Position numbers and translations under genes: made by a program
From: an uncultured Clostridia bacterium
GTDB taxonomy: Bacteria; Bacillota; Clostridia; Lachnospirales; Lachnospiraceae
Length of the DNA stretch: 64,000 nt
Reading direction: 5' to 3'
Assembly: GCA_948472945.1 (NCBI GenBank)
Contig: CAOKVX010000001.1
Coordinates: 124,001-188,000, forward strand
Notes under the pieces: generated by a model
Seen by the model: the letters and a program-made list of their open reading frames with translations, nothing else
What the model was told of the DNA's origin: nothing
The model's database searches: none
Shown here: positions 1 through 64,000 of the stretch, piece by piece
Position numbering within the stretch: position 1 is the first letter of the stretch
How the letters are laid out: every line of letters starts with the position of its first letter

Positions 1-174
1 ATGGTTGACGCAATTATGAAAGGCGGGGAGCCTGATATTAATGACAGGGAATCATATGATAACGGCGACCATGTAGTTCCTTCTTATCTATGCGAACCTG
101 AATTTGCTGATATTAAAAATTACAAAGAGATATTAATTGATTCAGGATATTATTCAGAGGACGATTTAAAATAA
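1..174 (+). CDS. C-terminal end of a sugar ABC transporter substrate-binding protein (ChvE/MmsC-like), partial
   Basis: The reading frame is open from the first base of the window to a TAA at 172-174 and runs in from upstream, so only the last 57 residues or so are present. The sequence carries GDHVVPSYLCEP followed by NYKEILIDSGYYSEDDL, which is typical of the C-terminus of the periplasmic-type, lipid-anchored binding proteins of multiple-monosaccharide ABC transporters. It sits directly before an mmsA-type ATPase and an mmsB-type permease, the usual order of such operons. The protein would capture a monosaccharide outside the cell and deliver it to MmsB. The sugar cannot be told from this fragment. 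Identification rests on the tail motif plus context. Confidence 0.8.
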   Translation: MVDAIMKGGEPDINDRESYDNGDHVVPSYLCEPEFADIKNYKEILIDSGYYSEDDLK

Positions 175-192
175 TATGGATTATTAAATTGG

Positions 193-222
193 CAGGCGGG
201 TGGAAATGTGCCCGCCTGTTTT
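193..222 (+). terminator. GC-rich hairpin between binding protein and ATPase genes
   Basis: CAGGCGGG (193-200) pairs perfectly with CCCGCCTG (211-218) across a 10-base loop and is followed by TTTTA. It lies between the binding-protein stop and the ATPase start in the same operon. A weak terminator or mRNA-stabilising stem here would make the binding protein more abundant than the membrane components, a common arrangement in ABC operons. That role is inferred. Confidence 0.6.
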
Positions 223-275
223 AGGTATGAGTTAGATTAATACTGATATTTCAAACTATGAAGGAGGAAAAAGTT

Positions 276-1826
276 TTGGCGGATATTTTACTTGAAATGA
301 GAAATATTACGAAAACTTTCCCCGGAGTTAAAGCGCTGGATAATGTAAACTTCAAAGTAGAAAAGGGAGAGATTCATGCTCTTGTTGGAGAGAACGGTGC
401 GGGAAAGTCCACTCTTATGAATGTTCTCAGCGGCACGTATCCTTATGGCTCATATGAGGGCGATATAATATATAATGGAGAGGTGTGCAGATTTAATAAA
501 ATCAAAGACAGTGAGGAAAAAGGTATTGTCATTATTCATCAGGAGCTTGCGCTTATTCCTTATATGACAATAGGTGAAAATATGTTTCTGGGCAATGAGC
601 GTGGAAGTAAGTTAGCCATTGACTGGGATGAAACCCACGGTATGGCATGCAGATATCTTAAAATAGTGGGACTTAATGAATCATCCGATGTTTTGATAAA
701 AGATATTGGCGTTGGAAAGCAACAGCTTGTTGAGATAGCGAAGGCTTTAGCGAAAGATGCCAAACTGTTAATTTTGGATGAACCTACCTCTTCATTAAAT
801 GAGGAGGATTCGAAAGCGCTTTTGGATTTGCTGCTTAGATTTAAGGAAGAGGGATTGACATCGATAATTATTTCTCATAAGTTGAACGAGGTTGCGTATG
901 TTGCAGACCATATAACTGTGATTCGCGATGGCGCCACTATTGAGACTTTAGATAAGAAGACTGATGATATTACGGAGACTCGTATTATAAAGGGAATGGT
1001 TGGAAGGGAACTCTCCGACAGGTTTCCTAAGAGACCGGACGCTGATATTGGCGATATATGTATGGAGGTCAGGAACTGGAATGTATACCACCCTGTTTAT
1101 ACGGAAAGAAAGGTTGTTGACAATGTTTCATTTAACGTCAGAAAGGGAGAGGTTGTAGGGATATCAGGTCTTATGGGTGCAGGCAGGACTGAGCTTGCAA
1201 TGAGTATATTTGGTAGGAGCTATGGTTCCAATGCAAGCGGAGAGACAATACTTAATGGCAAAAAGGTTGTAATGAAAAGCGCACGTGATGCCATCAACAA
1301 TGGAATCGCATATGTCACTGAAGACCGTAAGGGCAATGGACTTATTCTGAACAAATCCATCAAGGAGAATACTACGCTTGCCAATATGGGAGGTATAAGC
1401 AGTAAGGGGGTAATTGACAGGAATAAGGAATATGCGGTTGCGGTTGAATACAAAAATAAGCTTAATACAAAGACTCCATCCGTGGAGCAGCTTGTATCAA
1501 ATCTGAGCGGAGGAAACCAGCAGAAAGTACTGCTTGCAAAATGGATGTTTACTGAGCCTGAAATCCTTATTCTTGACGAACCCACAAGAGGAATTGACGT
1601 CGGTGCAAAATATGAGATATATTGCATAATTAACCAGCTTGTTTCGGAAGGCAAATCGGTTATTATGATATCTTCTGAGCTGCCTGAGATTCTTGGTATG
1701 TCAGACAGAATATATGTAATGAATGACGGTAAAATAGTGGCGGAGCTAGACGCATGCGATGCCACTCAGGAGGTTATCATGTCCAAAATAATTAGTATGA
1801 ACGAAAAAACAGGCGGGGAAGTTTAA
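276..1826 (+). CDS. mmsA: Multiple-monosaccharide ABC transporter ATP-binding protein MmsA (GguA type)
   Basis: Two fused ABC ATPase domains of about 250 residues each power sugar import on the cytoplasmic face of the membrane. The first has Walker [10 protein letters not shown] near residue 38-46 and Walker [12 protein letters not shown]. The second has the degenerate Walker [10 protein letters not shown], signature LSGGNQQK and [14 protein letters not shown], as in the MglA/XylG/MmsA family. The length of 516 residues is normal. The ORF track starts at ATG 258, but AAGGAGG lies inside that extension at 261-267, so I choose the TTG at 276, giving [10 protein letters not shown], the usual family N-terminus. 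The permease gene follows after 39 bases. The neighbouring binding-protein tail supports a monosaccharide substrate. Confidence 0.93.
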
Positions 1827-1865
1827 CGAATTAACTATATTATGCATTTGAATATGGAGGTAGCT

Positions 1866-3050
1866 ATGGAAAAAGTTAAAGTGACGGAATTTTTCAGGAA
1901 ATATACAATGATACTTGCATTGGTAGTTGTAATTATATTTTTCTCGGTTTCTACAGGAGGCAAGCTTTTGCTTTCTCAAAATATTGCTAACCTTGTAGCC
2001 CAGAACGCATATGTATATGTACTTGCGACAGGTATGCTGCTGGCAATCCTTACAGGAGGAAACATAGACTTATCCGTTGGTTCCGTAGTGTGCTTTGTAG
2101 GAGCTATCGGCGCTGTGGCGATGGAAAGCTGGAAATGGGCAGGTACCGCAGCCGTAATTTTTGTACTTCTTGCCGGTATTATTATAGGGGCATTTCAGGC
2201 CTACTGGATTGCATATGTACGTGTTCCTCCGTTTATTGTAACGCTTTCAGGTATGTTTATTTTCAGGGGACTGTCTAACGTCGTGCTAAACGGAAAAGCC
2301 GTCTCACTTAAAAATGATGCTTTTATAAGGGTTTTTGGAGGAGGGGCTAACTGTTACGTTCCGGATTTTATAGGCAAAATTTTTGGTATAGAAAAGATCA
2401 ATGTTCTTACGCTTACCGTTGGTGTACTTATTTGCATTGCGTATGTGCTTATTCTGTTTAGAAGTAGAGGCAATAAGAAAAAGAATGGTTATGAAGTCAA
2501 ACCATTAACATCGGAAATTGTGAAAATGGCAATAATATGTGCGGTAGTATTATTTTTGACATACAAGCTGGCGATGTATAAAGGAATACCTACTGCGCTG
2601 ATGTGGGTTGCGGTTATAGTTGTAGTATATGGGTATATAACGTCAAAGACTACAACCGGAAGATATTTTTATGCTGTAGGCGGTAACGAGAAAGCAACCA
2701 AGCTGTCAGGTATCAACACAAACAGAGTATATTTTATAGCATATACAAACTTAGGTTTTCTCTCGGCAATTGCCGGATTACTTACAATTGCACGTCTTAC
2801 ATCTGCACAGCCTACATACGGACAAAACTATGAGATGGATGCCATTGGTTCGTGTTTTATCGGAGGCGCGTCAGCTTATGGAGGAGTAGGTACAGTTCCG
2901 GGAGTTATTATAGGCGCAACGCTCATGGGGGTAATCAATCTGGGCATGAGTATAATGGGAGTTGACGCTAACTGGCAGAAAGTTGTAAAGGGTGTAGTTC
3001 TTCTAGTAGCTGTTATCTTCGATGTAGTATCCAAGAAGCAAAAAGATTGA
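1866..3050 (+). CDS. mmsB: Multiple-monosaccharide ABC transporter permease MmsB (GguB type)
   Basis: Integral membrane permease of the sugar importer, 394 residues, about ten hydrophobic segments. It belongs to the ribose/galactose branched permease family; the conserved loop near the C-terminus reads YGQNYEMDAIGSCFIGGAS, which contacts the ATPase. A longer cytoplasmic or periplasmic stretch with RSRGNKKKNGYEVK near residue 200 separates the two halves, as in the MmsB/GguB subgroup rather than RbsC. Start chosen at ATG 1866 because GGAGG (1856-1860) sits six bases upstream; the ORF-track start at 1842 lies before that ribosome site. It is the last gene of the operon and is followed by a terminator. 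Confidence 0.92.
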   Translation: MEKVKVTEFFRKYTMILALVVVIIFFSVSTGGKLLLSQNIANLVAQNAYVYVLATGMLLAILTGGNIDLSVGSVVCFVGAIGAVAMESWKWAGTAAVIFVLLAGIIIGAFQAYWIAYVRVPPFIVTLSGMFIFRGLSNVVLNGKAVSLKNDAFIRVFGGGANCYVPDFIGKIFGIEKINVLTLTVGVLICIAYVLILFRSRGNKKKNGYEVKPLTSEIVKMAIICAVVLFLTYKLAMYKGIPTALMWVAVIVVVYGYITSKTTTGRYFYAVGGNEKATKLSGINTNRVYFIAYTNLGFLSAIAGLLTIARLTSAQPTYGQNYEMDAIGSCFIGGASAYGGVGTVPGVIIGATLMGVINLGMSIMGVDANWQKVVKGVVLLVAVIFDVVSKKQKD

Positions 3051-3077
3051 ATTTTGAAGAAGTATATAATAACAGAG

Positions 3078-3111
3078 GGGGTGCGGTTTTTGCAGCGCCC
3101 TTTGTTGTTTT
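3078..3111 (+). terminator. Rho-independent terminator of the mms operon
   Basis: GGGTGC pairs with GCGCCC (one G-T wobble) around a T-rich loop and is followed by TTTGTTGTTTT. It begins about 28 bases after the mmsB stop codon. Confidence 0.7.
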
Positions 3112-3244
3112 ACGGCAAAATATCTGATACAATAAATTATGGCTTCAAGGTTTTTAAGGTTGTGATGCTTATTCCTGAACCGGGGCGGTATTAACGGCTA
3201 TAAAACATTACAATTGTAAAATTAAAAAAGGGAAGGAAAATAAA

Positions 3245-3652
3245 ATGCAGGATATTAGACAAAATAAAGAAAAATCGTACGCGGGAATTACTAAGTTTAT
3301 GCTTATTATGAGGATAATTGTGGCAGTTTATCTGATTTATTTATCGTGTACCCTGATTCAGGCGTATTTGAATGGAGACGGTCTGCCGCTTTATGTACTT
3401 ATAATTGCATTGACGGTGTTTTTCGGTTTTGCTGTTGCTGCTATGGTATTTTCCGTAAAATCCCTGATTAAGGGTGAATATTCAGGGGGCAAAGCCGATA
3501 AAAGCAATAAAGATAACTGGGAAATACATGAAGGTAAAGAAACGTCAGATGAGCAGGATAAGTCCAATAATAATGCTTTGTTGTCGGACAGGCTTAAAAA
3601 ATATAATGAACAGGATGACGATAAGGATAGAAATGATATAGATTATGACTAA
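3245..3652 (+). CDS. Small two-helix membrane protein with charged tail, function unknown
   Basis: A 135-residue protein with two hydrophobic segments (about residues 18-40 and 49-72) followed by a hydrophilic, Asp/Lys/Asn-rich C-terminal tail of about 60 residues that ends DDDKDRNDIDYD. The ribosome site GGAAGG precedes the ATG by nine bases. I do not recognise a family. It sits alone between the mms terminator and the hppA promoter, whose -35 begins eight bases after this stop codon, so it is not obviously linked to either neighbour. The acidic tail is probably cytoplasmic given the positive residues flanking the first helix, but that topology is a guess. Confidence 0.7.
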   Translation: MQDIRQNKEKSYAGITKFMLIMRIIVAVYLIYLSCTLIQAYLNGDGLPLYVLIIALTVFFGFAVAAMVFSVKSLIKGEYSGGKADKSNKDNWEIHEGKETSDEQDKSNNNALLSDRLKKYNEQDDDKDRNDIDYD

Positions 3653-3659
3653 GACGGTA

Positions 3660-3688
3660 ATGACAGTTATTATTTTTTGTGTTATAAT
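3660..3688 (+). promoter_or_regulatory. Sigma-A type promoter for hppA
   Basis: ATGACA (3660-3665) and TATAAT (3683-3688) are separated by exactly 17 bases. Transcription would begin near 3695, leaving an unusually long leader of about 210 bases before the hppA start codon. Confidence 0.7.
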
Positions 3689-3747
3689 ATTTTACATTAT
3701 CATTAGTAATTTTGTTGCAAAATACTGTCAAATACTTCGCATCAATT

Positions 3748-3890
3748 ATGACGGTGCATGGCCCGAATATTTTTGGCATGTGCGCCCTAAGGGACGTGGT
3801 ATTTGACCCACGCGGCAGTCGCCCGATTGTCATCGCGGGGTTTGGGGATGCCCGGACGCTTGGATGGCTGTACGCAGAAATTAAAAAGAG
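3748..3890 (+). promoter_or_regulatory. Structured 5' leader of hppA, candidate cis-regulatory RNA of unassigned class
   Basis: The leader is much richer in G+C than the AT-rich gap around it. ATGACGGT (3748-3755) can pair with ATTGTCAT (3826-3833), closing a domain that contains the stem CGTGG/CCACG (3795-3799 with 3808-3812), a small CCC/GGG stem and a GCC/GGC stem. A second G/C-rich segment with GGG/CCC and GCG/CGC pairs follows at about 3834-3860. The ribosome site lies just downstream. I could not match it to a riboswitch consensus I know; an ion- or metabolite-responsive element is inferred from position and structure only. Confidence 0.45.
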
Positions 3891-3905
3891 AGGGGTTTTT
3901 AAGTT

Positions 3906-6089
3906 ATGGAAGTGTTGCTTGTTTTAGTTATTGTTGCATCACTGCTTGCTCTCGGTTACGCCGCTTTCAACTTTATCGGGGTTAAGAAGATGGAAGAGGG
4001 AACCGAGAGGATGTCAGAAATTGCCGCAGCGATAAGGGTTGGCGCCAATGCGTTTATCAATTATGAGTACAGGATAATTTCTGTAGTGGTGGCCGTGATA
4101 ACCGTAGTGTTTGCAGTGATATTTTCGGTTGAGTATGAAGGATTCAGCTGGGAGCCTTCTGTATGCTTTGTGATTGGGGTTACAATGAGCGCTCTTGCCG
4201 GATGGGTAGGAATGAAGATTGCGACGTATGCGAATGTGCGAGTTTCTAATACGGCAAGGATTACAAAGAATATAGGACAGACACTTAAGGTTGCGCTAAA
4301 GGGCGGTTCGGTTATGGGGCTTTGCGTGGGCGGATTTGCACTGTTGGGATTATTTATTGTGTACATAATATTTGGATTTGGTCTGGGACTTTTATCGGAG
4401 AGCGCGCTTATAGCGGGAGAACATGTATTTACGCAGTGTCTTTCATGCTATGCGCTGGGATGTTCAATTGTGGCTATGTTTAACCGTGTTGGCGGAGGAA
4501 TTTATACCAAGGCGGCGGACATGGGAGCCGACCTTGTCGGAAAGACCGAGGCGCATATACCTGAGGACGACCCGCGCAACCCTGCTACGATTGCAGACAA
4601 CGTAGGCGATAATGTCGGTGATGTCGCGGGGCTTGGCTCAGACCTTCTGGAATCGTTTGTAGGCGCAATATCGTCCGCAATGATATTGGCCGTGAGCCTT
4701 GTTCTTGCTTCGATAGCGGGGAATTCCGCAATACCTTACGGCGTACTGCAGAAATTAATGTATTTTCCGCTTGTCTTTGCTTCGGTTGGTCTGATTGCAT
4801 CCATTATAGGAATTGCATATGTTCTATTAAAGAAAGAATCTGATAACCCGCACAGGGATTTGAACATATCTACATGGAGTGCCGCGCTGCTGACTATTAT
4901 TGCGGGGTTTGCCGCTACATATTTTATGTTTGCGGATGAAACAAAGGAGATTCTTTCGGCAGTAAGCTTCAATATGGGATTTACGTCTCCGTGGATTGCG
5001 GCGTCGCTCGGCGTGCTCAGCGGTGTTATAATAGGAGCTATTGCCGAGTATTATACAAGTTATGATTATAAGCCGACTCAGATGATTTCGCACGCGTCAA
5101 AGGAAGGGCCTGCTCTTACAATAACGCAGGGGCTTGCGGTTGGTATGAAGTCGTGTATGTTTCCACTTATCGTTCTCGGTATTACCACATATCTGTCATA
5201 TGCCGTTTCAGGTATGTTTGGAATTGCGATGGCGGCTGTCGGAATGCTGTCGTTTGTATCGGCGACGGTATCGGTTGATACATATGGGCCTATATCGGAC
5301 AACGCTGGAGGAATTGCCGAGATGTCAGAGCTTGAACCGGAGGTGAGGCAGATTACGGATAAGCTTGACTCGGTTGGAAACACGACGGCGGCAATAGGAA
5401 AAGGTTTTGCTATTGGCTCAGCGTCGCTTGCAGCCCTGTCACTGATGGTTTCTTTCCTCTATGCTTTCCAGCCTGTAGGCGCGGAGTTAAATCTTGACTT
5501 TACCGACCCTAAGATTCTAGCGGGAGCGCTTATAGGAGGAGCGCTTCCGTATCTGTTCTCGGGTATGCTTATAGAGGCGGTGGCAAATGCGGCAAGAAAG
5601 ATGGTTGAGGAGGTTCGACGCCAGTTTAGGGAGATTCCGGGAATATTGGACGGAACGTCAAAACCGGATTATAAAACGTGTATAGAGATATCGTCACAGG
5701 GAGCTATTAAGGAGATGAAAGTGCCGGCGATTCTAGCGATTATGTTCCCGCTTGTCTCAGGATTCCTGTTCGGACCATATTTTGTTGGAGGACTGCTTAT
5801 AGGTGCAACGCTGTCAGCTATAATGCTTGCCATATTTACCGGAAATGCGGGCGGAGCATGGGACAACGGAAAGAAATACATCGAGTCCGGCCAGATTGAG
5901 GGCCAGGGTAAAGGCTCGCCTGCACACGACGCGGCGGTTGTTGGGGACACAGTCGGAGACCCTCTGAAAGATACCGTAGGACCGTCGCTTGACATCCTTA
6001 TTAAGATTATGTCTACAGTATCGCTTGTTGCTGCCGTATTGTTCAGCAAGTATAATCTGTTGGATTGGATTATGGGAATTATGAAATAG
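3906..6089 (+). CDS. hppA: Membrane-bound, K+-dependent ion-translocating pyrophosphatase
   Basis: This 727-residue protein hydrolyses pyrophosphate in the cytoplasm and uses the energy to pump Na+ and/or H+ across the membrane. It has about 16 hydrophobic segments. The catalytic loops are intact: GGGIYTKAADMGADL (about 195), PEDDPRNPATIADN and DNVGDNVGDVAG (about 225-240), SVDTYGPISDNAGG (about 458) and GDTVGDPLKDTVGPS near the C-terminus. The loop GNTTAAIGKG (about 490) has Ala where K+-independent enzymes have Lys, so K+ dependence follows from family knowledge. Whether it moves Na+ or H+ cannot be decided by eye; Clostridial relatives are often Na+ pumps. It is monocistronic, with its own promoter and long leader. 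Confidence 0.95.
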   Translation: MEVLLVLVIVASLLALGYAAFNFIGVKKMEEGTERMSEIAAAIRVGANAFINYEYRIISVVVAVITVVFAVIFSVEYEGFSWEPSVCFVIGVTMSALAGWVGMKIATYANVRVSNTARITKNIGQTLKVALKGGSVMGLCVGGFALLGLFIVYIIFGFGLGLLSESALIAGEHVFTQCLSCYALGCSIVAMFNRVGGGIYTKAADMGADLVGKTEAHIPEDDPRNPATIADNVGDNVGDVAGLGSDLLESFVGAISSAMILAVSLVLASIAGNSAIPYGVLQKLMYFPLVFASVGLIASIIGIAYVLLKKESDNPHRDLNISTWSAALLTIIAGFAATYFMFADETKEILSAVSFNMGFTSPWIAASLGVLSGVIIGAIAEYYTSYDYKPTQMISHASKEGPALTITQGLAVGMKSCMFPLIVLGITTYLSYAVSGMFGIAMAAVGMLSFVSATVSVDTYGPISDNAGGIAEMSELEPEVRQITDKLDSVGNTTAAIGKGFAIGSASLAALSLMVSFLYAFQPVGAELNLDFTDPKILAGALIGGALPYLFSGMLIEAVANAARKMVEEVRRQFREIPGILDGTSKPDYKTCIEISSQGAIKEMKVPAILAIMFPLVSGFLFGPYFVGGLLIGATLSAIMLAIFTGNAGGAWDNGKKYIESGQIEGQGKGSPAHDAAVVGDTVGDPLKDTVGPSLDILIKIMSTVSLVAAVLFSKYNLLDWIMGIMK

Positions 6090-6141
6090 ATGGTATTTCA
6101 GTATAATTTTACAGGAAAGTGCAAACTATATAGGTAGGTAT

Positions 6142-6177
6142 TGACGGCCGCGTTGACATACGGCGACGCAGCCGTCA
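6142..6177 (+). other. Strong hairpin between hppA and the 73-residue ORF
   Basis: TGACGGC-GCGT (6142-6153) pairs with ACGC-GCCGTCA (6166-6177), eleven base pairs with a single C/A mismatch. No T-run follows, so it is not a standard terminator. It may protect the hppA 3' end or sit in the leader of the next gene. Confidence 0.45.
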
Positions 6178-6225
6178 GGAGCGTGAAATCCGAAAGAAAA
6201 TAAAAGAAAGGATTGGTGAATAATT

Positions 6226-6447
6226 ATGAATCCAATGCAGTTAATAAAATTAAAAGGTTATTTCGGGGATTTTAAGAAACGTCATCAAATGCTTACCAAG
6301 TTTGTTAAAAAAATTGGCGGTACGATGGAAGATGGAACGGTTATTGAAATAGCGGTTACATCTCCGGCAGGGGAAACCGTCAAAACCAATATGAAAGTTA
6401 CCCCGGAGGACATGAGTTTCTTTGAATCAATAAGGAAACTGGGATAG
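6226..6447 (+). CDS. Small conserved-looking cytoplasmic protein, function unknown
   Basis: A 73-residue basic protein with no membrane segment. The N-terminal half is Lys-rich (KLKGYFGDFKKRHQML) and amphipathic; the C-terminal half reads like a small beta sheet (GTVIEIAVTSPAGE) ending in SFFESIRKLG. AAAGGA lies upstream of the ATG and a strong terminator follows 30 bases after the stop, so it is very likely a real single gene. I do not recognise a named family or function. The hairpin at 6142-6177 lies in the gap before it. Confidence 0.65.
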   Translation: MNPMQLIKLKGYFGDFKKRHQMLTKFVKKIGGTMEDGTVIEIAVTSPAGETVKTNMKVTPEDMSFFESIRKLG

Positions 6448-6476
6448 TAAAATAATAGTCCGATGGAGCCAATATA

Positions 6477-6525
6477 AATAACCTGCATCAATTGTACCGG
6501 TATGTGATGCAGGTTATTTTTTATA
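6477..6525 (+). terminator. Rho-independent terminator
   Basis: AATAACCTGCATCA (6477-6490) pairs perfectly over 14 bases with TGATGCAGGTTATT (6505-6518) and runs into TTTTTT. It ends the 6226-6447 transcript. Confidence 0.9.
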
Positions 6526-6592
6526 TTTTAATTTTGATAATCTACGTTCAAAGATAAATTTTAAAATTAAGAGTTGTCAAGAATATTAGCTA

Positions 6593-6621
6593 ATGACAAA
6601 ACATCCATCATATACTATAAT
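6593..6621 (+). promoter_or_regulatory. Promoter of the zinc-ribbon protein gene
   Basis: ATGACA (6593-6598), 17 bases, TATAAT (6616-6621). The same -35 hexamer and spacing occur at the hppA promoter. The expected start point (about 6628) falls on the GGAGG ribosome site, implying a leader of only about a dozen bases. Confidence 0.55.
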
Positions 6622-6640
6622 GAATTTGGAGGTGTAATTA

Positions 6641-7399
6641 ATGGGAGTAACCGCATTAATAATATTAGCTTTAATTTTGGCAATTATAATCAGTCTTATG
6701 GCGGCGTTTATATACATTAAGAAAAAACTGTCTGATTATTCAAGGGCATTTTATGGAACCTCAGATATAAAAGAGGGAATTGACAGGGTGAAAAGCGAGA
6801 TGGAACAGACGCCGAAATCAGTGTCTGCCATGACTAGTATTTTTCTGCCTAAGATTATGAAAGACTTTCCCGAGTTTAATTACGATGAGATGAGGGCTAT
6901 GTCGAAAGATGTACTAACAGGCTATCTTATGGCGGTAAACAGTATGGATATTTCGAGTTTTAAATATGATGGTATTGATTTAAGGAATAAGCTGGAGCAG
7001 CATATTATGAAGCTGTCGTCGAAAAGCATGTGTGAACATTATGAGAACATAAAGATTCATCGAACCGAGATAAGTAACTATAAAAATACAAAGGGAAGAT
7101 GCATTATAACATTTCAGTCGTCGGTCGAGGCTCTGCATTATGTTTCTGACGGGAGTGGACGTGTTATAGAAGGGGACTCGGAATACAAGCTTCAGACTAA
7201 GTTTGATACAGACCTGATTTACATACAGGATAGGGACCTTGTGGATGATACCGAGAGTTCTTCACTTGGACTGACATGTCCCAATTGCGGAGGGCCGGTC
7301 AAGAGCCTTGGCGCTAAGGTCTGCGAATACTGCGGTTCGGGCATAGTTGAGCTTAATATACGCTCGTGGGAATTCTGTGAGATAAGAAGATGGCGGTAA
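6641..7399 (+). CDS. Membrane-anchored protein with C-terminal zinc ribbon (Tim44-like type), function unknown
   Basis: A 252-residue protein with one N-terminal membrane helix (about 5-28) and a soluble domain. Residues about 65-200 resemble the alpha/beta Tim44-like fold found in many Firmicute zinc-ribbon proteins, with an amphipathic helix, a beta strand pair and VEALHYVSD. Residues about 212-233 hold two CxxC pairs, CPNC and CEYC, spaced like a zinc ribbon. The protein ends ELNIRSWEFCEIRRW, a tail common in this group. GGAGGT is nine bases upstream of the ATG. It is not obviously co-transcribed with the LiaF-like gene, since an inverted repeat lies between them. The function is unknown; the Tim44 link is from memory of the family pattern. 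Confidence 0.7.
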   Translation: MGVTALIILALILAIIISLMAAFIYIKKKLSDYSRAFYGTSDIKEGIDRVKSEMEQTPKSVSAMTSIFLPKIMKDFPEFNYDEMRAMSKDVLTGYLMAVNSMDISSFKYDGIDLRNKLEQHIMKLSSKSMCEHYENIKIHRTEISNYKNTKGRCIITFQSSVEALHYVSDGSGRVIEGDSEYKLQTKFDTDLIYIQDRDLVDDTESSSLGLTCPNCGGPVKSLGAKVCEYCGSGIVELNIRSWEFCEIRRWR

Positions 7400-7415
7400 T
7401 TTATTAAAATGCTTA

Positions 7416-7475
7416 TATTAACAACTCAAATATAAAATATATTCTATATTGTACTATGTGAAATTTGAGTTAATA
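7416..7475. repeat. AT-rich inverted repeat between two genes
   Basis: TATTAAC..CTCAAAT (7416-7431, two bulged bases) is the reverse complement of ATTTGAGTTAATA (7463-7475), thirteen pairs around a 31-base loop. It could end the upstream transcript or be an operator for the gene at 7505. Confidence 0.5.
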
Positions 7476-7504
7476 AATAGAAATTGAATGAGAGGTGTAT
7501 TTAT

Positions 7505-8233
7505 ATGAATAACAGAAGAGAGGTATTTTGGGGAGTAATGTTTATAGCAATCGCCACATTTATTTTGTTAAACCAGCTCGGCCTTGTTGAGATCGTTATA
7601 GGGACAGGAAATATTGTGCTGGCAATTGTTTTTTTGGCGACTTTGATAAAAAGTATAACGATGCTCAGCTTTCCGGGTATATTTATATCGCTTGCCTTTT
7701 TGTGGATAATATTTGACGAGTATATACATGTTCCGCATATTTCTGAGATTATAGTAATATTTGTAGCGATTCTTTTTGCCCTAGGCTTCTCAATGATTTT
7801 TCCAAATGCAAAGAGAAGATTTGACTGTAATGGAAAATGGGGTGATTATGAGGATGTCAACAAGGAAGGACATTATCAGAAAGCTGTCCATGAAGAGAAT
7901 GAAGGCAGGGCATTTTGTTCAAATCGTTTCGGCGCTTCGGCAAAGTATATTAACAGCAGAAAGCTTAGAAGCGCGAGAATTGAAAATTCATTTGGTGAAT
8001 TTAAAATATATTTTGACAATGCTATGATGGAAGGAAATAGTGTTGAGGTGTCTGTAAGCGTATCGTTTGGAGCCCTTGAATTATATATTCCAAAAGAATG
8101 GGCGGCATATAACAAGGTAAATGCGTTTGCCGCCACGGTAAAGGAATCAAATCACGGAAATCCTGACGGAATTCACAGTGTAATTCTGGTTGGAAGCGTA
8201 AACTTCGGTGAAATATCAGTCATCTACGTATAA
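7505..8233 (+). CDS. LiaF-like membrane protein
   Basis: A 242-residue protein with about four hydrophobic segments in the first 110 residues (RREVFWGVMFIAIATFILLNQLG and onward), a hydrophilic linker, and a C-terminal beta-rich domain (ARIENSFGEFKIYFDN, VSVSFGALELYIP, VGSVNFGEISVIYV). This layout matches LiaF-type proteins, in which the cytoplasmic beta domain follows a four-helix membrane part; LiaF proteins restrain cell-envelope stress two-component systems. Here no liaS/liaR pair is adjacent, so the partner is unknown. I choose ATG 7505 because GAGAGGTG precedes it; the ORF-track start at 7484 lies before the ribosome site. It converges on the HExxH gene with only 16 bases between the stops. 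Confidence 0.75.
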   Translation: MNNRREVFWGVMFIAIATFILLNQLGLVEIVIGTGNIVLAIVFLATLIKSITMLSFPGIFISLAFLWIIFDEYIHVPHISEIIVIFVAILFALGFSMIFPNAKRRFDCNGKWGDYEDVNKEGHYQKAVHEENEGRAFCSNRFGASAKYINSRKLRSARIENSFGEFKIYFDNAMMEGNSVEVSVSVSFGALELYIPKEWAAYNKVNAFAATVKESNHGNPDGIHSVILVGSVNFGEISVIYV

Positions 8234-8249
8234 GATACCAAATACAATC

Positions 8250-8678
8250 CTATATGCCTGTGGAAAAATTCATGCCGGGAAGATATGTATTATCAATCTT
8301 TCTGGCATTTTGTGCGTATTCGTCGCTGTTGTACTTGATTTTGGTGTTGGTAGTTCCGCCGGACACGTAGCTTCTTCCACATTCCGGGCATATTGACGTG
8401 TGTATTGACACGTTTGCGGACACGACCTTGGCATTGCCGGCTTTTGCAGCCTTGGAGTACGCGTTGGACACATGCTCCTGTTCGTGCGCACGCACTGCAG
8501 TAGCAGACGCTTCTACTGATATATGTGACGGGGACTTAAAAGATACCATCTCATCCGAACCGTCCTGATATTTTCGATTTTTACACGTTGGACATTCAAT
8601 CTGGCCGGAGCGAATCATTGCTCGTTTTTCCCCGGTTGGAATTCGAGTTATCTCGGCATCAGATAAACCTGTAATCAT
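8250..8678 (-). CDS. Putative metalloprotease-like protein with HEQEH motif (SprA-related type)
   Basis: A 142-residue soluble protein. The central HEQEHVSNAYSKA is an HExxH zinc-metalloprotease motif. Two cysteine pairs flank it: CPTCKNRKYQDGSDEMVSFKSP near residue 29 and CPECGRSYVSGGTT near residue 99. The motif combination and the phrase KSPSHIS fit the small SprA-related putative metalloprotease family; that assignment is from memory. AGGAGGT on the minus strand is eight bases upstream of the ATG. A palindromic repeat (copy 1) occupies the leader directly upstream. There is no signal peptide, so activity would be cytoplasmic. A substrate cannot be named. Confidence 0.7.
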   Translation of the reverse strand: MITGLSDAEITRIPTGEKRAMIRSGQIECPTCKNRKYQDGSDEMVSFKSPSHISVEASATAVRAHEQEHVSNAYSKAAKAGNAKVVSANVSIHTSICPECGRSYVSGGTTNTKIKYNSDEYAQNARKIDNTYLPGMNFSTGI

Positions 8679-8704
8679 GGCAGTACCTCCTATATATTTT
8701 TGCC

Positions 8705-8890
8705 CAACGGCACCAATTTGAAACCGCCGAGGACGGCGTATTTTGGCGAACTACTGTGTTTTTGGTTCTTGCCTTGCGTCAGCAAGACTGCGTCCTCCAG
8801 CCTTGTATTTCGCCAAAATTCACCATCCTCGGTCAAAGATTTCGCAAAATAGCAGTTTTCGAAACGGGTTCAAATTGGCGCCGTTGAGCT
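8705..8890. repeat. Palindromic MITE-like element, family A, copy 1 (long form)
   Basis: The outer arms are CAACGGCACCAATTTGAAAC (8705-8724) and TTCAAATTGGCGCCGTTG (8869-8886), imperfect reverse complements. Nested inside are CCGAGGACGGCG..TTTTGGCGAA (8727-8750) and TTCGCCAAAATT..CCTCGG (8809-8832), again inverted with a few mismatches. The same outer arm recurs at 28930 and 57361-57411. The rest of the 427-base gap between 8679 and 9106 holds only the promoter at 9077. No coding capacity is seen inside. Confidence 0.8.
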
Positions 8891-9076
8891 AAGTTTTAGA
8901 TTAAGTATATCATATTATATGAATATTTTGTAGGTTATAAATTTTTACCTAAAATTTCCCGTACCGTCAAATATCTTATAAATTGACATATATTATTACA
9001 TGATATATAATTTTAACATAACCAAATTAGGAAAATTATTTCCATGTTTGGCATATACCAACGTAAAAATGTGTTT

Positions 9077-9085
9077 TGGTATAAT
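9077..9085 (+). promoter_or_regulatory. Extended -10 promoter for the gene at 9107
   Basis: TGGTATAAT (TGnTATAAT) lies 22 bases before the ATG at 9107. No good -35 is seen at the usual distance. A start near 9091 rules out the longer ORF beginning at 9044. Confidence 0.55.
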
Positions 9086-9106
9086 AAAAAAGAGGGGGAT
9101 ATTGAT

Positions 9107-10696
9107 ATGAGTGAGGACAATGGTTTTAACAGTGAAAATGTTGTCGGTAATGGAAGTTCTGTTGATAATGAAAAGATTAACTATAATGAAAACTTTGTCA
9201 GCAGTGAAAACTTAGAAATGCCGAATGATGCGGCAGACTCGTTTAACAATGTAACAGGTTCAGTCAATGATTTTAGAAAACCAAAGAGGAATTTGAAAGC
9301 GGTTATTGCTGTTGTTGCAATGTTTGCTGTTGTTGCGATGGCGGCAGGTATATTTTTCTTTTCAAAAAGTGTACTTGGAAAGAACAGTCATATACTTACT
9401 GCCCTGAGAAACACATTTGCATCAGGGGAAAGTGGAGATATATCTAAACTTGATAAGTTGATGGAGGCCGGAAAGTATGCTCTTGACATGCAGCTTTCAT
9501 ATGACGGTTCTGAAGTTGCTGTGGCATGCGATATTGACAGACCTGCGAAACAGATGTCTGTAAACGGGAGTTTTTCCGAGGGAAACACCAGTGTGGGAGT
9601 AGTTGGCACTATTGATGACACCTATTTCAAATTTGCGGTTCCGGGTTATATTAACGGTACGTTTGAGTACAATTACACTGCGGAAAATACCGGTTATTTT
9701 GTTGACATTATCACGCAGGCTACCGGAATGGACATAGCGGAATTCAACAAACTGTTTTCCAATTGTTTTACAATGCCTGAGAGCAGGGATGAAGTTGGTA
9801 ACGACGAATATACAAAGATGCTTTTTGATGATTTCAACGAGCTTGACTTTGAAAAGGTTGAGGAGAAAGAGTTCAGCGTTGCAGGGGAAACGAAAGACTG
9901 TAAGGGATATAAGGCGGTTATCACAAAGGAAATACTCGAAAAGTGGATTGACAATTACAAGGAACTTGATATGGTCAACGCTGTAACTGCGAATAATCTC
10001 GATATTATTAAGCAAAGCCTTACAGATTTCGGCCAGTTTGCAGTTACGGTGTATATCGCTGACAAGAAAGCAGCAGCCATTGAAATTGAATTTGAGGGCG
10101 ATGTATTGTCAATTAAATTTGAGGGTAAGGAGAATCCTTTGTACAATATTGTTATCACAGGGATAGAAGACGGTGAGAATGAAGAGATAAGGATTGATAC
10201 AACAAAGGACAGCAATGATACAAAGATAGTTGTTACATTTATGGGCGAAGAGTTTATGTCAGCGTCATACAACAGCGAGACAGGCAAAGTCAGCGTGACA
10301 TGTGTTGATAATGTATTTACCCTTGACGGAATGTATAAGTATGATGAAACAGGCCTTGAGCTCGTAATTGACAATATGACTATTGACGGTGACAGTTTCA
10401 GCGGTATGTTTAAGATATCGGACGAGGTTTCGATAGAATCGATAGATTCCAGTCTTCCCGTAATAGATGCAGGTAATGCTACGGAACAGGAGTTCCAGTC
10501 ATTCCTGATGAGTAATATGGATTTACAGGGACTATATAATTTGAGCGGCATGGGTTCTGATGATGAGCTTTATGACGATTCGCTTGATGACTATGATATG
10601 GAAGACCTTGAGGGGTATGATATGGAAGATCTATACGGATATGATTTAGATGATTATGATTTAGATGGATATGATACGGAGGGGCTTGATATATAA
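9107..10696 (+). CDS. Membrane-anchored extracytoplasmic protein with Tyr/Asp-rich repeat tail, function unknown
   Basis: A 529-residue protein. Residues 1-60 are acidic and Asn-rich, then one membrane helix (about 64-86, AVIAVVAMFAVVAMAAGIFFF) preceded by KPKRNLK, so the N-terminus should be cytoplasmic and the bulk outside. The outer domain (about 90-480) is beta-rich and acidic with no motif I recognise. The last 40 residues are a degenerate repeat of Tyr-Asp-Xxx-Glu/Asp-Asp-Leu (YDMEDLEGYDMEDLYGYDLDD). Start at ATG 9107 with AGAGGGGG nine bases upstream. It has its own promoter and terminator. It may be a secretion or envelope stress accessory, but nothing in the sequence decides that. 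Confidence 0.75.
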   Translation: MSEDNGFNSENVVGNGSSVDNEKINYNENFVSSENLEMPNDAADSFNNVTGSVNDFRKPKRNLKAVIAVVAMFAVVAMAAGIFFFSKSVLGKNSHILTALRNTFASGESGDISKLDKLMEAGKYALDMQLSYDGSEVAVACDIDRPAKQMSVNGSFSEGNTSVGVVGTIDDTYFKFAVPGYINGTFEYNYTAENTGYFVDIITQATGMDIAEFNKLFSNCFTMPESRDEVGNDEYTKMLFDDFNELDFEKVEEKEFSVAGETKDCKGYKAVITKEILEKWIDNYKELDMVNAVTANNLDIIKQSLTDFGQFAVTVYIADKKAAAIEIEFEGDVLSIKFEGKENPLYNIVITGIEDGENEEIRIDTTKDSNDTKIVVTFMGEEFMSASYNSETGKVSVTCVDNVFTLDGMYKYDETGLELVIDNMTIDGDSFSGMFKISDEVSIESIDSSLPVIDAGNATEQEFQSFLMSNMDLQGLYNLSGMGSDDELYDDSLDDYDMEDLEGYDMEDLYGYDLDDYDLDGYDTEGLDI

Positions 10697-10736
10697 GTTG
10701 GATTAAGTCATTTTATATCATAAAATAGAAGAAAAA

Positions 10737-10773
10737 GGAGCTGCATGGTAAAAAATGCAGCTCCATATTTTTA
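10737..10773 (+). terminator. Rho-independent terminator
   Basis: GGAGCTGCAT (10737-10746) pairs perfectly with ATGCAGCTCC (10755-10764), followed by ATATTTTTAA. It lies between the convergent genes at 9107 and 10807 and probably serves the first. Confidence 0.88.
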
Positions 10774-10806
10774 ACTGAGAACCGAGGTGGAGAATTTATT
10801 TAGAAT

Positions 10807-11127
10807 TTACGTTTTTACCGAATGGCAGAATTGCTGCGCAACATCAATAAGTATATCAAGACGTTCGGGACTCAGTGTTTTAGCATAACAAAATAGTCTG
10901 CTTATCTTTTGGGGCTCATTTATTTCAGTATCAAAAAAATCTTTTGGAGTTACTTCAAGGTAATCGCATATAGAAATGAATTCACCCATTGAGGGCAATG
11001 ATTTACCGGAGGATATACTCTGTATATAACTTTTGCTGTGACCAAGTTCAAGACTCATTTTATTTTCAGATACATCTTTTTTAATTCGTAATTCCGTAAT
11101 TCGTTCACGTATGAATGAATGATTCAT
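10807..11127 (-). CDS. XRE-family helix-turn-helix transcriptional regulator
   Basis: A 106-residue DNA-binding protein. Residues about 8-65 form a Cro/C1-type helix-turn-helix: RITELRIKKDVSENKMSLELGHSKSYIQSISSGKSLPSMGEFISICDYLEVTPKDFF. The short C-terminal part is helical (LSPERLDILIDVAQQF) and probably dimerises. GAGAGGTG precedes the ATG on the minus strand. It is divergent from nifJ with 248 bases between the starts, so it might control that region, but there is no direct evidence. Its targets are unknown. Confidence 0.85.
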   Translation of the reverse strand: MNHSFIRERITELRIKKDVSENKMSLELGHSKSYIQSISSGKSLPSMGEFISICDYLEVTPKDFFDTEINEPQKISRLFCYAKTLSPERLDILIDVAQQFCHSVKT

Positions 11128-11302
11128 ATGTAATACACCTCTCTAAGCTAGTATACAATAATATGGGTGAAAGGATGGACGATTATACTAATGATTTTTG
11201 TTATAAAGTACCGCTGTGATTTGTATATTATAATAAATGGACATATTGTCTGTGCGATACACGTATTTCATGTCGTAATGTGCAGGATATTGTTATTTCG
11301 CC

Positions 11303-11331
11303 TTTACAACATTATTCAAAAGTGATAAAAT
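11303..11331 (+). promoter_or_regulatory. Promoter of nifJ
   Basis: TTTACA (11303-11308), 17 bases, TAAAAT (11326-11331). Transcription would start about 38 bases upstream of the nifJ ATG, and AAGGAGG lies in that leader. Confidence 0.6.
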
Positions 11332-11375
11332 TAATAATATTAATTTTATAATAATTTAAGGAGGATATATTAATA

Positions 11376-14300
11376 ATGGCTAGAAAGAAACAGTCGATGG
11401 ATGGAAACCAGGCGGCCGCCCATGTAGCATATGCCTATACGGAAGTTGCGGGAATCTATCCGATTACACCTTCGAGCCCGATGGCGGATTATGTTGATAT
11501 GTGGTCGGCTAACGGATTGAAAAATATTTTTGGCAATGAAGTAAAAGTGGTTGAGATGCAGTCGGAGGCAGGTGCAGCGGGAACTGTACACGGTTCGCTT
11601 GCAGCCGGAGCGCTCACAACAACATTTACGGCTTCACAGGGACTTCTCCTGATGATACCTAATATGTATAAGATTGCAGGTGAGCAGCTGCCATGCGTAT
11701 TTGATGTCTCGGCTCGTACGGTGTCTTCGCAGTCGCTCAATATTTTTGGAGACCACAGCGATGTATATGCATGCCGTCAGACCGGTTTTGCAATGATGTG
11801 TGAGACTAATCCGCAGGAAGTAATGGATTTAAGCCCTGTAGCTCATCTTGCCGCCATCGAGGGAAAAGTTCCATTCCTGAATTTCTTTGACGGATTCCGC
11901 ACATCTCATGAGATTCAGAAGATTGAGACATGGGATTATGAGGACCTTGGCGAAATGTGCAACATGGATGCGGTTAAAGCATTCCGTGAACATGCGCTTA
12001 ACCCTGAGAAGCCGGCAATGCGCGGTTCACATGAAAACGGAGACGTATTCTTCCAGCACCGCGAGGCGTGCAACTCAGTTTATGACGCACTTCCTGCAGT
12101 AGTTGAAAAGTATATGAAGAAGGTAAACGAAAAGCTTGGAACGGACTATGACCTCTTTAACTATTATGGAGCTCCTGACGCAGACCGTGTAATTGTTGCA
12201 ATGGGTTCAATATGTGACGTGATTGAGGAGGTAATTGACTATCTCACCGCTGCCGGCGAAAAGGTAGGTCTTGTAAAGGTTCGTCTTTACCGTCCTTGGG
12301 TTTCTGACGCGCTTACAAAGGTTCTTCCTAAGACTGTTAAGAAGATTGCCGTGCTTGACAGGACAAAGGAGCCTGGTTCGCTTGGAGAGCCGCTTTATCT
12401 TGATGTAGCTACCACGCTCCGTGAGGCGGGACTTAACGATATAGTTCTCACAGGCGGACGTTACGGACTTGGCTCAAAGGATACGCCTCCTTCATCTGTT
12501 TTTGCTGTATATACTGAGCTTAAGAAAGAGAACAGCAAAGCAAGATTCACAATAGGTATCAATGACGATGTTACTAATCTCAGTCTTCCTGAGGTTAAGC
12601 CTGCGCCGATTACATCAGCTGAGGGAACAGTTGAATGTAAGTTCTGGGGTCTTGGCGGAGACGGTACGGTAGGAGCAAACAAGAACTCTACAAAGATTAT
12701 CGGTGACCACACAGACAAATATATTCAGGCATACTTCCAGTACGACTCAAAGAAGACCGGCGGTATAACAATCTCCCATCTTCGTTTTGGCGACAAGCCG
12801 ATTAAGAGCCCGTATTACATAAATCAGGCGGACTTTGTTGCATGCCACAACCCTTCATATGTTGTAAAGGGTTACAAGATGGTTCAGGATGTAAAACCGG
12901 GCGGAATTTTTATGATTAACTGCCAGTGGTCGGACGATGAGCTTGACAAGTATATGCCTGCCGAGTCTAAGAAATATATAGCGGAAAACAATATACAGCT
13001 CTATACAATCAATGCTATTGACAAAGCTATAGAGATTGGAATGGGCAAGCGCACAAATACAATTCTTCAGTCGGCATTTTTCAAGCTTGCAAATGTAATG
13101 CCTATTGACGACGCAATTGAGTTCATGAAAGCGGCAGCAAAGAAGTCGTACGGCAAAAAGGGCGACGACGTTGTCAAGATGAACTGGAATGCAATTGACG
13201 CAGGTGTAGATGCAATACACAAGGTTGAGGTTCCTGATTCATGGAAAAACCCGGCTCCTGATGCGCCTGCTGCTAAGCTTGAGGGTCTCAGCGAGGTAGT
13301 TAAGAATGTTGAGGAGCTGATGAATCCAATTGGACTTATGGACGGCGATAGTCTTCCTGTATCCAAGTTTGTCGACTGTGCGGACGGACAGTTCCCTCTT
13401 GGAGCTTCTGCATATGAGAAGAGAGGAACGGCGGTTATGGTTCCTGTGTGGGATAATGAGAAATGTATTCAGTGTAATAACTGTGCATTTGTTTGTTCAC
13501 ATGCAACAATTCGTCCATATCTTTTGACGGATGACGAGGTTTCAGCTGCTCCGGCCGGTATGAAGACTGCCGACGCAAAGAATCCTAAGGCAAAGGGATA
13601 CAAGTTTACGATGAGCGTATCACCGCTTGACTGTATGGGATGCGGCGAGTGCGTGACTGTTTGTCCTGATAAAGTACAGGCAATTAAGATGGTTCCGCAG
13701 GAATCACAGGCAAAAGAGCAGGCTGTCTTCGACTATTTGGTTGCAAACGTCAGCAAGAAACCGTGTGCGGACGAGATGCCTGCTGTTATGGGTTCACAGT
13801 TCAACCAGCCGCTGCTTGAGTTCTCGGGAAGCTGTGCAGGCTGTGCTGAGACTTCATATGCAAGACTCGTTACACAGTTGTTCGGAGAGTCAATGTATAT
13901 TTCAAACGCAACGGGATGTTCCTCAATTTGGGGCGGTCCGGCCGCTACATGCCCGTACACTGTAAATAAGGATTCATTAAAGGGACCTGCATGGGCTAAT
14001 TCGCTATTCGAAGATAATGCAGAGCACGGATTTGGAATGTATCTCGGACAGAAGACGCTCCGTGACCAGCTTATAGCTAAGCTTGAGTCTGCTTCAGCAT
14101 CAGACAAGGCTTCTGCAGAGTTTAAGTCTGCCGTTGCAAAATTCCTTGAGACAAAGAATGATACCGTAGAAAATGCAAAGGCTACAAAAGAGCTTGTTGC
14201 CGAGCTTGAAAAAGCGGCAGCAGCAGGATGCCCTGAATCTGCGGAGATTCTTGACAAGAAGAATTATCTGTCAAAGAAGTCGGTATGGATATTCGGTGGT

Positions 14301-14933
14301 GACGGATGGGCTTACGATATAGGATTTGGCGGTCTCGACCATGTTCTTGCATCTGGTGAGAATGTAAACGTATTTGTATTCGACACAGAAATGTATTCAA
14401 ATACGGGAGGTCAGGCATCCAAGGCTTCAAATATCGGAGAGGTGTGCCAGTTCGCCGCGGCAGGTAAGGAGATAGGCAAGAAGTCGTTGTCAGAGATAGC
14501 GATGAGCTACGGATATGTATATGTTGCACAGATAGCTCTCGGAGCTAATCCAAATCAGGCTGTTAAGGCAATCAAGGAAGCTGAGGCGTACAACGGACCG
14601 TCTCTTATAATCGGATATGCACCTTGCGAACTCCACGGAGTAAAGGGTGGAATGAATCATTGTCAGGATGAGATGAAAGCGGCTGTTGAGGCAGGATATT
14701 GGAATCTGTTCTCGTACAATCCGGCTCTCAAAGCTGAAGGAAAGAATCCGTTCACCCTCACTTCGAAGGAGGGAGATTACGGCAAGTATCAGGATTTCCT
14801 TAACAATGAGACACGTTATTCGCGTCTTAAGAGGGCGTTCCCTGAGCGTGCCGACGAACTTTTTGAGAAGAACGAAAAGGCCGCTAAGGAGCGTTATGAA
14901 CACCTTATGAAGCTTGTAGAGTTATACAAATAA
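11376..14933 (+). CDS. nifJ: Pyruvate:ferredoxin (flavodoxin) oxidoreductase
   Basis: A one-chain 1185-residue enzyme that converts pyruvate and CoA to acetyl-CoA and CO2 and passes electrons to ferredoxin, the core of Clostridial fermentation. The N-terminal domain begins with YPITPSSPMADYVD (about 28). Two 4Fe-4S motifs are complete: CIQCNNCAFVCSHATIRP (about 698) and CMGCGECVTVCPDKVQ (about 754). The thiamine-diphosphate domain has CAGCAETSYARL (about 822) and GDGWAYDIGFGG (about 975) with the Mg-binding NTGGQASK further on. Length is normal for the family. AAGGAGG is 11 bases before the ATG. It is monocistronic between its own promoter and terminator, and codon choice looks more biased than in its neighbours, as expected for a highly expressed gene. 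Confidence 0.97.
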   Translation: MARKKQSMDGNQAAAHVAYAYTEVAGIYPITPSSPMADYVDMWSANGLKNIFGNEVKVVEMQSEAGAAGTVHGSLAAGALTTTFTASQGLLLMIPNMYKIAGEQLPCVFDVSARTVSSQSLNIFGDHSDVYACRQTGFAMMCETNPQEVMDLSPVAHLAAIEGKVPFLNFFDGFRTSHEIQKIETWDYEDLGEMCNMDAVKAFREHALNPEKPAMRGSHENGDVFFQHREACNSVYDALPAVVEKYMKKVNEKLGTDYDLFNYYGAPDADRVIVAMGSICDVIEEVIDYLTAAGEKVGLVKVRLYRPWVSDALTKVLPKTVKKIAVLDRTKEPGSLGEPLYLDVATTLREAGLNDIVLTGGRYGLGSKDTPPSSVFAVYTELKKENSKARFTIGINDDVTNLSLPEVKPAPITSAEGTVECKFWGLGGDGTVGANKNSTKIIGDHTDKYIQAYFQYDSKKTGGITISHLRFGDKPIKSPYYINQADFVACHNPSYVVKGYKMVQDVKPGGIFMINCQWSDDELDKYMPAESKKYIAENNIQLYTINAIDKAIEIGMGKRTNTILQSAFFKLANVMPIDDAIEFMKAAAKKSYGKKGDDVVKMNWNAIDAGVDAIHKVEVPDSWKNPAPDAPAAKLEGLSEVVKNVEELMNPIGLMDGDSLPVSKFVDCADGQFPLGASAYEKRGTAVMVPVWDNEKCIQCNNCAFVCSHATIRPYLLTDDEVSAAPAGMKTADAKNPKAKGYKFTMSVSPLDCMGCGECVTVCPDKVQAIKMVPQESQAKEQAVFDYLVANVSKKPCADEMPAVMGSQFNQPLLEFSGSCAGCAETSYARLVTQLFGESMYISNATGCSSIWGGPAATCPYTVNKDSLKGPAWANSLFEDNAEHGFGMYLGQKTLRDQLIAKLESASASDKASAEFKSAVAKFLETKNDTVENAKATKELVAELEKAAAAGCPESAEILDKKNYLSKKSVWIFGGDGWAYDIGFGGLDHVLASGENVNVFVFDTEMYSNTGGQASKASNIGEVCQFAAAGKEIGKKSLSEIAMSYGYVYVAQIALGANPNQAVKAIKEAEAYNGPSLIIGYAPCELHGVKGGMNHCQDEMKAAVEAGYWNLFSYNPALKAEGKNPFTLTSKEGDYGKYQDFLNNETRYSRLKRAFPERADELFEKNEKAAKERYEHLMKLVELYK

Positions 14934-14981
14934 AGTTTATATTATAAATAATAGTTTAAAAATGAAATAATATTTTATTGG

Positions 14982-15027
14982 AATATCCTCTGACGTCATA
15001 TGTTGTCAGAGGATATTTTCAGTTTTA
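14982..15027 (+). terminator. Rho-independent terminator of nifJ
   Basis: AATATCCTCTGAC (14982-14994) pairs perfectly with GTCAGAGGATATT (15005-15017) and is followed by TTCAGTTTTATAATTT. Confidence 0.88.
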
Positions 15028-15142
15028 TAATTTGTTGCCTGTTTATAATTTGCCTCCTGACATTTTTATTACTTATACATTTAGGGTATTTTAAAAGTAT
15101 TTTACATCTATATGTTAAGTTATAAAAAAGGGGATGTTTGAT

Positions 15143-15817
15143 ATGAAACAAAAACTATTGATTGTGGATGACGAAGATATGATTATTGAACTGTTATGCG
15201 ACCATCTGGGTGACGAGGGGTATGAGATACATGCTACGAACAGTACGGAACGTGCGCTTGGGCTGCTCTCTAAAAATCCTGATTTAATCATATTGGATAT
15301 AAATATGCCGGGAATGGACGGTCTGGAATTCTGTAAAAATATACGGGAACATGTATCCTGCCCTATTCTATTTTTGACGGCTAGAATTACGGAACAGGAT
15401 AAGATTAACGGACTTCAGTACGGCGGCGACGATTATATTACGAAGCCGTTCAGCTTGAAAGAACTATCCGCGAGGGTTGCCGCGCACCTGCGCCGTGATT
15501 CCCGTGTCCGTGGAACGACATCTGTACTGACATCAGGGGAACTGCTCGTAAATCTTTCGCAGCGCCGTGTTTTTTACAGGGATTTGGAAATAGAAATATC
15601 AAAAAAAGAATTTGAGCTGATAGTGTTCCTATTGACAAACGCCGGTCAGGTCTTTGACAGAGAGCGAATATATGAGCGTATTTGGGGATGTAACGCGGAG
15701 GGAAGTGCAGACGTCATTAAAGAGCATGTGAGAAAGATTCGGTCAAAACTTAAGGCGGCGGCCGGCCTTGAATATATAAAAACAGTCTGGGGAGTAGGAT
15801 ACAAATGGGAACGGTGA
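15143..15817 (+). CDS. OmpR/PhoB-family response regulator
   Basis: A 224-residue response regulator. The receiver domain (1-115) has the acidic pocket VDDED, phospho-acceptor Asp in LIILDINMPGMDG (about 53), Thr in FLTAR and Lys in YITKPFS. The winged-helix DNA-binding domain (about 128-222) ends IKTVWGVGYKWER. I choose ATG 15143 since AAAAGGGG ends right at the ORF-track ATG at 15134, leaving nine bases to 15143. The kinase gene starts 13 bases before this stop, so the two are translationally coupled. The likely targets are the lipoprotein and ABC exporter genes downstream in the same run. Confidence 0.93.
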   Translation: MKQKLLIVDDEDMIIELLCDHLGDEGYEIHATNSTERALGLLSKNPDLIILDINMPGMDGLEFCKNIREHVSCPILFLTARITEQDKINGLQYGGDDYITKPFSLKELSARVAAHLRRDSRVRGTTSVLTSGELLVNLSQRRVFYRDLEIEISKKEFELIVFLLTNAGQVFDRERIYERIWGCNAEGSADVIKEHVRKIRSKLKAAAGLEYIKTVWGVGYKWER

Positions 15818-17091
15818 AAAATAAATGGCTGAATTTGTCACTGCGGAGGTTTCTTATAGTTACGGTTTTTACTTCCTTTGGGACTGTTGTAGTATTGTCC
15901 ATATTTATTATTAGCGGTTGTGCTTCGTTTCGTCATTGGCTTCTTCCTGACCCTGACATGGCTTATCTATCGATTGAAGAAACGATGTCTGACGGAAGCG
16001 CTATAAATAGAACGATTGTATTGGAATATGGTCAGGATATGTCTTCTTTTAATTATATTGTGTTAGAGGAGGATGGCGACTCTGCATATAAGACGAGCGT
16101 AGAGGAAAGATATTTGCTCCAAAAGATAGAAAAGAGCGTGGATTCTCTTACACCTAAAAGGAAACTAGCGTATAAGATGTGTGGTCTTACAATGTTTACT
16201 GCTCCTACCATTCTTGCATTTGCAGCAATTTTTCTCTGTATCTTTATTTTTTACCGACGTAAGCTTAGGGATCCGCTTGAAATTATGGCTGAAGGGACCA
16301 GGCAGATTGCGGCTAGGAATTTGGACTTTGAAATTAAATATGGCTGTCTGGACGAAATGGGAGATTTATGCCGATCGTTTGAAAATATGAGGGCCGCTCT
16401 TTATGAGAATAGCAAAGACATGTGGAATATGCTTGAGGAAAGGCGTCTTATGCAGGCTTCTGTTGCTCATGATTTGCGCAATCCTATCGCAATTATACAA
16501 GGTTATACCGAGTATTTACAAAAGGGATTGGACAACGGTGGTATGGACAGTGAGAAAACTGGGCGTATTGTTAAAAATCTGGGTGTTGCGGCAAAAAGGC
16601 TTGAACAGTATACAGAGTCAATCAGGATATTAAACCAGTCGGAGGAGATACAGATTGAGCGAAAGCATATATCAGCTGTAAAGCTTGCTGAAAGTATCTC
16701 GGATGATTTGGTACTTATGGCTAAACATAGCGGAATAAAGCTGCAGGTTAGGAAAAATCTTCCGGAAGAAGAAATAAATATTGATTCTTCTCTGGTTTAC
16801 AGGGTTTTGGAGAACATTGTTAACAATGCGCTGCGTTACGCGGAACGGACAATAACAATTAATTTTAAGCTGGAAGAAAGTAAGCTGTTAATCGAAGTGA
16901 CAGACGACGGGACAGGATTTCCGGAGAATATATTGACTAAAAAAAGTAAAAAGCTATTTGTTGCCGGAGAGGACGGGCATATGGGTATAGGACTTTCGAT
17001 CAGCCGGCTTCTATGTCAGAAGCAAGGAGGAAATCTTGAACTGTCTAATACCGCAAACGGAGCGTGTGTAAAAATATTTCTTTTGGTTTGA
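15805..17091 (+). CDS. Membrane sensor histidine kinase
   Basis: A 428-residue kinase that partners the preceding regulator. Two membrane helices (about 15-37 and 128-150) bracket an extracytoplasmic sensor of roughly 90 residues. A HAMP-like linker follows, then the HisKA segment with ASVAHDLRNPIAIIQGY, in which His is the phosphorylation site (about 221), then the ATPase domain with NIVNNALRYA (N box), DDGTGFPENIL (G1) and GHMGIGLSIS (G2). It overlaps the regulator gene by 13 bases. The small sensor resembles kinases that detect antimicrobial peptides or envelope damage together with an ABC exporter, as arranged here, but the ligand is unknown. Confidence 0.92.
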   Translation: MGTVKNKWLNLSLRRFLIVTVFTSFGTVVVLSIFIISGCASFRHWLLPDPDMAYLSIEETMSDGSAINRTIVLEYGQDMSSFNYIVLEEDGDSAYKTSVEERYLLQKIEKSVDSLTPKRKLAYKMCGLTMFTAPTILAFAAIFLCIFIFYRRKLRDPLEIMAEGTRQIAARNLDFEIKYGCLDEMGDLCRSFENMRAALYENSKDMWNMLEERRLMQASVAHDLRNPIAIIQGYTEYLQKGLDNGGMDSEKTGRIVKNLGVAAKRLEQYTESIRILNQSEEIQIERKHISAVKLAESISDDLVLMAKHSGIKLQVRKNLPEEEINIDSSLVYRVLENIVNNALRYAERTITINFKLEESKLLIEVTDDGTGFPENILTKKSKKLFVAGEDGHMGIGLSISRLLCQKQGGNLELSNTANGACVKIFLLV

Positions 17092-17119
17092 CGGTTTTTT
17101 GACCTTTATACGATAAAAT

Positions 17120-17141
17120 CTCCTTGTATAATAACAAGGAG
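17120..17141 (+). promoter_or_regulatory. Palindrome spanning a -10-like hexamer and the lipoprotein ribosome site
   Basis: CTCCTTGT (17120-17127) and ACAAGGAG (17134-17141) are perfect reverse complements around ATAATA. The right arm contains the AAGGAGG ribosome site of the gene at 17151, and TATAAT (17127-17132) lies in the left edge and loop. The stem could hide the ribosome site in RNA, or be an operator in DNA. Confidence 0.45.
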
Positions 17142-17150
17142 GGTTTTTAC

Positions 17151-18668
17151 ATGAGAAAATTATTAGTTATTTTTGTGTCGTTAACACTCATAAGTTCATT
17201 ATTTTGTTCATGCGACAGAAAAAATGTGACAAATGACGGAGATTCCGGCACAGAACAGTATGGCAAACAGGATAACGGTCAAGCCGAAAAATCGAACGAA
17301 GCTAATGGAACCGCTCAGAGTGACGGACACGGTACTGAACCGGACAGCCGGGAGACAGGTAAGGGTATAGAACAGGATGCAGGGCAAAATACAGTTACTC
17401 AAAAGAATACAGCCGAAAACAATAATTCTGAAAGCGGCGTACTGTATTCGCTGTACAATTCCTACAAGGATAGCGCATGCATTACGGAAAATGGATATTA
17501 TTATTTGACCCATGAATCTGTGGAGCTGAAAGATGGCAAATTCGGTATTCACTTAATGTATATGGATTTTGCAGCCGAACGCGAAATATATTTGTGCAGC
17601 ACGGCGGGATGCAAGCACGATTCTGCTGACTGTCCCTCTGTGTTTTTAATATCTGATTTTCCGCAAGCATCCACGAAACTGTTTGTTTTTAATGATAATC
17701 TCTATATTTTAAGCCGGGAATATGACGATGACGGCACGGTGTCGCAGGGTATTGGTGGGGAGGAATATATACCTGAAAGCAAACCTGTGGCGTTATATTG
17801 TGCAAAACTTGACGGAACAGAACGAAAGAAAGTATATACATTTGACGCAGAGCTAACGATTGAGGATATGATATTCGCAAATAACGATGGAATATATATT
17901 GTCACAAAAAAGGTTTCTGCCGATAAGACAGACGGTCAGACCTACAAAACGTCCTCGGAGAGAAAGCTTGTATTTTTGGATTTAAGTTCCCTTTCTGCCA
18001 AAGATATTTGTCCTATGGCTTTTGGAGACAGCATTTCGTGGAATATAATTGGGTGCTGCCAATATGGATTCGTGCTGAGCGGCATTGATTATGGCAGAGA
18101 AATCTCGAGGGATGAGTTATGGAACGATGATTTATACAGCGAACTGTATCAGAACTCCGCAGTTGTATATGCGCTGCTGGACCCACAAAACGGTAATCTG
18201 AAAGAAATTTGCAGACAGTCAAATAAAAATGCCAATTCAGCACAAATATTGGGAGACAGTCTGTATCTCTCCTCTGATGAAAATAAAAATATTGATGTAA
18301 TTAATATAGGAACTGGTGAAAAGAAGACGCTATGTTCAATTCAGCAAAATCTTATTATGGGTGTGCTGGGCGATATGCTTTGCTGCAGGGAGTGGAACCT
18401 TGCAGAGAACCCAAAATGGTATTTTGTAGACACAAACACGGGAGAGATGACAAAGACAGACCTTGTTAATAAATGTAACGGATGGTCTCTTGAGTTTCGC
18501 GGCGAGACGTCCGAGGATGTACTGTTTGTCTATGATTATGATGCGTCGACAACTGACAACGAATCATACGAAATATACCAATATAAACATGCGCTTATAT
18601 CTAAAAAGGACTTATTTGCGGGTAGGCAAAATTACCGCAAAATTGATATGACAGGGCCGGGACAATAA
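17151..18668 (+). CDS. Predicted lipoprotein of a two-component/ABC operon, function unknown
   Basis: A 505-residue exported protein. The N-terminus MRKLLVIFVSLTLISSLFCSC is a lipoprotein signal peptide with the likely acylated Cys at residue 21. A low-complexity linker rich in Gly, Asn, Gln and Glu follows to about residue 105. The rest (about 110-500) contains repeated strand-rich units with Tyr-rich edges (LYILSREYDDDG, LYCAKLDGTERKKVYTF, LYLSSDENKNIDVINI) suggestive of a beta-propeller, and a conserved-looking cysteine phrase CSTAGCKHDSADCPS near 145. AAGGAGGG is seven bases before the ATG. It lies between the kinase and an ABC exporter, so it may capture or sense the ligand of that system. 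No named family was recognised. Confidence 0.75.
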   Translation: MRKLLVIFVSLTLISSLFCSCDRKNVTNDGDSGTEQYGKQDNGQAEKSNEANGTAQSDGHGTEPDSRETGKGIEQDAGQNTVTQKNTAENNNSESGVLYSLYNSYKDSACITENGYYYLTHESVELKDGKFGIHLMYMDFAAEREIYLCSTAGCKHDSADCPSVFLISDFPQASTKLFVFNDNLYILSREYDDDGTVSQGIGGEEYIPESKPVALYCAKLDGTERKKVYTFDAELTIEDMIFANNDGIYIVTKKVSADKTDGQTYKTSSERKLVFLDLSSLSAKDICPMAFGDSISWNIIGCCQYGFVLSGIDYGREISRDELWNDDLYSELYQNSAVVYALLDPQNGNLKEICRQSNKNANSAQILGDSLYLSSDENKNIDVINIGTGEKKTLCSIQQNLIMGVLGDMLCCREWNLAENPKWYFVDTNTGEMTKTDLVNKCNGWSLEFRGETSEDVLFVYDYDASTTDNESYEIYQYKHALISKKDLFAGRQNYRKIDMTGPGQ

Positions 18669-18687
18669 TGGAAGGAGGATTGCAGGC

Positions 18688-19431
18688 ATGTTGACTATAG
18701 ATAAAGTAACAAAAAAGTATAAGGCTCAGACTGCTCTGTGCGGTGTGTCCATTGAACTTGACTGTGGAATTTACGGACTACTTGGGCCAAACGGTGCGGG
18801 TAAGTCTACGCTGATGAACATTATTACCGGTAACATAAAACCGACAGACGGAAAAGTATTGTGGGATGGGTCTGATATATATGAGTTAGGCGAAAAATTC
18901 CGCAGTTTAATAGGGTACGCCCCCCAACAACAGGGACTGTACAACAGTTTTACGGGACGGCGGTTCCTGGCCTATATGGCGGCTCTAAAGGGGATTCATA
19001 AAAAAGAGGTTAAAAGTGAGATTGAGAGGGTTCTTTCCTTTGTTAATATGCATGATGCTGCGGACAGGGCCATCAGCGGTTATTCAGGCGGCATGAAGCA
19101 GCGCATCCTTATAGCGCAGGCGATATTGGGGGAGCCTGCGCTGATTGTGCTTGACGAGCCGACCGCAGGGCTTGACCCTAAGGAGCGGGTACGTATAAGG
19201 GAACAGGTCATGGCTCTTGCAGGCAATAAAATTATACTTGTATCTACCCATGTTGTTTCCGATATTGAGCCGATAGCAGACGAAATTTTATTGATTCGTT
19301 CAGGCAGTATTGTCGACAGGGATTCTGTAGGGAATCTTTGTAAAAAATACAATGGCAGTAAAGATTTGGAGGATGTGTATATGCACATTTTCGGGAAGGA
19401 GAAGAGTTATGCTGCGTCTGATTCCATTTGA
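18688..19431 (+). CDS. ABC transporter ATP-binding protein
   Basis: A 247-residue single-domain ATPase of the exporter type. Walker A GPNGAGKST (about 34), Q loop YAPQQQGLYNSFTG, signature YSGGMKQRI, Walker B LIVLDEPTAGLDP and the switch His in LVSTHVVSD are all present. Its start has GGAAGGAGG nine bases upstream and lies 19 bases after the lipoprotein stop. The permease gene starts 23 bases before its stop, so the two are coupled. Similarity is to the bacitracin/lantibiotic-exporter-like ATPases; substrate unknown. Confidence 0.92.
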   Translation: MLTIDKVTKKYKAQTALCGVSIELDCGIYGLLGPNGAGKSTLMNIITGNIKPTDGKVLWDGSDIYELGEKFRSLIGYAPQQQGLYNSFTGRRFLAYMAALKGIHKKEVKSEIERVLSFVNMHDAADRAISGYSGGMKQRILIAQAILGEPALIVLDEPTAGLDPKERVRIREQVMALAGNKIILVSTHVVSDIEPIADEILLIRSGSIVDRDSVGNLCKKYNGSKDLEDVYMHIFGKEKSYAASDSI

Positions 19432-21691
19432 ACTTACTAAGATATGGGGGAAAAAAAGTTTTGCGTTGTCTGTGTGTCTCCTGCTTCTGCTACATATTTT
19501 TCTGTTATGGTACACATCACTGCCGAATGGAGAAACTTCAAAGCTTTCCGCATATAAGGCTTTACATGAAGAAATTCGTGGAATGGACGAGGAACATAAG
19601 GGCAGGTATATTGAGGAATTAAAGGAGACTATAGACGGTGTCTGTTTTGTGAGGGATATCATCGCAATGCAGGGTTTTCAGAACGATATGGGGGAAACTC
19701 TGGCAGAGCAGGAAATGAAGAGTAATCCCGGTGTATTTGAGAGGTATTATGAGATGTATCGGTCGGGCGCTTATCTAAAATTTACTGAGACGCAAGAGCA
19801 GGAAAAGGTATTTATTGATGAGATATATGAGGAACAGAAAAAGGCGGAGGGATACGGTGAATATCTGTGTTCCATTCAGGAAAATAAACAGAATTTAAGC
19901 GATATTTCCATATTCGGAGGGGAGGACCGGGATACTTACAGCTCGCGTAACCTGCAAAAAAGCGCGGAAGACTATTCGAAGCTTTCTGCCGAAAATATAA
20001 GCTTTGTTCCGTCTAAGGGCATTACATCTTCGATGCATGGCATTTGGATAGATTTATTTTTATTTTTAAGCGTTATGCTGTTTGTAGGAAATCTTATTAC
20101 GGAGGAAAAGGAAAAAAAGATGTTTTTCATCACTCGCAGCACGAAACACGGTATATTACACGGTATTGTGTCTAAACTGGCTGCCCTGCTGATACACTGT
20201 GTTTTTCTGGCTTCGCTGTTTTATGCGGTAAGCGTTATTTTCTTCAGCTGTACTACAGGTTGGTTTGAGCCGGGCGCAGGACTGCAGTCCGTGGCGGCTT
20301 ATATGGAGAGCAGCTTGGATATAAGCATTTTTGGGTATATTATACTTTCTGTATTTACAAAAGCGATTTTGCTGTTTGGACTCGGCGCTGTGCTTATAGC
20401 ATTCTGTATTGTATCAGGAATTGCGGTGCTTCCGTTTTTGACCGGGGCGGCGATTATGGGCGCCGGCGCGCTTCTCTATTATTCAATACCGTCTGGTTCG
20501 ACGCTTGCCGCATTTAAGTATGTCAACCCGTTTGGACTTTTGAAAACAGAAAATCTGTACGGTGGATATTTGAATTTTAATATGTTCGGATATCCCGTGT
20601 CCAGAATGCATATTTCTATCTTGATTATATTGTTTATATGTATTTTAGGAATCTGCGCATGTTTGTTTCTGTTTTGCCGGATGAAGAATTTTGAAGTTAA
20701 AAAGCTCAGTATGCCGTGTTCGGTTCCTTTCCGTCCGCATACTAATATTTTTAGGCATGAGGTATATAAAATACTTGTAACGAACCGTGCATTTTTTATC
20801 CTCTTACTGTTTGCGTCGCTGCTGGCATACAATAGTTTGGGACGCACTTATACTCCGTCGGTCGCAGAGCAGTATTACAGGGATATTATGACAGAGCTTG
20901 AGGGCGGGCTTACAGATAAAAAGGAATCGCTTATTTTGTCCGAAAAATCACGATATGAGGAAGCGTTTGAAACAATAGAGAAGTCTGACGAAATGTATAG
21001 TGCGGGAGAACTTAGCAAAGACGCCGCAGATAATTTAAAAATGAAGGCCGAGATGACGCTCATCTTTTATCCTGTTTTTCAGCGTGTTGAGGAACAGTAT
21101 GAGCATATTAAGGCTGAAAGCGGCAGTTTTGTTTACGATACCGGATATTTGTATTTGTTTGGTGTTTTTGACGAGCCTTTTTCGGTTGATTTTCTTATTT
21201 TGTCCGTTGGTATGATACTTGCTGCGGGCGGAGCGGCCGCTATGGAGTATCAGAACGGTTCGCTGTTCTTAATTTGCGCGACAAAGACCGGAAAACGAAA
21301 AATTTTTGCTCTTAAATTGTGGATTTGTGGAATAGCTGCGGCTATTTTGACGCTTGTTCCTTTTGCGTGCCGACTGTGCCGCATTACTTCTGTGTATCCG
21401 TTAAAAAGTCTCGGTGCGTCTGTTAGAAATATTTCTCGGTTTGCGGAGTTTGCCGCTCCACTGCCTATTGTAATGTTTGTCTTGATTTTTGTCCTGTCGC
21501 AGGTTCTGTCGGTTATTTTAGTATCATTTATTACAATGGCGCTTTCCATATGGAGAAAAAATCTGGCGCAGACTGTATTTTTTTCGCTGTTGTTCTTGGC
21601 GGTTCCGATGATTTTATATATGCTCGGTTTTGAATTTGCAAAATGGTTTTCACTGTATCCGATTTATAGTTGGACGATGCTATTATTTTAA
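19409..21691 (+). CDS. ABC exporter permease with internally duplicated layout
   Basis: A 760-residue integral membrane protein. It starts with a helix (about 15-35), a large hydrophilic region of about 180 residues, then about five closely spaced helices; from about residue 440 the same pattern repeats (HEVYKILVTNRAFFILLLFASLLAYNSL, a hydrophilic region of about 130 residues, then about five helices). It therefore looks like two ABC-2 type permease halves on one chain, making a complete exporter with a homodimer of the ATPase. I choose ATG 19409 with GGAAGGAGA upstream; the ORF-track start at 19352 is inside the ATPase gene without a ribosome site. The operon ends at a strong bidirectional terminator 40 bases on. 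Confidence 0.85.
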   Translation: MLRLIPFELTKIWGKKSFALSVCLLLLLHIFLLWYTSLPNGETSKLSAYKALHEEIRGMDEEHKGRYIEELKETIDGVCFVRDIIAMQGFQNDMGETLAEQEMKSNPGVFERYYEMYRSGAYLKFTETQEQEKVFIDEIYEEQKKAEGYGEYLCSIQENKQNLSDISIFGGEDRDTYSSRNLQKSAEDYSKLSAENISFVPSKGITSSMHGIWIDLFLFLSVMLFVGNLITEEKEKKMFFITRSTKHGILHGIVSKLAALLIHCVFLASLFYAVSVIFFSCTTGWFEPGAGLQSVAAYMESSLDISIFGYIILSVFTKAILLFGLGAVLIAFCIVSGIAVLPFLTGAAIMGAGALLYYSIPSGSTLAAFKYVNPFGLLKTENLYGGYLNFNMFGYPVSRMHISILIILFICILGICACLFLFCRMKNFEVKKLSMPCSVPFRPHTNIFRHEVYKILVTNRAFFILLLFASLLAYNSLGRTYTPSVAEQYYRDIMTELEGGLTDKKESLILSEKSRYEEAFETIEKSDEMYSAGELSKDAADNLKMKAEMTLIFYPVFQRVEEQYEHIKAESGSFVYDTGYLYLFGVFDEPFSVDFLILSVGMILAAGGAAAMEYQNGSLFLICATKTGKRKIFALKLWICGIAAAILTLVPFACRLCRITSVYPLKSLGASVRNISRFAEFAAPLPIVMFVLIFVLSQVLSVILVSFITMALSIWRKNLAQTVFFSLLFLAVPMILYMLGFEFAKWFSLYPIYSWTMLLF

Positions 21692-21732
21692 TGGAGGGGT
21701 ATTGTTTATACTTAGTTGCTTGCGGGAATGAA

Positions 21733-21780
21733 AAACCGCCGCATTAATGACTTTCCAATCATTAATGCGGCGGTTTCTTT
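21733..21780. terminator. Bidirectional terminator between convergent genes
   Basis: AAACCGCCGCATTAATGA (21733-21750) pairs perfectly over 18 bases with its reverse complement at 21759-21776, with T-rich sequence on the plus side and A-rich sequence on the minus side. It separates the exporter operon from the beta-helix gene. Confidence 0.9.
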
Positions 21781-21851
21781 TATAAAACCATTATGATGTT
21801 AACGCTATGACTAATATTTCAATTTTATTTATGACAAAATTTGCTGTCAAA

Positions 21852-24536
21852 TTAAGCTGCAGGAACTTCTGTAGGCTGTTCTGTAGGAACTGTTGTCTCG
21901 GCGGGCGCCTGTTCTGTTTCCGGAGGCGCAGTTGTGACAACAGGTGCAGCCGTTGCATTTTCCTCATTGGTTTCCATACCTACCCCCTTGTCTGACGCTG
22001 CAGGCGACTGAACGTCCTGCTGTTTTACGGGTGCAGTAGTAGGCGTTTCTGTTGGCACAGAGGTAGGTGCAGGTGTAGGCGACGCCGTCGGTGCAGGCGT
22101 TGGCGTTGAATTGGTATATGATACCTTGGAAGGGTCATATTTGTAGGTGAGCGTCTCGGTACTGTTAGCCTTTTCGTCACCGCCTACATAATATATTATC
22201 GACGGCTTATTAATATCTATAAGGATATTATCAAGCATGTCTGATATGTTTTTACCCGTCGCTTCCTTTGAATCAAGTATAGTATGAGTCATTGGATATA
22301 CCCTGTCCCCTAGGGAAGATGACGAGCTGTCGGTGGAGTTAAGTATTATTGGCCTGTTTGCAGTGTCAAATATATTTCCTGTAATTGTAGGGTTAACCGC
22401 GCCGCTCATACATATCGCCGCAACCGTTCCCGACTTAATATTTTTAAATGTGTTTCCTTTAATGACACAGTTTTTCCAGTTGATTCCCCGAATCGCATAC
22501 CCCATCGTATTTGTAATCGTGTTGTTCAGTATATTCAGGTTGGTGTGGTATACCTGAGTTGTGTTGTCGACAAGCGACACGGAATATTTGTGTGAGCCTA
22601 TTGCCCGCAGAACTCCGTCAAATGAATTGTTTTGTATAGTTACGTTGTTGATAGGAGTCCTGTCATGTTTAACCCAACCGAGATTGAGTCCGCCGGTATT
22701 GAAGTCAGGCGTGTCAATGTTAATAGCCTCTTTGTGGTCATCTTTCGTGCTTGAAGATTTGCTTCCGACAAACGTACAGTTCTCAACTAAAACATTTTGT
22801 GAGGAGTTAATCTCCATAAAATGGTGCCCAAGATAATTCCTGAAATTAATGTTTCGCACTACGACGTTATTGTTGTGGGCCATTATTATGGCAGTCGCGC
22901 CATAATAGAACAGCATATCCATAATGACATTGCCCTCCCCAATAAACTCAACGTCGTGCGAGCCGTTGTATCCCGGCACAACCTCGGTTCCGGTTGCAAG
23001 TGAAGGATGCACCAGCTGGAATACCGACTGTGACGGAACGAGTATATTGCTTGGGAAACCTGTATATGTTCCCTTGTTGATTACGGCTCCGTCCTTAAAT
23101 ATTATTTTTGTGTTGGACGGAACATATAGCGAGTTCGTTATTGAGTAGGTTCCGGCGTTAACGGTCAGCGTTCCGCCTCCGACTCTCTCAAGCTGTTCGA
23201 GGTATGATTTGAAAACATAATAATCATTCGTATATTGGTTGTACCATGTGTTGTCAGTGTAGTATTCACGGTATGGACGTTGTCCCGCGGTGATTGTGTA
23301 ATCTTTCGTCGAATAGTCCATAAAATATCCCATTCTTGTTACGCTTTTGGTTGAAAGCGTGCTCTGGTAAGGAATATAATATATCGCCGCATTTGTCACA
23401 TTGTTATTTATTATTGACGTTCTTGTATTGTTATCCACAGTGTTGAATGTTGTAGCATAATTTTTTCCAGAGCCTGTGTTTACGGCAGGGGCAAATTTTA
23501 TAGGGATTGACACATTATCAAAATTATTGCCCACAATGGAAGGAGTCTTAACGCCGCTTGCAAGTATGCAGGCAAGGGTATTGTCAGAGTTGGTTATCTT
23601 GTAAAATGTGTTTTTCTCTATATATGGCGTAGACCAATTAAGTATTCTTATTGCGCTGTCGCTCAGCGTGGTAAACTTATTATTGCTAATCTTAATGCCT
23701 GTATGCAGTACGTTTTCAGTGTATTTTGTACTTCCAATGGCAGAGTTAAGCTTGTAAAATTTATTATCCGATATCGTTATTTTTTTGTTAGGTTTGTTGT
23801 CAGCCTTACTCCAAGAGTATTCAAACGCTTTCGTCTTGCTGTCGGGAACTTCAAGCTTGATTGCGTATTTGTCAGAATCGCTCTTAACTGCTTTTGCGCC
23901 CTGGAATGTACAGTTTGTAACCGATACGGAACTGGATGCGGCGATGTTTATAAATGAGCCCCCGTTCATATTTTTAAATTTGATTCCGGTTACGGAAACT
24001 TTTTTGTTGTGTCCTGCGGCGATTGCCGTGCTGCCCTGTACGCTTGACAGATTGATGGTCGGGTTACCGCTCCCCTTGATGGTGATATTTGCTGACCCCT
24101 TATATTTTTTAACTGTTTTTTTACCTGACGCGGCGACTGAAGGGGGAACCAATTCAAACACAGACTTACCCGCAGTTAGCTTTTTACTGCCGGTTTTTGA
24201 AGTCTTTTTGAGTGTTACGCCCTTTTTCAGGTTGATGGTAACATTAGACGGCACATAAAGCGTACATGGAATCTTGTATGTACCTTTTTTAAGGGTCAGG
24301 GTACCGCCGCCCTGTGACTCAAGTTTTTCAAGATATGACCTGAGCATGTAATATTGTTTTGTCTTTGAGTTATAAGTCGATAGTTTTTTGTATGACTTAT
24401 TGCACGGAGACGTCGACGTCTTGACAGTGTATTTTCCCTTTGCATAGGACGCTTCGGATTGTACTGCAAGACTGCACATCATCACAAGTGCGCATATTAA
24501 AATTTTAATAGTTGCATTTAATCTTTTTTCTTTCAA
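21852..24536 (-). CDS. Secreted protein with two right-handed beta-helix (pectate-lyase-like) domains
   Basis: An 894-residue exported protein with signal peptide MKEKRLNATIKILICALVMM.. ending near SEASYA. Two homologous halves (about 45-410 and 420-785) each begin with YYxxxSYLExLExxGGGTLT, then GTYxIxxxLYVPSN, followed by rungs rich in Asn and Ile (ITISDNKFYKL, LNILNNTITNT), the pattern of a parallel beta-helix. The C-terminus is a Pro/Thr/Ala linker (TPAPTASPTPAPTSVPTETP), typical of a spacer, with no anchor motif I can see. It may bind or cleave a polysaccharide; no catalytic residues were identified. Start taken as the TTG at 24536, with GAGGT eight bases before it; the TTG at 24542 is too close. 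Confidence 0.8.
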   Translation of the reverse strand: MKEKRLNATIKILICALVMMCSLAVQSEASYAKGKYTVKTSTSPCNKSYKKLSTYNSKTKQYYMLRSYLEKLESQGGGTLTLKKGTYKIPCTLYVPSNVTINLKKGVTLKKTSKTGSKKLTAGKSVFELVPPSVAASGKKTVKKYKGSANITIKGSGNPTINLSSVQGSTAIAAGHNKKVSVTGIKFKNMNGGSFINIAASSSVSVTNCTFQGAKAVKSDSDKYAIKLEVPDSKTKAFEYSWSKADNKPNKKITISDNKFYKLNSAIGSTKYTENVLHTGIKISNNKFTTLSDSAIRILNWSTPYIEKNTFYKITNSDNTLACILASGVKTPSIVGNNFDNVSIPIKFAPAVNTGSGKNYATTFNTVDNNTRTSIINNNVTNAAIYYIPYQSTLSTKSVTRMGYFMDYSTKDYTITAGQRPYREYYTDNTWYNQYTNDYYVFKSYLEQLERVGGGTLTVNAGTYSITNSLYVPSNTKIIFKDGAVINKGTYTGFPSNILVPSQSVFQLVHPSLATGTEVVPGYNGSHDVEFIGEGNVIMDMLFYYGATAIIMAHNNNVVVRNINFRNYLGHHFMEINSSQNVLVENCTFVGSKSSSTKDDHKEAINIDTPDFNTGGLNLGWVKHDRTPINNVTIQNNSFDGVLRAIGSHKYSVSLVDNTTQVYHTNLNILNNTITNTMGYAIRGINWKNCVIKGNTFKNIKSGTVAAICMSGAVNPTITGNIFDTANRPIILNSTDSSSSSLGDRVYPMTHTILDSKEATGKNISDMLDNILIDINKPSIIYYVGGDEKANSTETLTYKYDPSKVSYTNSTPTPAPTASPTPAPTSVPTETPTTAPVKQQDVQSPAASDKGVGMETNEENATAAPVVTTAPPETEQAPAETTVPTEQPTEVPAA

Positions 24537-24636
24537 TATCAATTACCTCACTTTGCATTAAATTTCTTCTTCTATGATAAGTTACACGTAGATTATGTCA
24601 TATTATTGACATAAGCACAACTGCTTTTTGTTTCGT

Positions 24637-24665
24637 TTGACAATGATGTTGTGATAGTCTATAAT
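24637..24665 (+). promoter_or_regulatory. Consensus sigma-A promoter for greA
   Basis: TTGACA (24637-24642), 17 bases, TATAAT (24660-24665): a perfect match to the housekeeping consensus. Transcription would start near 24672, about 70 bases before the greA ATG. Confidence 0.88.
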
Positions 24666-24741
24666 ACTGAAATGGTGCAATATACCAGTGTACCTACAGG
24701 TTACACCGGGTCAAAGAAGTATTTATTTGGAGGGTTATAAT

Positions 24742-25221
24742 ATGGCTGACAAAGAGAAAAAAAATGTGATAACTTATGAGGGCGTACAGGAATTAGAGAG
24801 GGAGTTGGAAGAACTCAAGGTTGTAAGAAGAAAAGAAGTGGCCGGAAAGATTAAGGAGGCCAGAGAGCAGGGAGACCTTTCGGAGAATGCGGAATATGAT
24901 GCAGCCAAGGAAGAACAGGCAGCTATTGAGGCACGTATTGAAGAGATAGAAAAAATACTTAAAAATGTTGAGGTTGTTACGGACGAAGATGTAGATTTGA
25001 GCAAAATCAATGTTGGAAGCGTAATAAAAATAAAGGATGTGGAGTACGGAGACGAGTTGGAATATAAACTTGTCGGCTCTACGGAGGCGGATTCGCTTAA
25101 AGGTAAGATTAGCAACGAGTCGCCGGTCGGAATAGCGTTAATTGGAAAAGGTATCGGGGATGTCATTGAAGTTGAGGCTCCGGCAGGCGCAATTAAATAT
25201 GAAATAATTGATATAAAATAG
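24742..25221 (+). CDS. greA: Transcription elongation factor GreA
   Basis: A 159-residue factor that enters the RNA polymerase secondary channel and stimulates cleavage of backtracked transcripts. The N-terminal coiled coil carries the acidic tip in EAREQGDLSENAEYDAAKEEQ (about 40-60), with the DLSENAEYDAA signature intact; the C-terminal FKBP-like domain has GVALIGKG-like ESPVGIALIGKGIGD. ATG 24742 is chosen with GGAGG eight bases upstream; the ORF-track start at 24688 is upstream of that. It is followed by a 457-base AT-rich gap and lysS; greA-lysS adjacency is common in Firmicutes. Confidence 0.96.
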   Translation: MADKEKKNVITYEGVQELERELEELKVVRRKEVAGKIKEAREQGDLSENAEYDAAKEEQAAIEARIEEIEKILKNVEVVTDEDVDLSKINVGSVIKIKDVEYGDELEYKLVGSTEADSLKGKISNESPVGIALIGKGIGDVIEVEAPAGAIKYEIIDIK

Positions 25222-25678
25222 GTTTGGCATTGCAAATTAGTTAAATTTAAAGCCAGAATTTAATTAATAAAAGTATATTGTAAAAGTATATTTAGTTTTA
25301 GCAGTTAATTAATCTATTTTAGTTTATATTTTTATTTAATTCAAAGTTAAAATTTAATAGTTAAATATTTTGTAATTAATTGTTAGAATAATATTTTTTT
25401 TAATAGTTAAAACTTATATATTTATCGGCAAATGAAAAATGGCAAGGTTTTACCGGTTTATATTACAGACAAAAATATAAATAAATAATATAATAAAATG
25501 AAGCTAAAATGGTTTCTGTAAAAAGAAATCATACAAAATCAAACTGATTACTTTATTTATTTTATAGATTTATAGAAGTTTTTTGCGAATTCTATATCGG
25601 TTAATCAGCATATGATTGCTATATTTATACATGGAAGCATTCTATGTGATTCGTATTGATTTATAAAGGAGTGATATT
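25222..25678. other. Very AT-rich intergenic gap between greA and lysS
   Basis: About 457 bases of almost continuous A+T with many TTAATTAA-like strings and no ORF, no convincing hairpin and no T-box signature (no AGGGTGGTACCGCG-like element). The last 130 bases become slightly more mixed and presumably hold the lysS promoter, but I cannot pick a good -35/-10 pair. Confidence 0.5.
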
Positions 25679-27178
25679 GTGGAGGAACAGAATCAGAATA
25701 AGGAACAGAGTACGCAGGATATTAACGAGTTGTTAAAGGTAAGAAGGACCAAGCTTTCGGATTTGGTGGAGAAAGGTAAGAATCCGTTTGTAATAACCAA
25801 ATTTGACGTTACGGCACATTCGGACGAGATTAAAAATAATCTTGATAAATATGAGGATCAGGAAGTGACAATTGCCGGCAGGCTTATGTCAAAGCGTGTA
25901 ATGGGTAAGGCCTCTTTCTGTCATATACAGGATAAAAACGGTTTGATTCAGTCATACGTGCAGCGCGATTTGGTAGGAGAGGAAGACTATAAGGATTTTA
26001 AGAAATATGATGTCGGCGATATCGTCGGAATCAGGGGTAAGGTGTTTGTGACAAAGACAGGCGAAACTTCCGTCAAGGCGGAGGAGATATCGCTTCTTTC
26101 AAAGAGCCTGCAGATTCTACCGGAAAAATATCATGGCCTTACAAATACAGATTTAAGATATAGGCAGAGATATGTGGACCTGATAGTGAATCCTGAAGTA
26201 AAGGATACATTTGTTAAGCGTTCGCAGATTATAAGTTCAATAAGGAGATATCTTGACACTCAGGGATTTATAGAGGTTGAGACGCCTATGCTTGTCTCTA
26301 ATGCGGGAGGCGCCGCAGCAAGGCCTTTTGTTACTCACTCCAACGCACTAGACGAGGATTTCAAGCTAAGGATATCTCTTGAATTATATTTAAAGAGGTT
26401 AATTGTAGGAGGACTTGAACGCGTTTATGAGATAGGACGTGTGTTTAGGAATGAGGGTGTTGATACAAGGCATAACCCTGAATTCACCCTTATGGAGTTA
26501 TATCAGGCATATACAGACTATAACGGAATGATGGAACTGACCGAGAATATGTATCGTTACGTTGCGAAAGAGGTGCTCGGCACTACCAAAATTACTTATA
26601 ACGGGGTCGAGATGGACCTTGGAAAACCGTTTGAAAGAATTACTATGGTTGACTCAGTTAAGAAATATGCGGGTGTTGATTTTAATGAGATTAATACTCT
26701 TGAGGACGCAAGGAAGATTGCGGACGAAAAGCATGTAGAGTATGAAAAGAGACACAAGAAAGGAGACATCCTCAATCTGTTCTTTGAGGAGTACGTAGAG
26801 GAGCATCTCATACAGCCGACATTTGTTATGGACCATCCAATTGAAATATCGCCTCTGACTAAGAAGAAACCGGACAATCCGGATTATGTCGAGCGTTTTG
26901 AATTTTTTATGAACGGATGGGAGATGGCGAACGCCTACTCTGAGCTCAACGACCCGCTCGACCAGAGGGAGCGTTTTGCGGCTCAGGAGGAAATGTTTGC
27001 AGCCGGAGACGAGGAGGCCAACCATACCGACGAGGATTTCCTGAATGCACTTGAAATAGGTATGCCGCCGACAGGAGGAATAGGCTTTGGAATCGACAGG
27101 ATGTGTATGCTGCTTACTGATTCATCGGCGATAAGGGATGTGCTGCTGTTCCCGACAATGAAAAGCATTGATAAATAA
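25679..27178 (+). CDS. lysS: Lysyl-tRNA synthetase, class II
   Basis: A 499-residue enzyme that charges tRNA-Lys. The N-terminal anticodon-binding OB fold (about 60-165) has [23 protein letters not shown]. The class II catalytic domain shows motif 1 around [14 protein letters not shown], motif 2 [15 protein letters not shown] (about 258) and motif 3 [13 protein letters not shown] (about 465). Length is normal. The start is GTG 25679 with AAGGAG seven bases upstream. It is followed by a hairpin terminator whose right side overlaps the end of a minus-strand pseudogene. Confidence 0.97.
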
Positions 27179-27237
27179 AAAGGCTTGAAAACCGCATAAA
27201 TAAAGTGTTTTAATGTGTAAAACCGTGTAGAGGGAAG

Positions 27238-27275
27238 AAAAGACTATCAGCAGTTGCCGGTAGTCTTTTTGTTTT
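27238..27275 (+). terminator. Terminator of lysS overlapping a convergent pseudogene
   Basis: AAAAGACTA (27238-27246) pairs with TAGTCTTTT (27261-27269), followed by TGTTTTT. The minus-strand stop codon of the XRE remnant (27247-27249) is inside the loop. Confidence 0.72.
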
Positions 27276-27890
27276 TAAATTTCAATTCGTTATAAAGTTC
27301 ATCAAAGACATAATGGTTACTGACTTCTGATATAATTTTTCTGATGTCCTTGTCATTTAAACCATACTGTTTTAATATATCAGCAAAATATATCATTCGA
27401 ACTGAATCTTTTTTTTGAATATCTACACCTTGTTTTAAATCTTCATTCCAATAACAAGAGCGGAGAAATTCTAATATACCATTTAATTTGGTTGAAATAT
27501 CATATTTTCTAATCATCCGTAATTCGTTTCCTACTATTTTTCTTTCTTTATCAGCACTATTTTCTTTGCTAACATCTATGATAAGTCCATGCTGTAAGTT
27601 GGAATGAGCATAGTCAGAAAAATCTTTTAGTAAATCTTTTAGGATGCCAGAAAGAACAAGTAAATCAATAATTTGTGTATGTTCCGCCGGATAGTTACTA
27701 ATAATATCAACAGTATCATAAGTAAGGCCAGTTCTTTCCATTGCATCTAAATTATCCCTACGAGCATAACTTTGCTTTCCGATGATATATTCAACATCAC
27801 AATCAAACAGCTCACAAAGTTTAAGAAATTAATTTAATGTTTGTGGCATAGCATAACCATCTTGCGAGTTTGACGGGGAAACCCACGACT
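27247..27890 (-). pseudogene. Broken XRE-family regulator with long C-terminal domain
   Basis: The open part (27247-27741, ORF of 164 residues) continues upstream in frame as FLKLCELFDCDVEYIIGKQSYARRD, the end of a Cro/C1-type helix-turn-helix, until an in-frame TAA at 27829-27831. Further upstream DGYAMPQ is readable in another frame, so there is a stop codon and probably a frameshift. The recognition helices are missing: the sequence beyond about 27890 does not resemble an HTH. The intact C-terminal region (about 140 residues, NYPAEHTQIIDLLVLSG onward) is typical of plasmid or ICE-type XRE regulators. The remaining ATG at 27741 could give a protein but it lacks a DNA-binding domain and a ribosome site. 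Confidence 0.7.
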
Positions 27891-28006
27891 ACGCCAGCAA
27901 GGGCGGCGTAGGAGCCGCTTGAATATGCAAGACTCTATCTTGATGGGAATATGCAGATGTGTGGATGCAGAGGATTCATTAGAAATATGGTAAATAATCC
28001 TTAAAT
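27876..28006. other. Mobile-element-like scar, no gene recognised
   Basis: This 130-base stretch is richer in G+C than its surroundings. One plus-strand frame reads FDGETHDYASKGGVGAA then stops at about 27926; it looks like the tail of a protein whose body is missing. No start, ribosome site or inverted terminal repeats were found. It separates the broken XRE gene from the toxin-antitoxin pair. Confidence 0.35.
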
Positions 28007-28045
28007 TGAAGAAAGCACCAAATGATTTACTCTGTCATCTGGCGC
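28007..28045 (-). terminator. Terminator of the toxin-antitoxin operon
   Basis: On the minus strand GCGCCAGATGA pairs with TCATTTGGTGC (28045-28035 with 28025-28015, two G-T wobbles) and is followed by TTTCTTC. It starts six bases after the toxin stop codon. Confidence 0.75.
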
Positions 28046-28050
28046 TTATC

Positions 28051-28353
28051 TTATAGATTTCTTCCTTGATACTGTATCGTTACCACATAAACCGTTTTGT
28101 GCGGTTCGCCAATACGTAAGATAGCAATATAGTTATCAATCAATAACTGTCCGTAACTCCTTCCGGCATATCTGCCCTCGTTTCGCTCTTGATGAGACTG
28201 CGGAAAAGTGTTTAAACTTAACACAGCTTTCTTAATTCGGTCAACCTGTCCTTTTGCATTTTCAGAAGCCAATTTCCCATTTGCAATATATTCGTAAATG
28301 TTGTCTAATTCGCGTATTGCTCTGGGGTTAATCATTACCTTGTATTTATCCAA
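28051..28353 (-). CDS. RelE/ParE-family toxin
   Basis: A 100-residue basic protein. NPRAIRELDNIYEYIAN at the N-terminus, a central NTFPQSHQER and the C-terminal VYVVTIQYQGRNL match the RelE/ParE toxin fold; such proteins either cut mRNA at the ribosome or poison gyrase. I choose the TTG at 28353 (MDKYKVMINPRAI), which overlaps the antitoxin stop by eight bases and has GGAG ten bases upstream; the ORF-track start at 28377 is inside the antitoxin. The overlap implies coupled translation with the antitoxin. A terminator follows directly. Which of the two toxin activities applies cannot be told. Confidence 0.85.
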   Translation of the reverse strand: MDKYKVMINPRAIRELDNIYEYIANGKLASENAKGQVDRIKKAVLSLNTFPQSHQERNEGRYAGRSYGQLLIDNYIAILRIGEPHKTVYVVTIQYQGRNL

Positions 28354-28609
28354 AATGCTTTTTCTCCAATTCCGCAAAAACTATCTCTGCATCGACAGCC
28401 TCTGCTCCGTTTGCAATTTCCTGTTCGGATTCGTAGATAGCTTGGTCAATGCGGTTAATCCTTGCGAATTTATCATACAATTCACTACTCATTACAACCA
28501 AGTCGCTATATCCGTTTTTGGTAATAAAAATAGGCTCCTGCTCTTTGTGTGCAATATTGGATATTTCAGTTGTATTACGTAAATTCTTGATAGGCATAAT
28601 AATAGGCAT
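28346..28609 (-). CDS. Phd/YefM-family antitoxin
   Basis: An 87-residue protein beginning MPIIMPIKNLRNTTEIS, the N-terminal DNA-binding fold of Phd/YefM antitoxins, with the strand phrase EPIFITKNGYSDLVVMS and a C-terminal acidic helix (AVDAEIVFAELEKKHFG) expected to wrap the toxin. It would neutralise the RelE/ParE-type protein encoded next and repress the operon. AAAGGAG is nine bases before the ATG at 28609; the longer ORF-track start is before that site. The pair is compact and intact, unlike the degraded material on its left. Confidence 0.87.
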   Translation of the reverse strand: MPIIMPIKNLRNTTEISNIAHKEQEPIFITKNGYSDLVVMSSELYDKFARINRIDQAIYESEQEIANGAEAVDAEIVFAELEKKHFG

Positions 28610-28762
28610 AATACTTCGCTCCTTTCTTTGACACAATTATAGCATAATTATGTATTGAAAACAATAGAAACATGTGATACACTCAAATGGAAATTTTTGG
28701 ATGAAATTTTGCATGCAAAGTGAGGAAAAAATTGCGAGAGCGGTCCCCGTCTGTAATATATG

Positions 28763-28860
28763 TATAGATATTCGGTCGTGTGGTTAGATAATATAGTATA
28801 GACATTCGGTCGTGTTGTGAGATAATAATATAGACATTTGTCCGTCGTGTGAGATAATAA
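28763..28860. repeat. Three tandem imperfect repeats of 32-34 bases
   Basis: Units begin at 28763, 28797 and 28829, each TATAGACATTCGGTCGTGT..GAGATAATAA with small differences. They lie between the antitoxin start and the glycopolymer operon promoter. The gap 28610-28762 before them holds no gene; it should contain the antitoxin promoter, which I could not define. Confidence 0.75.
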
Positions 28861-28889
28861 ATGTACGGCTGGATATTATGTCAAAACTT

Positions 28890-28898
28890 TGGTATAAT
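28890..28898 (+). promoter_or_regulatory. Extended -10 promoter of the glycopolymer operon
   Basis: TGGTATAAT (TGnTATAAT) at 28890-28898, 83 bases before the start codon at 28981. It is the same extended -10 as at 9077. No good -35. The predicted leader contains the family A palindrome. Confidence 0.55.
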
Positions 28899-28917
28899 AA
28901 CAACATCTTTATGTTAT

Positions 28918-28952
28918 CTCAACGGCGGGTTCAAATTGGCGCCGTTGAGCTA
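28918..28952. repeat. Palindromic element, family A, copy 2 (short form)
   Basis: CTCAACGGC (28918-28926), then GGG, then TTCAAATTGGCGCCGTTGAG (28930-28949) and CTA. The right arm is identical to copy 3; the left arm is cut to nine bases. In RNA, CTCAACGGC would pair with GCCGTTGAG in the leader just upstream of AGGAGGG. Confidence 0.85.
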
Positions 28953-28980
28953 CGTTCAAAACTGCACACAGGAGGGTATT

Positions 28981-31455
28981 ATGGCAGAATACGCAAATCT
29001 TATAGATTATTCAATAAAAAACGGTATTTTTAAGGGGACTGTGAAGCTTGAAGGGGTTGACGCCGTTCCAACCGTTAATTTAAAAAACATCAAGCTCAAT
29101 GAGGATTATACGGCTGTGGTGTGTGCGGAAACCGGCGAGCCGGACATGTATGAGTTTGAGGCAGATATTGATAATAAAAAATTTGCGGGGGGAACATGGT
29201 ATCCTGTTATAAACTCAGGCGGCGAAGAGCTTCTTTTGAAATACCGTGATATGGTTAATGACAAAGATGTGGGCAGACTTGTTGAACTCAGCGAAGAGCG
29301 GCTATATTTTAATCCGTCCAACAAGACGCACTATATGGGAGCGCTTGACAAGGACTCTATATTTGTAATAAGAAAATGGAAATACAAAAGTACCGGAATA
29401 AAAAGGACTCCGGTCATAGTTGAGGAGTACAGTGTAGACGGAAAAAAGGTGGAATTTACGCTTAGAAACAGCTTTGAAAAAAATATAGAGCAGTCTGAGG
29501 TATGGCTTTGGAGCAGGTCGCTGAAACTTTTAAAAAGAATAAATTATGCGACATGCAAAACGGGAAATAAAAAATTTACGATAGACTTTTCAGAGTTTGA
29601 GAATTTGGATGGCAATATTACCGGAAAGCTGTGGGAGGTACATCTTATGCTCAATCTTGACGGGACATTCTGTCAGGGCAGGATTGAGATAAGGGCAAAG
29701 GATGCCGGAAAGAGAGATTACGTCCAGAAGACCGAGGCAGACGAGAGTGAGAGATACCTAATATCTGAACCGGTTATTAAACATGATAAAGAATTCGACA
29801 GCGCCGAACAGGTATACTTTGACAAACTTTCCCGCCTATGCTGCAAAATTGTGACAAGGGATATGATGTACAAGGGAATGTACAGGGCAGAGGTAAAAGA
29901 CTTTGGAGTAAAAAAGAGTAAATTAACAATAATTATTGATTTTCCTGTAAACGGCTTTGACAACGAAAGACTAAAACTTAGGCATTATTCTGAGACGAGA
30001 GATAAGATAACTGAATATGATTTTTCGGGCGACGGCGACAGATTTACGCTGGATTACATGGATGTTGAATGGGAGTCGTTAAGGTATGAGATAATATTTC
30101 TTGCGGATAAGGAGGGCTACACTTACGAATTCAGGGTAGTCGGAGGCGGAAGCAGGTTTCAAAAAAAGTTGTCCAAAGTATATAAGTATAGTTATAAAAC
30201 GGGAGACAGATGTATTATATATCTGACAGAAACTATGGGTGGAATGCTGGTTCTTGAGTACAGAAAAAGAAGCGAGTATGATTCCTTAAAATACAGGTAT
30301 AATGAAAGACTTGCTTTGATGCTTGCGCCGGCCGCGAATCTGATCCTGAAGAAAAGAAATGTGATGATGTTCTATGAGAAATTCTGTACGGCGGCGCAGG
30401 ACAATTCTTACTATATGTTTGAATATTTTGTTGAAAAAAATGATAACAAAATGAAACCGCGGTATGTAATTGAAAAAAAACAGCGCGAGTATAAAGCATT
30501 AAAGGGAAAGTATGGATGGAAAATAGTTCCATTTATGTCCGTGAGGCATCTGATTGACGTACAGATAGCGAGAATGTTCATATCAACGGACTCTAAGAGA
30601 CACTGCTACAGATGGAGGGCGGGAAACACGGCTGTTATGAGAAAGCTTGGTGAAAAGCCGTTTGTATTTCTGCAGCACGGAGTACTTGGATTCAAGCGTG
30701 TTGAAAATATATATGGCAGCCAGTATGCCAATAAAGCGGATTTGTTCGTAACCTCGTCAGATTTTGAAAGGGACATAGTTGAGAGGGTTTTCGGTTACGA
30801 CAAGAGAGAGATTATAGTTACCGGGCTTGCCAGATGGGATAAGCTTGAGAATAACACGCAGGAAAAACCGTTTATCTTTTATATGCCAACATGGAGAAAC
30901 TGGATATATGAGGCCGGTGTGGATGAATTTGTTAAAACCGACTACTACAAAGTATATTCTGAGATACTTAACAGCGGCAGGCTTGCCCGGACTCTGGAGA
31001 AAAATGACATGGAAATGGTATTCTGTCTTCACCCAAAATTCAGGCAGTTCTCAGAGCAGCTTGGCACCGCCGATGAAAGGATTAAGGTGGTTGATTTTGC
31101 AGACTGCCGCATAAATGAGCTTTTAATGAAATGCAGTATGTTCATAACTGATTATTCGAGCGCGTCGTGGGACGTATTTTATCTTGGAAAACCGGTTATA
31201 TTTTACCAGTTTGACGCAGAGGAATATATTAAAAAACAGGGCGCCTACATCAATCTTGAGAAAGAACTGTTCGGATACAGGGTTACGGATTTTGAAAGCC
31301 TGTTAGATAAAATCAGTTATATTGCCAATACTAGTTTTAAGGACAACGATAATTCAGATAGTCTGCGGGAGAAATATCTTCCGCTTAGGGACAAAAAAAA
31401 CAGGGAGCGTATATATACAGAGATAATAAATAGAGGAAATAAATGGCTTATTTGA
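28981..31455 (+). CDS. CDP-glycerol glycerophosphotransferase (TagF-like) with long N-terminal region
   Basis: An 824-residue peripheral membrane enzyme expected to add glycerol-phosphate (or a similar polyol phosphate) to a growing polymer. The C-terminal 400 residues are the TagF/TagB domain: FLQHGVLGFKR (about 564), YMPTWRNW (about 635), LHPKFRQF and ITDYSSASWDVFYLGKPVIFY (about 722). The first 430 residues are beta-rich with no motif I recognise, perhaps a carbohydrate- or polymer-binding part. The HGVLG site replaces the more usual HGTPLK of its neighbours, which may mark a different acceptor. ATG 28981 has AGGAGGG upstream; the ORF-track start 120 bases earlier overlaps the promoter. 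Confidence 0.88.
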   Translation: MAEYANLIDYSIKNGIFKGTVKLEGVDAVPTVNLKNIKLNEDYTAVVCAETGEPDMYEFEADIDNKKFAGGTWYPVINSGGEELLLKYRDMVNDKDVGRLVELSEERLYFNPSNKTHYMGALDKDSIFVIRKWKYKSTGIKRTPVIVEEYSVDGKKVEFTLRNSFEKNIEQSEVWLWSRSLKLLKRINYATCKTGNKKFTIDFSEFENLDGNITGKLWEVHLMLNLDGTFCQGRIEIRAKDAGKRDYVQKTEADESERYLISEPVIKHDKEFDSAEQVYFDKLSRLCCKIVTRDMMYKGMYRAEVKDFGVKKSKLTIIIDFPVNGFDNERLKLRHYSETRDKITEYDFSGDGDRFTLDYMDVEWESLRYEIIFLADKEGYTYEFRVVGGGSRFQKKLSKVYKYSYKTGDRCIIYLTETMGGMLVLEYRKRSEYDSLKYRYNERLALMLAPAANLILKKRNVMMFYEKFCTAAQDNSYYMFEYFVEKNDNKMKPRYVIEKKQREYKALKGKYGWKIVPFMSVRHLIDVQIARMFISTDSKRHCYRWRAGNTAVMRKLGEKPFVFLQHGVLGFKRVENIYGSQYANKADLFVTSSDFERDIVERVFGYDKREIIVTGLARWDKLENNTQEKPFIFYMPTWRNWIYEAGVDEFVKTDYYKVYSEILNSGRLARTLEKNDMEMVFCLHPKFRQFSEQLGTADERIKVVDFADCRINELLMKCSMFITDYSSASWDVFYLGKPVIFYQFDAEEYIKKQGAYINLEKELFGYRVTDFESLLDKISYIANTSFKDNDNSDSLREKYLPLRDKKNRERIYTEIINRGNKWLI

Positions 31456-31480
31456 CTTTATATGTATATGTTGCTATAAT
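31452..31480 (+). promoter_or_regulatory. Internal promoter of the glycopolymer cluster
   Basis: TTGACT (31452-31457), 17 bases, TATAAT (31475-31480). The -35 overlaps the stop codon of the preceding gene, so the genes from 31523 on can be expressed separately. Confidence 0.72.
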
Positions 31481-31522
31481 AGTGTCGTTTTAGTTACCTA
31501 TCGATGGAGGAGGCAGTATATA

Positions 31523-33787
31523 GTGAAAGTTAGTGTAATCATACCATATCACGGTGAGGATTTATATTTAAATGATTGTTTGGACAGCCTTTGGGACCAG
31601 ACATACAAAGACTTTGAGGTTGTGCTTGTCATATCCGGAGGAAAAGAGCCTTCTATAACTTCCGTATATGACGCCATTGATATTAAAATTGTAAAGTCAG
31701 ATGAGGAAAATGTATGTGCGGCCAGAAATACCGGGCTTGATGCTGCATCCGGTGAATATGTTGTTTTTCTTGACTGTGACGACTACCTTGACGCAAACTT
31801 TCTGGAAAAACTCGTTCAGTGCGGCGCGGACAGCAAATGCGACTTAATGTTCGGCAGGATGATTTACACTTGGTACAAAAGAGAATTCTTTCTCCGCAAA
31901 GAATCAGTCGAGGCGGAGGAAGACGACGATGAAGGACGAGCCTCTGATGAAGAAAGTGAAGACGAACAGGGCGGAGATAGCGTTGTGTTTATAGACAATG
32001 TCGAAGCAGGGGATTCGGCGGAGATAATACAGAAGAAAAAAATTGATATGGCGGGGAAATATCTTGTATCGAAGCGCAAAAGTTTTTATTTCGTCACGGC
32101 GCTGGGCGTTATGTATTCAAGAAAGTTTTTGTGTGAAAATGATATAAAGTTTAACGAGGATCTTGAACACTTTTATGATATACCGTTTCTGGCGCATGTG
32201 CTTGACAGATGCGAATTTGTTAACGCGGACGCGGACGCTCATTACGTAAAGAGAAAGCACAACGACCCGATTCATATGCCGTCTTTGAGCCAAACAGTCG
32301 GAAAAGATGAATTCGACTGTATTTACAGGGCGTACAAATTGATGCTTGATGTTACCGGTAATGGGACCGAGCTTAGAAATAAATTTGAGAGAAAACTTGT
32401 AGGTTATTATTCGTCGAGTGTTGCCCCGGCGATAAAAAAGAATGAGGATAAGGCGTACAGAAAAAAACATGCGCCAAGGCTAAAGGAGCTAATGCAGGAT
32501 TTGAGTCCGGAGGTGTACTCTGAGCTTTCGCGCTACAGAAAAAAGCTTGTAGACTCCTTGAAATGCGATGATTACGGTCGTATTTCCAAAATAATATCAC
32601 GCCGAAATATAATAAACCTGCTCAAATATTCTGTCACTCACCATAACTATATTAGAAAAATCAAGGACATAATGTATAAGCACAGGTATTCAAGGCAGCC
32701 TGTTATGCAGAATGTTGTTCTGTTCGAGAGTTTTTTTGGTAAGAGCTATTCGGACAGCCCGAAATATATATTTGAAAAGTTAAATGAAATGTATCCGGAC
32801 AAATATGAGTGTGTCTGGATTCTAGAGAAAAAGACGAAACTTCCTTACCCTGCAAAGCAGATTAAGAGGTTTAGTTTTGCATATTTTAAATACTTGGCGA
32901 GGGCAAAATATATAGTATTTAACAGCAGACAGCCGAAATCTTTTATTAAGAGGAAAGAAAATGTTTTTCTTGAGACATGGCACGGTACGCCGCTTAAAAA
33001 GCTTGTGTTTGACATGGACGACGTATTGAGCGCGTCGCCGACATACAAGAAAAACTTTTATATACAGTCGAGGTCATGGGATTACCTTGTGGCCGCCAAC
33101 GGATTTTCCGACGAAGTGTTCAGGAGGGCGTTTGAGTATGATAAACATATGCTCAAGTTCGGATATCCCAGAAACGATATACTGCACTCGCCTGACAGGG
33201 ATAAGATTGCAGAGGATATTAAGCAGAAAATCGGCATACCTTCGAATAAAAAGGTTGTTTTATACGCCCCTACCTGGAGGGATGACGAGTTCTATAAGGC
33301 CGGAAAATATAAATTTACGCTCCGGCTTGATTTGGCAGCAATGAAAAAGGAACTTGGGGACGACTACGTAATAATACTGAGGACGCATTATTTTATTGCC
33401 GATAAGATTGACGTGTCCGGCGCTGAGGGGTTTGTGTATAATCTGAGCAAGTATGATGATATTGCGGAGCTTTACCTGATATCGGATATCCTTATAACGG
33501 ATTACTCGTCGGTGTTCTTTGATTATGCGAACCTGAAGAGGCCTATGTTGTTCTTTACATACGACCTCGACAAATACAGGGACGTGCTTAGAGGATTTTA
33601 TATTGATATGGAAAAGGATATACCGGGTCCTCTTTTGTTTAATACTGATGAGATTATAGAATCGATACAAAATATTGACGAGGTGCAGAAAAAATATGCT
33701 TCGGTATATGAGGTCTTCTATGAGAGATTTTGCGGTTGGGAAGACGGACATGCTTCGGAAAACTGCATCAGGGAAGTATTTAAGTAG
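31523..33787 (+). CDS. Family 2 glycosyltransferase fused to a TagF-like glycerophosphotransferase
   Basis: A 754-residue bifunctional protein. Residues 1-320 are a GT-A family 2 glycosyltransferase (VSVIIPYHGEDLYLNDCLDSL, VCAARNTGLDAASGEYVVFLDCDDYL with the Asp-Xxx-Asp site). Residues about 390-750 are a CDP-glycerol glycerophosphotransferase domain (FESFFGKSYSDSPKYIFE, TWHGTPLKKL, YAPTWRDDE, ITDYSSVFFDY). A strongly acidic insert of about 35 residues (EAEEDDDEGRASDEES) splits the transferase domain near residue 130. It starts with GTG 31523 after GGAGGAGG. One chain could thus add both a sugar and a phosphate-linked polyol to the same polymer. Confidence 0.88.
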   Translation: MKVSVIIPYHGEDLYLNDCLDSLWDQTYKDFEVVLVISGGKEPSITSVYDAIDIKIVKSDEENVCAARNTGLDAASGEYVVFLDCDDYLDANFLEKLVQCGADSKCDLMFGRMIYTWYKREFFLRKESVEAEEDDDEGRASDEESEDEQGGDSVVFIDNVEAGDSAEIIQKKKIDMAGKYLVSKRKSFYFVTALGVMYSRKFLCENDIKFNEDLEHFYDIPFLAHVLDRCEFVNADADAHYVKRKHNDPIHMPSLSQTVGKDEFDCIYRAYKLMLDVTGNGTELRNKFERKLVGYYSSSVAPAIKKNEDKAYRKKHAPRLKELMQDLSPEVYSELSRYRKKLVDSLKCDDYGRISKIISRRNIINLLKYSVTHHNYIRKIKDIMYKHRYSRQPVMQNVVLFESFFGKSYSDSPKYIFEKLNEMYPDKYECVWILEKKTKLPYPAKQIKRFSFAYFKYLARAKYIVFNSRQPKSFIKRKENVFLETWHGTPLKKLVFDMDDVLSASPTYKKNFYIQSRSWDYLVAANGFSDEVFRRAFEYDKHMLKFGYPRNDILHSPDRDKIAEDIKQKIGIPSNKKVVLYAPTWRDDEFYKAGKYKFTLRLDLAAMKKELGDDYVIILRTHYFIADKIDVSGAEGFVYNLSKYDDIAELYLISDILITDYSSVFFDYANLKRPMLFFTYDLDKYRDVLRGFYIDMEKDIPGPLLFNTDEIIESIQNIDEVQKKYASVYEVFYERFCGWEDGHASENCIREVFK

Positions 33788-33804
33788 ATTGCGGGAGTAT
33801 TATT

Positions 33805-34605
33805 ATGGGAATACCAAAAATACATGTTATAGCGAATTTTAACAAGTACAAATATCTTTTGTCACAGCTTGTGATAAAAGATATAAAGCTGAAATATAGA
33901 AAGTCATATCTTGGAATCGTATGGACACTCATAGAGCCTCTGCTTACAATGATGGTGCTTACGATGGTTTTCTCTGCATTTTTAGGTAGGAACGGCGAGG
34001 CTTCGGGTATACCGTTTCCTGTGTATATACTTGCCGGAAGACTGCTTTACTCGTTCTTTTCCGGAGCGACGAAGGGCTCGATGAAGTCGATTCGAAGCAA
34101 TGCGGCGATGATTAAAAAGGTGTATGTTCCAAAATATATGTATCCGCTTGCATCTATTTTATCAAACTTCCTTATATTCCTTATATCGCTGATTGTACTT
34201 TTGGGAGTGGCGATAGTATTAAGGGTTAAACCTACGTTATGGATGTTTGCGGCGATAGTTCCGATTCTGCTTTTATTGCTGATGTGTGTCGGGACAGGGC
34301 TTATACTGTCTACTATGGCCGTATTTTTCAGGGACCTTGAGTATCTCTGGGGGGTTGCCCTTATGCTTATAATGTATACGTGCGCTATATTTTATGAGCC
34401 GAACAGGTTGTACAAGAATGGGTATGGGTGGCTGCTCGATATTAATCCATTATACGGAGTAATACGTAATTTCAGGAATTGCATATCAGGCGTCGGATTC
34501 CATGCCCCGTCTATGATATACTGTCTCTCATTTGGAATTGTTACGATTATAATAGGAACTATATTATTCTACAAAAAACAGGATAACTTCATACTTAATC
34601 TGTAA
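33805..34605 (+). CDS. tagG: Polysaccharide/teichoic acid ABC exporter permease (TagG-like)
   Basis: A 266-residue ABC-2 permease with about six membrane helices. DIKLKYRKSYLGIVWTLIEPLL near the N-terminus and the C-terminal NPLYGVIRNFRNCI are characteristic of the TagG/Wzm/KpsM group, which moves lipid-linked glycopolymers to the outer face. GGGAG is nine bases before the ATG. The ATPase partner follows after two dozen bases. The symbol is given by resemblance and context. Confidence 0.88.
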   Translation: MGIPKIHVIANFNKYKYLLSQLVIKDIKLKYRKSYLGIVWTLIEPLLTMMVLTMVFSAFLGRNGEASGIPFPVYILAGRLLYSFFSGATKGSMKSIRSNAAMIKKVYVPKYMYPLASILSNFLIFLISLIVLLGVAIVLRVKPTLWMFAAIVPILLLLLMCVGTGLILSTMAVFFRDLEYLWGVALMLIMYTCAIFYEPNRLYKNGYGWLLDINPLYGVIRNFRNCISGVGFHAPSMIYCLSFGIVTIIIGTILFYKKQDNFILNL

Positions 34606-34628
34606 GTGTGGCCGGATTGGAGTTTTTT

Positions 34629-35417
34629 ATGGGAAAGATAGCGGTAAAAGTTGATAATGTGGGAATGAAATTTAACCTGAGCTCTAACAAGGTGGACAAT
34701 CTCAAAGAATATTTTGTCAGATTCATCAAGAGGAATATAATGTACAAGGAATTCTGGGCGTTGAGGAATGTAAGTTTCACTATTGAAAAGGGCGACAGGG
34801 TTGCCATAATCGGCTCAAACGGCTCCGGTAAAAGTACTATACTTAAAATTATTGCCGGTGTTTTGAAACCTACCGAGGGTTCGGTGAAGTCATATGGAAA
34901 GATAGTACCGCTGCTTGAACTTGGGGCCGGGTTTGACCCTCAGTATACGGGAGCGGAAAATATTTACCTTTACGGGGCTATACTCGGGTATAAAAAAGAG
35001 TTTATCGACGAAAAATTTAACAAGATTGTCAAATTTTCAGAACTCGGGGATTTTATAAATGTTCCCGTAAAAAATTACTCTTCAGGAATGAAAGCAAGGC
35101 TTGGTTTCTCAATAGCGACAGTCGTTGAGCCTGAGATACTTATACTTGACGAGGTTTTATCTGTAGGAGACGTCAAATTCAGGAAGAAGAGCCTCAGAAA
35201 GGTTAACAGGATGATGAGTTCGGGGGTTACGGTACTTTTTGTGTCACATTCAATGAATCAGGTACGGAAAGTGTGCAACAAGGCAATCGTGCTTGAACAC
35301 GGAGCGCTTCAGTTTTATGGCGACCTAGAGGAGGCAATAACTAAATATGAAGGTGAAAATACGACAGGGAAAGGACAGAAGAAATATGAAAAAGGTAATA
35401 ACGTACGGAACATATGA
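34629..35417 (+). CDS. tagH: Polysaccharide/teichoic acid ABC exporter ATPase (TagH-like)
   Basis: A 262-residue ATPase with Walker A GSNGSGKST (about 58), the family hallmark LLELGAGFDPQYTGAENIYLYG, signature YSSGMKARLGF, Walker B ILILDEVLSVGD and switch His FVSHSM. It powers export of the lipid-linked polymer with the TagG-like permease. The C-terminal extension found in B. subtilis TagH is absent. I take ATG 34629 (GGAG six bases upstream) rather than the GTG at 34608. Its last 32 bases overlap the tagD start, suggesting coupling. Confidence 0.9.
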   Translation: MGKIAVKVDNVGMKFNLSSNKVDNLKEYFVRFIKRNIMYKEFWALRNVSFTIEKGDRVAIIGSNGSGKSTILKIIAGVLKPTEGSVKSYGKIVPLLELGAGFDPQYTGAENIYLYGAILGYKKEFIDEKFNKIVKFSELGDFINVPVKNYSSGMKARLGFSIATVVEPEILILDEVLSVGDVKFRKKSLRKVNRMMSSGVTVLFVSHSMNQVRKVCNKAIVLEHGALQFYGDLEEAITKYEGENTTGKGQKKYEKGNNVRNI

Positions 35418-35781
35418 TTTGTTACATGTAGGGCATATTAATCTTTTGAGACGCGCAAGGGAGCTTGGGGATTACCTTGTTGTAGTATTATCGTCTGACG
35501 AATTTAATGCAATTAAAAATAAAAAAGCGTACCATTCATATGAGGACAGAAAAATAATCCTCGAATCAATTAAGTATGTCGATAAGGTTATTCCAGAATT
35601 TACATGGGAGCAGAAAATTCAGGATGTACAGGACAACGATATTGATATATTTGTTATGGGCGACGACTGGGAAGGAAAATTTGATTTTCTGAAAGATTAT
35701 TGTGAGGTAGTATATCTGCCGAGGACAGAGGGTATATCGACGTCCAAGATTAAGGAAGACCTTAATCTTGGAGCCAGATAA
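35386..35781 (+). CDS. tagD: Glycerol-3-phosphate cytidylyltransferase
   Basis: A 131-residue cytoplasmic enzyme that makes CDP-glycerol from CTP and glycerol 3-phosphate, the donor used by the TagF-like transferases on both sides. The nucleotidyltransferase motifs YGTYDLLHVGHINLLRRA (HxGH) and RTEGISTSKI are intact, and VMGDDWEGKFD matches TagD. Length is normal. ATG 35386 is used (AAGGACAGAAGAA upstream, overlapping tagH). Its presence strongly supports glycerol phosphate as a component of the exported polymer. Confidence 0.93.
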   Translation: MKKVITYGTYDLLHVGHINLLRRARELGDYLVVVLSSDEFNAIKNKKAYHSYEDRKIILESIKYVDKVIPEFTWEQKIQDVQDNDIDIFVMGDDWEGKFDFLKDYCEVVYLPRTEGISTSKIKEDLNLGAR

Positions 35782-35811
35782 TAACCAATAACCCGGAGGA
35801 AACATACCGAA

Positions 35812-37959
35812 ATGAAAGAGGTTAGTATAATAGTGCCATTTTACAAGGGCTTAATTTATCTTGACGAATGTTTTGAGAGTATTATGGAACAGGGGCTTGA
35901 CAGTGAAACATACGAAGTGCTTTGTATGGGCGACGCTCCGGAAGAAGGGATAGTATCGTTAGTTGATAAATATGAGCGCGCTGGAATGCCCGTTAGATAT
36001 ATACAGTGGTTCGAGAATAAAGGAGTAGGATATGCCCGCAACAGGGGGCTTGAGCTTGCTGACGCAAAATATATATATTTTCTTGACAGTGACGATTATA
36101 TGATGCCCGGATGTATTGATAGGCTGCTAGAGTGCGCCGACAAAAATGATGCGGGGATTGTCCGAGGAGATATTTTTAGGACGGACGGCGGAAAATCTTC
36201 ATTCAATGCCGCCGGCAGCTTTAACGGGTGTATAAAGTGTGACAAGAAGGGAAATGACGCCCTTCTCACATCTCTGTTTGAAAATGAAGTAACTGTACTT
36301 AACATGCTCATAAAAAAAGGACTTATTGATGAATTTAATATAAAATTCCCCGACGGAGTCCGTAATTTCGGCGACGTAGAGTTTGTGATGAAGCTTTTGA
36401 TGAGTTCGGGGGAATATTATCTTGCCAAGGGAGCGGTCCTTGCCAAGAGAAATAGGAGCCTTACAGGCTTAAGCGATACAAAAGTCGAGAAAATGATAAG
36501 GGATTTCGTCTCTGTCTATAAAAATTCTGTAACTATAGAGAGTATTTCGCCAAAGAGAAGAAATATTCTATGCGGTCTTTTGTGTGAAAATGTACTGGCT
36601 CTGTTAAAATCAGGATATGAACTTAGTGAAGATACCGCACGATACGTATCGGTATATGTAAAAGATGCGGTAAAAAACGTGCCAAACAGGTTTGCGGCTC
36701 TTGAGAAGCAGGCCTTGTTGTTCGTGGGACGGAGACAGTACGCCATTGCGCGCAGGATAATACGTATTCAGGGAGTTCATATTAAAGGCAGATTAGTAAA
36801 AATTTTAAAGGGAGGCGCCATTGCAGCGTACAAGCTTATGTACGCATGTCTTCCCGTAAAAAGAACAATTGTTGTTTTCTCGTCTGCACTCGGCAGGAGC
36901 TATGCAGGCAATCCAAAGGCGATATATGAGGAGATGTTAAGACAGGGATTTGACAAAAAATACACATTTGTATGGTTTTATGATAGTGTGCCGCATAATA
37001 TTCCCGGAAAACACATACAGGTGAGGTTTAAGAGTTTTAAATACCTTTTTTATATGTCTATTGCGGGTTTTTGGATTTTTGATGCAAGACAACCGAAATT
37101 TATACGAAAGAATAATAGGGCGGTTTATTTGCAGACATGGCATGGCACTCCGCTTAAAAAGCTTGGGCTTGACATGGACAATGTATATATGTCGGGTGAG
37201 ACGGACATAAGAGAATACCATGACGAGTTTAGAAAAAATGCTCGTATGTGGGATATGCTTATATCGCAGAATGAATTTTCGTCGGAAACTTTCAGGAGGG
37301 CGTTTGATTTTAAGGGAAAAATGCTTGAGACAGGTTATCCCAGAAATGATAGTCTTTTTAGATGCAATACCTCCGATGATATCAACGCGGTAAAAAAGAA
37401 ACTCGGACTCCCGGTCGGAAAAAAGGTGATGCTTTATGCTCCTACATGGCGCGACGACGATTCAAGCGGGTTAGGGGTATATCATTTTACAAGCGGGCTT
37501 GATATAGGACTTCTGAAAGAAAACTTTGAAGACGAAGCGGTTCTAGCTGTCAAGTATCATTATCTCGTCAAGGACAACATTGACTGGAGCATATACGGAG
37601 ATTTTGTCCATGTGTTTGACGAATCGGCTGATATAACTGATATTTATCTGGCATCGGATTTACTCATAACAGATTACTCATCGGTTATGTTTGACTACTC
37701 GCTATTGAGGAGACCGATGTATTTTTACTGCTATGACCTTGCCAAATATAAAAATGTTCTGCGGGGATTTTATTTTGATTTTGAGGAGACAGCTCCGGGG
37801 CCTGTCTCACTTACTACAAAGCAGCTTGTACAGGATATAAAAACGGGATTAACGGAAAGATATAAGGATAAGTATGATAAATTTGTGGAAAAATATAATC
37901 CGTGGGATGACGGTCATGCTGCAGAGAAGATAATCGGTTGTTTGTTCAGAGAAGGATAA
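35812..37959 (+). CDS. Family 2 glycosyltransferase fused to a TagF-like glycerophosphotransferase (second copy)
   Basis: A 715-residue protein with the same architecture as the one at 31523 but without the acidic insert. The GT2 part (1-230) has VSIIVPFYKGLIYLDECFES and GYARNRGLELADAKYIYFLDSDDY. The TagF part (about 350-710) has VVFSSALGRSYAGNPKAIY, TWHGTPLKKLGLDMDN (about 440), YAPTWRDDD and ITDYSSVMFDYSLLRRP (about 618). GGAGG lies 12 bases before the ATG. The next gene begins one base after its stop. Two related bifunctional enzymes may build alternating units or different strands of the polymer. Confidence 0.88.
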   Translation: MKEVSIIVPFYKGLIYLDECFESIMEQGLDSETYEVLCMGDAPEEGIVSLVDKYERAGMPVRYIQWFENKGVGYARNRGLELADAKYIYFLDSDDYMMPGCIDRLLECADKNDAGIVRGDIFRTDGGKSSFNAAGSFNGCIKCDKKGNDALLTSLFENEVTVLNMLIKKGLIDEFNIKFPDGVRNFGDVEFVMKLLMSSGEYYLAKGAVLAKRNRSLTGLSDTKVEKMIRDFVSVYKNSVTIESISPKRRNILCGLLCENVLALLKSGYELSEDTARYVSVYVKDAVKNVPNRFAALEKQALLFVGRRQYAIARRIIRIQGVHIKGRLVKILKGGAIAAYKLMYACLPVKRTIVVFSSALGRSYAGNPKAIYEEMLRQGFDKKYTFVWFYDSVPHNIPGKHIQVRFKSFKYLFYMSIAGFWIFDARQPKFIRKNNRAVYLQTWHGTPLKKLGLDMDNVYMSGETDIREYHDEFRKNARMWDMLISQNEFSSETFRRAFDFKGKMLETGYPRNDSLFRCNTSDDINAVKKKLGLPVGKKVMLYAPTWRDDDSSGLGVYHFTSGLDIGLLKENFEDEAVLAVKYHYLVKDNIDWSIYGDFVHVFDESADITDIYLASDLLITDYSSVMFDYSLLRRPMYFYCYDLAKYKNVLRGFYFDFEETAPGPVSLTTKQLVQDIKTGLTERYKDKYDKFVEKYNPWDDGHAAEKIIGCLFREG

Positions 37960-37960
37960 T

Positions 37961-39073
37961 ATGAAAAAGATTATAGGATACAGATTATTTGCGATAATGT
38001 ACAGGATTGGCTGCCTGTTCAGGCCCGATTCCAACCGTTACTTCTGTGTAATGACCCATGATGGGAGCGCACAGAGCAGCGTGGGCGTAGTTATAACTGC
38101 GATAATGGAGCGGAATGAAAAGGCGCGGTTTTCGTGTTTGAGAAAAGAAAATAAGTCAAAAAAGGCATTATTTGAACTGTTCGTTGTAAAACCGTTTGAG
38201 CTTGCAAGGGCTGGAACAGTTCTGCTTGATAACGAGTTTCTTCCTATGGCCTATTTAAAGCTTCGAGACGGCGTGAAAGTTGTACAGCTTTGGCACGGGA
38301 CGGGAACAATTAAAAAATTCGGACACGACATAAGCAGCGGAAAGATGCTTGATATAGTTGAGAGAGCGGACAGCAAAATCACACATTTGATTGTAAATTC
38401 ACAATACACTAAAAAGTTATACAGTCATACATTCGGTTTAGACTTGGAAAAGGTATACGTTACTGGAATACCACGAACCGATATGTTGTTTGACAGGCAG
38501 GCGCTTTTGCGCATTGAACATTCATTTTATGAAACTTACCCTGAGCTTTCGGGAAAGAAGCTTGTGCTGTACGCTCCGACGTTCAGGGATTCGCAGATTG
38601 ACAATCCGCGGGTGATGCTTGATTTAAAAAAATGGGTAGACAATACTCCAGAAGACACTGTTCTTTTGTTAAGGCTTCACCCGTTTGTAGCAAAATATTA
38701 TGACAGCGGTGAAGCCTCAGCGTATTGCGGAAAAGTTTACGATATGAGCGGTTACAGCGGCCTTAATACTCTTCTTTGCGTGTCGGACGTACTCATTACC
38801 GACTATTCTTCGATTATTTTTGAATATATAGTGTTTGACAGGCAGATAATATTTTATGCATACGACCTTGATACGTTTGAGAATGACGGCCGTGGATTTT
38901 ATGAAGATTACAGAGACTATGTTCCGGGGGCTGTTGTTTTAGACACGGAAGGTCTGATAAATGAGATTAACGGTGACGACGGATTTAAGGAAAAGAGAAA
39001 GAAATTCTTTGATGACGCATACGAATATAAAGATGGAAAGTCAACAGAAAGATTGTTGAAGCTAATCTTATAA
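37961..39073 (+). CDS. Short CDP-glycerol glycerophosphotransferase (TagB/TagF-like)
   Basis: A 370-residue transferase consisting of the TagB/TagF domain alone. QLWHGTGTIKKFGHD (about 108), LYAPTFRDSQ (about 203), LRLHPF and ITDYSSIIFEYIVFDRQIIFY (about 278) are the expected motifs. The HGTGTIKKFG version resembles priming-type or single-addition enzymes, which is an inference. AGAAGGA serves as ribosome site inside the end of the preceding gene. It is the last of four such transferases in the cluster. Confidence 0.87.
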   Translation: MKKIIGYRLFAIMYRIGCLFRPDSNRYFCVMTHDGSAQSSVGVVITAIMERNEKARFSCLRKENKSKKALFELFVVKPFELARAGTVLLDNEFLPMAYLKLRDGVKVVQLWHGTGTIKKFGHDISSGKMLDIVERADSKITHLIVNSQYTKKLYSHTFGLDLEKVYVTGIPRTDMLFDRQALLRIEHSFYETYPELSGKKLVLYAPTFRDSQIDNPRVMLDLKKWVDNTPEDTVLLLRLHPFVAKYYDSGEASAYCGKVYDMSGYSGLNTLLCVSDVLITDYSSIIFEYIVFDRQIIFYAYDLDTFENDGRGFYEDYRDYVPGAVVLDTEGLINEINGDDGFKEKRKKFFDDAYEYKDGKSTERLLKLIL

Positions 39074-39119
39074 ATAATATCATTATATCATTGATTTACT
39101 TTTACATTTGGAGGTACTT

Positions 39120-40646
39120 ATGAAACAGTTATTGAGTAAAAAGATTGGTCTTGTGTTTATTATAATTCAATTTTTGTTGACAGTGGGATTGATAGGGTTG
39201 ATATTGTATGTTGATATCCTTCCTGAGAAATATCTGCTTGTCATAGCCGTCGTGCTTATTTTTCTGCTGGCGTATACTTTTTTCAGCCAGATGGCGAAGA
39301 AAATGTATATAGTAGGAAGAGTCCTCTCCGGCATATTCTGTGTGATTATTATCGTTGGAGCAGCCTATCTTTGGAGAGGTTTTCAGGCAATCAACAATAT
39401 GTCTGATGTAGACATAAAGGTAGACGAGGTATCGGCGATTGTACTTGTGGAAGACCCTGCGCAGTCAGTTGACGAAGCGGTGGATTATGAATTTGGTATT
39501 CTTAAAGATATAGGCCGTGAATACACTGATTCAATGCTGAACAATCTTGAGACGGAGCTTGGCAAAAAGCTTTTAACTAAAGAGTATGATGATGCCGTTT
39601 CGCTTGTTGACGCACTTTACAGCAAAGAGATAAAGGTAATAATATTTAACGAAGCTTTCCGTGAGATGATAACCGAGCTGCATGAAAATTTTGAGACGGA
39701 GACGAGGGTTCTCGGCAATCACCAGATTGAGACCGTCGTTAATATAACTGAAGAGGAAGATAAGGTGGTAGAAAACGACGACTTCAAAAAGCCGTTTATA
39801 ATATATTGCAGTGGTATTGACACATACGGAAAAATTTCTAAGACGAGCAGGAGCGACGTAAATATTGTCGCTGTTGTTAATCCTGAGACGGCGCAGATTT
39901 TGCTGATTAATACGCCAAGGGATTATTACGTTCCCCTCTCTATTTCTAATGGCAAATGTGATAAACTGACTCATGCCGGAATTTACGGTGTGGACGTTTC
40001 GGTTGAAACGCTTGAGATGCTCTATGATATAGACATTGATTATTACGCCAGAGTCAATTTTTCGGGTCTTACCGATATAGTTGACGCGCTGGGCGGAGTA
40101 AAAGTTTATTCTGACTTTACGTTTACTTCAGACTGGGGACCAAGCTTCAAGGAAGGGTACAATGAAGTTAACGGAAAACAGGCTCTTGCATTCTGTCGTG
40201 AGAGACATCATTTGGGAAGCGGGGACCTGCAGCGTGGAATAAATCACCAGCATATGATTACAGCTATTATTGATAAGGCGACCTCGCCTGCTGTGCTTAA
40301 AAATTTCAATAAGCTTATGGATAGTGTTGAGGGCGCGTTTGAGACTAATATGAAAACAAAGAAAATTACAAAGTTTGTCAAGATGCAGATGGATGAGAAT
40401 CCTAAGTGGAATATTGAATCAATGAGCGCCGGTGGAACCGGAGGCAAGACATATACCTATTCAATGCCGGGCCAGAGGTCTTATGTAATGTATCCTGACG
40501 AGGATACAATCAGTGAGATAAAGGATGCCATCAAGACTATACTCGACGGCAAAAAACTGAAAAAAAATAAAGACAAAGAGGACGGCAAGGATAAAGATAA
40601 GGATACCGGAAAAGATAGTAATGAAACAAAAAAGAGCGGGGAATAA
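39120..40646 (+). CDS. LytR-CpsA-Psr (LCP) family glycopolymer ligase
   Basis: A 508-residue membrane protein with three N-terminal helices (about 8-27, 34-52, 63-85) and a large outer part. The LCP domain (about 225-385) has SRSDVNIVAVVNPETAQILLINTPRDYYV and AFCRERHHLGSGDLQRGINHQ, with the conserved Arg residues that bind the pyrophosphate lipid. LCP enzymes transfer finished glycopolymers from undecaprenyl carrier to peptidoglycan. The C-terminus is a Lys/Asp tail (KNKDKEDGKDKDKDTGKDS). ATG 39120 is chosen with GGAGGT five bases before it. Its position inside the cluster suits attachment of this polymer. Confidence 0.9.
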   Translation: MKQLLSKKIGLVFIIIQFLLTVGLIGLILYVDILPEKYLLVIAVVLIFLLAYTFFSQMAKKMYIVGRVLSGIFCVIIIVGAAYLWRGFQAINNMSDVDIKVDEVSAIVLVEDPAQSVDEAVDYEFGILKDIGREYTDSMLNNLETELGKKLLTKEYDDAVSLVDALYSKEIKVIIFNEAFREMITELHENFETETRVLGNHQIETVVNITEEEDKVVENDDFKKPFIIYCSGIDTYGKISKTSRSDVNIVAVVNPETAQILLINTPRDYYVPLSISNGKCDKLTHAGIYGVDVSVETLEMLYDIDIDYYARVNFSGLTDIVDALGGVKVYSDFTFTSDWGPSFKEGYNEVNGKQALAFCRERHHLGSGDLQRGINHQHMITAIIDKATSPAVLKNFNKLMDSVEGAFETNMKTKKITKFVKMQMDENPKWNIESMSAGGTGGKTYTYSMPGQRSYVMYPDEDTISEIKDAIKTILDGKKLKKNKDKEDGKDKDKDTGKDSNETKKSGE

Positions 40647-40694
40647 CAGAGTGGTTGAATATTAGTAGTTGTATATTATATTAAGGAGGAGTTC

Positions 40695-42659
40695 ATGTTG
40701 GTAGGCAACTGGATTAGGGAAGGACGGTTTTCGTTTTTTTTCCGTTTTCTGTTAGTGGTTTTTGATATAATTGCAATTAATTTGAGCTCATATCTCGCGC
40801 TGCTTGTCAGGTTTGAGCTAAAATGGTCGTCGATAGAGCAGGAATGTCTCCAAGCTGTTAACCGTCTGTGTGTCCTGAATACGGTAATAACCGTTTTAAT
40901 ATTTTTTATATTCAGACTGTATAACAGTCTTTGGAGATATGCAAGCGTGCGTGAAATGGTAAATATAATGTTTGCATGTATCATAGCGTCGGTGCAGCAT
41001 ATAACAGCCCTTTTTATGTGTTATAAATATTTCACAAAGAGCTATATATTTGTATACTCGCTGCTTCTTTTGTCATTTGTTATGGTTATAAGATTTTCTT
41101 ACAGGCTTTCACGCCATATATTCAGCCTATATAGTCACGGCGAAACTGCAAGGAATACGATGATAATCGGCGCCGGAGAGGCCGGAAATATGGTTATGAA
41201 CGAGCTGATTCTAAGTAATCATCTCGATGCCAGAATTAAGTGTATCATTGATGATGACAAGTCAAAGCAGAATACTTACATTCACGGTGTCAGAGTAGTT
41301 GGAGGACGTGAGAAAATACTTGAGGCGGCGGACAAATATGCCATAACCGAGATTATAATAGCAATGCCGTCTGCGCCGAAAAAGGATATAAGCGATATTG
41401 TCGACATATGCAGGCATACACAGGGTGAGCTTAAAATTCTTCCGGGCATGTACCAGCTTGTCAACGGCGAGGCGACGCTGGACAAGCTAAGAAATGTTGA
41501 AATTGAAGACTTGCTTGGCAGGGAGCCTGTAAAAGTAGACATGAAATCAATTATGGAGTATGTTTTTGATAAAGTCGTGCTTATAACAGGCGGAGGCGGC
41601 TCTATCGGAAGCGAGCTTGCAAGACAGATTGCGGCGCATTCTCCGAAAAAGCTGATAATAGTAGATATATATGAGAACAACGCGTACGATATACAGCAGG
41701 AGATTAAGCACGACTATCCTGAACTTGAGATGATAGTCCTGATTGCGTCGGTGAGGAACACTGAGAGGATGGACAGTATATTTGCAAAATACAGGCCGGA
41801 CATTGTATATCACGCCGCGGCCCATAAGCATGTGCCTCTTATGGAGGACAGCCCGAATGAGGCTATAAAGAATAATGTTTTCGGTACGTATAAGACGGCG
41901 CTTGCCGCGGACAAGTACGGATGTAAAAAATTTGTACTAATATCGACAGATAAGGCTGTCAACCCGACGAATATTATGGGGGCGTCTAAGAGAATATGTG
42001 AGATGATTCTTCAGTCGTTTAATAAAAAATCGGACACGGAGTTTGTTGCGGTCAGGTTTGGAAACGTCCTCGGCAGCAACGGAAGCGTTATACCTCTTTT
42101 TAGGAAACAGATAGAGGCCGGGGGACCGGTTACGGTTACGCACCCTGATATTATAAGGTATTTTATGACTATTGAGGAGGCCGTTTCACTTGTTCTTCAG
42201 GCCGGGGCGTATGCGCACGGAGGAGAGATATTTATTCTTGACATGGGACAGCCTGTAAAGATTATGGACCTGGCAAAAAACCTAATCAGGCTTTCAGGTT
42301 ACAGGCTTGGGGAGGATATTGAAATTAAGATAACAGGACTTAGGCCGGGTGAAAAGCTTTATGAGGAAATGCTTATGGACGAGGAAGGTCTTCAGAAAAC
42401 CGACAACTCGCTTATATATATAGGAAAGCCGCTTCAGTTTGACGAGGAGAAGTTTTTTGAGCAGCTGGAGGCGCTGTATGAATATGCTTATGATGAAAAT
42501 GATAACATTAAGGAAATTGTTGAGCAGGTTGTTCCGACGTACAGGGAAAAAGATGTCGATAAGAACAGGGACAAGGCTATTCTTGCGAGCGAATACAAGC
42601 AGCTGAATGACAGGGAAATCAACCATAAAAAGCTCGTAGGTCTCAGCAAATTAAGATAA
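40695..42659 (+). CDS. Membrane UDP-N-acetylhexosamine 4,6-dehydratase (CapD/WbpM/PglF-like)
   Basis: A 654-residue enzyme. Four N-terminal helices (to about 120) anchor it; a first Rossmann-like domain (about 150-260) has IIGAGEAGNMVMNE; the catalytic short-chain dehydrogenase domain starts at ITGGGGSIGSELARQ (about 298) and has STDKAVNPTNIMGASKR (about 416), where Met replaces the usual Tyr, as in the long PglF/WbpM class. It likely turns UDP-GlcNAc into the 4-keto-6-deoxy sugar that the next gene product aminates. AAGGAGG lies eight bases before the ATG. Confidence 0.92.
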   Translation: MLVGNWIREGRFSFFFRFLLVVFDIIAINLSSYLALLVRFELKWSSIEQECLQAVNRLCVLNTVITVLIFFIFRLYNSLWRYASVREMVNIMFACIIASVQHITALFMCYKYFTKSYIFVYSLLLLSFVMVIRFSYRLSRHIFSLYSHGETARNTMIIGAGEAGNMVMNELILSNHLDARIKCIIDDDKSKQNTYIHGVRVVGGREKILEAADKYAITEIIIAMPSAPKKDISDIVDICRHTQGELKILPGMYQLVNGEATLDKLRNVEIEDLLGREPVKVDMKSIMEYVFDKVVLITGGGGSIGSELARQIAAHSPKKLIIVDIYENNAYDIQQEIKHDYPELEMIVLIASVRNTERMDSIFAKYRPDIVYHAAAHKHVPLMEDSPNEAIKNNVFGTYKTALAADKYGCKKFVLISTDKAVNPTNIMGASKRICEMILQSFNKKSDTEFVAVRFGNVLGSNGSVIPLFRKQIEAGGPVTVTHPDIIRYFMTIEEAVSLVLQAGAYAHGGEIFILDMGQPVKIMDLAKNLIRLSGYRLGEDIEIKITGLRPGEKLYEEMLMDEEGLQKTDNSLIYIGKPLQFDEEKFFEQLEALYEYAYDENDNIKEIVEQVVPTYREKDVDKNRDKAILASEYKQLNDREINHKKLVGLSKLR

Positions 42660-42715
42660 TCTGAACATTCCATTATATACGTTAAAGGCAGGTTAAAAGT
42701 TTAGGAGGGGTAAGT

Positions 42716-43927
42716 ATGGAAAAGATAATATTTTCACCGCCGGATATATCAGAGGAGGAGATAGCAGAGGTAGTCGATACGCTCAGGAGCGGATGGATTA
42801 CTACGGGGCCAAAGACAAAGAAGCTTGAGGAACAAATAGCGGCTTACTGTCGGACAAACAGGGCGGTCTGTCTTAATTCTGCAACGGCGTGCATGGAGCT
42901 TGCGCTGCGAATGCTTGGTGTTGGTGAGGGTGACGAGGTAATAACAACCGCTTATACTTATACGGCCACATGCAGTGTTATATGCCATGTTGGAGCCGTG
43001 CCTGTAATACTTGACACCGGAAAAGATTCGTATGAGATAGATTATGATGCCATTGCGGACGCCGTGACGGAGAGGACAAAAGTTATAATGCCTGTAGATA
43101 TAGCCGGCGTGATGTGTGACTATGACAGGCTCTTTGATATAGTAAACTCAAAGCGTTTACTGTTTAATCCGGCCTCCGAGCTTCAGGAGAAATTTGGAAG
43201 GATTATAGTTCTTGCGGATGCCGCACACAGCTTTGGGGCTGTCAGAGATGGAAAAAGGAGTGGGGAGGCGGCGGACTTCTCGTCATTTTCTTTCCATGCG
43301 GTTAAAAATTTTACTACCGGCGAGGGCGGAGCCCTTGTATGGAAACCTAATGATAATATTGATGATGATGAGTTATACAGGCAATTTCAGCTTCTGTCTC
43401 TACACGGACAGTCAAAGGATGCGCTTGCAAAGACTCAGGCTGGCTCATGGGAATATGATATTATTGAGCCATATTACAAGTGTAACATGACTGATATCAT
43501 GGCATCAATCGGGCTCGCACAGATAAAGAGGTATGATGTTCTTTTGGCAAGAAGACGTGAAATAATGCAGATGTACTATGACGGACTTGACGATAAAAAG
43601 GTTAGCGTAATCACACATTATACTGAGGACAGCACGTCGAGCGGCCACCTCTGTCTTGTAAGGATTAAAGGGGCAGACAGGGAACGATGCAACAGAATTA
43701 TAGCCGCTATGGCGGAAAAGGGAGTGCCGCTGAATGTTCATTTTAAGCCGCTGCCTTTGCTTTCCGCATACAAAAAGCGAGGATTTGATATATCTGATTA
43801 TCCTAACGCATATGCTATGTATGGTAATACCGTAACGCTTCCGCTGCACACGAAGCTGACCGACGAACAGGTTGGGTATATTATAGACAGCTTTAATGAG
43901 ACTATACAAAAGATATTAGAATTATAA
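42716..43927 (+). CDS. DegT/DnrJ/EryC1/StrS-type sugar aminotransferase
   Basis: A 403-residue pyridoxal-phosphate enzyme. N-terminal SGWITTGPKTKKLEEQIA and NSATACMELALRML are family signatures; the cofactor Lys is in FSFHAVKNFTTGEGG (about residue 196). It most likely adds an amino group at C4 of the keto sugar from the preceding dehydratase, giving a UDP-2-acetamido-4-amino-2,4,6-trideoxyhexose. An insertion of about 20 residues (SKRLLFNPASELQEKFG) is seen near residue 145. AGGAGGGG precedes the ATG. No acetyltransferase like PglD is nearby, so the sugar may remain as the free amine, as in pneumococcal AATGal. Confidence 0.9.
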   Translation: MEKIIFSPPDISEEEIAEVVDTLRSGWITTGPKTKKLEEQIAAYCRTNRAVCLNSATACMELALRMLGVGEGDEVITTAYTYTATCSVICHVGAVPVILDTGKDSYEIDYDAIADAVTERTKVIMPVDIAGVMCDYDRLFDIVNSKRLLFNPASELQEKFGRIIVLADAAHSFGAVRDGKRSGEAADFSSFSFHAVKNFTTGEGGALVWKPNDNIDDDELYRQFQLLSLHGQSKDALAKTQAGSWEYDIIEPYYKCNMTDIMASIGLAQIKRYDVLLARRREIMQMYYDGLDDKKVSVITHYTEDSTSSGHLCLVRIKGADRERCNRIIAAMAEKGVPLNVHFKPLPLLSAYKKRGFDISDYPNAYAMYGNTVTLPLHTKLTDEQVGYIIDSFNETIQKILEL

Positions 43928-43955
43928 GTCTGTTTGTTATATTAATTTGAGTAAA

Positions 43956-43991
43956 AAACTATTTAATAATATATATCATATTAAATAGTTT
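43956..43991. other. Perfect 13-bp AT-rich hairpin
   Basis: AAACTATTTAATA (43956-43968) and TATTAAATAGTTT (43979-43991) around a 10-base loop, between the aminotransferase and sugar transferase genes. There is no T-run after it on the plus strand, so an attenuator, mRNA-stability element or weak terminator are all possible. Confidence 0.55.
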
Positions 43992-44065
43992 AATGTGCTG
44001 AAAAGTCATAAATAATTTTTATCTGTATATTTTGTTGTGAATATTTTGTGGAGGAGGAGACGTGT

Positions 44066-44746
44066 ATGCTTGAAAAGTGGGAGAATCTTCCCGAATGTAT
44101 GAAGAATGATGAAGTTAAGAAATACTATATGAGACTAAAAGAAAAGGAAAACAGCCTTTTTATTAAAAGACTGTTCGATATATGGATGTCAGTATTTCTT
44201 CTCATTTTATTTGCTCCTGTATTAATAGTTACGGCTGTAATGATAAAGCTTGATTCGCCAGGGCCAGTCATATTCAGGCAGACGAGGGTAACGGCTTATA
44301 ACAGGGATTTCACAATATATAAATTCCGCAGCATGGTTGACAATGCCGCATCGCTTGGAAGCAGCGTTACAGTGTCACATGATTCAAGAATTACCCGGAT
44401 GGGAAATTTTATGAGAAAATACCGCATAGACGAGCTGCCACAGCTAATCAACGTGTTAAAGGGAGATATGTCGTTTGTCGGCACGAGGCCGGAGGTGCGA
44501 AAGTATGTGGACGCGTACACGCCAGAGATGATGGCGACTCTTTTGATGCCGGCAGGCATTACATCAAACGCAAGCATAATGTACAGGGATGAGGACGAGC
44601 TTCTATCAGATTCAGGTGATGCAGACAAAACCTATATTGATATAATACTTCCGGAGAAGATGGAATATAACCTGCGCAGCCTAAAGAGGTTCAGTCTTTT
44701 GTCCGATGTTTTCACTATGATAAGGACTGTGCTTGCGGTAATGTGA
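44066..44746 (+). CDS. Undecaprenyl-phosphate sugar phosphotransferase (bacterial sugar transferase family)
   Basis: A 226-residue membrane enzyme that begins polymer synthesis by moving a sugar-1-phosphate to undecaprenyl phosphate. One membrane helix (FDIWMSVFLLILFAPVLIVTAVM, about 36-58) precedes SPGPVIFRQTRVT, FTIYKFRSMVDNA, RYRIDELPQLINVLKGDMSFVGTRPEV, all family hallmarks; the short form lacks extra helices, as in PglC. Given the dehydratase and aminotransferase just upstream, its substrate is probably the UDP-amino-trideoxy sugar. ATG 44066 is used with GGAGGAGG ten bases upstream. Confidence 0.92.
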   Translation: MLEKWENLPECMKNDEVKKYYMRLKEKENSLFIKRLFDIWMSVFLLILFAPVLIVTAVMIKLDSPGPVIFRQTRVTAYNRDFTIYKFRSMVDNAASLGSSVTVSHDSRITRMGNFMRKYRIDELPQLINVLKGDMSFVGTRPEVRKYVDAYTPEMMATLLMPAGITSNASIMYRDEDELLSDSGDADKTYIDIILPEKMEYNLRSLKRFSLLSDVFTMIRTVLAVM

Positions 44747-44777
44747 ATATATTAGCCGAATAATTAATCTTTTAGGT

Positions 44778-44857
44778 ACGCCTGTATTTATATGGCGACG
44801 TGAAATATGCGATGTAATCTCTATAAGCCCAATAACACCGGTATAAGGAACAGGCGT
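44778..44857 (+). promoter_or_regulatory. Candidate structured RNA in the leader of the gene at 44942
   Basis: ACGCCTGT (44778-44785) and ACAGGCGT (44850-44857) are perfect reverse complements enclosing 64 bases, a closing-stem layout like that of small riboswitches. The interior is AT-moderate with ATGGCGACGTGAAATATGCG. I could not match it to a consensus I remember. It ends 84 bases before the ATG. Confidence 0.4.
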
Positions 44858-44941
44858 CAATATGCCGATATTATAAATGAAACATGGAAGTTAGGCCTTA
44901 AAATATGCCTGCGGTTAAAGACAGAACAGGGATGTGATTAT

Positions 44942-45526
44942 ATGAATATCGGTGAGGCAAGGAAAATATATTCGGCTAAGATTGGTGAATTTTGGGATAA
45001 GAAACTGGAGCTTGCAAAAAAGAAGAAAGACTTGGAGGCGCGCAGGGGATGCAGTCCTGACGACGCCGGAAAATTTTCCGAGGAGGCGGCGGTGCTTGAT
45101 TTATCGTACAACGCCGTGACAGAGAAATATGAAGAATACAAGAGTTTTATGGCAAAGATAATGGAGATGCATTCGTGCATAGCCAACGCTGAATCCGCAA
45201 AGCAGCAGGGGGAGGCGATGAAAGAGTATGGCATTGAAATGTCTAAACTTATTGAGGTTGCAAGAAGAATCTCCAGAGGAGCCGTTGTTCCGGCGAAAGA
45301 TGAGCAGAAGCTTATGGATTACAGCATGGAACTGTATATGTCCGCAAAGAATATGGCAATGCTGAACAAATTAAAAGAGAAAGAGGAATGTGATTCTCTT
45401 TGGGATGATGAGGAGAAACCGCAGGAAAGAGATAGCGCTATGGATATAGCTGATTCCAAGGAAATTACATTTGACGCCCCTGAGCTTGTTGACGTGGCGG
45501 ATGTTATGCCTTCGGCGGAGGGATGA
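44942..45526 (+). CDS. Cytoplasmic helical protein, function unknown
   Basis: A 194-residue protein that appears almost wholly helical and charged (WDKKLELAKKKKDLEARRG, AVTEKYEEYKSFMAKIMEMHSCIANAESAK), with likely coiled-coil segments at about 15-40 and 50-80, and an acidic C-terminal tail. No membrane segment or signal. AGGGATG is ten bases before ATG 44942; the ORF-track start at 44807 has no ribosome site and overlaps the candidate structured RNA. It follows the glycopolymer cluster on the same strand but shares no evident function. Its stop overlaps the convergent asparaginase gene by 23 bases. I do not recognise a family. Confidence 0.65.
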   Translation: MNIGEARKIYSAKIGEFWDKKLELAKKKKDLEARRGCSPDDAGKFSEEAAVLDLSYNAVTEKYEEYKSFMAKIMEMHSCIANAESAKQQGEAMKEYGIEMSKLIEVARRISRGAVVPAKDEQKLMDYSMELYMSAKNMAMLNKLKEKEECDSLWDDEEKPQERDSAMDIADSKEITFDAPELVDVADVMPSAEG

Positions 45527-46553
45527 TGTGGTCGTCTGCCATGGACTCTGACATGATATTTTTTATATTTTGATTGTTGCTGGCTGCAAGCCAAAGCTTG
45601 CAGTACTGGGATATGGCGGCGCTTTCTTTCAGCGGCGTTATGCCAAACCTGTGGTATTCATTTACGGTTTTGTATACAGAGCAGTTTTCAGACAGTCCGG
45701 TAATAAACATTGGGATGTCTTTAGCAGACGCCTCTTCTGTGAACTTTTTTAACTTCTCATCCACGCAAATAGTACCTGAATGATAGCTTCCGAATAAAAT
45801 TGCTTTCACTCCATAATATATATTTGGCAGATCCATACCTACATACGGATTTATATAAAGTATCTGTGAGGAGTACGGAGTGAGAGTATAGTCGTGATAA
45901 AATCCGAGCATTGAATGTTTGGCTCCGGTTACATGATTATAATCAGGATTTAACATTATCTTACCTTTAGAATATTTTGCAAACCAGCTGTCTTTCACGC
46001 TGTATATATCTGAGCTGTATGGAACGGGAGGCTGTAATCTTGTGCCTGCGTGTATTGTGGCGGATTCTAGGTCTTCCTCTGCATTATTTATATATTCATT
46101 CCTGTAGCTGACATAAACGCCGGTTCCAGTTTTGCTTTTTATAAAATTGACTGCGGCGTTAAAGTTAATAAGTCCGTTTGCCCTGTCATCGTCCAAAATA
46201 TAAGCGCTTGAAACAAGGACGATAGGAAGTTTAGCGTCTCCAAGCATATAGCTCAGAAGCGCGGCGCTGTACTGAAGAGTGTCGGTTCCGTGAGTTATTA
46301 TAATTCCGTCATATTTTTTTGTGTTGACTGCGCTTCGTACGGTATCTGCAAGGTGTAAAATGTTGTCTGCCGTAATATTCTCACTTAGAATATTGTAGGG
46401 TTCCTGTGTCGTAAAAGTACATCCGCTTTCGCTATACTTTTTATTGTACATTTCGATGATTCGGTATGCTGTCTCGCTGCCGTTGGCTATAAAGCCGTCA
46501 TTATTTATTTTACTTCCGATAGTTCCGCCTGTTAAGATGGTGAAAATATTCAT
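45504..46553 (-). CDS. L-asparaginase family protein
   Basis: A 349-residue amidohydrolase that would convert asparagine to aspartate and ammonia. The first catalytic Thr is in FTILTGGTIGSKINNDGF at the very N-terminus, and the second motif is GIIITHGTDTLQYSAALLSYML with Thr-Asp (about 88). There is no signal peptide, pointing to a cytoplasmic (type I-like) enzyme. It is somewhat diverged from textbook AnsA (DDDRANGLINFNAAV instead of the usual loop), so a related amidase activity is possible. AAGGAG is eight bases before the ATG on the minus strand. The last 23 bases overlap the convergent gene at 44942. Confidence 0.87.
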   Translation of the reverse strand: MNIFTILTGGTIGSKINNDGFIANGSETAYRIIEMYNKKYSESGCTFTTQEPYNILSENITADNILHLADTVRSAVNTKKYDGIIITHGTDTLQYSAALLSYMLGDAKLPIVLVSSAYILDDDRANGLINFNAAVNFIKSKTGTGVYVSYRNEYINNAEEDLESATIHAGTRLQPPVPYSSDIYSVKDSWFAKYSKGKIMLNPDYNHVTGAKHSMLGFYHDYTLTPYSSQILYINPYVGMDLPNIYYGVKAILFGSYHSGTICVDEKLKKFTEEASAKDIPMFITGLSENCSVYKTVNEYHRFGITPLKESAAISQYCKLWLAASNNQNIKNIMSESMADDHIIPPPKA

Positions 46554-46611
46554 TTGATGCTCCTTATTTTGATACTAAATCAACCATTATATAAATAATT
46601 TATTTTATTTG

Positions 46612-46640
46612 TTTACAGTTAGTATATACAATGTTATAAT
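46612..46640 (+). promoter_or_regulatory. Sigma-A promoter upstream of a structured leader and small ORF
   Basis: TTTACA (46612-46617), 17 bases, TATAAT (46635-46640), a near-consensus pair. Transcription would start near 46647. The gap 46554-46977 holds this promoter, the RNA element and the 50-codon ORF. Confidence 0.75.
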
Positions 46641-46669
46641 CTACTCATAAAAAGAATAACCGTCCCACA

Positions 46670-46735
46670 TGGGGCTGACCAGTTAATGATAGTAGAGCCA
46701 CCCTAGACTGCTCAAGGTACAAGGGTGGTTTTGCT
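46670..46735 (+). ncRNA. Structured leader or small RNA with a stem that covers a ribosome site
   Basis: Two stems are readable: GTCCC/GGGGC around ACAT (46672-46685), and CCACCCT (46708-46714) with AGGGTGG (46722-46728 region, ahead of TTTTGCT). The second stem can be extended outward by AGC/GCT and GTAG/CTAC so that it surrounds the ATG at 46736. The right arm is both a ribosome-site-like sequence and, with its TTTT, a possible weak terminator. I do not recognise an Rfam class. Confidence 0.5.
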
Positions 46736-46888
46736 ATGTACTACTACTTAGCAAACGTAAAAACAAATGTAAATAATGCCAAAAGGAAGACTCCAAAACA
46801 CCCTGTAACACGATTATTTTATGAAAGGATTCTATCATATATTTTTTCCAAATACAACAAATATAATACAAAAAGTTTAAAAAGCTAA
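46736..46888 (+). CDS. Small basic 50-residue ORF behind a structured leader
   Basis: ATG 46736 to TAA 46886-46888, too short for the ORF track. The peptide begins MYYYLANVKTNVNNAKRK and is rich in Lys, Asn and Tyr with no clear membrane helix. AAGGGTGG lies eight bases upstream and could serve as a ribosome site, though it is locked in the stem described above. The strong promoter 90 bases upstream shows that the region is transcribed. It could be the product of a regulated mRNA (a type I toxin-like layout) or a chance frame after a small RNA. No family recognised. Confidence 0.4.
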   Translation: MYYYLANVKTNVNNAKRKTPKHPVTRLFYERILSYIFSKYNKYNTKSLKS

Positions 46889-46977
46889 ATTGAAAAGTTT
46901 TATAAAGAGTATAATGCAAGATAAATCCGGGATGAATATAAAACCGGACGGCGAGAACGGAAAAGGAGGAACGCGAT

Positions 46978-47979
46978 ATGGGAAAGAGAAGATATACAAA
47001 ATATGCATTGGCGGCAGTAATTTTGTGTGCATTGGCAGTAACGGGCGGCTTGTTTTTATTATTGCCGGGACCAGGTGAAGATAATGAGACGCCTGCTGCA
47101 AAAAGTCCTATGGTGTCCGGTCTTCAGCAGGAAAATGAGATGGAACATACCGAGGTTACACCGCTGGGTAAGGATGAACAGAATGAGGGGTATAAGGATG
47201 AACAAAATGATTCGTCTGAATACAAAATTATACACCCTGAAGGAAAGACTCTGGAGACAAGGATTTCTGTTCCGGAGGGCTATAAAAGAACAAAGGTTAA
47301 GGAGGGGAGTCTTGGCAGGTTTTTGCGCAATTATCCGATGAAGAAAGATGGAAAGCCTGTTCTTTTGTATGATGGAAGTGAAAAGTTTAATCAGGATGCC
47401 CATGCGGCGGTGTTTAAACTTCCGATTGAGTCCGAGGATTTACAGCAGTGTGCGGATTCCATAATGCGTGTATATGCGGAGTATTTTTGGAATACCGGGC
47501 AGAAAGATAGGATAAAATTCCATTTTGTCGACGGCTTTTTGGCGGATTATGCGAGATGGCGTGACGGTTACAGAATTCAGGTAGGTAACAATACATCAAG
47601 TTGGATTCGATCTTCTTCGTATGACGATTCATATGATAATTTTAAAAAATATATGCGAATTGTGTTCGCTTATGCCGGTACTCTTTCTATGGAAAAAGAG
47701 TCGGAGAAGATACCTCACGGACAGCTTCGTATCGGGGATATTTTTATAAAGGGAGGCAGTCCGGGTCATGTTGTGATGGTAGTTGACGTCTGTAAGGATG
47801 GCGAGGGGAAAAAAGCATTTTTACTTGGTCAGGGATATATGCCCGCGCAGGAATTTCATTTACTCAATAATCCCCAGAGGGAAGGAAATCCTTGGTATTA
47901 TGAGGAAGATATGAGCTATCCGTTTGAGACGCCGGAGTATAATTTTGAAAAAGGCAGCTTGCGCCGCCTGATATATTAG
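46978..47979 (+). CDS. DUF4846 domain protein, membrane-anchored or secreted
   Basis: A 333-residue protein. An N-terminal helix (about 8-30, YALAAVILCALAVTGGLFLLL) serves as signal or anchor, followed by a hydrophilic linker rich in Glu and Asn, then the conserved domain (about 85-330) with GSLGRFLRNYPMKKDG, LLYDGSEKFNQDAHAAVF, RIGDIFIKGGSPGHVVMVVD and FLLGQGYMPAQEFHLLNNP. These phrases are typical of DUF4846, a family of unknown function; the GHVVMVVD and GQGYMPAQ segments recall papain/NlpC-like folds, which is only an impression. AAAGGAGG is nine bases before the ATG. Confidence 0.85.
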   Translation: MGKRRYTKYALAAVILCALAVTGGLFLLLPGPGEDNETPAAKSPMVSGLQQENEMEHTEVTPLGKDEQNEGYKDEQNDSSEYKIIHPEGKTLETRISVPEGYKRTKVKEGSLGRFLRNYPMKKDGKPVLLYDGSEKFNQDAHAAVFKLPIESEDLQQCADSIMRVYAEYFWNTGQKDRIKFHFVDGFLADYARWRDGYRIQVGNNTSSWIRSSSYDDSYDNFKKYMRIVFAYAGTLSMEKESEKIPHGQLRIGDIFIKGGSPGHVVMVVDVCKDGEGKKAFLLGQGYMPAQEFHLLNNPQREGNPWYYEEDMSYPFETPEYNFEKGSLRRLIY

Positions 47980-48067
47980 ATGAGAGAAGTTCATGTATAA
48001 TTTTTAGAATTATAAAGCGATTTTTTTGTAAACTTCATCCTTATCAGTCTGGTCAATACATAGATAA

Positions 48068-48380
48068 CGCTTAGGTATCGCTCTCATACAGACTGCGGAG
48101 GGTGCGATGGACCAGCAGCATGCAATAATCCTACAGAGGACAAGGGAGCTTATGGTTCAGGCGTCAAACAGCGGTGTTTTGGAGGATGACAAAGAGGATG
48201 ATTATCAGAAAATTCAGGATGAGATTGACAAGCTAAAGGAAGAGTTTACAAGAATCAGTAGGGATACTATTTGGGGATGTGGCGTCTAAGCCTGCCAAAG
48301 CATTGGCGGCTACCGATACGCTTAATTTCAGTATAGTATTCCAGTTTGAGCCCGTTCTTGCAGCCGGTGCATCAAACTAA
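48068..48380 (+). pseudogene. Decayed flagellin fragment
   Basis: The frame reads GIALIQTAEGAMDQQHAIILQ, then LMVQASNSGVLEDDKEDDYQKIQDEIDKLKEEFTRIS, clearly the N-terminal D1 region of flagellin. It has no start codon context, and after about 48275 the sense shifts to another frame (VASKPAKALAATDTLNFS) that runs to TAA 48378-48380. N-terminal D0, most of D1 and the C-terminus are missing. No other flagellar gene is in the window. It may be a relic of a lost locus or of recombination with a true flagellin elsewhere. The flanking stretches 47980-48067 and 48381-48472 hold nothing else I can support. Confidence 0.75.
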
Positions 48381-48472
48381 TCAGACAATAATAATAGATG
48401 TCATAAATAATAGATGACTTAATTATAGCTGGATTAGTATATTGCATTTATAGTATAATTAATATTTAATTA

Positions 48473-48513
48473 AAAGCCATATGTCCCTGATATTTGGGGC
48501 ATATGGCTTTGTT
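48473..48513. terminator. Bidirectional terminator
   Basis: AAAGCCATATGTCCC pairs over 15 positions (one T-G) with GGGGCATATGGCTTT at 48496-48510, loop TGATATTT. T-runs or A-runs border both sides. It ends the minus-strand aldo/keto reductase gene, which stops two bases away. Confidence 0.85.
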
Positions 48514-48514
48514 G

Positions 48515-49492
48515 TCAGCCTATATGTCTGGCAAATGGTTTGAATTCCAAAACAGAATCAATTTCAGCGAGTACTTCGTCTGACAGACGCAGGTCCGAAG
48601 CCGCCAGATTTTTTGATAGCTGCTCCGGTTTGCTTGCTCCGGTTATAACGCTGCTGATAATAGGTTTTCGCAGAATCCAGGCCAAGGCGAGTACGGACAG
48701 GGAAACATTAAGTTCACCGGCAATTTTCTCAAGCTTTTCAACTTTGTCAAGGTTTTCGTCCGTTAGTAAATTATTTATCTGCTTATCGGCCTGGTGCGTT
48801 GCCCGCGAGCCTTCAGGGAAAGGTTGTCCCTTTTTATATTTTCCGGTAAGAAGCCCCTGCGCAAGCGGGGAGAACGGAGTTATGCCGATACCGTACTTTT
48901 CACAGATCGCCATAATTTCATGTTCAATATAGCGGTCAATCATATTGTACTGCGGCTGTATGACGGTAAGCGGGTGCAGGTTATATTTATCAATAATTTT
49001 TTGCGCTTCCTCCAAATGGGAACCGCTCCATTCTTCGCTGACTCCGTAATAAAGTATTTTTCCCTGCGATACCAAATCACTGAGTGCACGGAGCGTTTCC
49101 GCCATCGGTGTGGTGGAATCAAATCTGTGGCAGTAATATAAATCGATATAGTCAAGCTGCATATTTTTCAGGGAGCGCTCAATATTTTCAAATATGTGCT
49201 TGCGTGAAAGTCCCCGTTCGTTAACGTCGGGACCCATCGGAAAAAACACCTTACTTGATACGACGTAGCTGCTTCTCGGATAACTTTTTAGAACTTTACC
49301 TAGAAATATTTCGGCCTGACCTCCGCTGTAGCCGTCTGCACAGTCAAAAAAATTTACGCCGTTTTCATAGGCAAGACGAATAGTCTCTTCCGCAATTTTT
49401 GTTTTTTCATTTCCGTTTAAATCAGTCATCCAGCTCCCCACGGAAATTTCACTTACTTTCAACCCTGAATTTCCAACATTTCTATATTTCAT
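48515..49492 (-). CDS. Aldo/keto reductase
   Basis: A 325-residue NADPH-dependent oxidoreductase of the Kv-beta/YghZ-like branch. Residues FDCADGYSGGQAEIFLGKVL hold the catalytic Asp and Tyr, SSKVFFPMG the Lys, and YCHRFDSTTPMAETLRAL the His; the C-terminal cofactor loop SSVITGASKPEQLSKNLAA is present. The substrate is unknown; detoxification of aldehydes is typical of the family. Start is uncertain: I use MKYRNVG (49492) as in relatives, but GAGG lies 13 bases away, and the ATG at 49504 is only one base from it. Confidence 0.9.
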   Translation of the reverse strand: MKYRNVGNSGLKVSEISVGSWMTDLNGNEKTKIAEETIRLAYENGVNFFDCADGYSGGQAEIFLGKVLKSYPRSSYVVSSKVFFPMGPDVNERGLSRKHIFENIERSLKNMQLDYIDLYYCHRFDSTTPMAETLRALSDLVSQGKILYYGVSEEWSGSHLEEAQKIIDKYNLHPLTVIQPQYNMIDRYIEHEIMAICEKYGIGITPFSPLAQGLLTGKYKKGQPFPEGSRATHQADKQINNLLTDENLDKVEKLEKIAGELNVSLSVLALAWILRKPIISSVITGASKPEQLSKNLAASDLRLSDEVLAEIDSVLEFKPFARHIG

Positions 49493-49564
49493 ATTCTGCA
49501 CCATGCCTCAGGCAAAAATACCTGAAGTCTATCCTTTCTCTTTTTTTAATGGCTTAATTTAACT

Positions 49565-49592
49565 ATAATACATAAAGCATAGTTTAAGTCAA
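49565..49592 (-). promoter_or_regulatory. Promoter of the aldo/keto reductase gene, with an overlapping inverted repeat
   Basis: On the minus strand TTGACT (49592-49587), 16 bases, TATTAT (49570-49565). TTAACTAT..ATAGTTTAA lies across the same bases and could be an operator. The rest of the gap 49505-49809 shows nothing else I can support. Confidence 0.5.
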
Positions 49593-49809
49593 GGGAAATA
49601 CAAAACATTATTGAATCTGATTATTTATGTTATAAATGAGCGTTTAAATAAATGTAAAGGTGATTGATATGTCTGATGGATTGGATTTATAATATAAAAG
49701 TTATTAATCATTTAATACTTGAATGGCATGGGGTAACATTTAATAAAGCGACTATGAAGATTAGAAAATGAGTTAACAATATTATTTAATATGATTTAAG
49801 GAGGAAAAA

Positions 49810-50391
49810 ATGTTTAATAAGTAAACTAAAACATCAATATGTTCAGCGCTTGTACTCGGTCTTTTTTTCAGCGTGGTTTCAAAGGGAAACGTCCGGTCAG
49901 CCGGTAAGGCAAAGCTAAAGACTAAAAAGGTTTATATGACCGTTGGGGAGAAAAAGAAAATAGTCGTAAAGAAAATGAATAAAAAGGCAGAATATCTTTT
50001 TGTATCGTCCTCAAAGTCGAAAGCGGCAGTTTCAAAAAAAGGTGTGATAACGGCAAAAAAAGCGGGAACAGTTACCGTGAAAGAGAAGTATAAGAAAGAG
50101 ACCAGAAAGCTTGGAAAAGTGTCTGTGACTGTCAGGGCCGCAAAAAACAGTCAGAGTGTACAGCCTGCCCCTTCGGCAGCACAGAACACTGTTTTGCAGC
50201 CAACGCCTGCACAGCCGGCTGCGACGAAGCATCCTGATGTAACGCAGAATCCGCAAGAAACGCTGAAACTGGAGGATACAAATCAGCCTGATGTTAATAT
50301 GGAGCCGATATCACAGTATCTGGAAGATACGAATTATGACGCTCCGGCGGGATTTGACAGGATTGACGGGGATAAAAACACATATGTCTGA
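49810..50391 (+). pseudogene. Secreted Ig-like (BIG2-type) protein gene with a stop at codon 5
   Basis: AAGGAGG and ATG 49810 open a frame MFNK-stop: codon 5 is TAA (49822-49824). In the same frame the sequence continues as a signal peptide (CSALVLGLFFSVVSKG) and a 150-residue mature part: KLKTKKVYMTVGEKKKIVVKKMNKKAEYLFVSSSKSKAAVSKKGVITAKKAGTVTVK, a bacterial Ig-like group 2 domain, then a Pro/Ala/Gln-rich linker (QPAPSAAQNTVLQPTPAQPA). Everything but codon 5 looks functional, so it is either a recent pseudogene or a sequencing error. The ORF-track start (GTG 49873) cuts the signal peptide and lacks a ribosome site. Confidence 0.75.
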
Positions 50392-50414
50392 CTGCTATGC
50401 CATATGTGTTTTTT
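50377..50414 (+). terminator. Terminator overlapping the end of the Ig-like gene
   Basis: AACACATATG (50377-50386) pairs with CATATGTGTT (50401-50410), followed by TTTTAATT. The left arm encodes the last residues of the preceding reading frame. Confidence 0.82.
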
Positions 50415-50494
50415 AATTACATTAATAATTTAGATGAACTTGTTGTGCTTCAATAATTAAAATAATTGTGAAAATCAGAAATATTGATATAAAA

Positions 50495-50526
50495 ACTGAT
50501 ATAATGATATCATATCAGTGTATACT
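50495..50526 (+). promoter_or_regulatory. Inverted repeat next to a -10-like TATACT before the patatin gene
   Basis: ACTGATAT (50495-50502) and ATATCAGT (50512-50519) form a perfect interrupted palindrome; TATACT (50521-50526) abuts it. A regulator binding here would cover the promoter. No convincing -35 was found. Confidence 0.35.
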
Positions 50527-50557
50527 ATCTATTATTATAAAAAAGGAGATTTTCATA

Positions 50558-51421
50558 GTGAAGACCGGATTAGTACTTGAGGGCGGAGCTATGCGCGGCA
50601 TTTATACCGCGGGCGTGCTCGATGTGTTTATGGACAATAATATTACATTTGATGGAATAATCGGAGTTTCAGCAGGAGCAATTTTCGGTGTTAACCTGCT
50701 TTCAAGGCAGCGTGGAAGGGTAATAAGATATAACAAAAGGTTTAACAGTGACAGGCGCTATATGGGAATACATCCGCTTCTTAGGACGGGTAATATCGTT
50801 GATACCGAGTACGCGTACTGCAGGGTGCCGAGGGAGCTCGATGTGTTTGACGACGCGGCGTTTATGAACTCGGGAATTCCATTTTATGCAGTTGTGACAA
50901 ATATAGAGACGGGAGAGCCGGAATATATTCATATTAAAAGCGTGTTTGAACAGATGGATTCGCTTCGGGCTTCGGCTTCCATGCCGTTTGTTTCAAAGCC
51001 GGTTTCCATTGACGGAGGGCTGTATCTTGACGGTGCGGTCGCCGACAGCATACCTTTCAAAAAATTTATTGAGATGGGGTACGACAGGCTTGTGGTTGTG
51101 CTTACAAAGGATATTAATTATGTGAAAGAACCGGTTTCGCCGCTGCTCTCAAAAACATTTTACAGAAGGAGATTTCCAAAGTTTGAGGAAAAAGTGCGCA
51201 ACAGGCATATAATGTACAACGATACGGTAAAGGGGCTGAAAGCTCTTGAAAAAAATGAAGAAGTTTTAGTTATCAGGCCCTCTGAAAATTACAGGATAAG
51301 CAGAATGGAAAAGGATTCCGGGAGGCTGCAGGGCATGTATGACCTTGGAATCAAAGATGCAAAAGCATGCGTAGGTAGGGTAAAAGATTATATATATGCT
51401 GAAACTGCCGCAAAACAGTGA
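50558..51421 (+). CDS. Patatin-like phospholipase
   Basis: A 287-residue serine hydrolase. The oxyanion motif LEGGAMRGIYTAGVLD opens the protein, the nucleophile Ser is in GVSAGAIFG (about 42), and the partner Asp is in DGAVADSIP (about 163, LYLDGAVADS). It is expected to release fatty acids from lipids in the cytoplasm or at the membrane; it resembles the YjjU-type bacterial group. The start is GTG 50558 with AAAAGGAG ten bases upstream; the ORF-track start at 50468 is upstream of the promoter-like region. It converges on the activase gene 65 bases downstream, with no clear terminator between them. Confidence 0.92.
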   Translation: MKTGLVLEGGAMRGIYTAGVLDVFMDNNITFDGIIGVSAGAIFGVNLLSRQRGRVIRYNKRFNSDRRYMGIHPLLRTGNIVDTEYAYCRVPRELDVFDDAAFMNSGIPFYAVVTNIETGEPEYIHIKSVFEQMDSLRASASMPFVSKPVSIDGGLYLDGAVADSIPFKKFIEMGYDRLVVVLTKDINYVKEPVSPLLSKTFYRRRFPKFEEKVRNRHIMYNDTVKGLKALEKNEEVLVIRPSENYRISRMEKDSGRLQGMYDLGIKDAKACVGRVKDYIYAETAAKQ

Positions 51422-51485
51422 TTTCACAATGTAAAAACTCACTATTTTGCGACAGTACCAATTACTGTTATTTGTTAATATTATT

Positions 51486-54400
51486 CTATAGATTCTTAAC
51501 GGCGGTGCTTAGCATAAGTTTAATTCGGTTAAGCTGGTTCACCTCGCTCGCGCCCGGGTCGTAATCCACGGCGACTATATTTGAGTCAGGGAACTGATTA
51601 CGGAGTTCCTTTATCACGCCCTTGCCGACAACATGGTTTGGAAGACATGCGAACGGCTGTGTGCATACAATGTTTGGAACATTGCTGTGTATAAGCTCAA
51701 TCATTTCTCCGGTGAGAAACCATCCTTCGCCTGTCTGGTTGCCGCAGGATACTATCGGTGAGGCGTATTCCGCAAGCTTTTTGATAGGTACTGAAGGTGA
51801 GAAGCGACGGCTCTTTGCAAGCTCTTTGTTGGCTGTTTTGCGGAACCTTTCAATAATTTTTATGATAATATTGCTTAACACTGCGATTTTTTTCTTAATT
51901 CCAAGATATTTTGAGCTGAAGTTGCTGTTGTAGCAGCAGTACAGCAGAAAATCTATAAGGTCGGGGCATACGGCCTCGGCGCCTTCGGCCTCAATCAAAT
52001 TTACGAGGTCGTTGTTTGCAAGCGGGTGGAATTTGACAAGGATTTCGCCGACTATTCCTACGCGGGGCTTTTTAACGTCATTCAGTTCAATAGTATCAAA
52101 TTCGCGAACCATCTCTTTTATGTTTTTACGGAATTGTCTCATGCTTCCGCTTTTAATATCGACCATACATTTATCAAGCCATTTTTTGTGAAGCGCATTC
52201 ACGGAGCCGGGGACGGACTCATAAGGTCTAGTGCGGTATACCATCTTCATGAATAGGTCGCCGTATACAAGCGCCTGCATTGCCCTTACGACAAGCGGCA
52301 GCGAGAGCTTAAAGCCCGGATTTTTTTCGATTCCGGCGCTGAGCGATATAACCGGTATATGCCCCATACCGGATTTTTGGAGGGCCCTTCTTATGAAACC
52401 TATATAGTTGGATGCCCTGCATCCGCCGCCGGTCTGTGTTATGATTAGGGCGGTGCGGTCAAGGTCATATTTACCTGATAGCAGTGCTTTCATGAACTGG
52501 CCTACAACAATGACTGACGGGTAACAAGCGTCGTTATTTACATATTTTAAACCGATGTCCACCGCATCCTTGTCTGACGGTGGCAGTACGACGTTATAAC
52601 CGCAGGAGCGAAGCGCTTCGCGCAGCAAGTCAAAGTGAATCGGCGACATCTGTGGCATAAGAATCGTATAATTGCCTTTCATGTCCTCGGTGAATATGAC
52701 CCTGTTATGGGCGGCATTTGCCTGTACAGGCTTAACATTCTTTTTTTCACGGTCCTTTATCGCTGAGAGAAGCGAACGGATACGTATTCTGGCAGCGCCG
52801 AGGTTGCTAACCTCGTCAATTTTAAGTACGGTGCATATTTTATTTGAGGAGGTCAGAATATCGTTTACCTGGTCGGTTGTGACGGCGTCGAGTCCGCAGC
52901 CGAATGAGTTGAGCTGGATTAGCTCAAGCTCATCTGAAGTTCTAACATACGACGCGGCCTTGTATAACCTTGAGTGGTACATCCACTGGTCCATTACGAT
53001 TGTCGGCCGGTCGACATTTCCGAGATGAGCTATTGAATCCTCTGTAAGTACGGCGACGCCGTATGATGTGATAAGTTCAGGGATTCCGTGGTTAATCTCG
53101 GAGTCAATGTGGTAAGGCCTGCCTGTGAGCACAATTCCTTTCATGTTGTTCTCTTTAAGGTATGCGATTACCTCGTCGCCCTTTTTTTCAATGTCTTTGC
53201 GAACATTTTCCATCTCGTCCCAGGCCGCGCTGCATGCGCTTATAATTTCTTCTTTCGGTATGCCGTTTTCAGCCGTAAAAAACTCTGTAAGCCTGTCTTG
53301 CAGTATACGCCTGTCTGTAAACGACATGAAAGGGTTCTGATAAGTTATGCTGCTGTCACGCAGCTCTTCGACATTGTTTTTGATGTTTTCGCCGTAAGAT
53401 GTTACTATAGGACAGTTGTAATGATTAGTCGCATCTTTATCTTCAAGCCGTTCATATGGAATACACGGGTAAAATATGTATCTTATTCCCTGCCTGATAA
53501 GCCACGTTATATGTCCGTGCGCAAGTTTTGCCGGATAGCACTCCGATTCGCTCGGAATAGATTCGATTCCGAGTTCGTATATCTTCCTTGTCGATTCAGG
53601 TGAGATTACGACCCTATAGCCTAGCTTGGTAAAAAATGTGTGCCAGAATGGGTAATTTTCATACATGTTGAGAACGCGGGGAATACCGACTACACCTCTT
53701 TTTGCCTTTTTCTCGGAAAGGGATTTGCGACCGAATATACGATTGTTTTTGTAGTCGTAAAGGTTTGGGATGTGGTCTTTGTTTTTTTCAAGTCCGATTC
53801 CACGCTCGCAGCGGTTTCCGGTTATATACTTTCTTCCGCCCGAGAAGCGGTTTACCGTGAGGAGACAGCTGTTTGTGCAGCCGCTACACCTTACCATTGA
53901 TGTTTCAAAACTCAGCGCTGCAATCTCGTCGAGAGAGAGCATGTTTGTTTTCTGCCCTTCGTATTTTGAGCGCGCGACAAGGGCTGCGCCGAAAGCGCCC
54001 ATTATGCCGGCTATGTCCGGGCGTATACCCTCGCGTCCGGTGATGAGTTCAAAGCATCTTAAAACTGCGTCATTGTAAAATGTTCCGCCCTGTACGACAA
54101 TATTTTTTCCGAGGTCTTTAGGGTCGGAGAGCTTTATAACTTTAAAAAGCGCATTTTTTATCACAGAATATGCGAGTCCGGCGGATATGTCATTTACCTT
54201 TGCCCCCTCTTTCTGCGCCTGCTTAACTTTGGAGTTCATGAAAACGGTGCATCTTGAGCCTAGGTCAATTGGGTTTCTGGCGAACAGGGCAATCTTTGCA
54301 AATGATTCGACGTCGAAGTTAAGTGATTTTGCAAATGTCTCTATAAATGAGCCGCAGCCCGACGAGCACGCCTCGTTCAGCTGTACGTTGTCTACGGTAT

Positions 54401-55700
54401 GGTTTTTTATTTTAATACATTTCATATCCTGGCCGCCGATATCAAGAATACAGTCGACGTCAGGGTTGAAAAATGCCGCCGCGTGATAGTGTGCAACAGT
54501 CTCAACCTCGCCCTCGTCGAGCATAAGGGCGGATTTAATCAATGCCTCGCCGTAACCTGTAGAACATGAATATGCAATTTTAACATCATCGGGAAGTATT
54601 TGCTTAATCTCTTTTATAGCCTTAATTGTAGTCTTTAGAGGACTTCCGTTATTGTTGCTGTAGAACGAATATAGAAGACTTCCGTCCTCTCCGATTAGGG
54701 CGGCTTTTGTTGTAGTCGAGCCGGCGTCTATTCCCAGGAAACAATTTCCGTTGTAATTTTTAATATCGCCCTTTTTAACATTGTGCAGGCTGTGCCTCTC
54801 GGTAAATTTCCTGTATGCCTGTTCATTTTCAAACAAGGGTTCCATTCTTGCGACTTCAAATTCAAAATTAATTTTGTCGGACAGCATTTTCTGCAGGGAG
54901 GAGAGCGTTTGTACTCCTTGGTTTTTGTAGTTCATTGCGGAACCTATAGCCGCAAACAGGTGCGGATTTTCGGGAAATATTACGGCGTCGTCACTTAAAT
55001 TCAAAGTGCGTATGAACGCGGCCCGAAGCTCGGTGAGAAAGTAAAGCGGTCCGCCTAAGAACGCGACGTTGCCGCGTATCGGTTTTCCGCAGGCAAGTCC
55101 GCTTATTGTCTGGTTAACGACGGCCTGGAATATTGAGGCCGACAAATCCTCCCTTGTAGCGCCCTCGTTAATAAGCGGCTGTATATCGGATTTTGCAAAT
55201 ACGCCGCAGCGTGCGGCGATTGGATAGATTGCCTTGTAGTTTTTGGCGTACTCGTTAAGACCCATCGCATCAGTTTTGAGCAAAGTAGCCATCTGGTCGA
55301 TAAACGAGCCCGTTCCGCCGGCGCATATACCGTTCATACGCTGTTCTATACCGCCCGTAAAGTATATGATTTTTGCGTCCTCGCCGCCAAGCTCGATTGC
55401 GACGTCGGTCTGCGGCGCATAGTGCTGCAGGGACGTGGCGACCGCGACAACTTCCTGAACAAACTCGGTGTTCAGGTGTGATGATATTGAAAGTCCGCCG
55501 GAACCTGTGATTACTGTTCCGGCGGTTATATCGCCGAGTTTGTCAACTGCATCCTCTATTATATCGCAGAGAGTTTTCTGTATATTGGCAAAATGTCTTC
55601 TGTAATCCGAAAACAATATTTCATTGTCAGGCCCCAGTATAGCTATTTTCACTGTAGTCGAGCCAATATCTATTCCAATTCTGTTAATCTGTGAGCCCAT
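51486..55700 (-). CDS. Very large 2-hydroxyacyl-CoA dehydratase activase-type protein
   Basis: A 1404-residue protein with two actin-like ATPase domains: [14 protein letters not shown] with [11 protein letters not shown] and [13 protein letters not shown] (1-300), and [14 protein letters not shown] with [13 protein letters not shown] and [13 protein letters not shown] (about 320-590). These match the BadF/BadG/HgdC activase family, whose members use ATP to energise an electron sent to a radical dehydratase through a 4Fe-4S cluster. A cysteine cluster ([11 protein letters not shown], about 605-640) follows, then a DUF2229-type region ([21 protein letters not shown]) and an HgdB-like C-terminal region. 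It is a stand-alone fused form whose substrate is unknown. Start ATG 55700 with GGAGGT six bases upstream. Confidence 0.88.
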
Positions 55701-55828
55701 ACTGACCTCCAAAAAAATCGTAGATATATTAATTCCAGTTTCATATTATATGACAAAAATAATTATTTTTCAACATTTACCTTTAATTACCTTGGCGGTA
55801 TAAATTGCGCGCTTTTAAAGTTCGCACC

Positions 55829-56040
55829 GGGTAAATGATTGCCATATTCAGCGAAACACACGCTCTCGCTTAACTGAACACGCAGCAGTACTAGGGGCGC
55901 CGCAGCGCAGTGATTCCACAATAGGTGGTTTTAATGCTTTTGGCTTTTGTTATAATGTTGTGGAATCACTGTGCTGCGGCACTCCCAAGTGCTGGCGAGT
56001 TCAGATAGTGTTTCTTTTGAATATGTCAATACATTTACCC
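55829..56040. repeat. Palindromic element, family B, copy 1
   Basis: GGGTAAATG (55829-55837) is matched by CATTTACCC (56032-56040). Inside, CGCCGCAGCGCAGTGATTCC (arm near 55899-55918) is inverted with GGAATCACTGTGCTGCGGC (about 55963-55981), and TTCAGCGAAACACACGC and TGTTTCTTTTGAATATG form the outer arms. It has no coding capacity. The 790-base gap 55701-56490 holds this element, copy 2 and the promoter before 56491; 56041-56252 holds nothing else I can support. Confidence 0.8.
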
Positions 56041-56252
56041 TGACTGTACCGTATTTTAAACAATTTCTGCCGTTTAGGGCGAACTTGCAATAAAGAAACC
56101 ATTCCGTGTTCCGTGGCTTGCTGGGTGGTAAAACGTACGCATATTATAACTTTATGTAAAACAAAACGCAATAGTATTTACAAACTATATACTGTACTAA
56201 GCAAACCGTCATTTGAACAGAATTAATCTTAAAATTTATGGGGTTGGTATAG

Positions 56253-56383
56253 AGTAAATGATTATTTTATTCAAAAGAAACACTATCTGAACACGTCAGC
56301 ACTGTGTTGCGGCTTCCCCTTAGTACTGTTACGTGTTCAGTTAAGCGAGAGCGTGTGTTTCGCTGAAAAAATAATCATTTACT
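56253..56383. repeat. Palindromic element, family B, copy 2 (shorter, inverted relative to copy 1)
   Basis: AGTAAATGATTATTTT (from 56253) is matched by AAAATAATCATTTACT (to 56383). The inner arms TCAAAAGAAACACTATCTGA and CAGTTAAGCGAGAGCGTGTG are the reverse complements of copy 1 arms, so the element lies in the opposite direction and has lost its central palindrome (about 80 bases shorter). Confidence 0.8.
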
Positions 56384-56429
56384 ATAATTAAATACTAATA
56401 ACCGCGACGTTTGATTCTGTTCATATTCA

Positions 56430-56458
56430 ATCACACTTGTGTGCCGGGCACATATAAT
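56430..56458 (+). promoter_or_regulatory. Promoter of the LysM gene
   Basis: ATCACA (56430-56435), 17 bases, TATAAT (56453-56458); a second TATAAT follows at 56463-56468. The -35 is weak. Confidence 0.45.
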
Positions 56459-56490
56459 GAAATATAATTTAATGATAAGGTGAAGGTTAT

Positions 56491-57300
56491 ATGTATAATA
56501 AATGCTGTGACGGAAGATTTCATACCATAAAAAAGGGAGATACACTTTATTCACTTGCGAGGATGTACAATATTCCGCTTATTATGCTGCTAAAGGCGAA
56601 TCCTTTTATAGATGTATATAACATGCAGATAGGAGAGAAGGTATGCATTCCTATAAGATGCGATTTGGTCTGCAATGAAATTGCCGCTTCCGAGGAGGCC
56701 CCAAGGACGTTTGCGTATGTCATAATGCCCGGTGAGACATTGAATGATATACTTGTGAAATATAATATTTCTATCGAAGATATTTTAGAGTTAAACAAAC
56801 CTGAAGATATAATTATGAAACCCGGGGTAGCTATTATGCTGCCTATAGATGCTATGAATGAACAGGGAGGTATGGGACAGAATAGTAATTCGTCATTTGA
56901 CGGAATGAACCGCAGGGATTTTATGCGTGAAAGCGTTAGGAACGACAATATGGCGGGTGAAAATATGATGCCGAACGGAATGATGCGCGACAGCATGATG
57001 AACGGAGGCATGGCGCCGAACGGAATGATGCGCGACAGCATGATGAACGGAGGCATGGCGCCGAACGGGATGATGCGCGACAACATGATGAACGGCGATA
57101 TGATGCCGAATGGAATGATGCGCGACAATATGATGAACGGAGGCATGGCGCCGAACGAGATGACGCTTGACAATATGATGAACGGAGGCATGATGCAGAA
57201 CGGAATGAACCGTGATAATACAATGACCGACGATATGATTAGGGACGACATGATGCAGAATGAAATTATGCGCAGCGATATGATGCGTGAAGTAAGATAA
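56491..57300 (+). CDS. LysM protein with Met/Asn-rich tandem repeats
   Basis: A 269-residue protein. LysM 1 is residues about 9-53 (FHTIKKGDTLYSLARMYNIPLIMLLKANPFIDVYNMQIGEKVCIP) and LysM 2 about 73-117 (YVIMPGETLNDILVKYNISIEDILELNKP). LysM modules bind N-acetylglucosamine polymers. From about residue 161 a 15-residue unit NGMMRDSMMNGGMAP is repeated about five and a half times. No signal peptide is present although LysM proteins usually act outside; spore-coat-type proteins of this kind are also leaderless, which is an inference. GAAGG precedes the ATG. Family B palindromes lie upstream and a nested inverted repeat downstream. Confidence 0.85.
   Translation: MYNKCCDGRFHTIKKGDTLYSLARMYNIPLIMLLKANPFIDVYNMQIGEKVCIPIRCDLVCNEIAASEEAPRTFAYVIMPGETLNDILVKYNISIEDILELNKPEDIIMKPGVAIMLPIDAMNEQGGMGQNSNSSFDGMNRRDFMRESVRNDNMAGENMMPNGMMRDSMMNGGMAPNGMMRDSMMNGGMAPNGMMRDNMMNGDMMPNGMMRDNMMNGGMAPNEMTLDNMMNGGMMQNGMNRDNTMTDDMIRDDMMQNEIMRSDMMREVR
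56974..57220 (+). repeat. Tandem 45-bp coding repeats in the LysM gene
   Basis: Units start at 56974, 57019, 57064, 57109, 57154 and, diverged, 57199. The first two are identical apart from ends, later ones differ by several bases. They encode the Met/Asn-rich 15-residue unit and could vary in number between strains by slippage. Confidence 0.88.
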
Positions 57301-57325
57301 TTATGTAGACTGACATTTTTAAAAA

Positions 57326-57494
57326 AGTAACCGGCTGTCATATTTAAAAAAAATACCGCCTAGCTCAACGGCGCCAATTTGAAACGGGTTCAAATTGGCG
57401 CCGTTGAGCTAAGTATTACGTCATATTGGCAATGATGCGTGTGAAGTGAGCCGCAGCAGGGCATGTGTTTTGTTAAATATGACAGCCGGTTACT
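57326..57494. repeat. 22-bp inverted repeat element enclosing a family A palindrome
   Basis: AGTAACCGGCTGTCATAT..TTAA (57326-57347) is the exact reverse complement of 57473-57494. Family A copy 3 lies inside, nearer the left arm. The right inner spacer (57412-57472) has no coding sense. The structure looks like one inverted-repeat element with another inserted, or a long transcriptional hairpin after the LysM gene. Confidence 0.8.
57361..57411. repeat. Palindromic element, family A, copy 3 (arms only)
   Basis: A perfect 23-bp inverted repeat with the loop ACGGG: left arm begins TAGCTCAACGGCGCCAAT, right arm is TTCAAATTGGCGCCGTTGAG plus CTA. It equals the two ends of copy 1 with the whole interior removed. 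Confidence 0.9.
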
Positions 57495-57549
57495 GTTAAA
57501 TTAACTCAAATTAAGATATTGGAGAACAGGGTGATGCCAAAAAACTATA

Positions 57550-57579
57550 TTGACACGTTCCTTTTTTATAAAGTATACT
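57550..57579 (+). promoter_or_regulatory. Promoter of the PurF-like gene
   Basis: TTGACA (57550-57555), 18 bases, TATACT (57574-57579). Transcription would begin near 57586, giving a 155-base leader that opens with a hairpin. Confidence 0.72.
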
Positions 57580-57589
57580 GCTTTTTAAG

Positions 57590-57700
57590 GAAACGCTGAT
57601 TAAAGCGTTTCACGCGCCGGATTTGCGACGCAAAGCGAAATGTTACCTTGCAAATCCTTATGCATGTGCCGCGTAGGTTTTGAGGAAGCGGCAGATTTAT
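57590..57700 (+). promoter_or_regulatory. Structured 5' leader of the PurF-like gene
   Basis: Three perfect helices are readable: GAAACGCT/AGCGTTTC (57590-57597 with 57604-57611), ACGCG/CGCGT (57612-57616 with 57670-57674) and, inside it, GGATTTGC/GCAAATCC (57619-57626 with 57650-57657). The sequence does not fit the purine, PRPP-type or ZTP riboswitch patterns I know. It may be a regulatory RNA of another class or a further dispersed palindromic repeat. Confidence 0.45.
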
Positions 57701-57741
57701 CTAGCGCATCTTTAAAGAATAAATAAAAAGGAGATTATGTC

Positions 57742-59184
57742 ATGGGTGGTTTTTTTGGAGTAGTGTCCAGGGAAAGCTGTGTATTTGACCTGTTTTTCGG
57801 AATTGATTATCATTCACATCTCGGAACGAGGAGAGGCGGTATGGTTGTATATGATTCTGAGAAAGGCTTTGACCGTGCAATCCACAACATTGAAAACGCA
57901 CCGTTTCGAACAAAGTTTGAAAGAGATGTTGACAGCATGAAAGGAACTATCGGCGTTGGATGTATTTCCGACTATGAGCCGCAGCCGCTGCTGATACGTT
58001 CGCATCTGGGCAATTATGCGATTACTACTGTTGGAAAGATTAATAATATATCTGCACTTGTTGAGGGAATATATAAAAAGGGACACTCACATTTTATGGA
58101 GATGAGCGGCGGTGAGATTAACCAGACTGAGCTTACGGCTGCGCTTATAAACCAGAAAGACAGCATATGGGAGGGGCTGCGGTATGCGGCTCAGATGATT
58201 GAAGGCTCTATGTCCATCCTCGTAATGACGAAAGACGGAATATATGCGATGAGGGACAGGGTTGGAAGAACACCTGTGGTTATAGGAGAAAAAGAGGGAG
58301 CCCACTGTGTGTCATTTGAGGATTTTGCATTCTTACATCTCGGCTATACAAGAAAGAGGGAGCTTGGTCCCGGGGAAGTCGTGTTTATGAGCGCAGACGA
58401 GGTGAAAACGCTTGTGGAACCTGGGGATGAGATGTGTATATGTACGTTCCTTTGGGTATATTATGGTTATCCGACTGCAACATATGAGGGAGTAAATGTC
58501 GAGCAGATGAGGTATGAGTGCGGAAAACATATGGCGCGAAGGGATAATATTGTGCCGGACTATGTTGCCGGGGTTCCGGATTCCGGAACAGCGCACGCGG
58601 TTGGATATGCAAACGAAGCGGGAGTTCCCTTTGCAAGGCCGTTTATAAAATATACTCCTACCTGGCCTAGGTCGTTTATGCCACAGAATCAGGAAAAAAG
58701 AGACCTCATTGCAAAAATGAAACTTCTGCCTGTTGAAAATCTTATAAGGGACAAAAGGATTCTTCTTATTGACGATTCCATAGTTAGGGGAACGCAGCTT
58801 CGGGAAACTTCGGAATATTTATTTGAGAGCGGGGCGAAAGAAGTTCATATAAGGCCTGCATGTCCTCCGCTTGTATACGGATGTAAGTATCTTAACTTTT
58901 CCCGTTCACGCTCGGATCTCGACCTTATAACCAGACGTGTCATAAAGGAGCTTGAGGGTGAGGAGACAGAGGAAATTCTCGAAAAGTACTCGGACCCTGA
59001 GACTGAACAGTATAATAACATGGTAGAAAATATAAGGGGAAAAATGAATTTTACATCGCTTACATTTAACAGGCTTGACGATATGATAGAGGCCGTAGGA
59101 ATTGACCCATCCAAACTGTGTACATACTGTTGGAATGGAAAAGAAGGCGGCTGCCGTGGAGAGTGCATGGAAAAACATCAGTAA
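57742..59184 (+). CDS. Amidophosphoribosyltransferase-like protein lacking the glutaminase cysteine
   Basis: A 480-residue homologue of PurF, which makes phosphoribosylamine from PRPP and glutamine. The phosphoribosyltransferase motif ILLIDDSIVRGTQLRE (about 339) is intact, and cysteines in MCICTF (about 230), YGCKY (about 379) and LCTYCWNGKEGGC (about 458) sit where Bacillus-type PurF binds a 4Fe-4S cluster. But the N-terminus is MGGFFGVVS: the catalytic Cys after the initiator Met (or propeptide) is Gly, and HRGQ is replaced by TRRGGM. Glutamine hydrolysis is thus unlikely; an ammonia-dependent or different reaction is inferred. AAAAGGAG is 9 bases before the ATG. carB follows under separate promoters. 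Confidence 0.85.
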   Translation: MGGFFGVVSRESCVFDLFFGIDYHSHLGTRRGGMVVYDSEKGFDRAIHNIENAPFRTKFERDVDSMKGTIGVGCISDYEPQPLLIRSHLGNYAITTVGKINNISALVEGIYKKGHSHFMEMSGGEINQTELTAALINQKDSIWEGLRYAAQMIEGSMSILVMTKDGIYAMRDRVGRTPVVIGEKEGAHCVSFEDFAFLHLGYTRKRELGPGEVVFMSADEVKTLVEPGDEMCICTFLWVYYGYPTATYEGVNVEQMRYECGKHMARRDNIVPDYVAGVPDSGTAHAVGYANEAGVPFARPFIKYTPTWPRSFMPQNQEKRDLIAKMKLLPVENLIRDKRILLIDDSIVRGTQLRETSEYLFESGAKEVHIRPACPPLVYGCKYLNFSRSRSDLDLITRRVIKELEGEETEEILEKYSDPETEQYNNMVENIRGKMNFTSLTFNRLDDMIEAVGIDPSKLCTYCWNGKEGGCRGECMEKHQ

Positions 59185-59224
59185 ACTTTGATTAAAATAT
59201 GTGGAAAATTAGACTAATCATTAA

Positions 59225-59270
59225 TTGAAGAAAAATTTAATTAGTGATATAATGGAATGAATGCTATAAT
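59225..59270 (+). promoter_or_regulatory. Two overlapping promoters of carB
   Basis: First: TTGAAG (59225-59230), 17 bases, TATAAT (59248-59253). Second: extended -10 TGCTATAAT (59262-59270). Starts would fall near 59260 and 59277. Confidence 0.65.
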
Positions 59271-59311
59271 TAGGTAAAGTAAATTTGAAGACAGAGTATA
59301 TGGAGGATAAA

Positions 59312-62300
59312 ATGGGAAAAAGAACAGACATTCATAAAGTATTGATTATTGGTTCAGGTCCGATTATTATCGGACAGGCGTGTGAATTTGATTACTCGGG
59401 CACACAGGCATGTAAAGCCTTAAGAAATCTCGGTTATGAAATTGTGCTTGTCAATTCTAATCCTGCGACGATAATGACCGATCCGCAGACAGCTGACGTC
59501 ACTTATATTGAGCCTCTCAATGTAGAGAGGCTTGAACAGATTATAGAAAAGGAGAGACCGGATGCGCTTCTTCCAAACCTTGGAGGACAGTCGGGTCTTA
59601 ATCTTTGCGCAGAGCTTGCGAATGCGGGAGTGCTTGATAAATACAATGTCAAGGTTATCGGTGTCCAGGTTGACGCAATTGAGCGCGGAGAAGACAGAAT
59701 CGAGTTTAAAAATACGATGAACAGCCTGGGGATTGAGATGGCGAGAAGCGAGGTTGCCTATACCGTCGATGAAGCTCTTTCAATAGCTGAAAAGCTTGGC
59801 TACCCTGTTGTTATACGTCCTGCTTATACGATGGGAGGGGCAGGCGGAGGCCTTGTATATAATATTGAGGAGCTCAGGACAGTCGTGTCAAGGGGACTGC
59901 AGGCGAGCCTTGTAGGACAGGTTCTTGTCGAGGAGTCGATCCTTGGATGGGAAGAACTTGAGCTTGAGGTTGTCCGCGACTCAAAAAATAATATGATTAC
60001 CGTGTGCTTTATTGAAAATATTGATCCTCTTGGAGTCCATACCGGTGATTCGTTCTGTTCAGCTCCTATGCTTACGATTTCAGATGAAACGCAGAAACGT
60101 CTCCAGGAGCAGGCTTATAAAATAGTTGAGGCAATTGAAGTTATCGGTGGAACAAACGTACAGTTTGCGCATGACCCTGTCAGCGACAGGATTGTAGTCA
60201 TAGAGATTAATCCGAGAACGTCAAGGTCATCGGCCCTTGCCAGCAAGGCGACAGGTTTCCCTATAGCGCTTATTTCGGCAATGCTTGCGAGTGGGCTTAC
60301 ACTCGACGAGATTCCGTGCGGAAAATACGGAACTCTTGACAAGTATGTGCCGGATGGTGACTACATTGTAATAAAATTTGCAAGGTGGGCGTTTGAGAAG
60401 TTCAAGGGCAGCGAGGACAAGCTTGGAACGCAGATGAAAGCTGTTGGAGAAGTAATGAGCATTGGAAAAACATATAAGGAGGCTTTCCAAAAAGCTATAC
60501 GTTCGCTCGAGATTGGAAGGTACGGCCTTGGATATGCGAAAGATTTCCATGACAGAAGCCTTGAGGACCTTATGACTATGCTTCACACACCGTCGAGCGA
60601 GAGACATTTTATAATTTACGAGGCAATCAGGAAAGGCGCGGACCTTGACAGATTATACGAAATAACATCAATTAAAAAATATTTCCTTGAGCAGATGAAA
60701 GAACTTGTTGACGAGGAGGAGGCCTTGCTTAAATTTAAGGGCCGCGTGCCGGACGACGAAGCTCTTACTCAGGCTAAAAAGGATGGATTCTCAGACAAAT
60801 ACCTCAGTCAGATTCTTGATATTGCTGAGGAGGACATAAGAAACAGAAGGAAAGAGCTCGGTGTAGTCGAGGGCTGGGAAGGCGTTCATGTGTCCGCAAC
60901 TGAGGACAGCGCTTACTACTACTCGACATACAATGCGCCTGACGCGAGCGTGGCGAGCGATAAAAAAGATAAAGTACTTATACTCGGAGGAGGCCCTAAC
61001 CGTATAGGGCAGGGTATAGAGTTTGACTATTGCTGTGTACACGCGGCGTTTGCATTAAAGGATATGGGTTATGAGACTATTATTATAAACTGCAATCCTG
61101 AGACCGTATCTACAGACTATGACACGTCTGACAAGCTCTACTTTGAACCGCTTACGCTTGAGGATGTTCTAAGTATTTATGAGAAAGAAAAGCCTGTGGG
61201 TGTAATCGCGCAGTTTGGCGGACAGACGCCGCTGAACCTTGCGTCGGAACTTGAGAAAAACGGAGTGAGAATTCTCGGAACGGCGCCGTCTGTTATTGAT
61301 ATGGCGGAGGACAGGGACTTGTTCAGGGCTATGATGGATAAGCTCGAAATTCCTATGCCGGAAGCAGGAATGGCTACAACGACCGAGGAGGCTGTGGAGA
61401 TTGCAGAAAAGATAGGATATCCGGTAATGGTGAGGCCTTCATACGTGCTCGGCGGAAGGGGTATGGAAGTTGTAACAAATCCTGAGATGCTCAAGAGCTA
61501 TATGGCTGCGGCAGTAGGAGTTACGCCGGACAGGCCTATCCTGATTGACCGTTTCCTCAAAAACGCTCTTGAATGTGAGGCGGATGCAATAAGTGACGGC
61601 GAGAACGCATATGTTCCTGCGGTAATGGAGCACATTGAGCTTGCGGGGGTACACTCGGGAGATTCGGCATGTATCCTGCCGTCGATGCATATATCAGATA
61701 AGAATTTAGATAAAATACGCGAATATACTAAGAAAATAGCCGTGGAAATGAACGTACAGGGTCTTATGAACATGCAGTATGCGATTGAAAATGATACCGT
61801 GTATGTGCTTGAAGCAAACCCGAGGGCGTCGAGGACGGTGCCTCTCGTATCTAAAGTATGCAACGTACAGATGGTGAGAATAGCCACAGAGATTATAATA
61901 TCGGAGCTCAATAAAAAGAGTTCGCCAGTTAAAGAGCTTAAGGACAGGAAATATTCACATTATGGAGTCAAGGAGGCAGTTTTCCCATTTAATATGTTCC
62001 CTGAGGTAGACCCTCTTCTTGGACCTGAGATGCGATCTACCGGAGAGGTGCTCGGACTTTCGGCGGGCTTTGGGGAGGCGTTCTATAAAGCTCAGGAGGC
62101 TACGCAGACTAGACTTCCGCTTGAGGGAACCGTACTTTTTTCAGTTAATTCTGCGTCTAAGGCGGAACTGCCTGCGGTTGCGAAACTTTTCCATGAATGT
62201 GGATTCAGGCTTGTCGCAACTGGAACGACGTACGAGGTAATTAAGAACGAGGGGATTCCTGTTGAGAAGATAAACAAGATGCAGGAAGGACGTCCTAATA

Positions 62301-62530
62301 TTGTCGATGGAATTATGAACGGTGAGATACAGCTTGTAATAAATACGCCTGCGGGTGAAAATAAAACGTTTGACGACAGCTATATAAGAAAGACTGCCGT
62401 GAAGAAAAAGATTCCTTATTTCACTACTATGGCGGCGGCAAAGGCCGCAGGAGCCGGCATAAAGGCTGTAAAGGATGAGGGAATGCTTCAGGTGAAATCA
62501 TTGCAGGAGCTGCACGCATCTATCTCTTAA
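59312..62530 (+). CDS. carB: Carbamoyl-phosphate synthase large subunit
   Basis: A 1072-residue enzyme that makes carbamoyl phosphate for pyrimidines and arginine from bicarbonate, ATP and ammonia channelled from CarA. Two homologous ATP-grasp halves are seen: LIIGSGPIIIGQACEFDYSG (start) with RPAYTMGGAGGG (about 170), and LILGGGPNRIGQGIEFDYC (about 555) with RPSYVLGGRGME (about 710). The C-terminal allosteric (MGS-like) domain covers about 930-1072. Start ATG 59312 with GGAGG five bases upstream; the ORF-track start lies before it. No carA is adjacent, which is unusual, so the small subunit must be elsewhere. Confidence 0.96.
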   Translation: MGKRTDIHKVLIIGSGPIIIGQACEFDYSGTQACKALRNLGYEIVLVNSNPATIMTDPQTADVTYIEPLNVERLEQIIEKERPDALLPNLGGQSGLNLCAELANAGVLDKYNVKVIGVQVDAIERGEDRIEFKNTMNSLGIEMARSEVAYTVDEALSIAEKLGYPVVIRPAYTMGGAGGGLVYNIEELRTVVSRGLQASLVGQVLVEESILGWEELELEVVRDSKNNMITVCFIENIDPLGVHTGDSFCSAPMLTISDETQKRLQEQAYKIVEAIEVIGGTNVQFAHDPVSDRIVVIEINPRTSRSSALASKATGFPIALISAMLASGLTLDEIPCGKYGTLDKYVPDGDYIVIKFARWAFEKFKGSEDKLGTQMKAVGEVMSIGKTYKEAFQKAIRSLEIGRYGLGYAKDFHDRSLEDLMTMLHTPSSERHFIIYEAIRKGADLDRLYEITSIKKYFLEQMKELVDEEEALLKFKGRVPDDEALTQAKKDGFSDKYLSQILDIAEEDIRNRRKELGVVEGWEGVHVSATEDSAYYYSTYNAPDASVASDKKDKVLILGGGPNRIGQGIEFDYCCVHAAFALKDMGYETIIINCNPETVSTDYDTSDKLYFEPLTLEDVLSIYEKEKPVGVIAQFGGQTPLNLASELEKNGVRILGTAPSVIDMAEDRDLFRAMMDKLEIPMPEAGMATTTEEAVEIAEKIGYPVMVRPSYVLGGRGMEVVTNPEMLKSYMAAAVGVTPDRPILIDRFLKNALECEADAISDGENAYVPAVMEHIELAGVHSGDSACILPSMHISDKNLDKIREYTKKIAVEMNVQGLMNMQYAIENDTVYVLEANPRASRTVPLVSKVCNVQMVRIATEIIISELNKKSSPVKELKDRKYSHYGVKEAVFPFNMFPEVDPLLGPEMRSTGEVLGLSAGFGEAFYKAQEATQTRLPLEGTVLFSVNSASKAELPAVAKLFHECGFRLVATGTTYEVIKNEGIPVEKINKMQEGRPNIVDGIMNGEIQLVINTPAGENKTFDDSYIRKTAVKKKIPYFTTMAAAKAAGAGIKAVKDEGMLQVKSLQELHASIS

Positions 62531-62638
62531 GATAATTTCGGGTGTAATGGCTGTATCTGATGAGCTTTAGCAGGAATTATGCCCGATAACTATTAGAAAA
62601 ATATTTACTGACATTTTATAAGGCTGGGAGGTTTAAAG

Positions 62639-63580
62639 ATGCTGCGTATATTCAAATCACTGGTAGACGGAACTATGACTAATGAGACGGAGATATCAGA
62701 CGGATGCTGGATTTCTTTGATTAATCCCACAAAAGAAGAGATAGACTTGGTTTCGGCAAAATGCAATGTCGATGCGGACGATTTGAGGGCTCCGCTGGAC
62801 GAGGAGGAGCGCTCAAGACTTATGCCGGAAGATAATTATATTCTCATTCTTGTAGATATACCTACTGTTGAGGATAAGGACGGCAAGGTCGGAAGGTATG
62901 TAACAATTCCGCTCGGTATTATTTTAACAGATACGGCAATAATTACTGTGTGCCTTGAAGAAAATGACGTCCTCACATGCTTTATGAACGGAAAGGTCAG
63001 GGGATTTTACACGTTTAAGAAGACGCGCGTAATATTGCAGATTCTTTACAGGAATGCTACGCTGTTTCTACAGTATCTGAGGGCGATAGACAGAAAGAGT
63101 GAGGAGATTGAGGCAAAGCTTCATATCTCACAGAAAAATCAGGAGCTTATTGAGCTTCTTGAACTTGAAAAAAGTCTTGTGTATTTTACAACTTCGCTCC
63201 GTTCTAATGAAGTTGTGCTGGAGAAAATGCTTCGCACGGAGCAGGTAAAAAAATATGCGGACGACGAAGACCTGCTTGAGGATGTAATTATTGAGAACAA
63301 GCAGGCTATTGAGATGGCTAATATATACAGCGGGATTTTGAGTGGTATGATGGATGCTTTTGCGTCTGTAATATCAAATAACCTTAACATCGTTATGAAG
63401 CTTCTTGCTACGATAACAATAGTTTTGTCAATACCGACAATGATTGCAAGTTTTTTTGGAATGAATTTTGTTAACGTCCCTCTCGGCAATCATCCGTACG
63501 GTTTTGCCATTATCACAATAGGAACATGTGCGGTGACAGGAATTGTCGCATTGATATGTGCTAAGAAGAAAATGTTTTAA
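62639..63580 (+). CDS. corA: CorA-family divalent cation (Mg2+) transporter
   Basis: A 313-residue membrane channel. A large cytoplasmic N-terminal domain (about 1-250) is followed by two C-terminal helices joined by the signature GMN loop: PTMIASFFGMNFVNVPLG (about 270-287). This pattern is specific for CorA-type Mg2+ or Co2+ channels; the acidic and helical middle (LIELLELEKSLVYFTTSLRSNEVVLEKML) is the stalk. GGGAGG is eight bases before the ATG. It is followed 15 bases later by a rhomboid-like gene. Confidence 0.94.
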   Translation: MLRIFKSLVDGTMTNETEISDGCWISLINPTKEEIDLVSAKCNVDADDLRAPLDEEERSRLMPEDNYILILVDIPTVEDKDGKVGRYVTIPLGIILTDTAIITVCLEENDVLTCFMNGKVRGFYTFKKTRVILQILYRNATLFLQYLRAIDRKSEEIEAKLHISQKNQELIELLELEKSLVYFTTSLRSNEVVLEKMLRTEQVKKYADDEDLLEDVIIENKQAIEMANIYSGILSGMMDAFASVISNNLNIVMKLLATITIVLSIPTMIASFFGMNFVNVPLGNHPYGFAIITIGTCAVTGIVALICAKKKMF

Positions 63581-63595
63581 TAAAGGAGTCTGTGT

Positions 63596-64000
63596 ATGAA
63601 TCAGAACTGGTTGTACAAACTTGAGAGAAAGTTTGGGAAATATAGGATAAACGGCCTGATGAGATATATAGTCGGTATTCAGATTATAGGCGCGGTTATC
63701 GGACTTATAAATCCGGAGATATATATTACGTTTCTAAGCCTTGATTTCAGTGCGGTTTTCAGAGGGCAGATATGGCGTTTGTTTACATTTCTGTTTTATC
63801 CCGGTATGTCGGTTGATGTGGGCGGTATGTTAACTTTTGCTATAACGGTCTACCTGTATTATATGATAGGCAATACGCTTGAAAATGTATGGGGTTCGTT
63901 CAGATTTACTCTGTATTATGTTTCGGGTGTAGTATTGTCGGTGATAGCGGGATTTATTTTGTATGTCACTGCCGGTATTACATGGTTTACAGGCTTTGAA
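63596..64000 (+). CDS. Rhomboid-like membrane protein, N-terminal part (cut by window end)
   Basis: The frame opens at ATG 63596 with AAAGGAG eight bases upstream and runs off the window after 135 residues. The start is MNQNWLYKLERKFGKYRIN, then a helix (MRYIVGIQIIGAVIGLI), the typical rhomboid-fold phrase SAVFRGQIWRLFTFLFYPG and YLYYMIGNTLENVWGSFRF, which match bacterial rhomboid-type proteins. The catalytic Ser (GxSG) would lie beyond the visible part, so protease activity cannot be judged. It is probably co-transcribed with corA. Confidence 0.8.
   Translation, partial: MNQNWLYKLERKFGKYRINGLMRYIVGIQIIGAVIGLINPEIYITFLSLDFSAVFRGQIWRLFTFLFYPGMSVDVGGMLTFAITVYLYYMIGNTLENVWGSFRFTLYYVSGVVLSVIAGFILYVTAGITWFTGFE

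Follow-up and report, generated by a model that had tools for sequence, protein, structure and literature searches.

The stretch of DNA analysed here (the window, 64,000 nucleotides of a 2.68-Mb Lachnospiraceae genome) harbours three copies of a palindromic repeat, termed family A, whose arm (TTCAAATTGGCGCCGTTGAG) is matched five times in the window against 0.00 matches expected from shuffles. Copy 1 (8700..8891, minus strand) lies just upstream of the ribosome-binding site of a minus-strand gene (8250-8678), and the plus-strand gene apparently has its promoter downstream of copy 1; copy 2 (28915..28952, plus strand) lies between a TATAAT site (28893-28898; promoter match of 10/12 to the consensus) and the AGGAGG ribosome-binding site of a gene of the glycerophosphotransferase family (PF04464); and copy 3 (57361..57411, plus strand) is found 60 nt past a stop codon. 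The original prediction had placed copies 1 and 2 in the leader of the next gene, which stands for copy 2 but apparently not for copy 1 with respect to the plus-strand gene. It had also called all three intergenic, and by crude gene calls none of 52 copies in the genome falls within a plausible gene; the sole apparent overlap involves an upstream ORF extension, and the likely start falls after copy 2.

Each of the three right arms stands opposite an inverted partner, as had been predicted. By arm match search, copy 1 has an exact right terminal arm (8869..8888, plus strand) and a left arm with two mismatches (8703..8722, minus strand), enclosing 146 nt where about 150 had been claimed; the nested inverted repeat of this interior was confirmed, and it folds with z = -7. 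Inverted repeat analysis and folding locate there an internal hairpin, hairpin 2 (8727..8832; arms 8727-8754 and 8805-8832), which is the same in eight full-length copies from three genomes. Loss of interior along the three copies, which had been read as a decay series, is borne out, but copy 1 has itself already been shortened. Alignment to a full-length copy (L046) shows it to be derived from a 274-bp element: 185/192 of its positions are identical, and its length of 192 bp results from one deletion, 82 bp within hairpin 1, at a GAA repeat. Its left TA border is mutated to TG and the right one is intact.

Copy 2 is a 38-bp form, both TA borders included, recognized by its size class and by comparison with the closest relative, G005, in which the exact site (L123) is empty and has a single TA. 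The right arm (28930..28949, plus strand; arm match search) is intact, and the left arm survives as a remnant of 10 nt (28918-28927), one base longer than first thought; the whole is the predicted product of a deletion between CGGCG repeats. On folding, it forms a hairpin with a 10-bp stem (-17 kcal/mol), and no terminator-like site was found at copy 2. If promoter and fold are as predicted, the transcript of the PF04464 gene should begin with a hairpin that G005 lacks. Just upstream of this promoter, a 32-34-nt unit (GTATAGACATTCGGTCGTGTTGTGAGATAATA) is repeated imperfectly in tandem, three times over 28762-28859.

Copy 3, identified by inverted repeat, arm search and size class, is a 51-bp form including both TA borders, with exact left (57364..57383, minus strand) and right (57389..57408, plus strand) arms; as had been described, the two are fused around a five-base loop (ACGGG), in a perfect 23-bp palindrome. 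It is enclosed by a second, unrelated exact inverted repeat, GTAACCGGCTGTCATATTTAA (57327-57347 and 57473-57493, 125 nt apart), which occurs in the window only here and which G005 seems to lack at the equivalent position.

Anatomy and size classes of family A

In the source genome (37 contigs, 98.7% complete), where each copy was retrieved with its surroundings, the arm has 67 matches at up to three mismatches and the reversed-pattern control has none. These make up about 52 elements dispersed over some 50-70 places, and a 13-base search with the outer end added further solo or degenerate ends. Full-length copies measure 272-274 bp; the source genome has three of them (L036, L046, L058), and another five come from two further genomes. 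The 274-bp layout runs TA, GCTCAACGGCGCCAATTTGAACCCG, hairpin 1 (~107 nt), hairpin 2 (~106 nt), inverted end, TA; an end with its border reads TA-GCTCAACGGCGCCAATTTGAAC. The terminal inverted repeats are ~25 bp long (in a consensus of the eight full-length copies, 27 terminal positions pair), and the consensus fold of the same copies (98 pairs) pairs the terminal repeats and both hairpins. The element is short and without a transposase gene; ORFs lying wholly within the 274 bp encode 21-42 aa, and none is substantial. The basal pair of hairpin 2 is A-T in the source genome and T-A in two other hosts, a two-sided change that should not be read as proof of selection, since few lineages are involved and palindromes are correctable by templated repair.

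Solo ends of 13-18 bases (TAGCTCAACGGCGCCAAT) with no second arm were seen at eight loci (L255, L259, L260, L261, L265, L267, L269 and L270) and may result from one-ended insertion; that of L260 is missing at the G005 site, where the right flank is preserved to within about 4 bases. At L057 (2224-2695) a small ORF, PqqD-like by reading, is flanked by a left arm that is exact and, 445 nt from it, a right arm that is degenerate; the two arms are probably unrelated remnants.

The 39 two-ended copies of the source genome form a ladder of sizes: 24 bp (1), 35 (14), 38 (6), 51 (2), 57-72 (6), 160-194 (7) and full length (3). The full-length sequence was surveyed for direct repeats with a minimum length of 5 bp and a minimum spacing of 60 bp, and the only ones giving products under 64 bp predict 24, 35, 38 and 60 bp; all four sizes were observed, in one, 14, six and three copies, respectively, whereas random endpoints show homology of at least 5 bp in 0.9% of cases. 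The deletions of copies 1 and 3 fall at 3-bp repeats. The copies of 160 to 194 bp likewise each arose by one deletion, which in three cases lies at a repeat of 6-7 bp (CAAAATA in the 160-bp copy, TTGGCG in two copies of 171-176 bp). The junctions thus falling on short internal direct repeats support the earlier reading that interior was lost. Other hosts show the same size classes at other sites, but there the 38-bp form predominates (19 copies) and few copies have 35 bp (3); the 35:38 ratio, 14:6 in the source genome against 3:19 elsewhere, differs at Fisher p = 0.0004, a value that is indicative only, as copies within a class may be non-independent. The repeat at the 38-bp junction is ACGGCG (6 bp) in G429, one of these hosts, and CGGCG (5 bp) here, and this longer repeat predicts the direction of the shift. 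The short forms do not carry clearly more mutations than the long. From these junctions we infer deletion in place at each site, no locus having been observed in two states.

Target sites, distribution and the transposase question

Across 129 distinct ends, the outermost three positions are T in 120 (93%), A in 116 (90%) and G in 122 (95%), and beyond the TA the composition is near-random (T56 C35 G23 A15 at the first outside base). When occupied sites were aligned with their counterparts in 1.39 Mb of G005, three counterparts were empty and held one TA each, namely those of copy 2 (left flank identical at 49/49 bases), of a 194-bp copy (L053) and of a 35-bp copy (L064); clean empty sites number only three, other comparable loci having diverged. 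The insert is therefore the element plus one TA, that is, the TA target is duplicated, which answers positively the call of the original prediction for target-site duplications. Strictly, empty sites in one relative alone do not distinguish insertion here from precise loss there. Insertion in the source genome is favoured, since copies are many here and G005 has one exact and a few degenerate ones. A shared-site comparison with the single exact copy of G005 was set aside: its flank is absent from the source genome, and the partial matches are a second repeat beside other copies. The TAG with which the element opens serves as stop codon of an adjacent frame at L043, L049, L060, L061, L064, L070 and L255, an arrangement that would be possible if the target TA lay within a stop codon.

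The arm is absent from eight of nine other congeneric genomes and, at up to one mismatch, from the other 396 sampled genomes of the family. A scan of 84,980 species gave matches in a few other Clostridia, the carriers being CANRWA01 (G429, many copies), CAJSYQ01 (G430), CAMXSH01 (G431), CANBKJ01 (G432) and CAOKDX01 (G433); the arm was also matched in JAAVXK01, at the match position of contig C17 of G005. A Chitinophagales hit (L230) was rejected as a lone arm without TA or partner, ~0.5 exact 20-mer matches being expected by chance in the collection. Viral contigs gave no match, and neither did phage and plasmid records for the 274-bp element. The full-length copies of the source genome share 94-95% identity with their counterparts in G429 and G433, whereas the sole stretch of host sequence in common with the fetched loci is ~70% identical, so that horizontal spread across genera is the simplest reading of these identities. 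Two observations that would have spoken against the original prediction, no further copies in the genome or copies at orthologous positions only, are both contradicted by what was found.

By analogy, the TA duplication points to transposition of the IS630/Tc1-mariner type; IS5/IS427-group elements can leave TA too. IS630 transposition duplicates TA targets, and 24-bp inverted repeats are its likely minimal ends (PMC2170065). Searches of the source genome for DDE_3, DDE_Tnp_1 and Y1_Tnp gave no match, and no DDE_3 with family A ends was found there. The search for a transposase with matching ends, which the original prediction had recommended, came back empty in this genome and in five other carriers, whose assemblies are fragmented (for G429 and G433, among the end positions listed). 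Among matches in the source genome no correctly oriented end pair lies 0.7-3 kb apart, as an autonomous partner would have. A candidate end pair in contig C13 of G432 proved to enclose ordinary genes between two short copies, and DDE_3 and DDE_Tnp_1 loci of other carriers were rejected as partners on their differing ends; in G429 and G430, from incomplete assemblies, the IS630 copies have ends that begin TAGTGTA or TAATGTA, unlike those of family A. No end pair enclosing a transposase was found, and family A is therefore either an orphan here or has its partner in an assembly gap. A second TA-bordered repeat adjoins family A copies at TA (L036:2518-2560, L039:2808-2930 and, on G005 C17, L118:1640-1800); it starts like the IS630 ends of G429 (TAGTGTACTGACCTGTTGATATT) and, from this resemblance, is possibly an IS630-derived MITE family. 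At L251 (1290-1330, G429 C81), a 35-bp family A copy is adjoined, exactly at its TA border, by an IS630 element whose ends differ.

Competing explanations and known relatives

The window copies are very probably members of one family of non-autonomous, TA-targeting MITEs that were moved in trans and then shortened in place. The MITE reading offered earlier is thus upheld by copy number, terminal inverted repeats, TA borders, three single-TA empty sites and unrelated loci in other genera. In the proposed mechanism, an IS630/Tc1-mariner-type (DDE) transposase would have acted in trans, binding the 25-bp ends and joining them to TA targets, and would since have been lost from this genome. Long copies would then have been shortened by slippage or microhomology-mediated deletion, favoured where the folded element brings short repeats together, and the products, palindromes of 35, 38 and 51 bp, would persist as intergenic hairpins. 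Effects on neighbours, such as the leader hairpin left by copy 2, would be by-products of insertion.

How the short forms multiplied is the point at which the principal rival departs from this account, by holding that the 35- and 38-bp palindromes are themselves mobile and spread as such rather than by deletion at each site. Many copies do share an identical junction (here 14 copies of 35 bp), the predominant short form varies from host to host, short forms are little mutated, and two of them face clean empty sites. However, the dominant sizes are exactly those predicted from internal repeats, the host bias has an explanation in the sequence (ACGGCG in G429, CGGCG here), and the 35/38-bp forms keep 11-13 bp of one end, fewer than the 24 bp thought to be needed for an IS630 end (PMC2170065). 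We consider such mobility unlikely, and regard as distinctly doubtful a version in which a deletion-born founder short form then spreads, with a different winner per host (the 35-bp form in the source genome, the 38-bp form in G429); were 35-38-bp palindromes still mobile, they would be among the smallest transposing units known.

The original prediction had named a REP-type element as an alternative, and palindromic, intergenic elements with REP-like short forms and solo ends might suggest REP/REPIN sequences, moved as single-stranded DNA by a Y1 (HUH) RAYT that recognizes hairpins. The TA at one border would then belong to the target motif and that at the opposite border to the end of the element, and the borders alone fail to separate this from a duplicated TA. 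This origin is nevertheless very improbable: a Y1_Tnp match occurs in one of seven genomes tested (G429) and in neither the source genome nor G005; the base outside the TA is near-random, with no GTAG/CGTC-type foot; and both ends are the same inverted sequence, the full form having 25-bp terminal repeats. With neither RAYT nor foot, membership of the REP/REPIN class fails. It is scarcely credible that the repeats are host regulatory or terminator hairpins kept by selection, even if they fold strongly, are exclusively intergenic, often lie within tens of bases of stop codons and have both bases of the basal pair of hairpin 2 exchanged between hosts (A-T to T-A). Their positions are unconserved, with sites empty in the closest relative, and the arm is lacking from most congeners and from the sampled family genomes; to this are added the want of a terminator-like site at copy 2 and the result that no Rfam family matches the window at gathering threshold (an Rfam miRNA-hairpin match of the element is far below threshold and was judged to be chance).

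Several bacterial MITEs (Correia, RUP and ERIC) combine inverted repeats, TA termini, duplications and folded transcripts (PMC2229807). RUP, a 107-bp MITE of Bacillota with IS630-Spn1 as its proposed mover in trans (PMC2229807, PMC3049150), is likewise non-coding and highly folded, with inverted terminal repeats, TA termini and target-site duplication; family A differs in host family, in its 274-bp full form with 25-bp ends and two hairpins, in having no resident IS630 partner found, and in its series of palindromic deletion products. Correia/NEMIS elements of Neisseria are TA-bordered, with ~24-bp inverted repeats, a longer and a shorter size class and folded transcripts (PMC2229807), but differ in hosts and size, the shortened forms of family A reaching palindromes of 24-60 bp. 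With IS630/Tc1-mariner elements, e.g. ISY100, family A shares TA target, TA duplication and ~24-bp inverted repeats (PMC2170065), but it lacks a transposase gene and its ends are unlike those of IS630 in two other carriers (TAGTGTACTGTACC...). REPINs and RAYT-associated REPs are also short, intergenic, non-autonomous palindromes in inverted pairs (PMC3116915), unlike family A in its long terminal inverted repeats and duplicated TA border, with neither RAYT nor GTAG/CGTC foot.

Likened to RUP and Correia by their descriptions, family A is a new MITE family of this kind, less usual in its full ladder of predicted deletion products and its absent partner. A full-text search of the open-access literature brought up no MITE family described in Lachnospiraceae, to which family A adds one with TA-duplication empty sites, signs of horizontal spread and a decay ladder predicted by its repeats. 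It also offers a testable model for the origin of small palindromic intergenic repeats, in which mini-transposons would become REP-like hairpins through deletion between short repeats.
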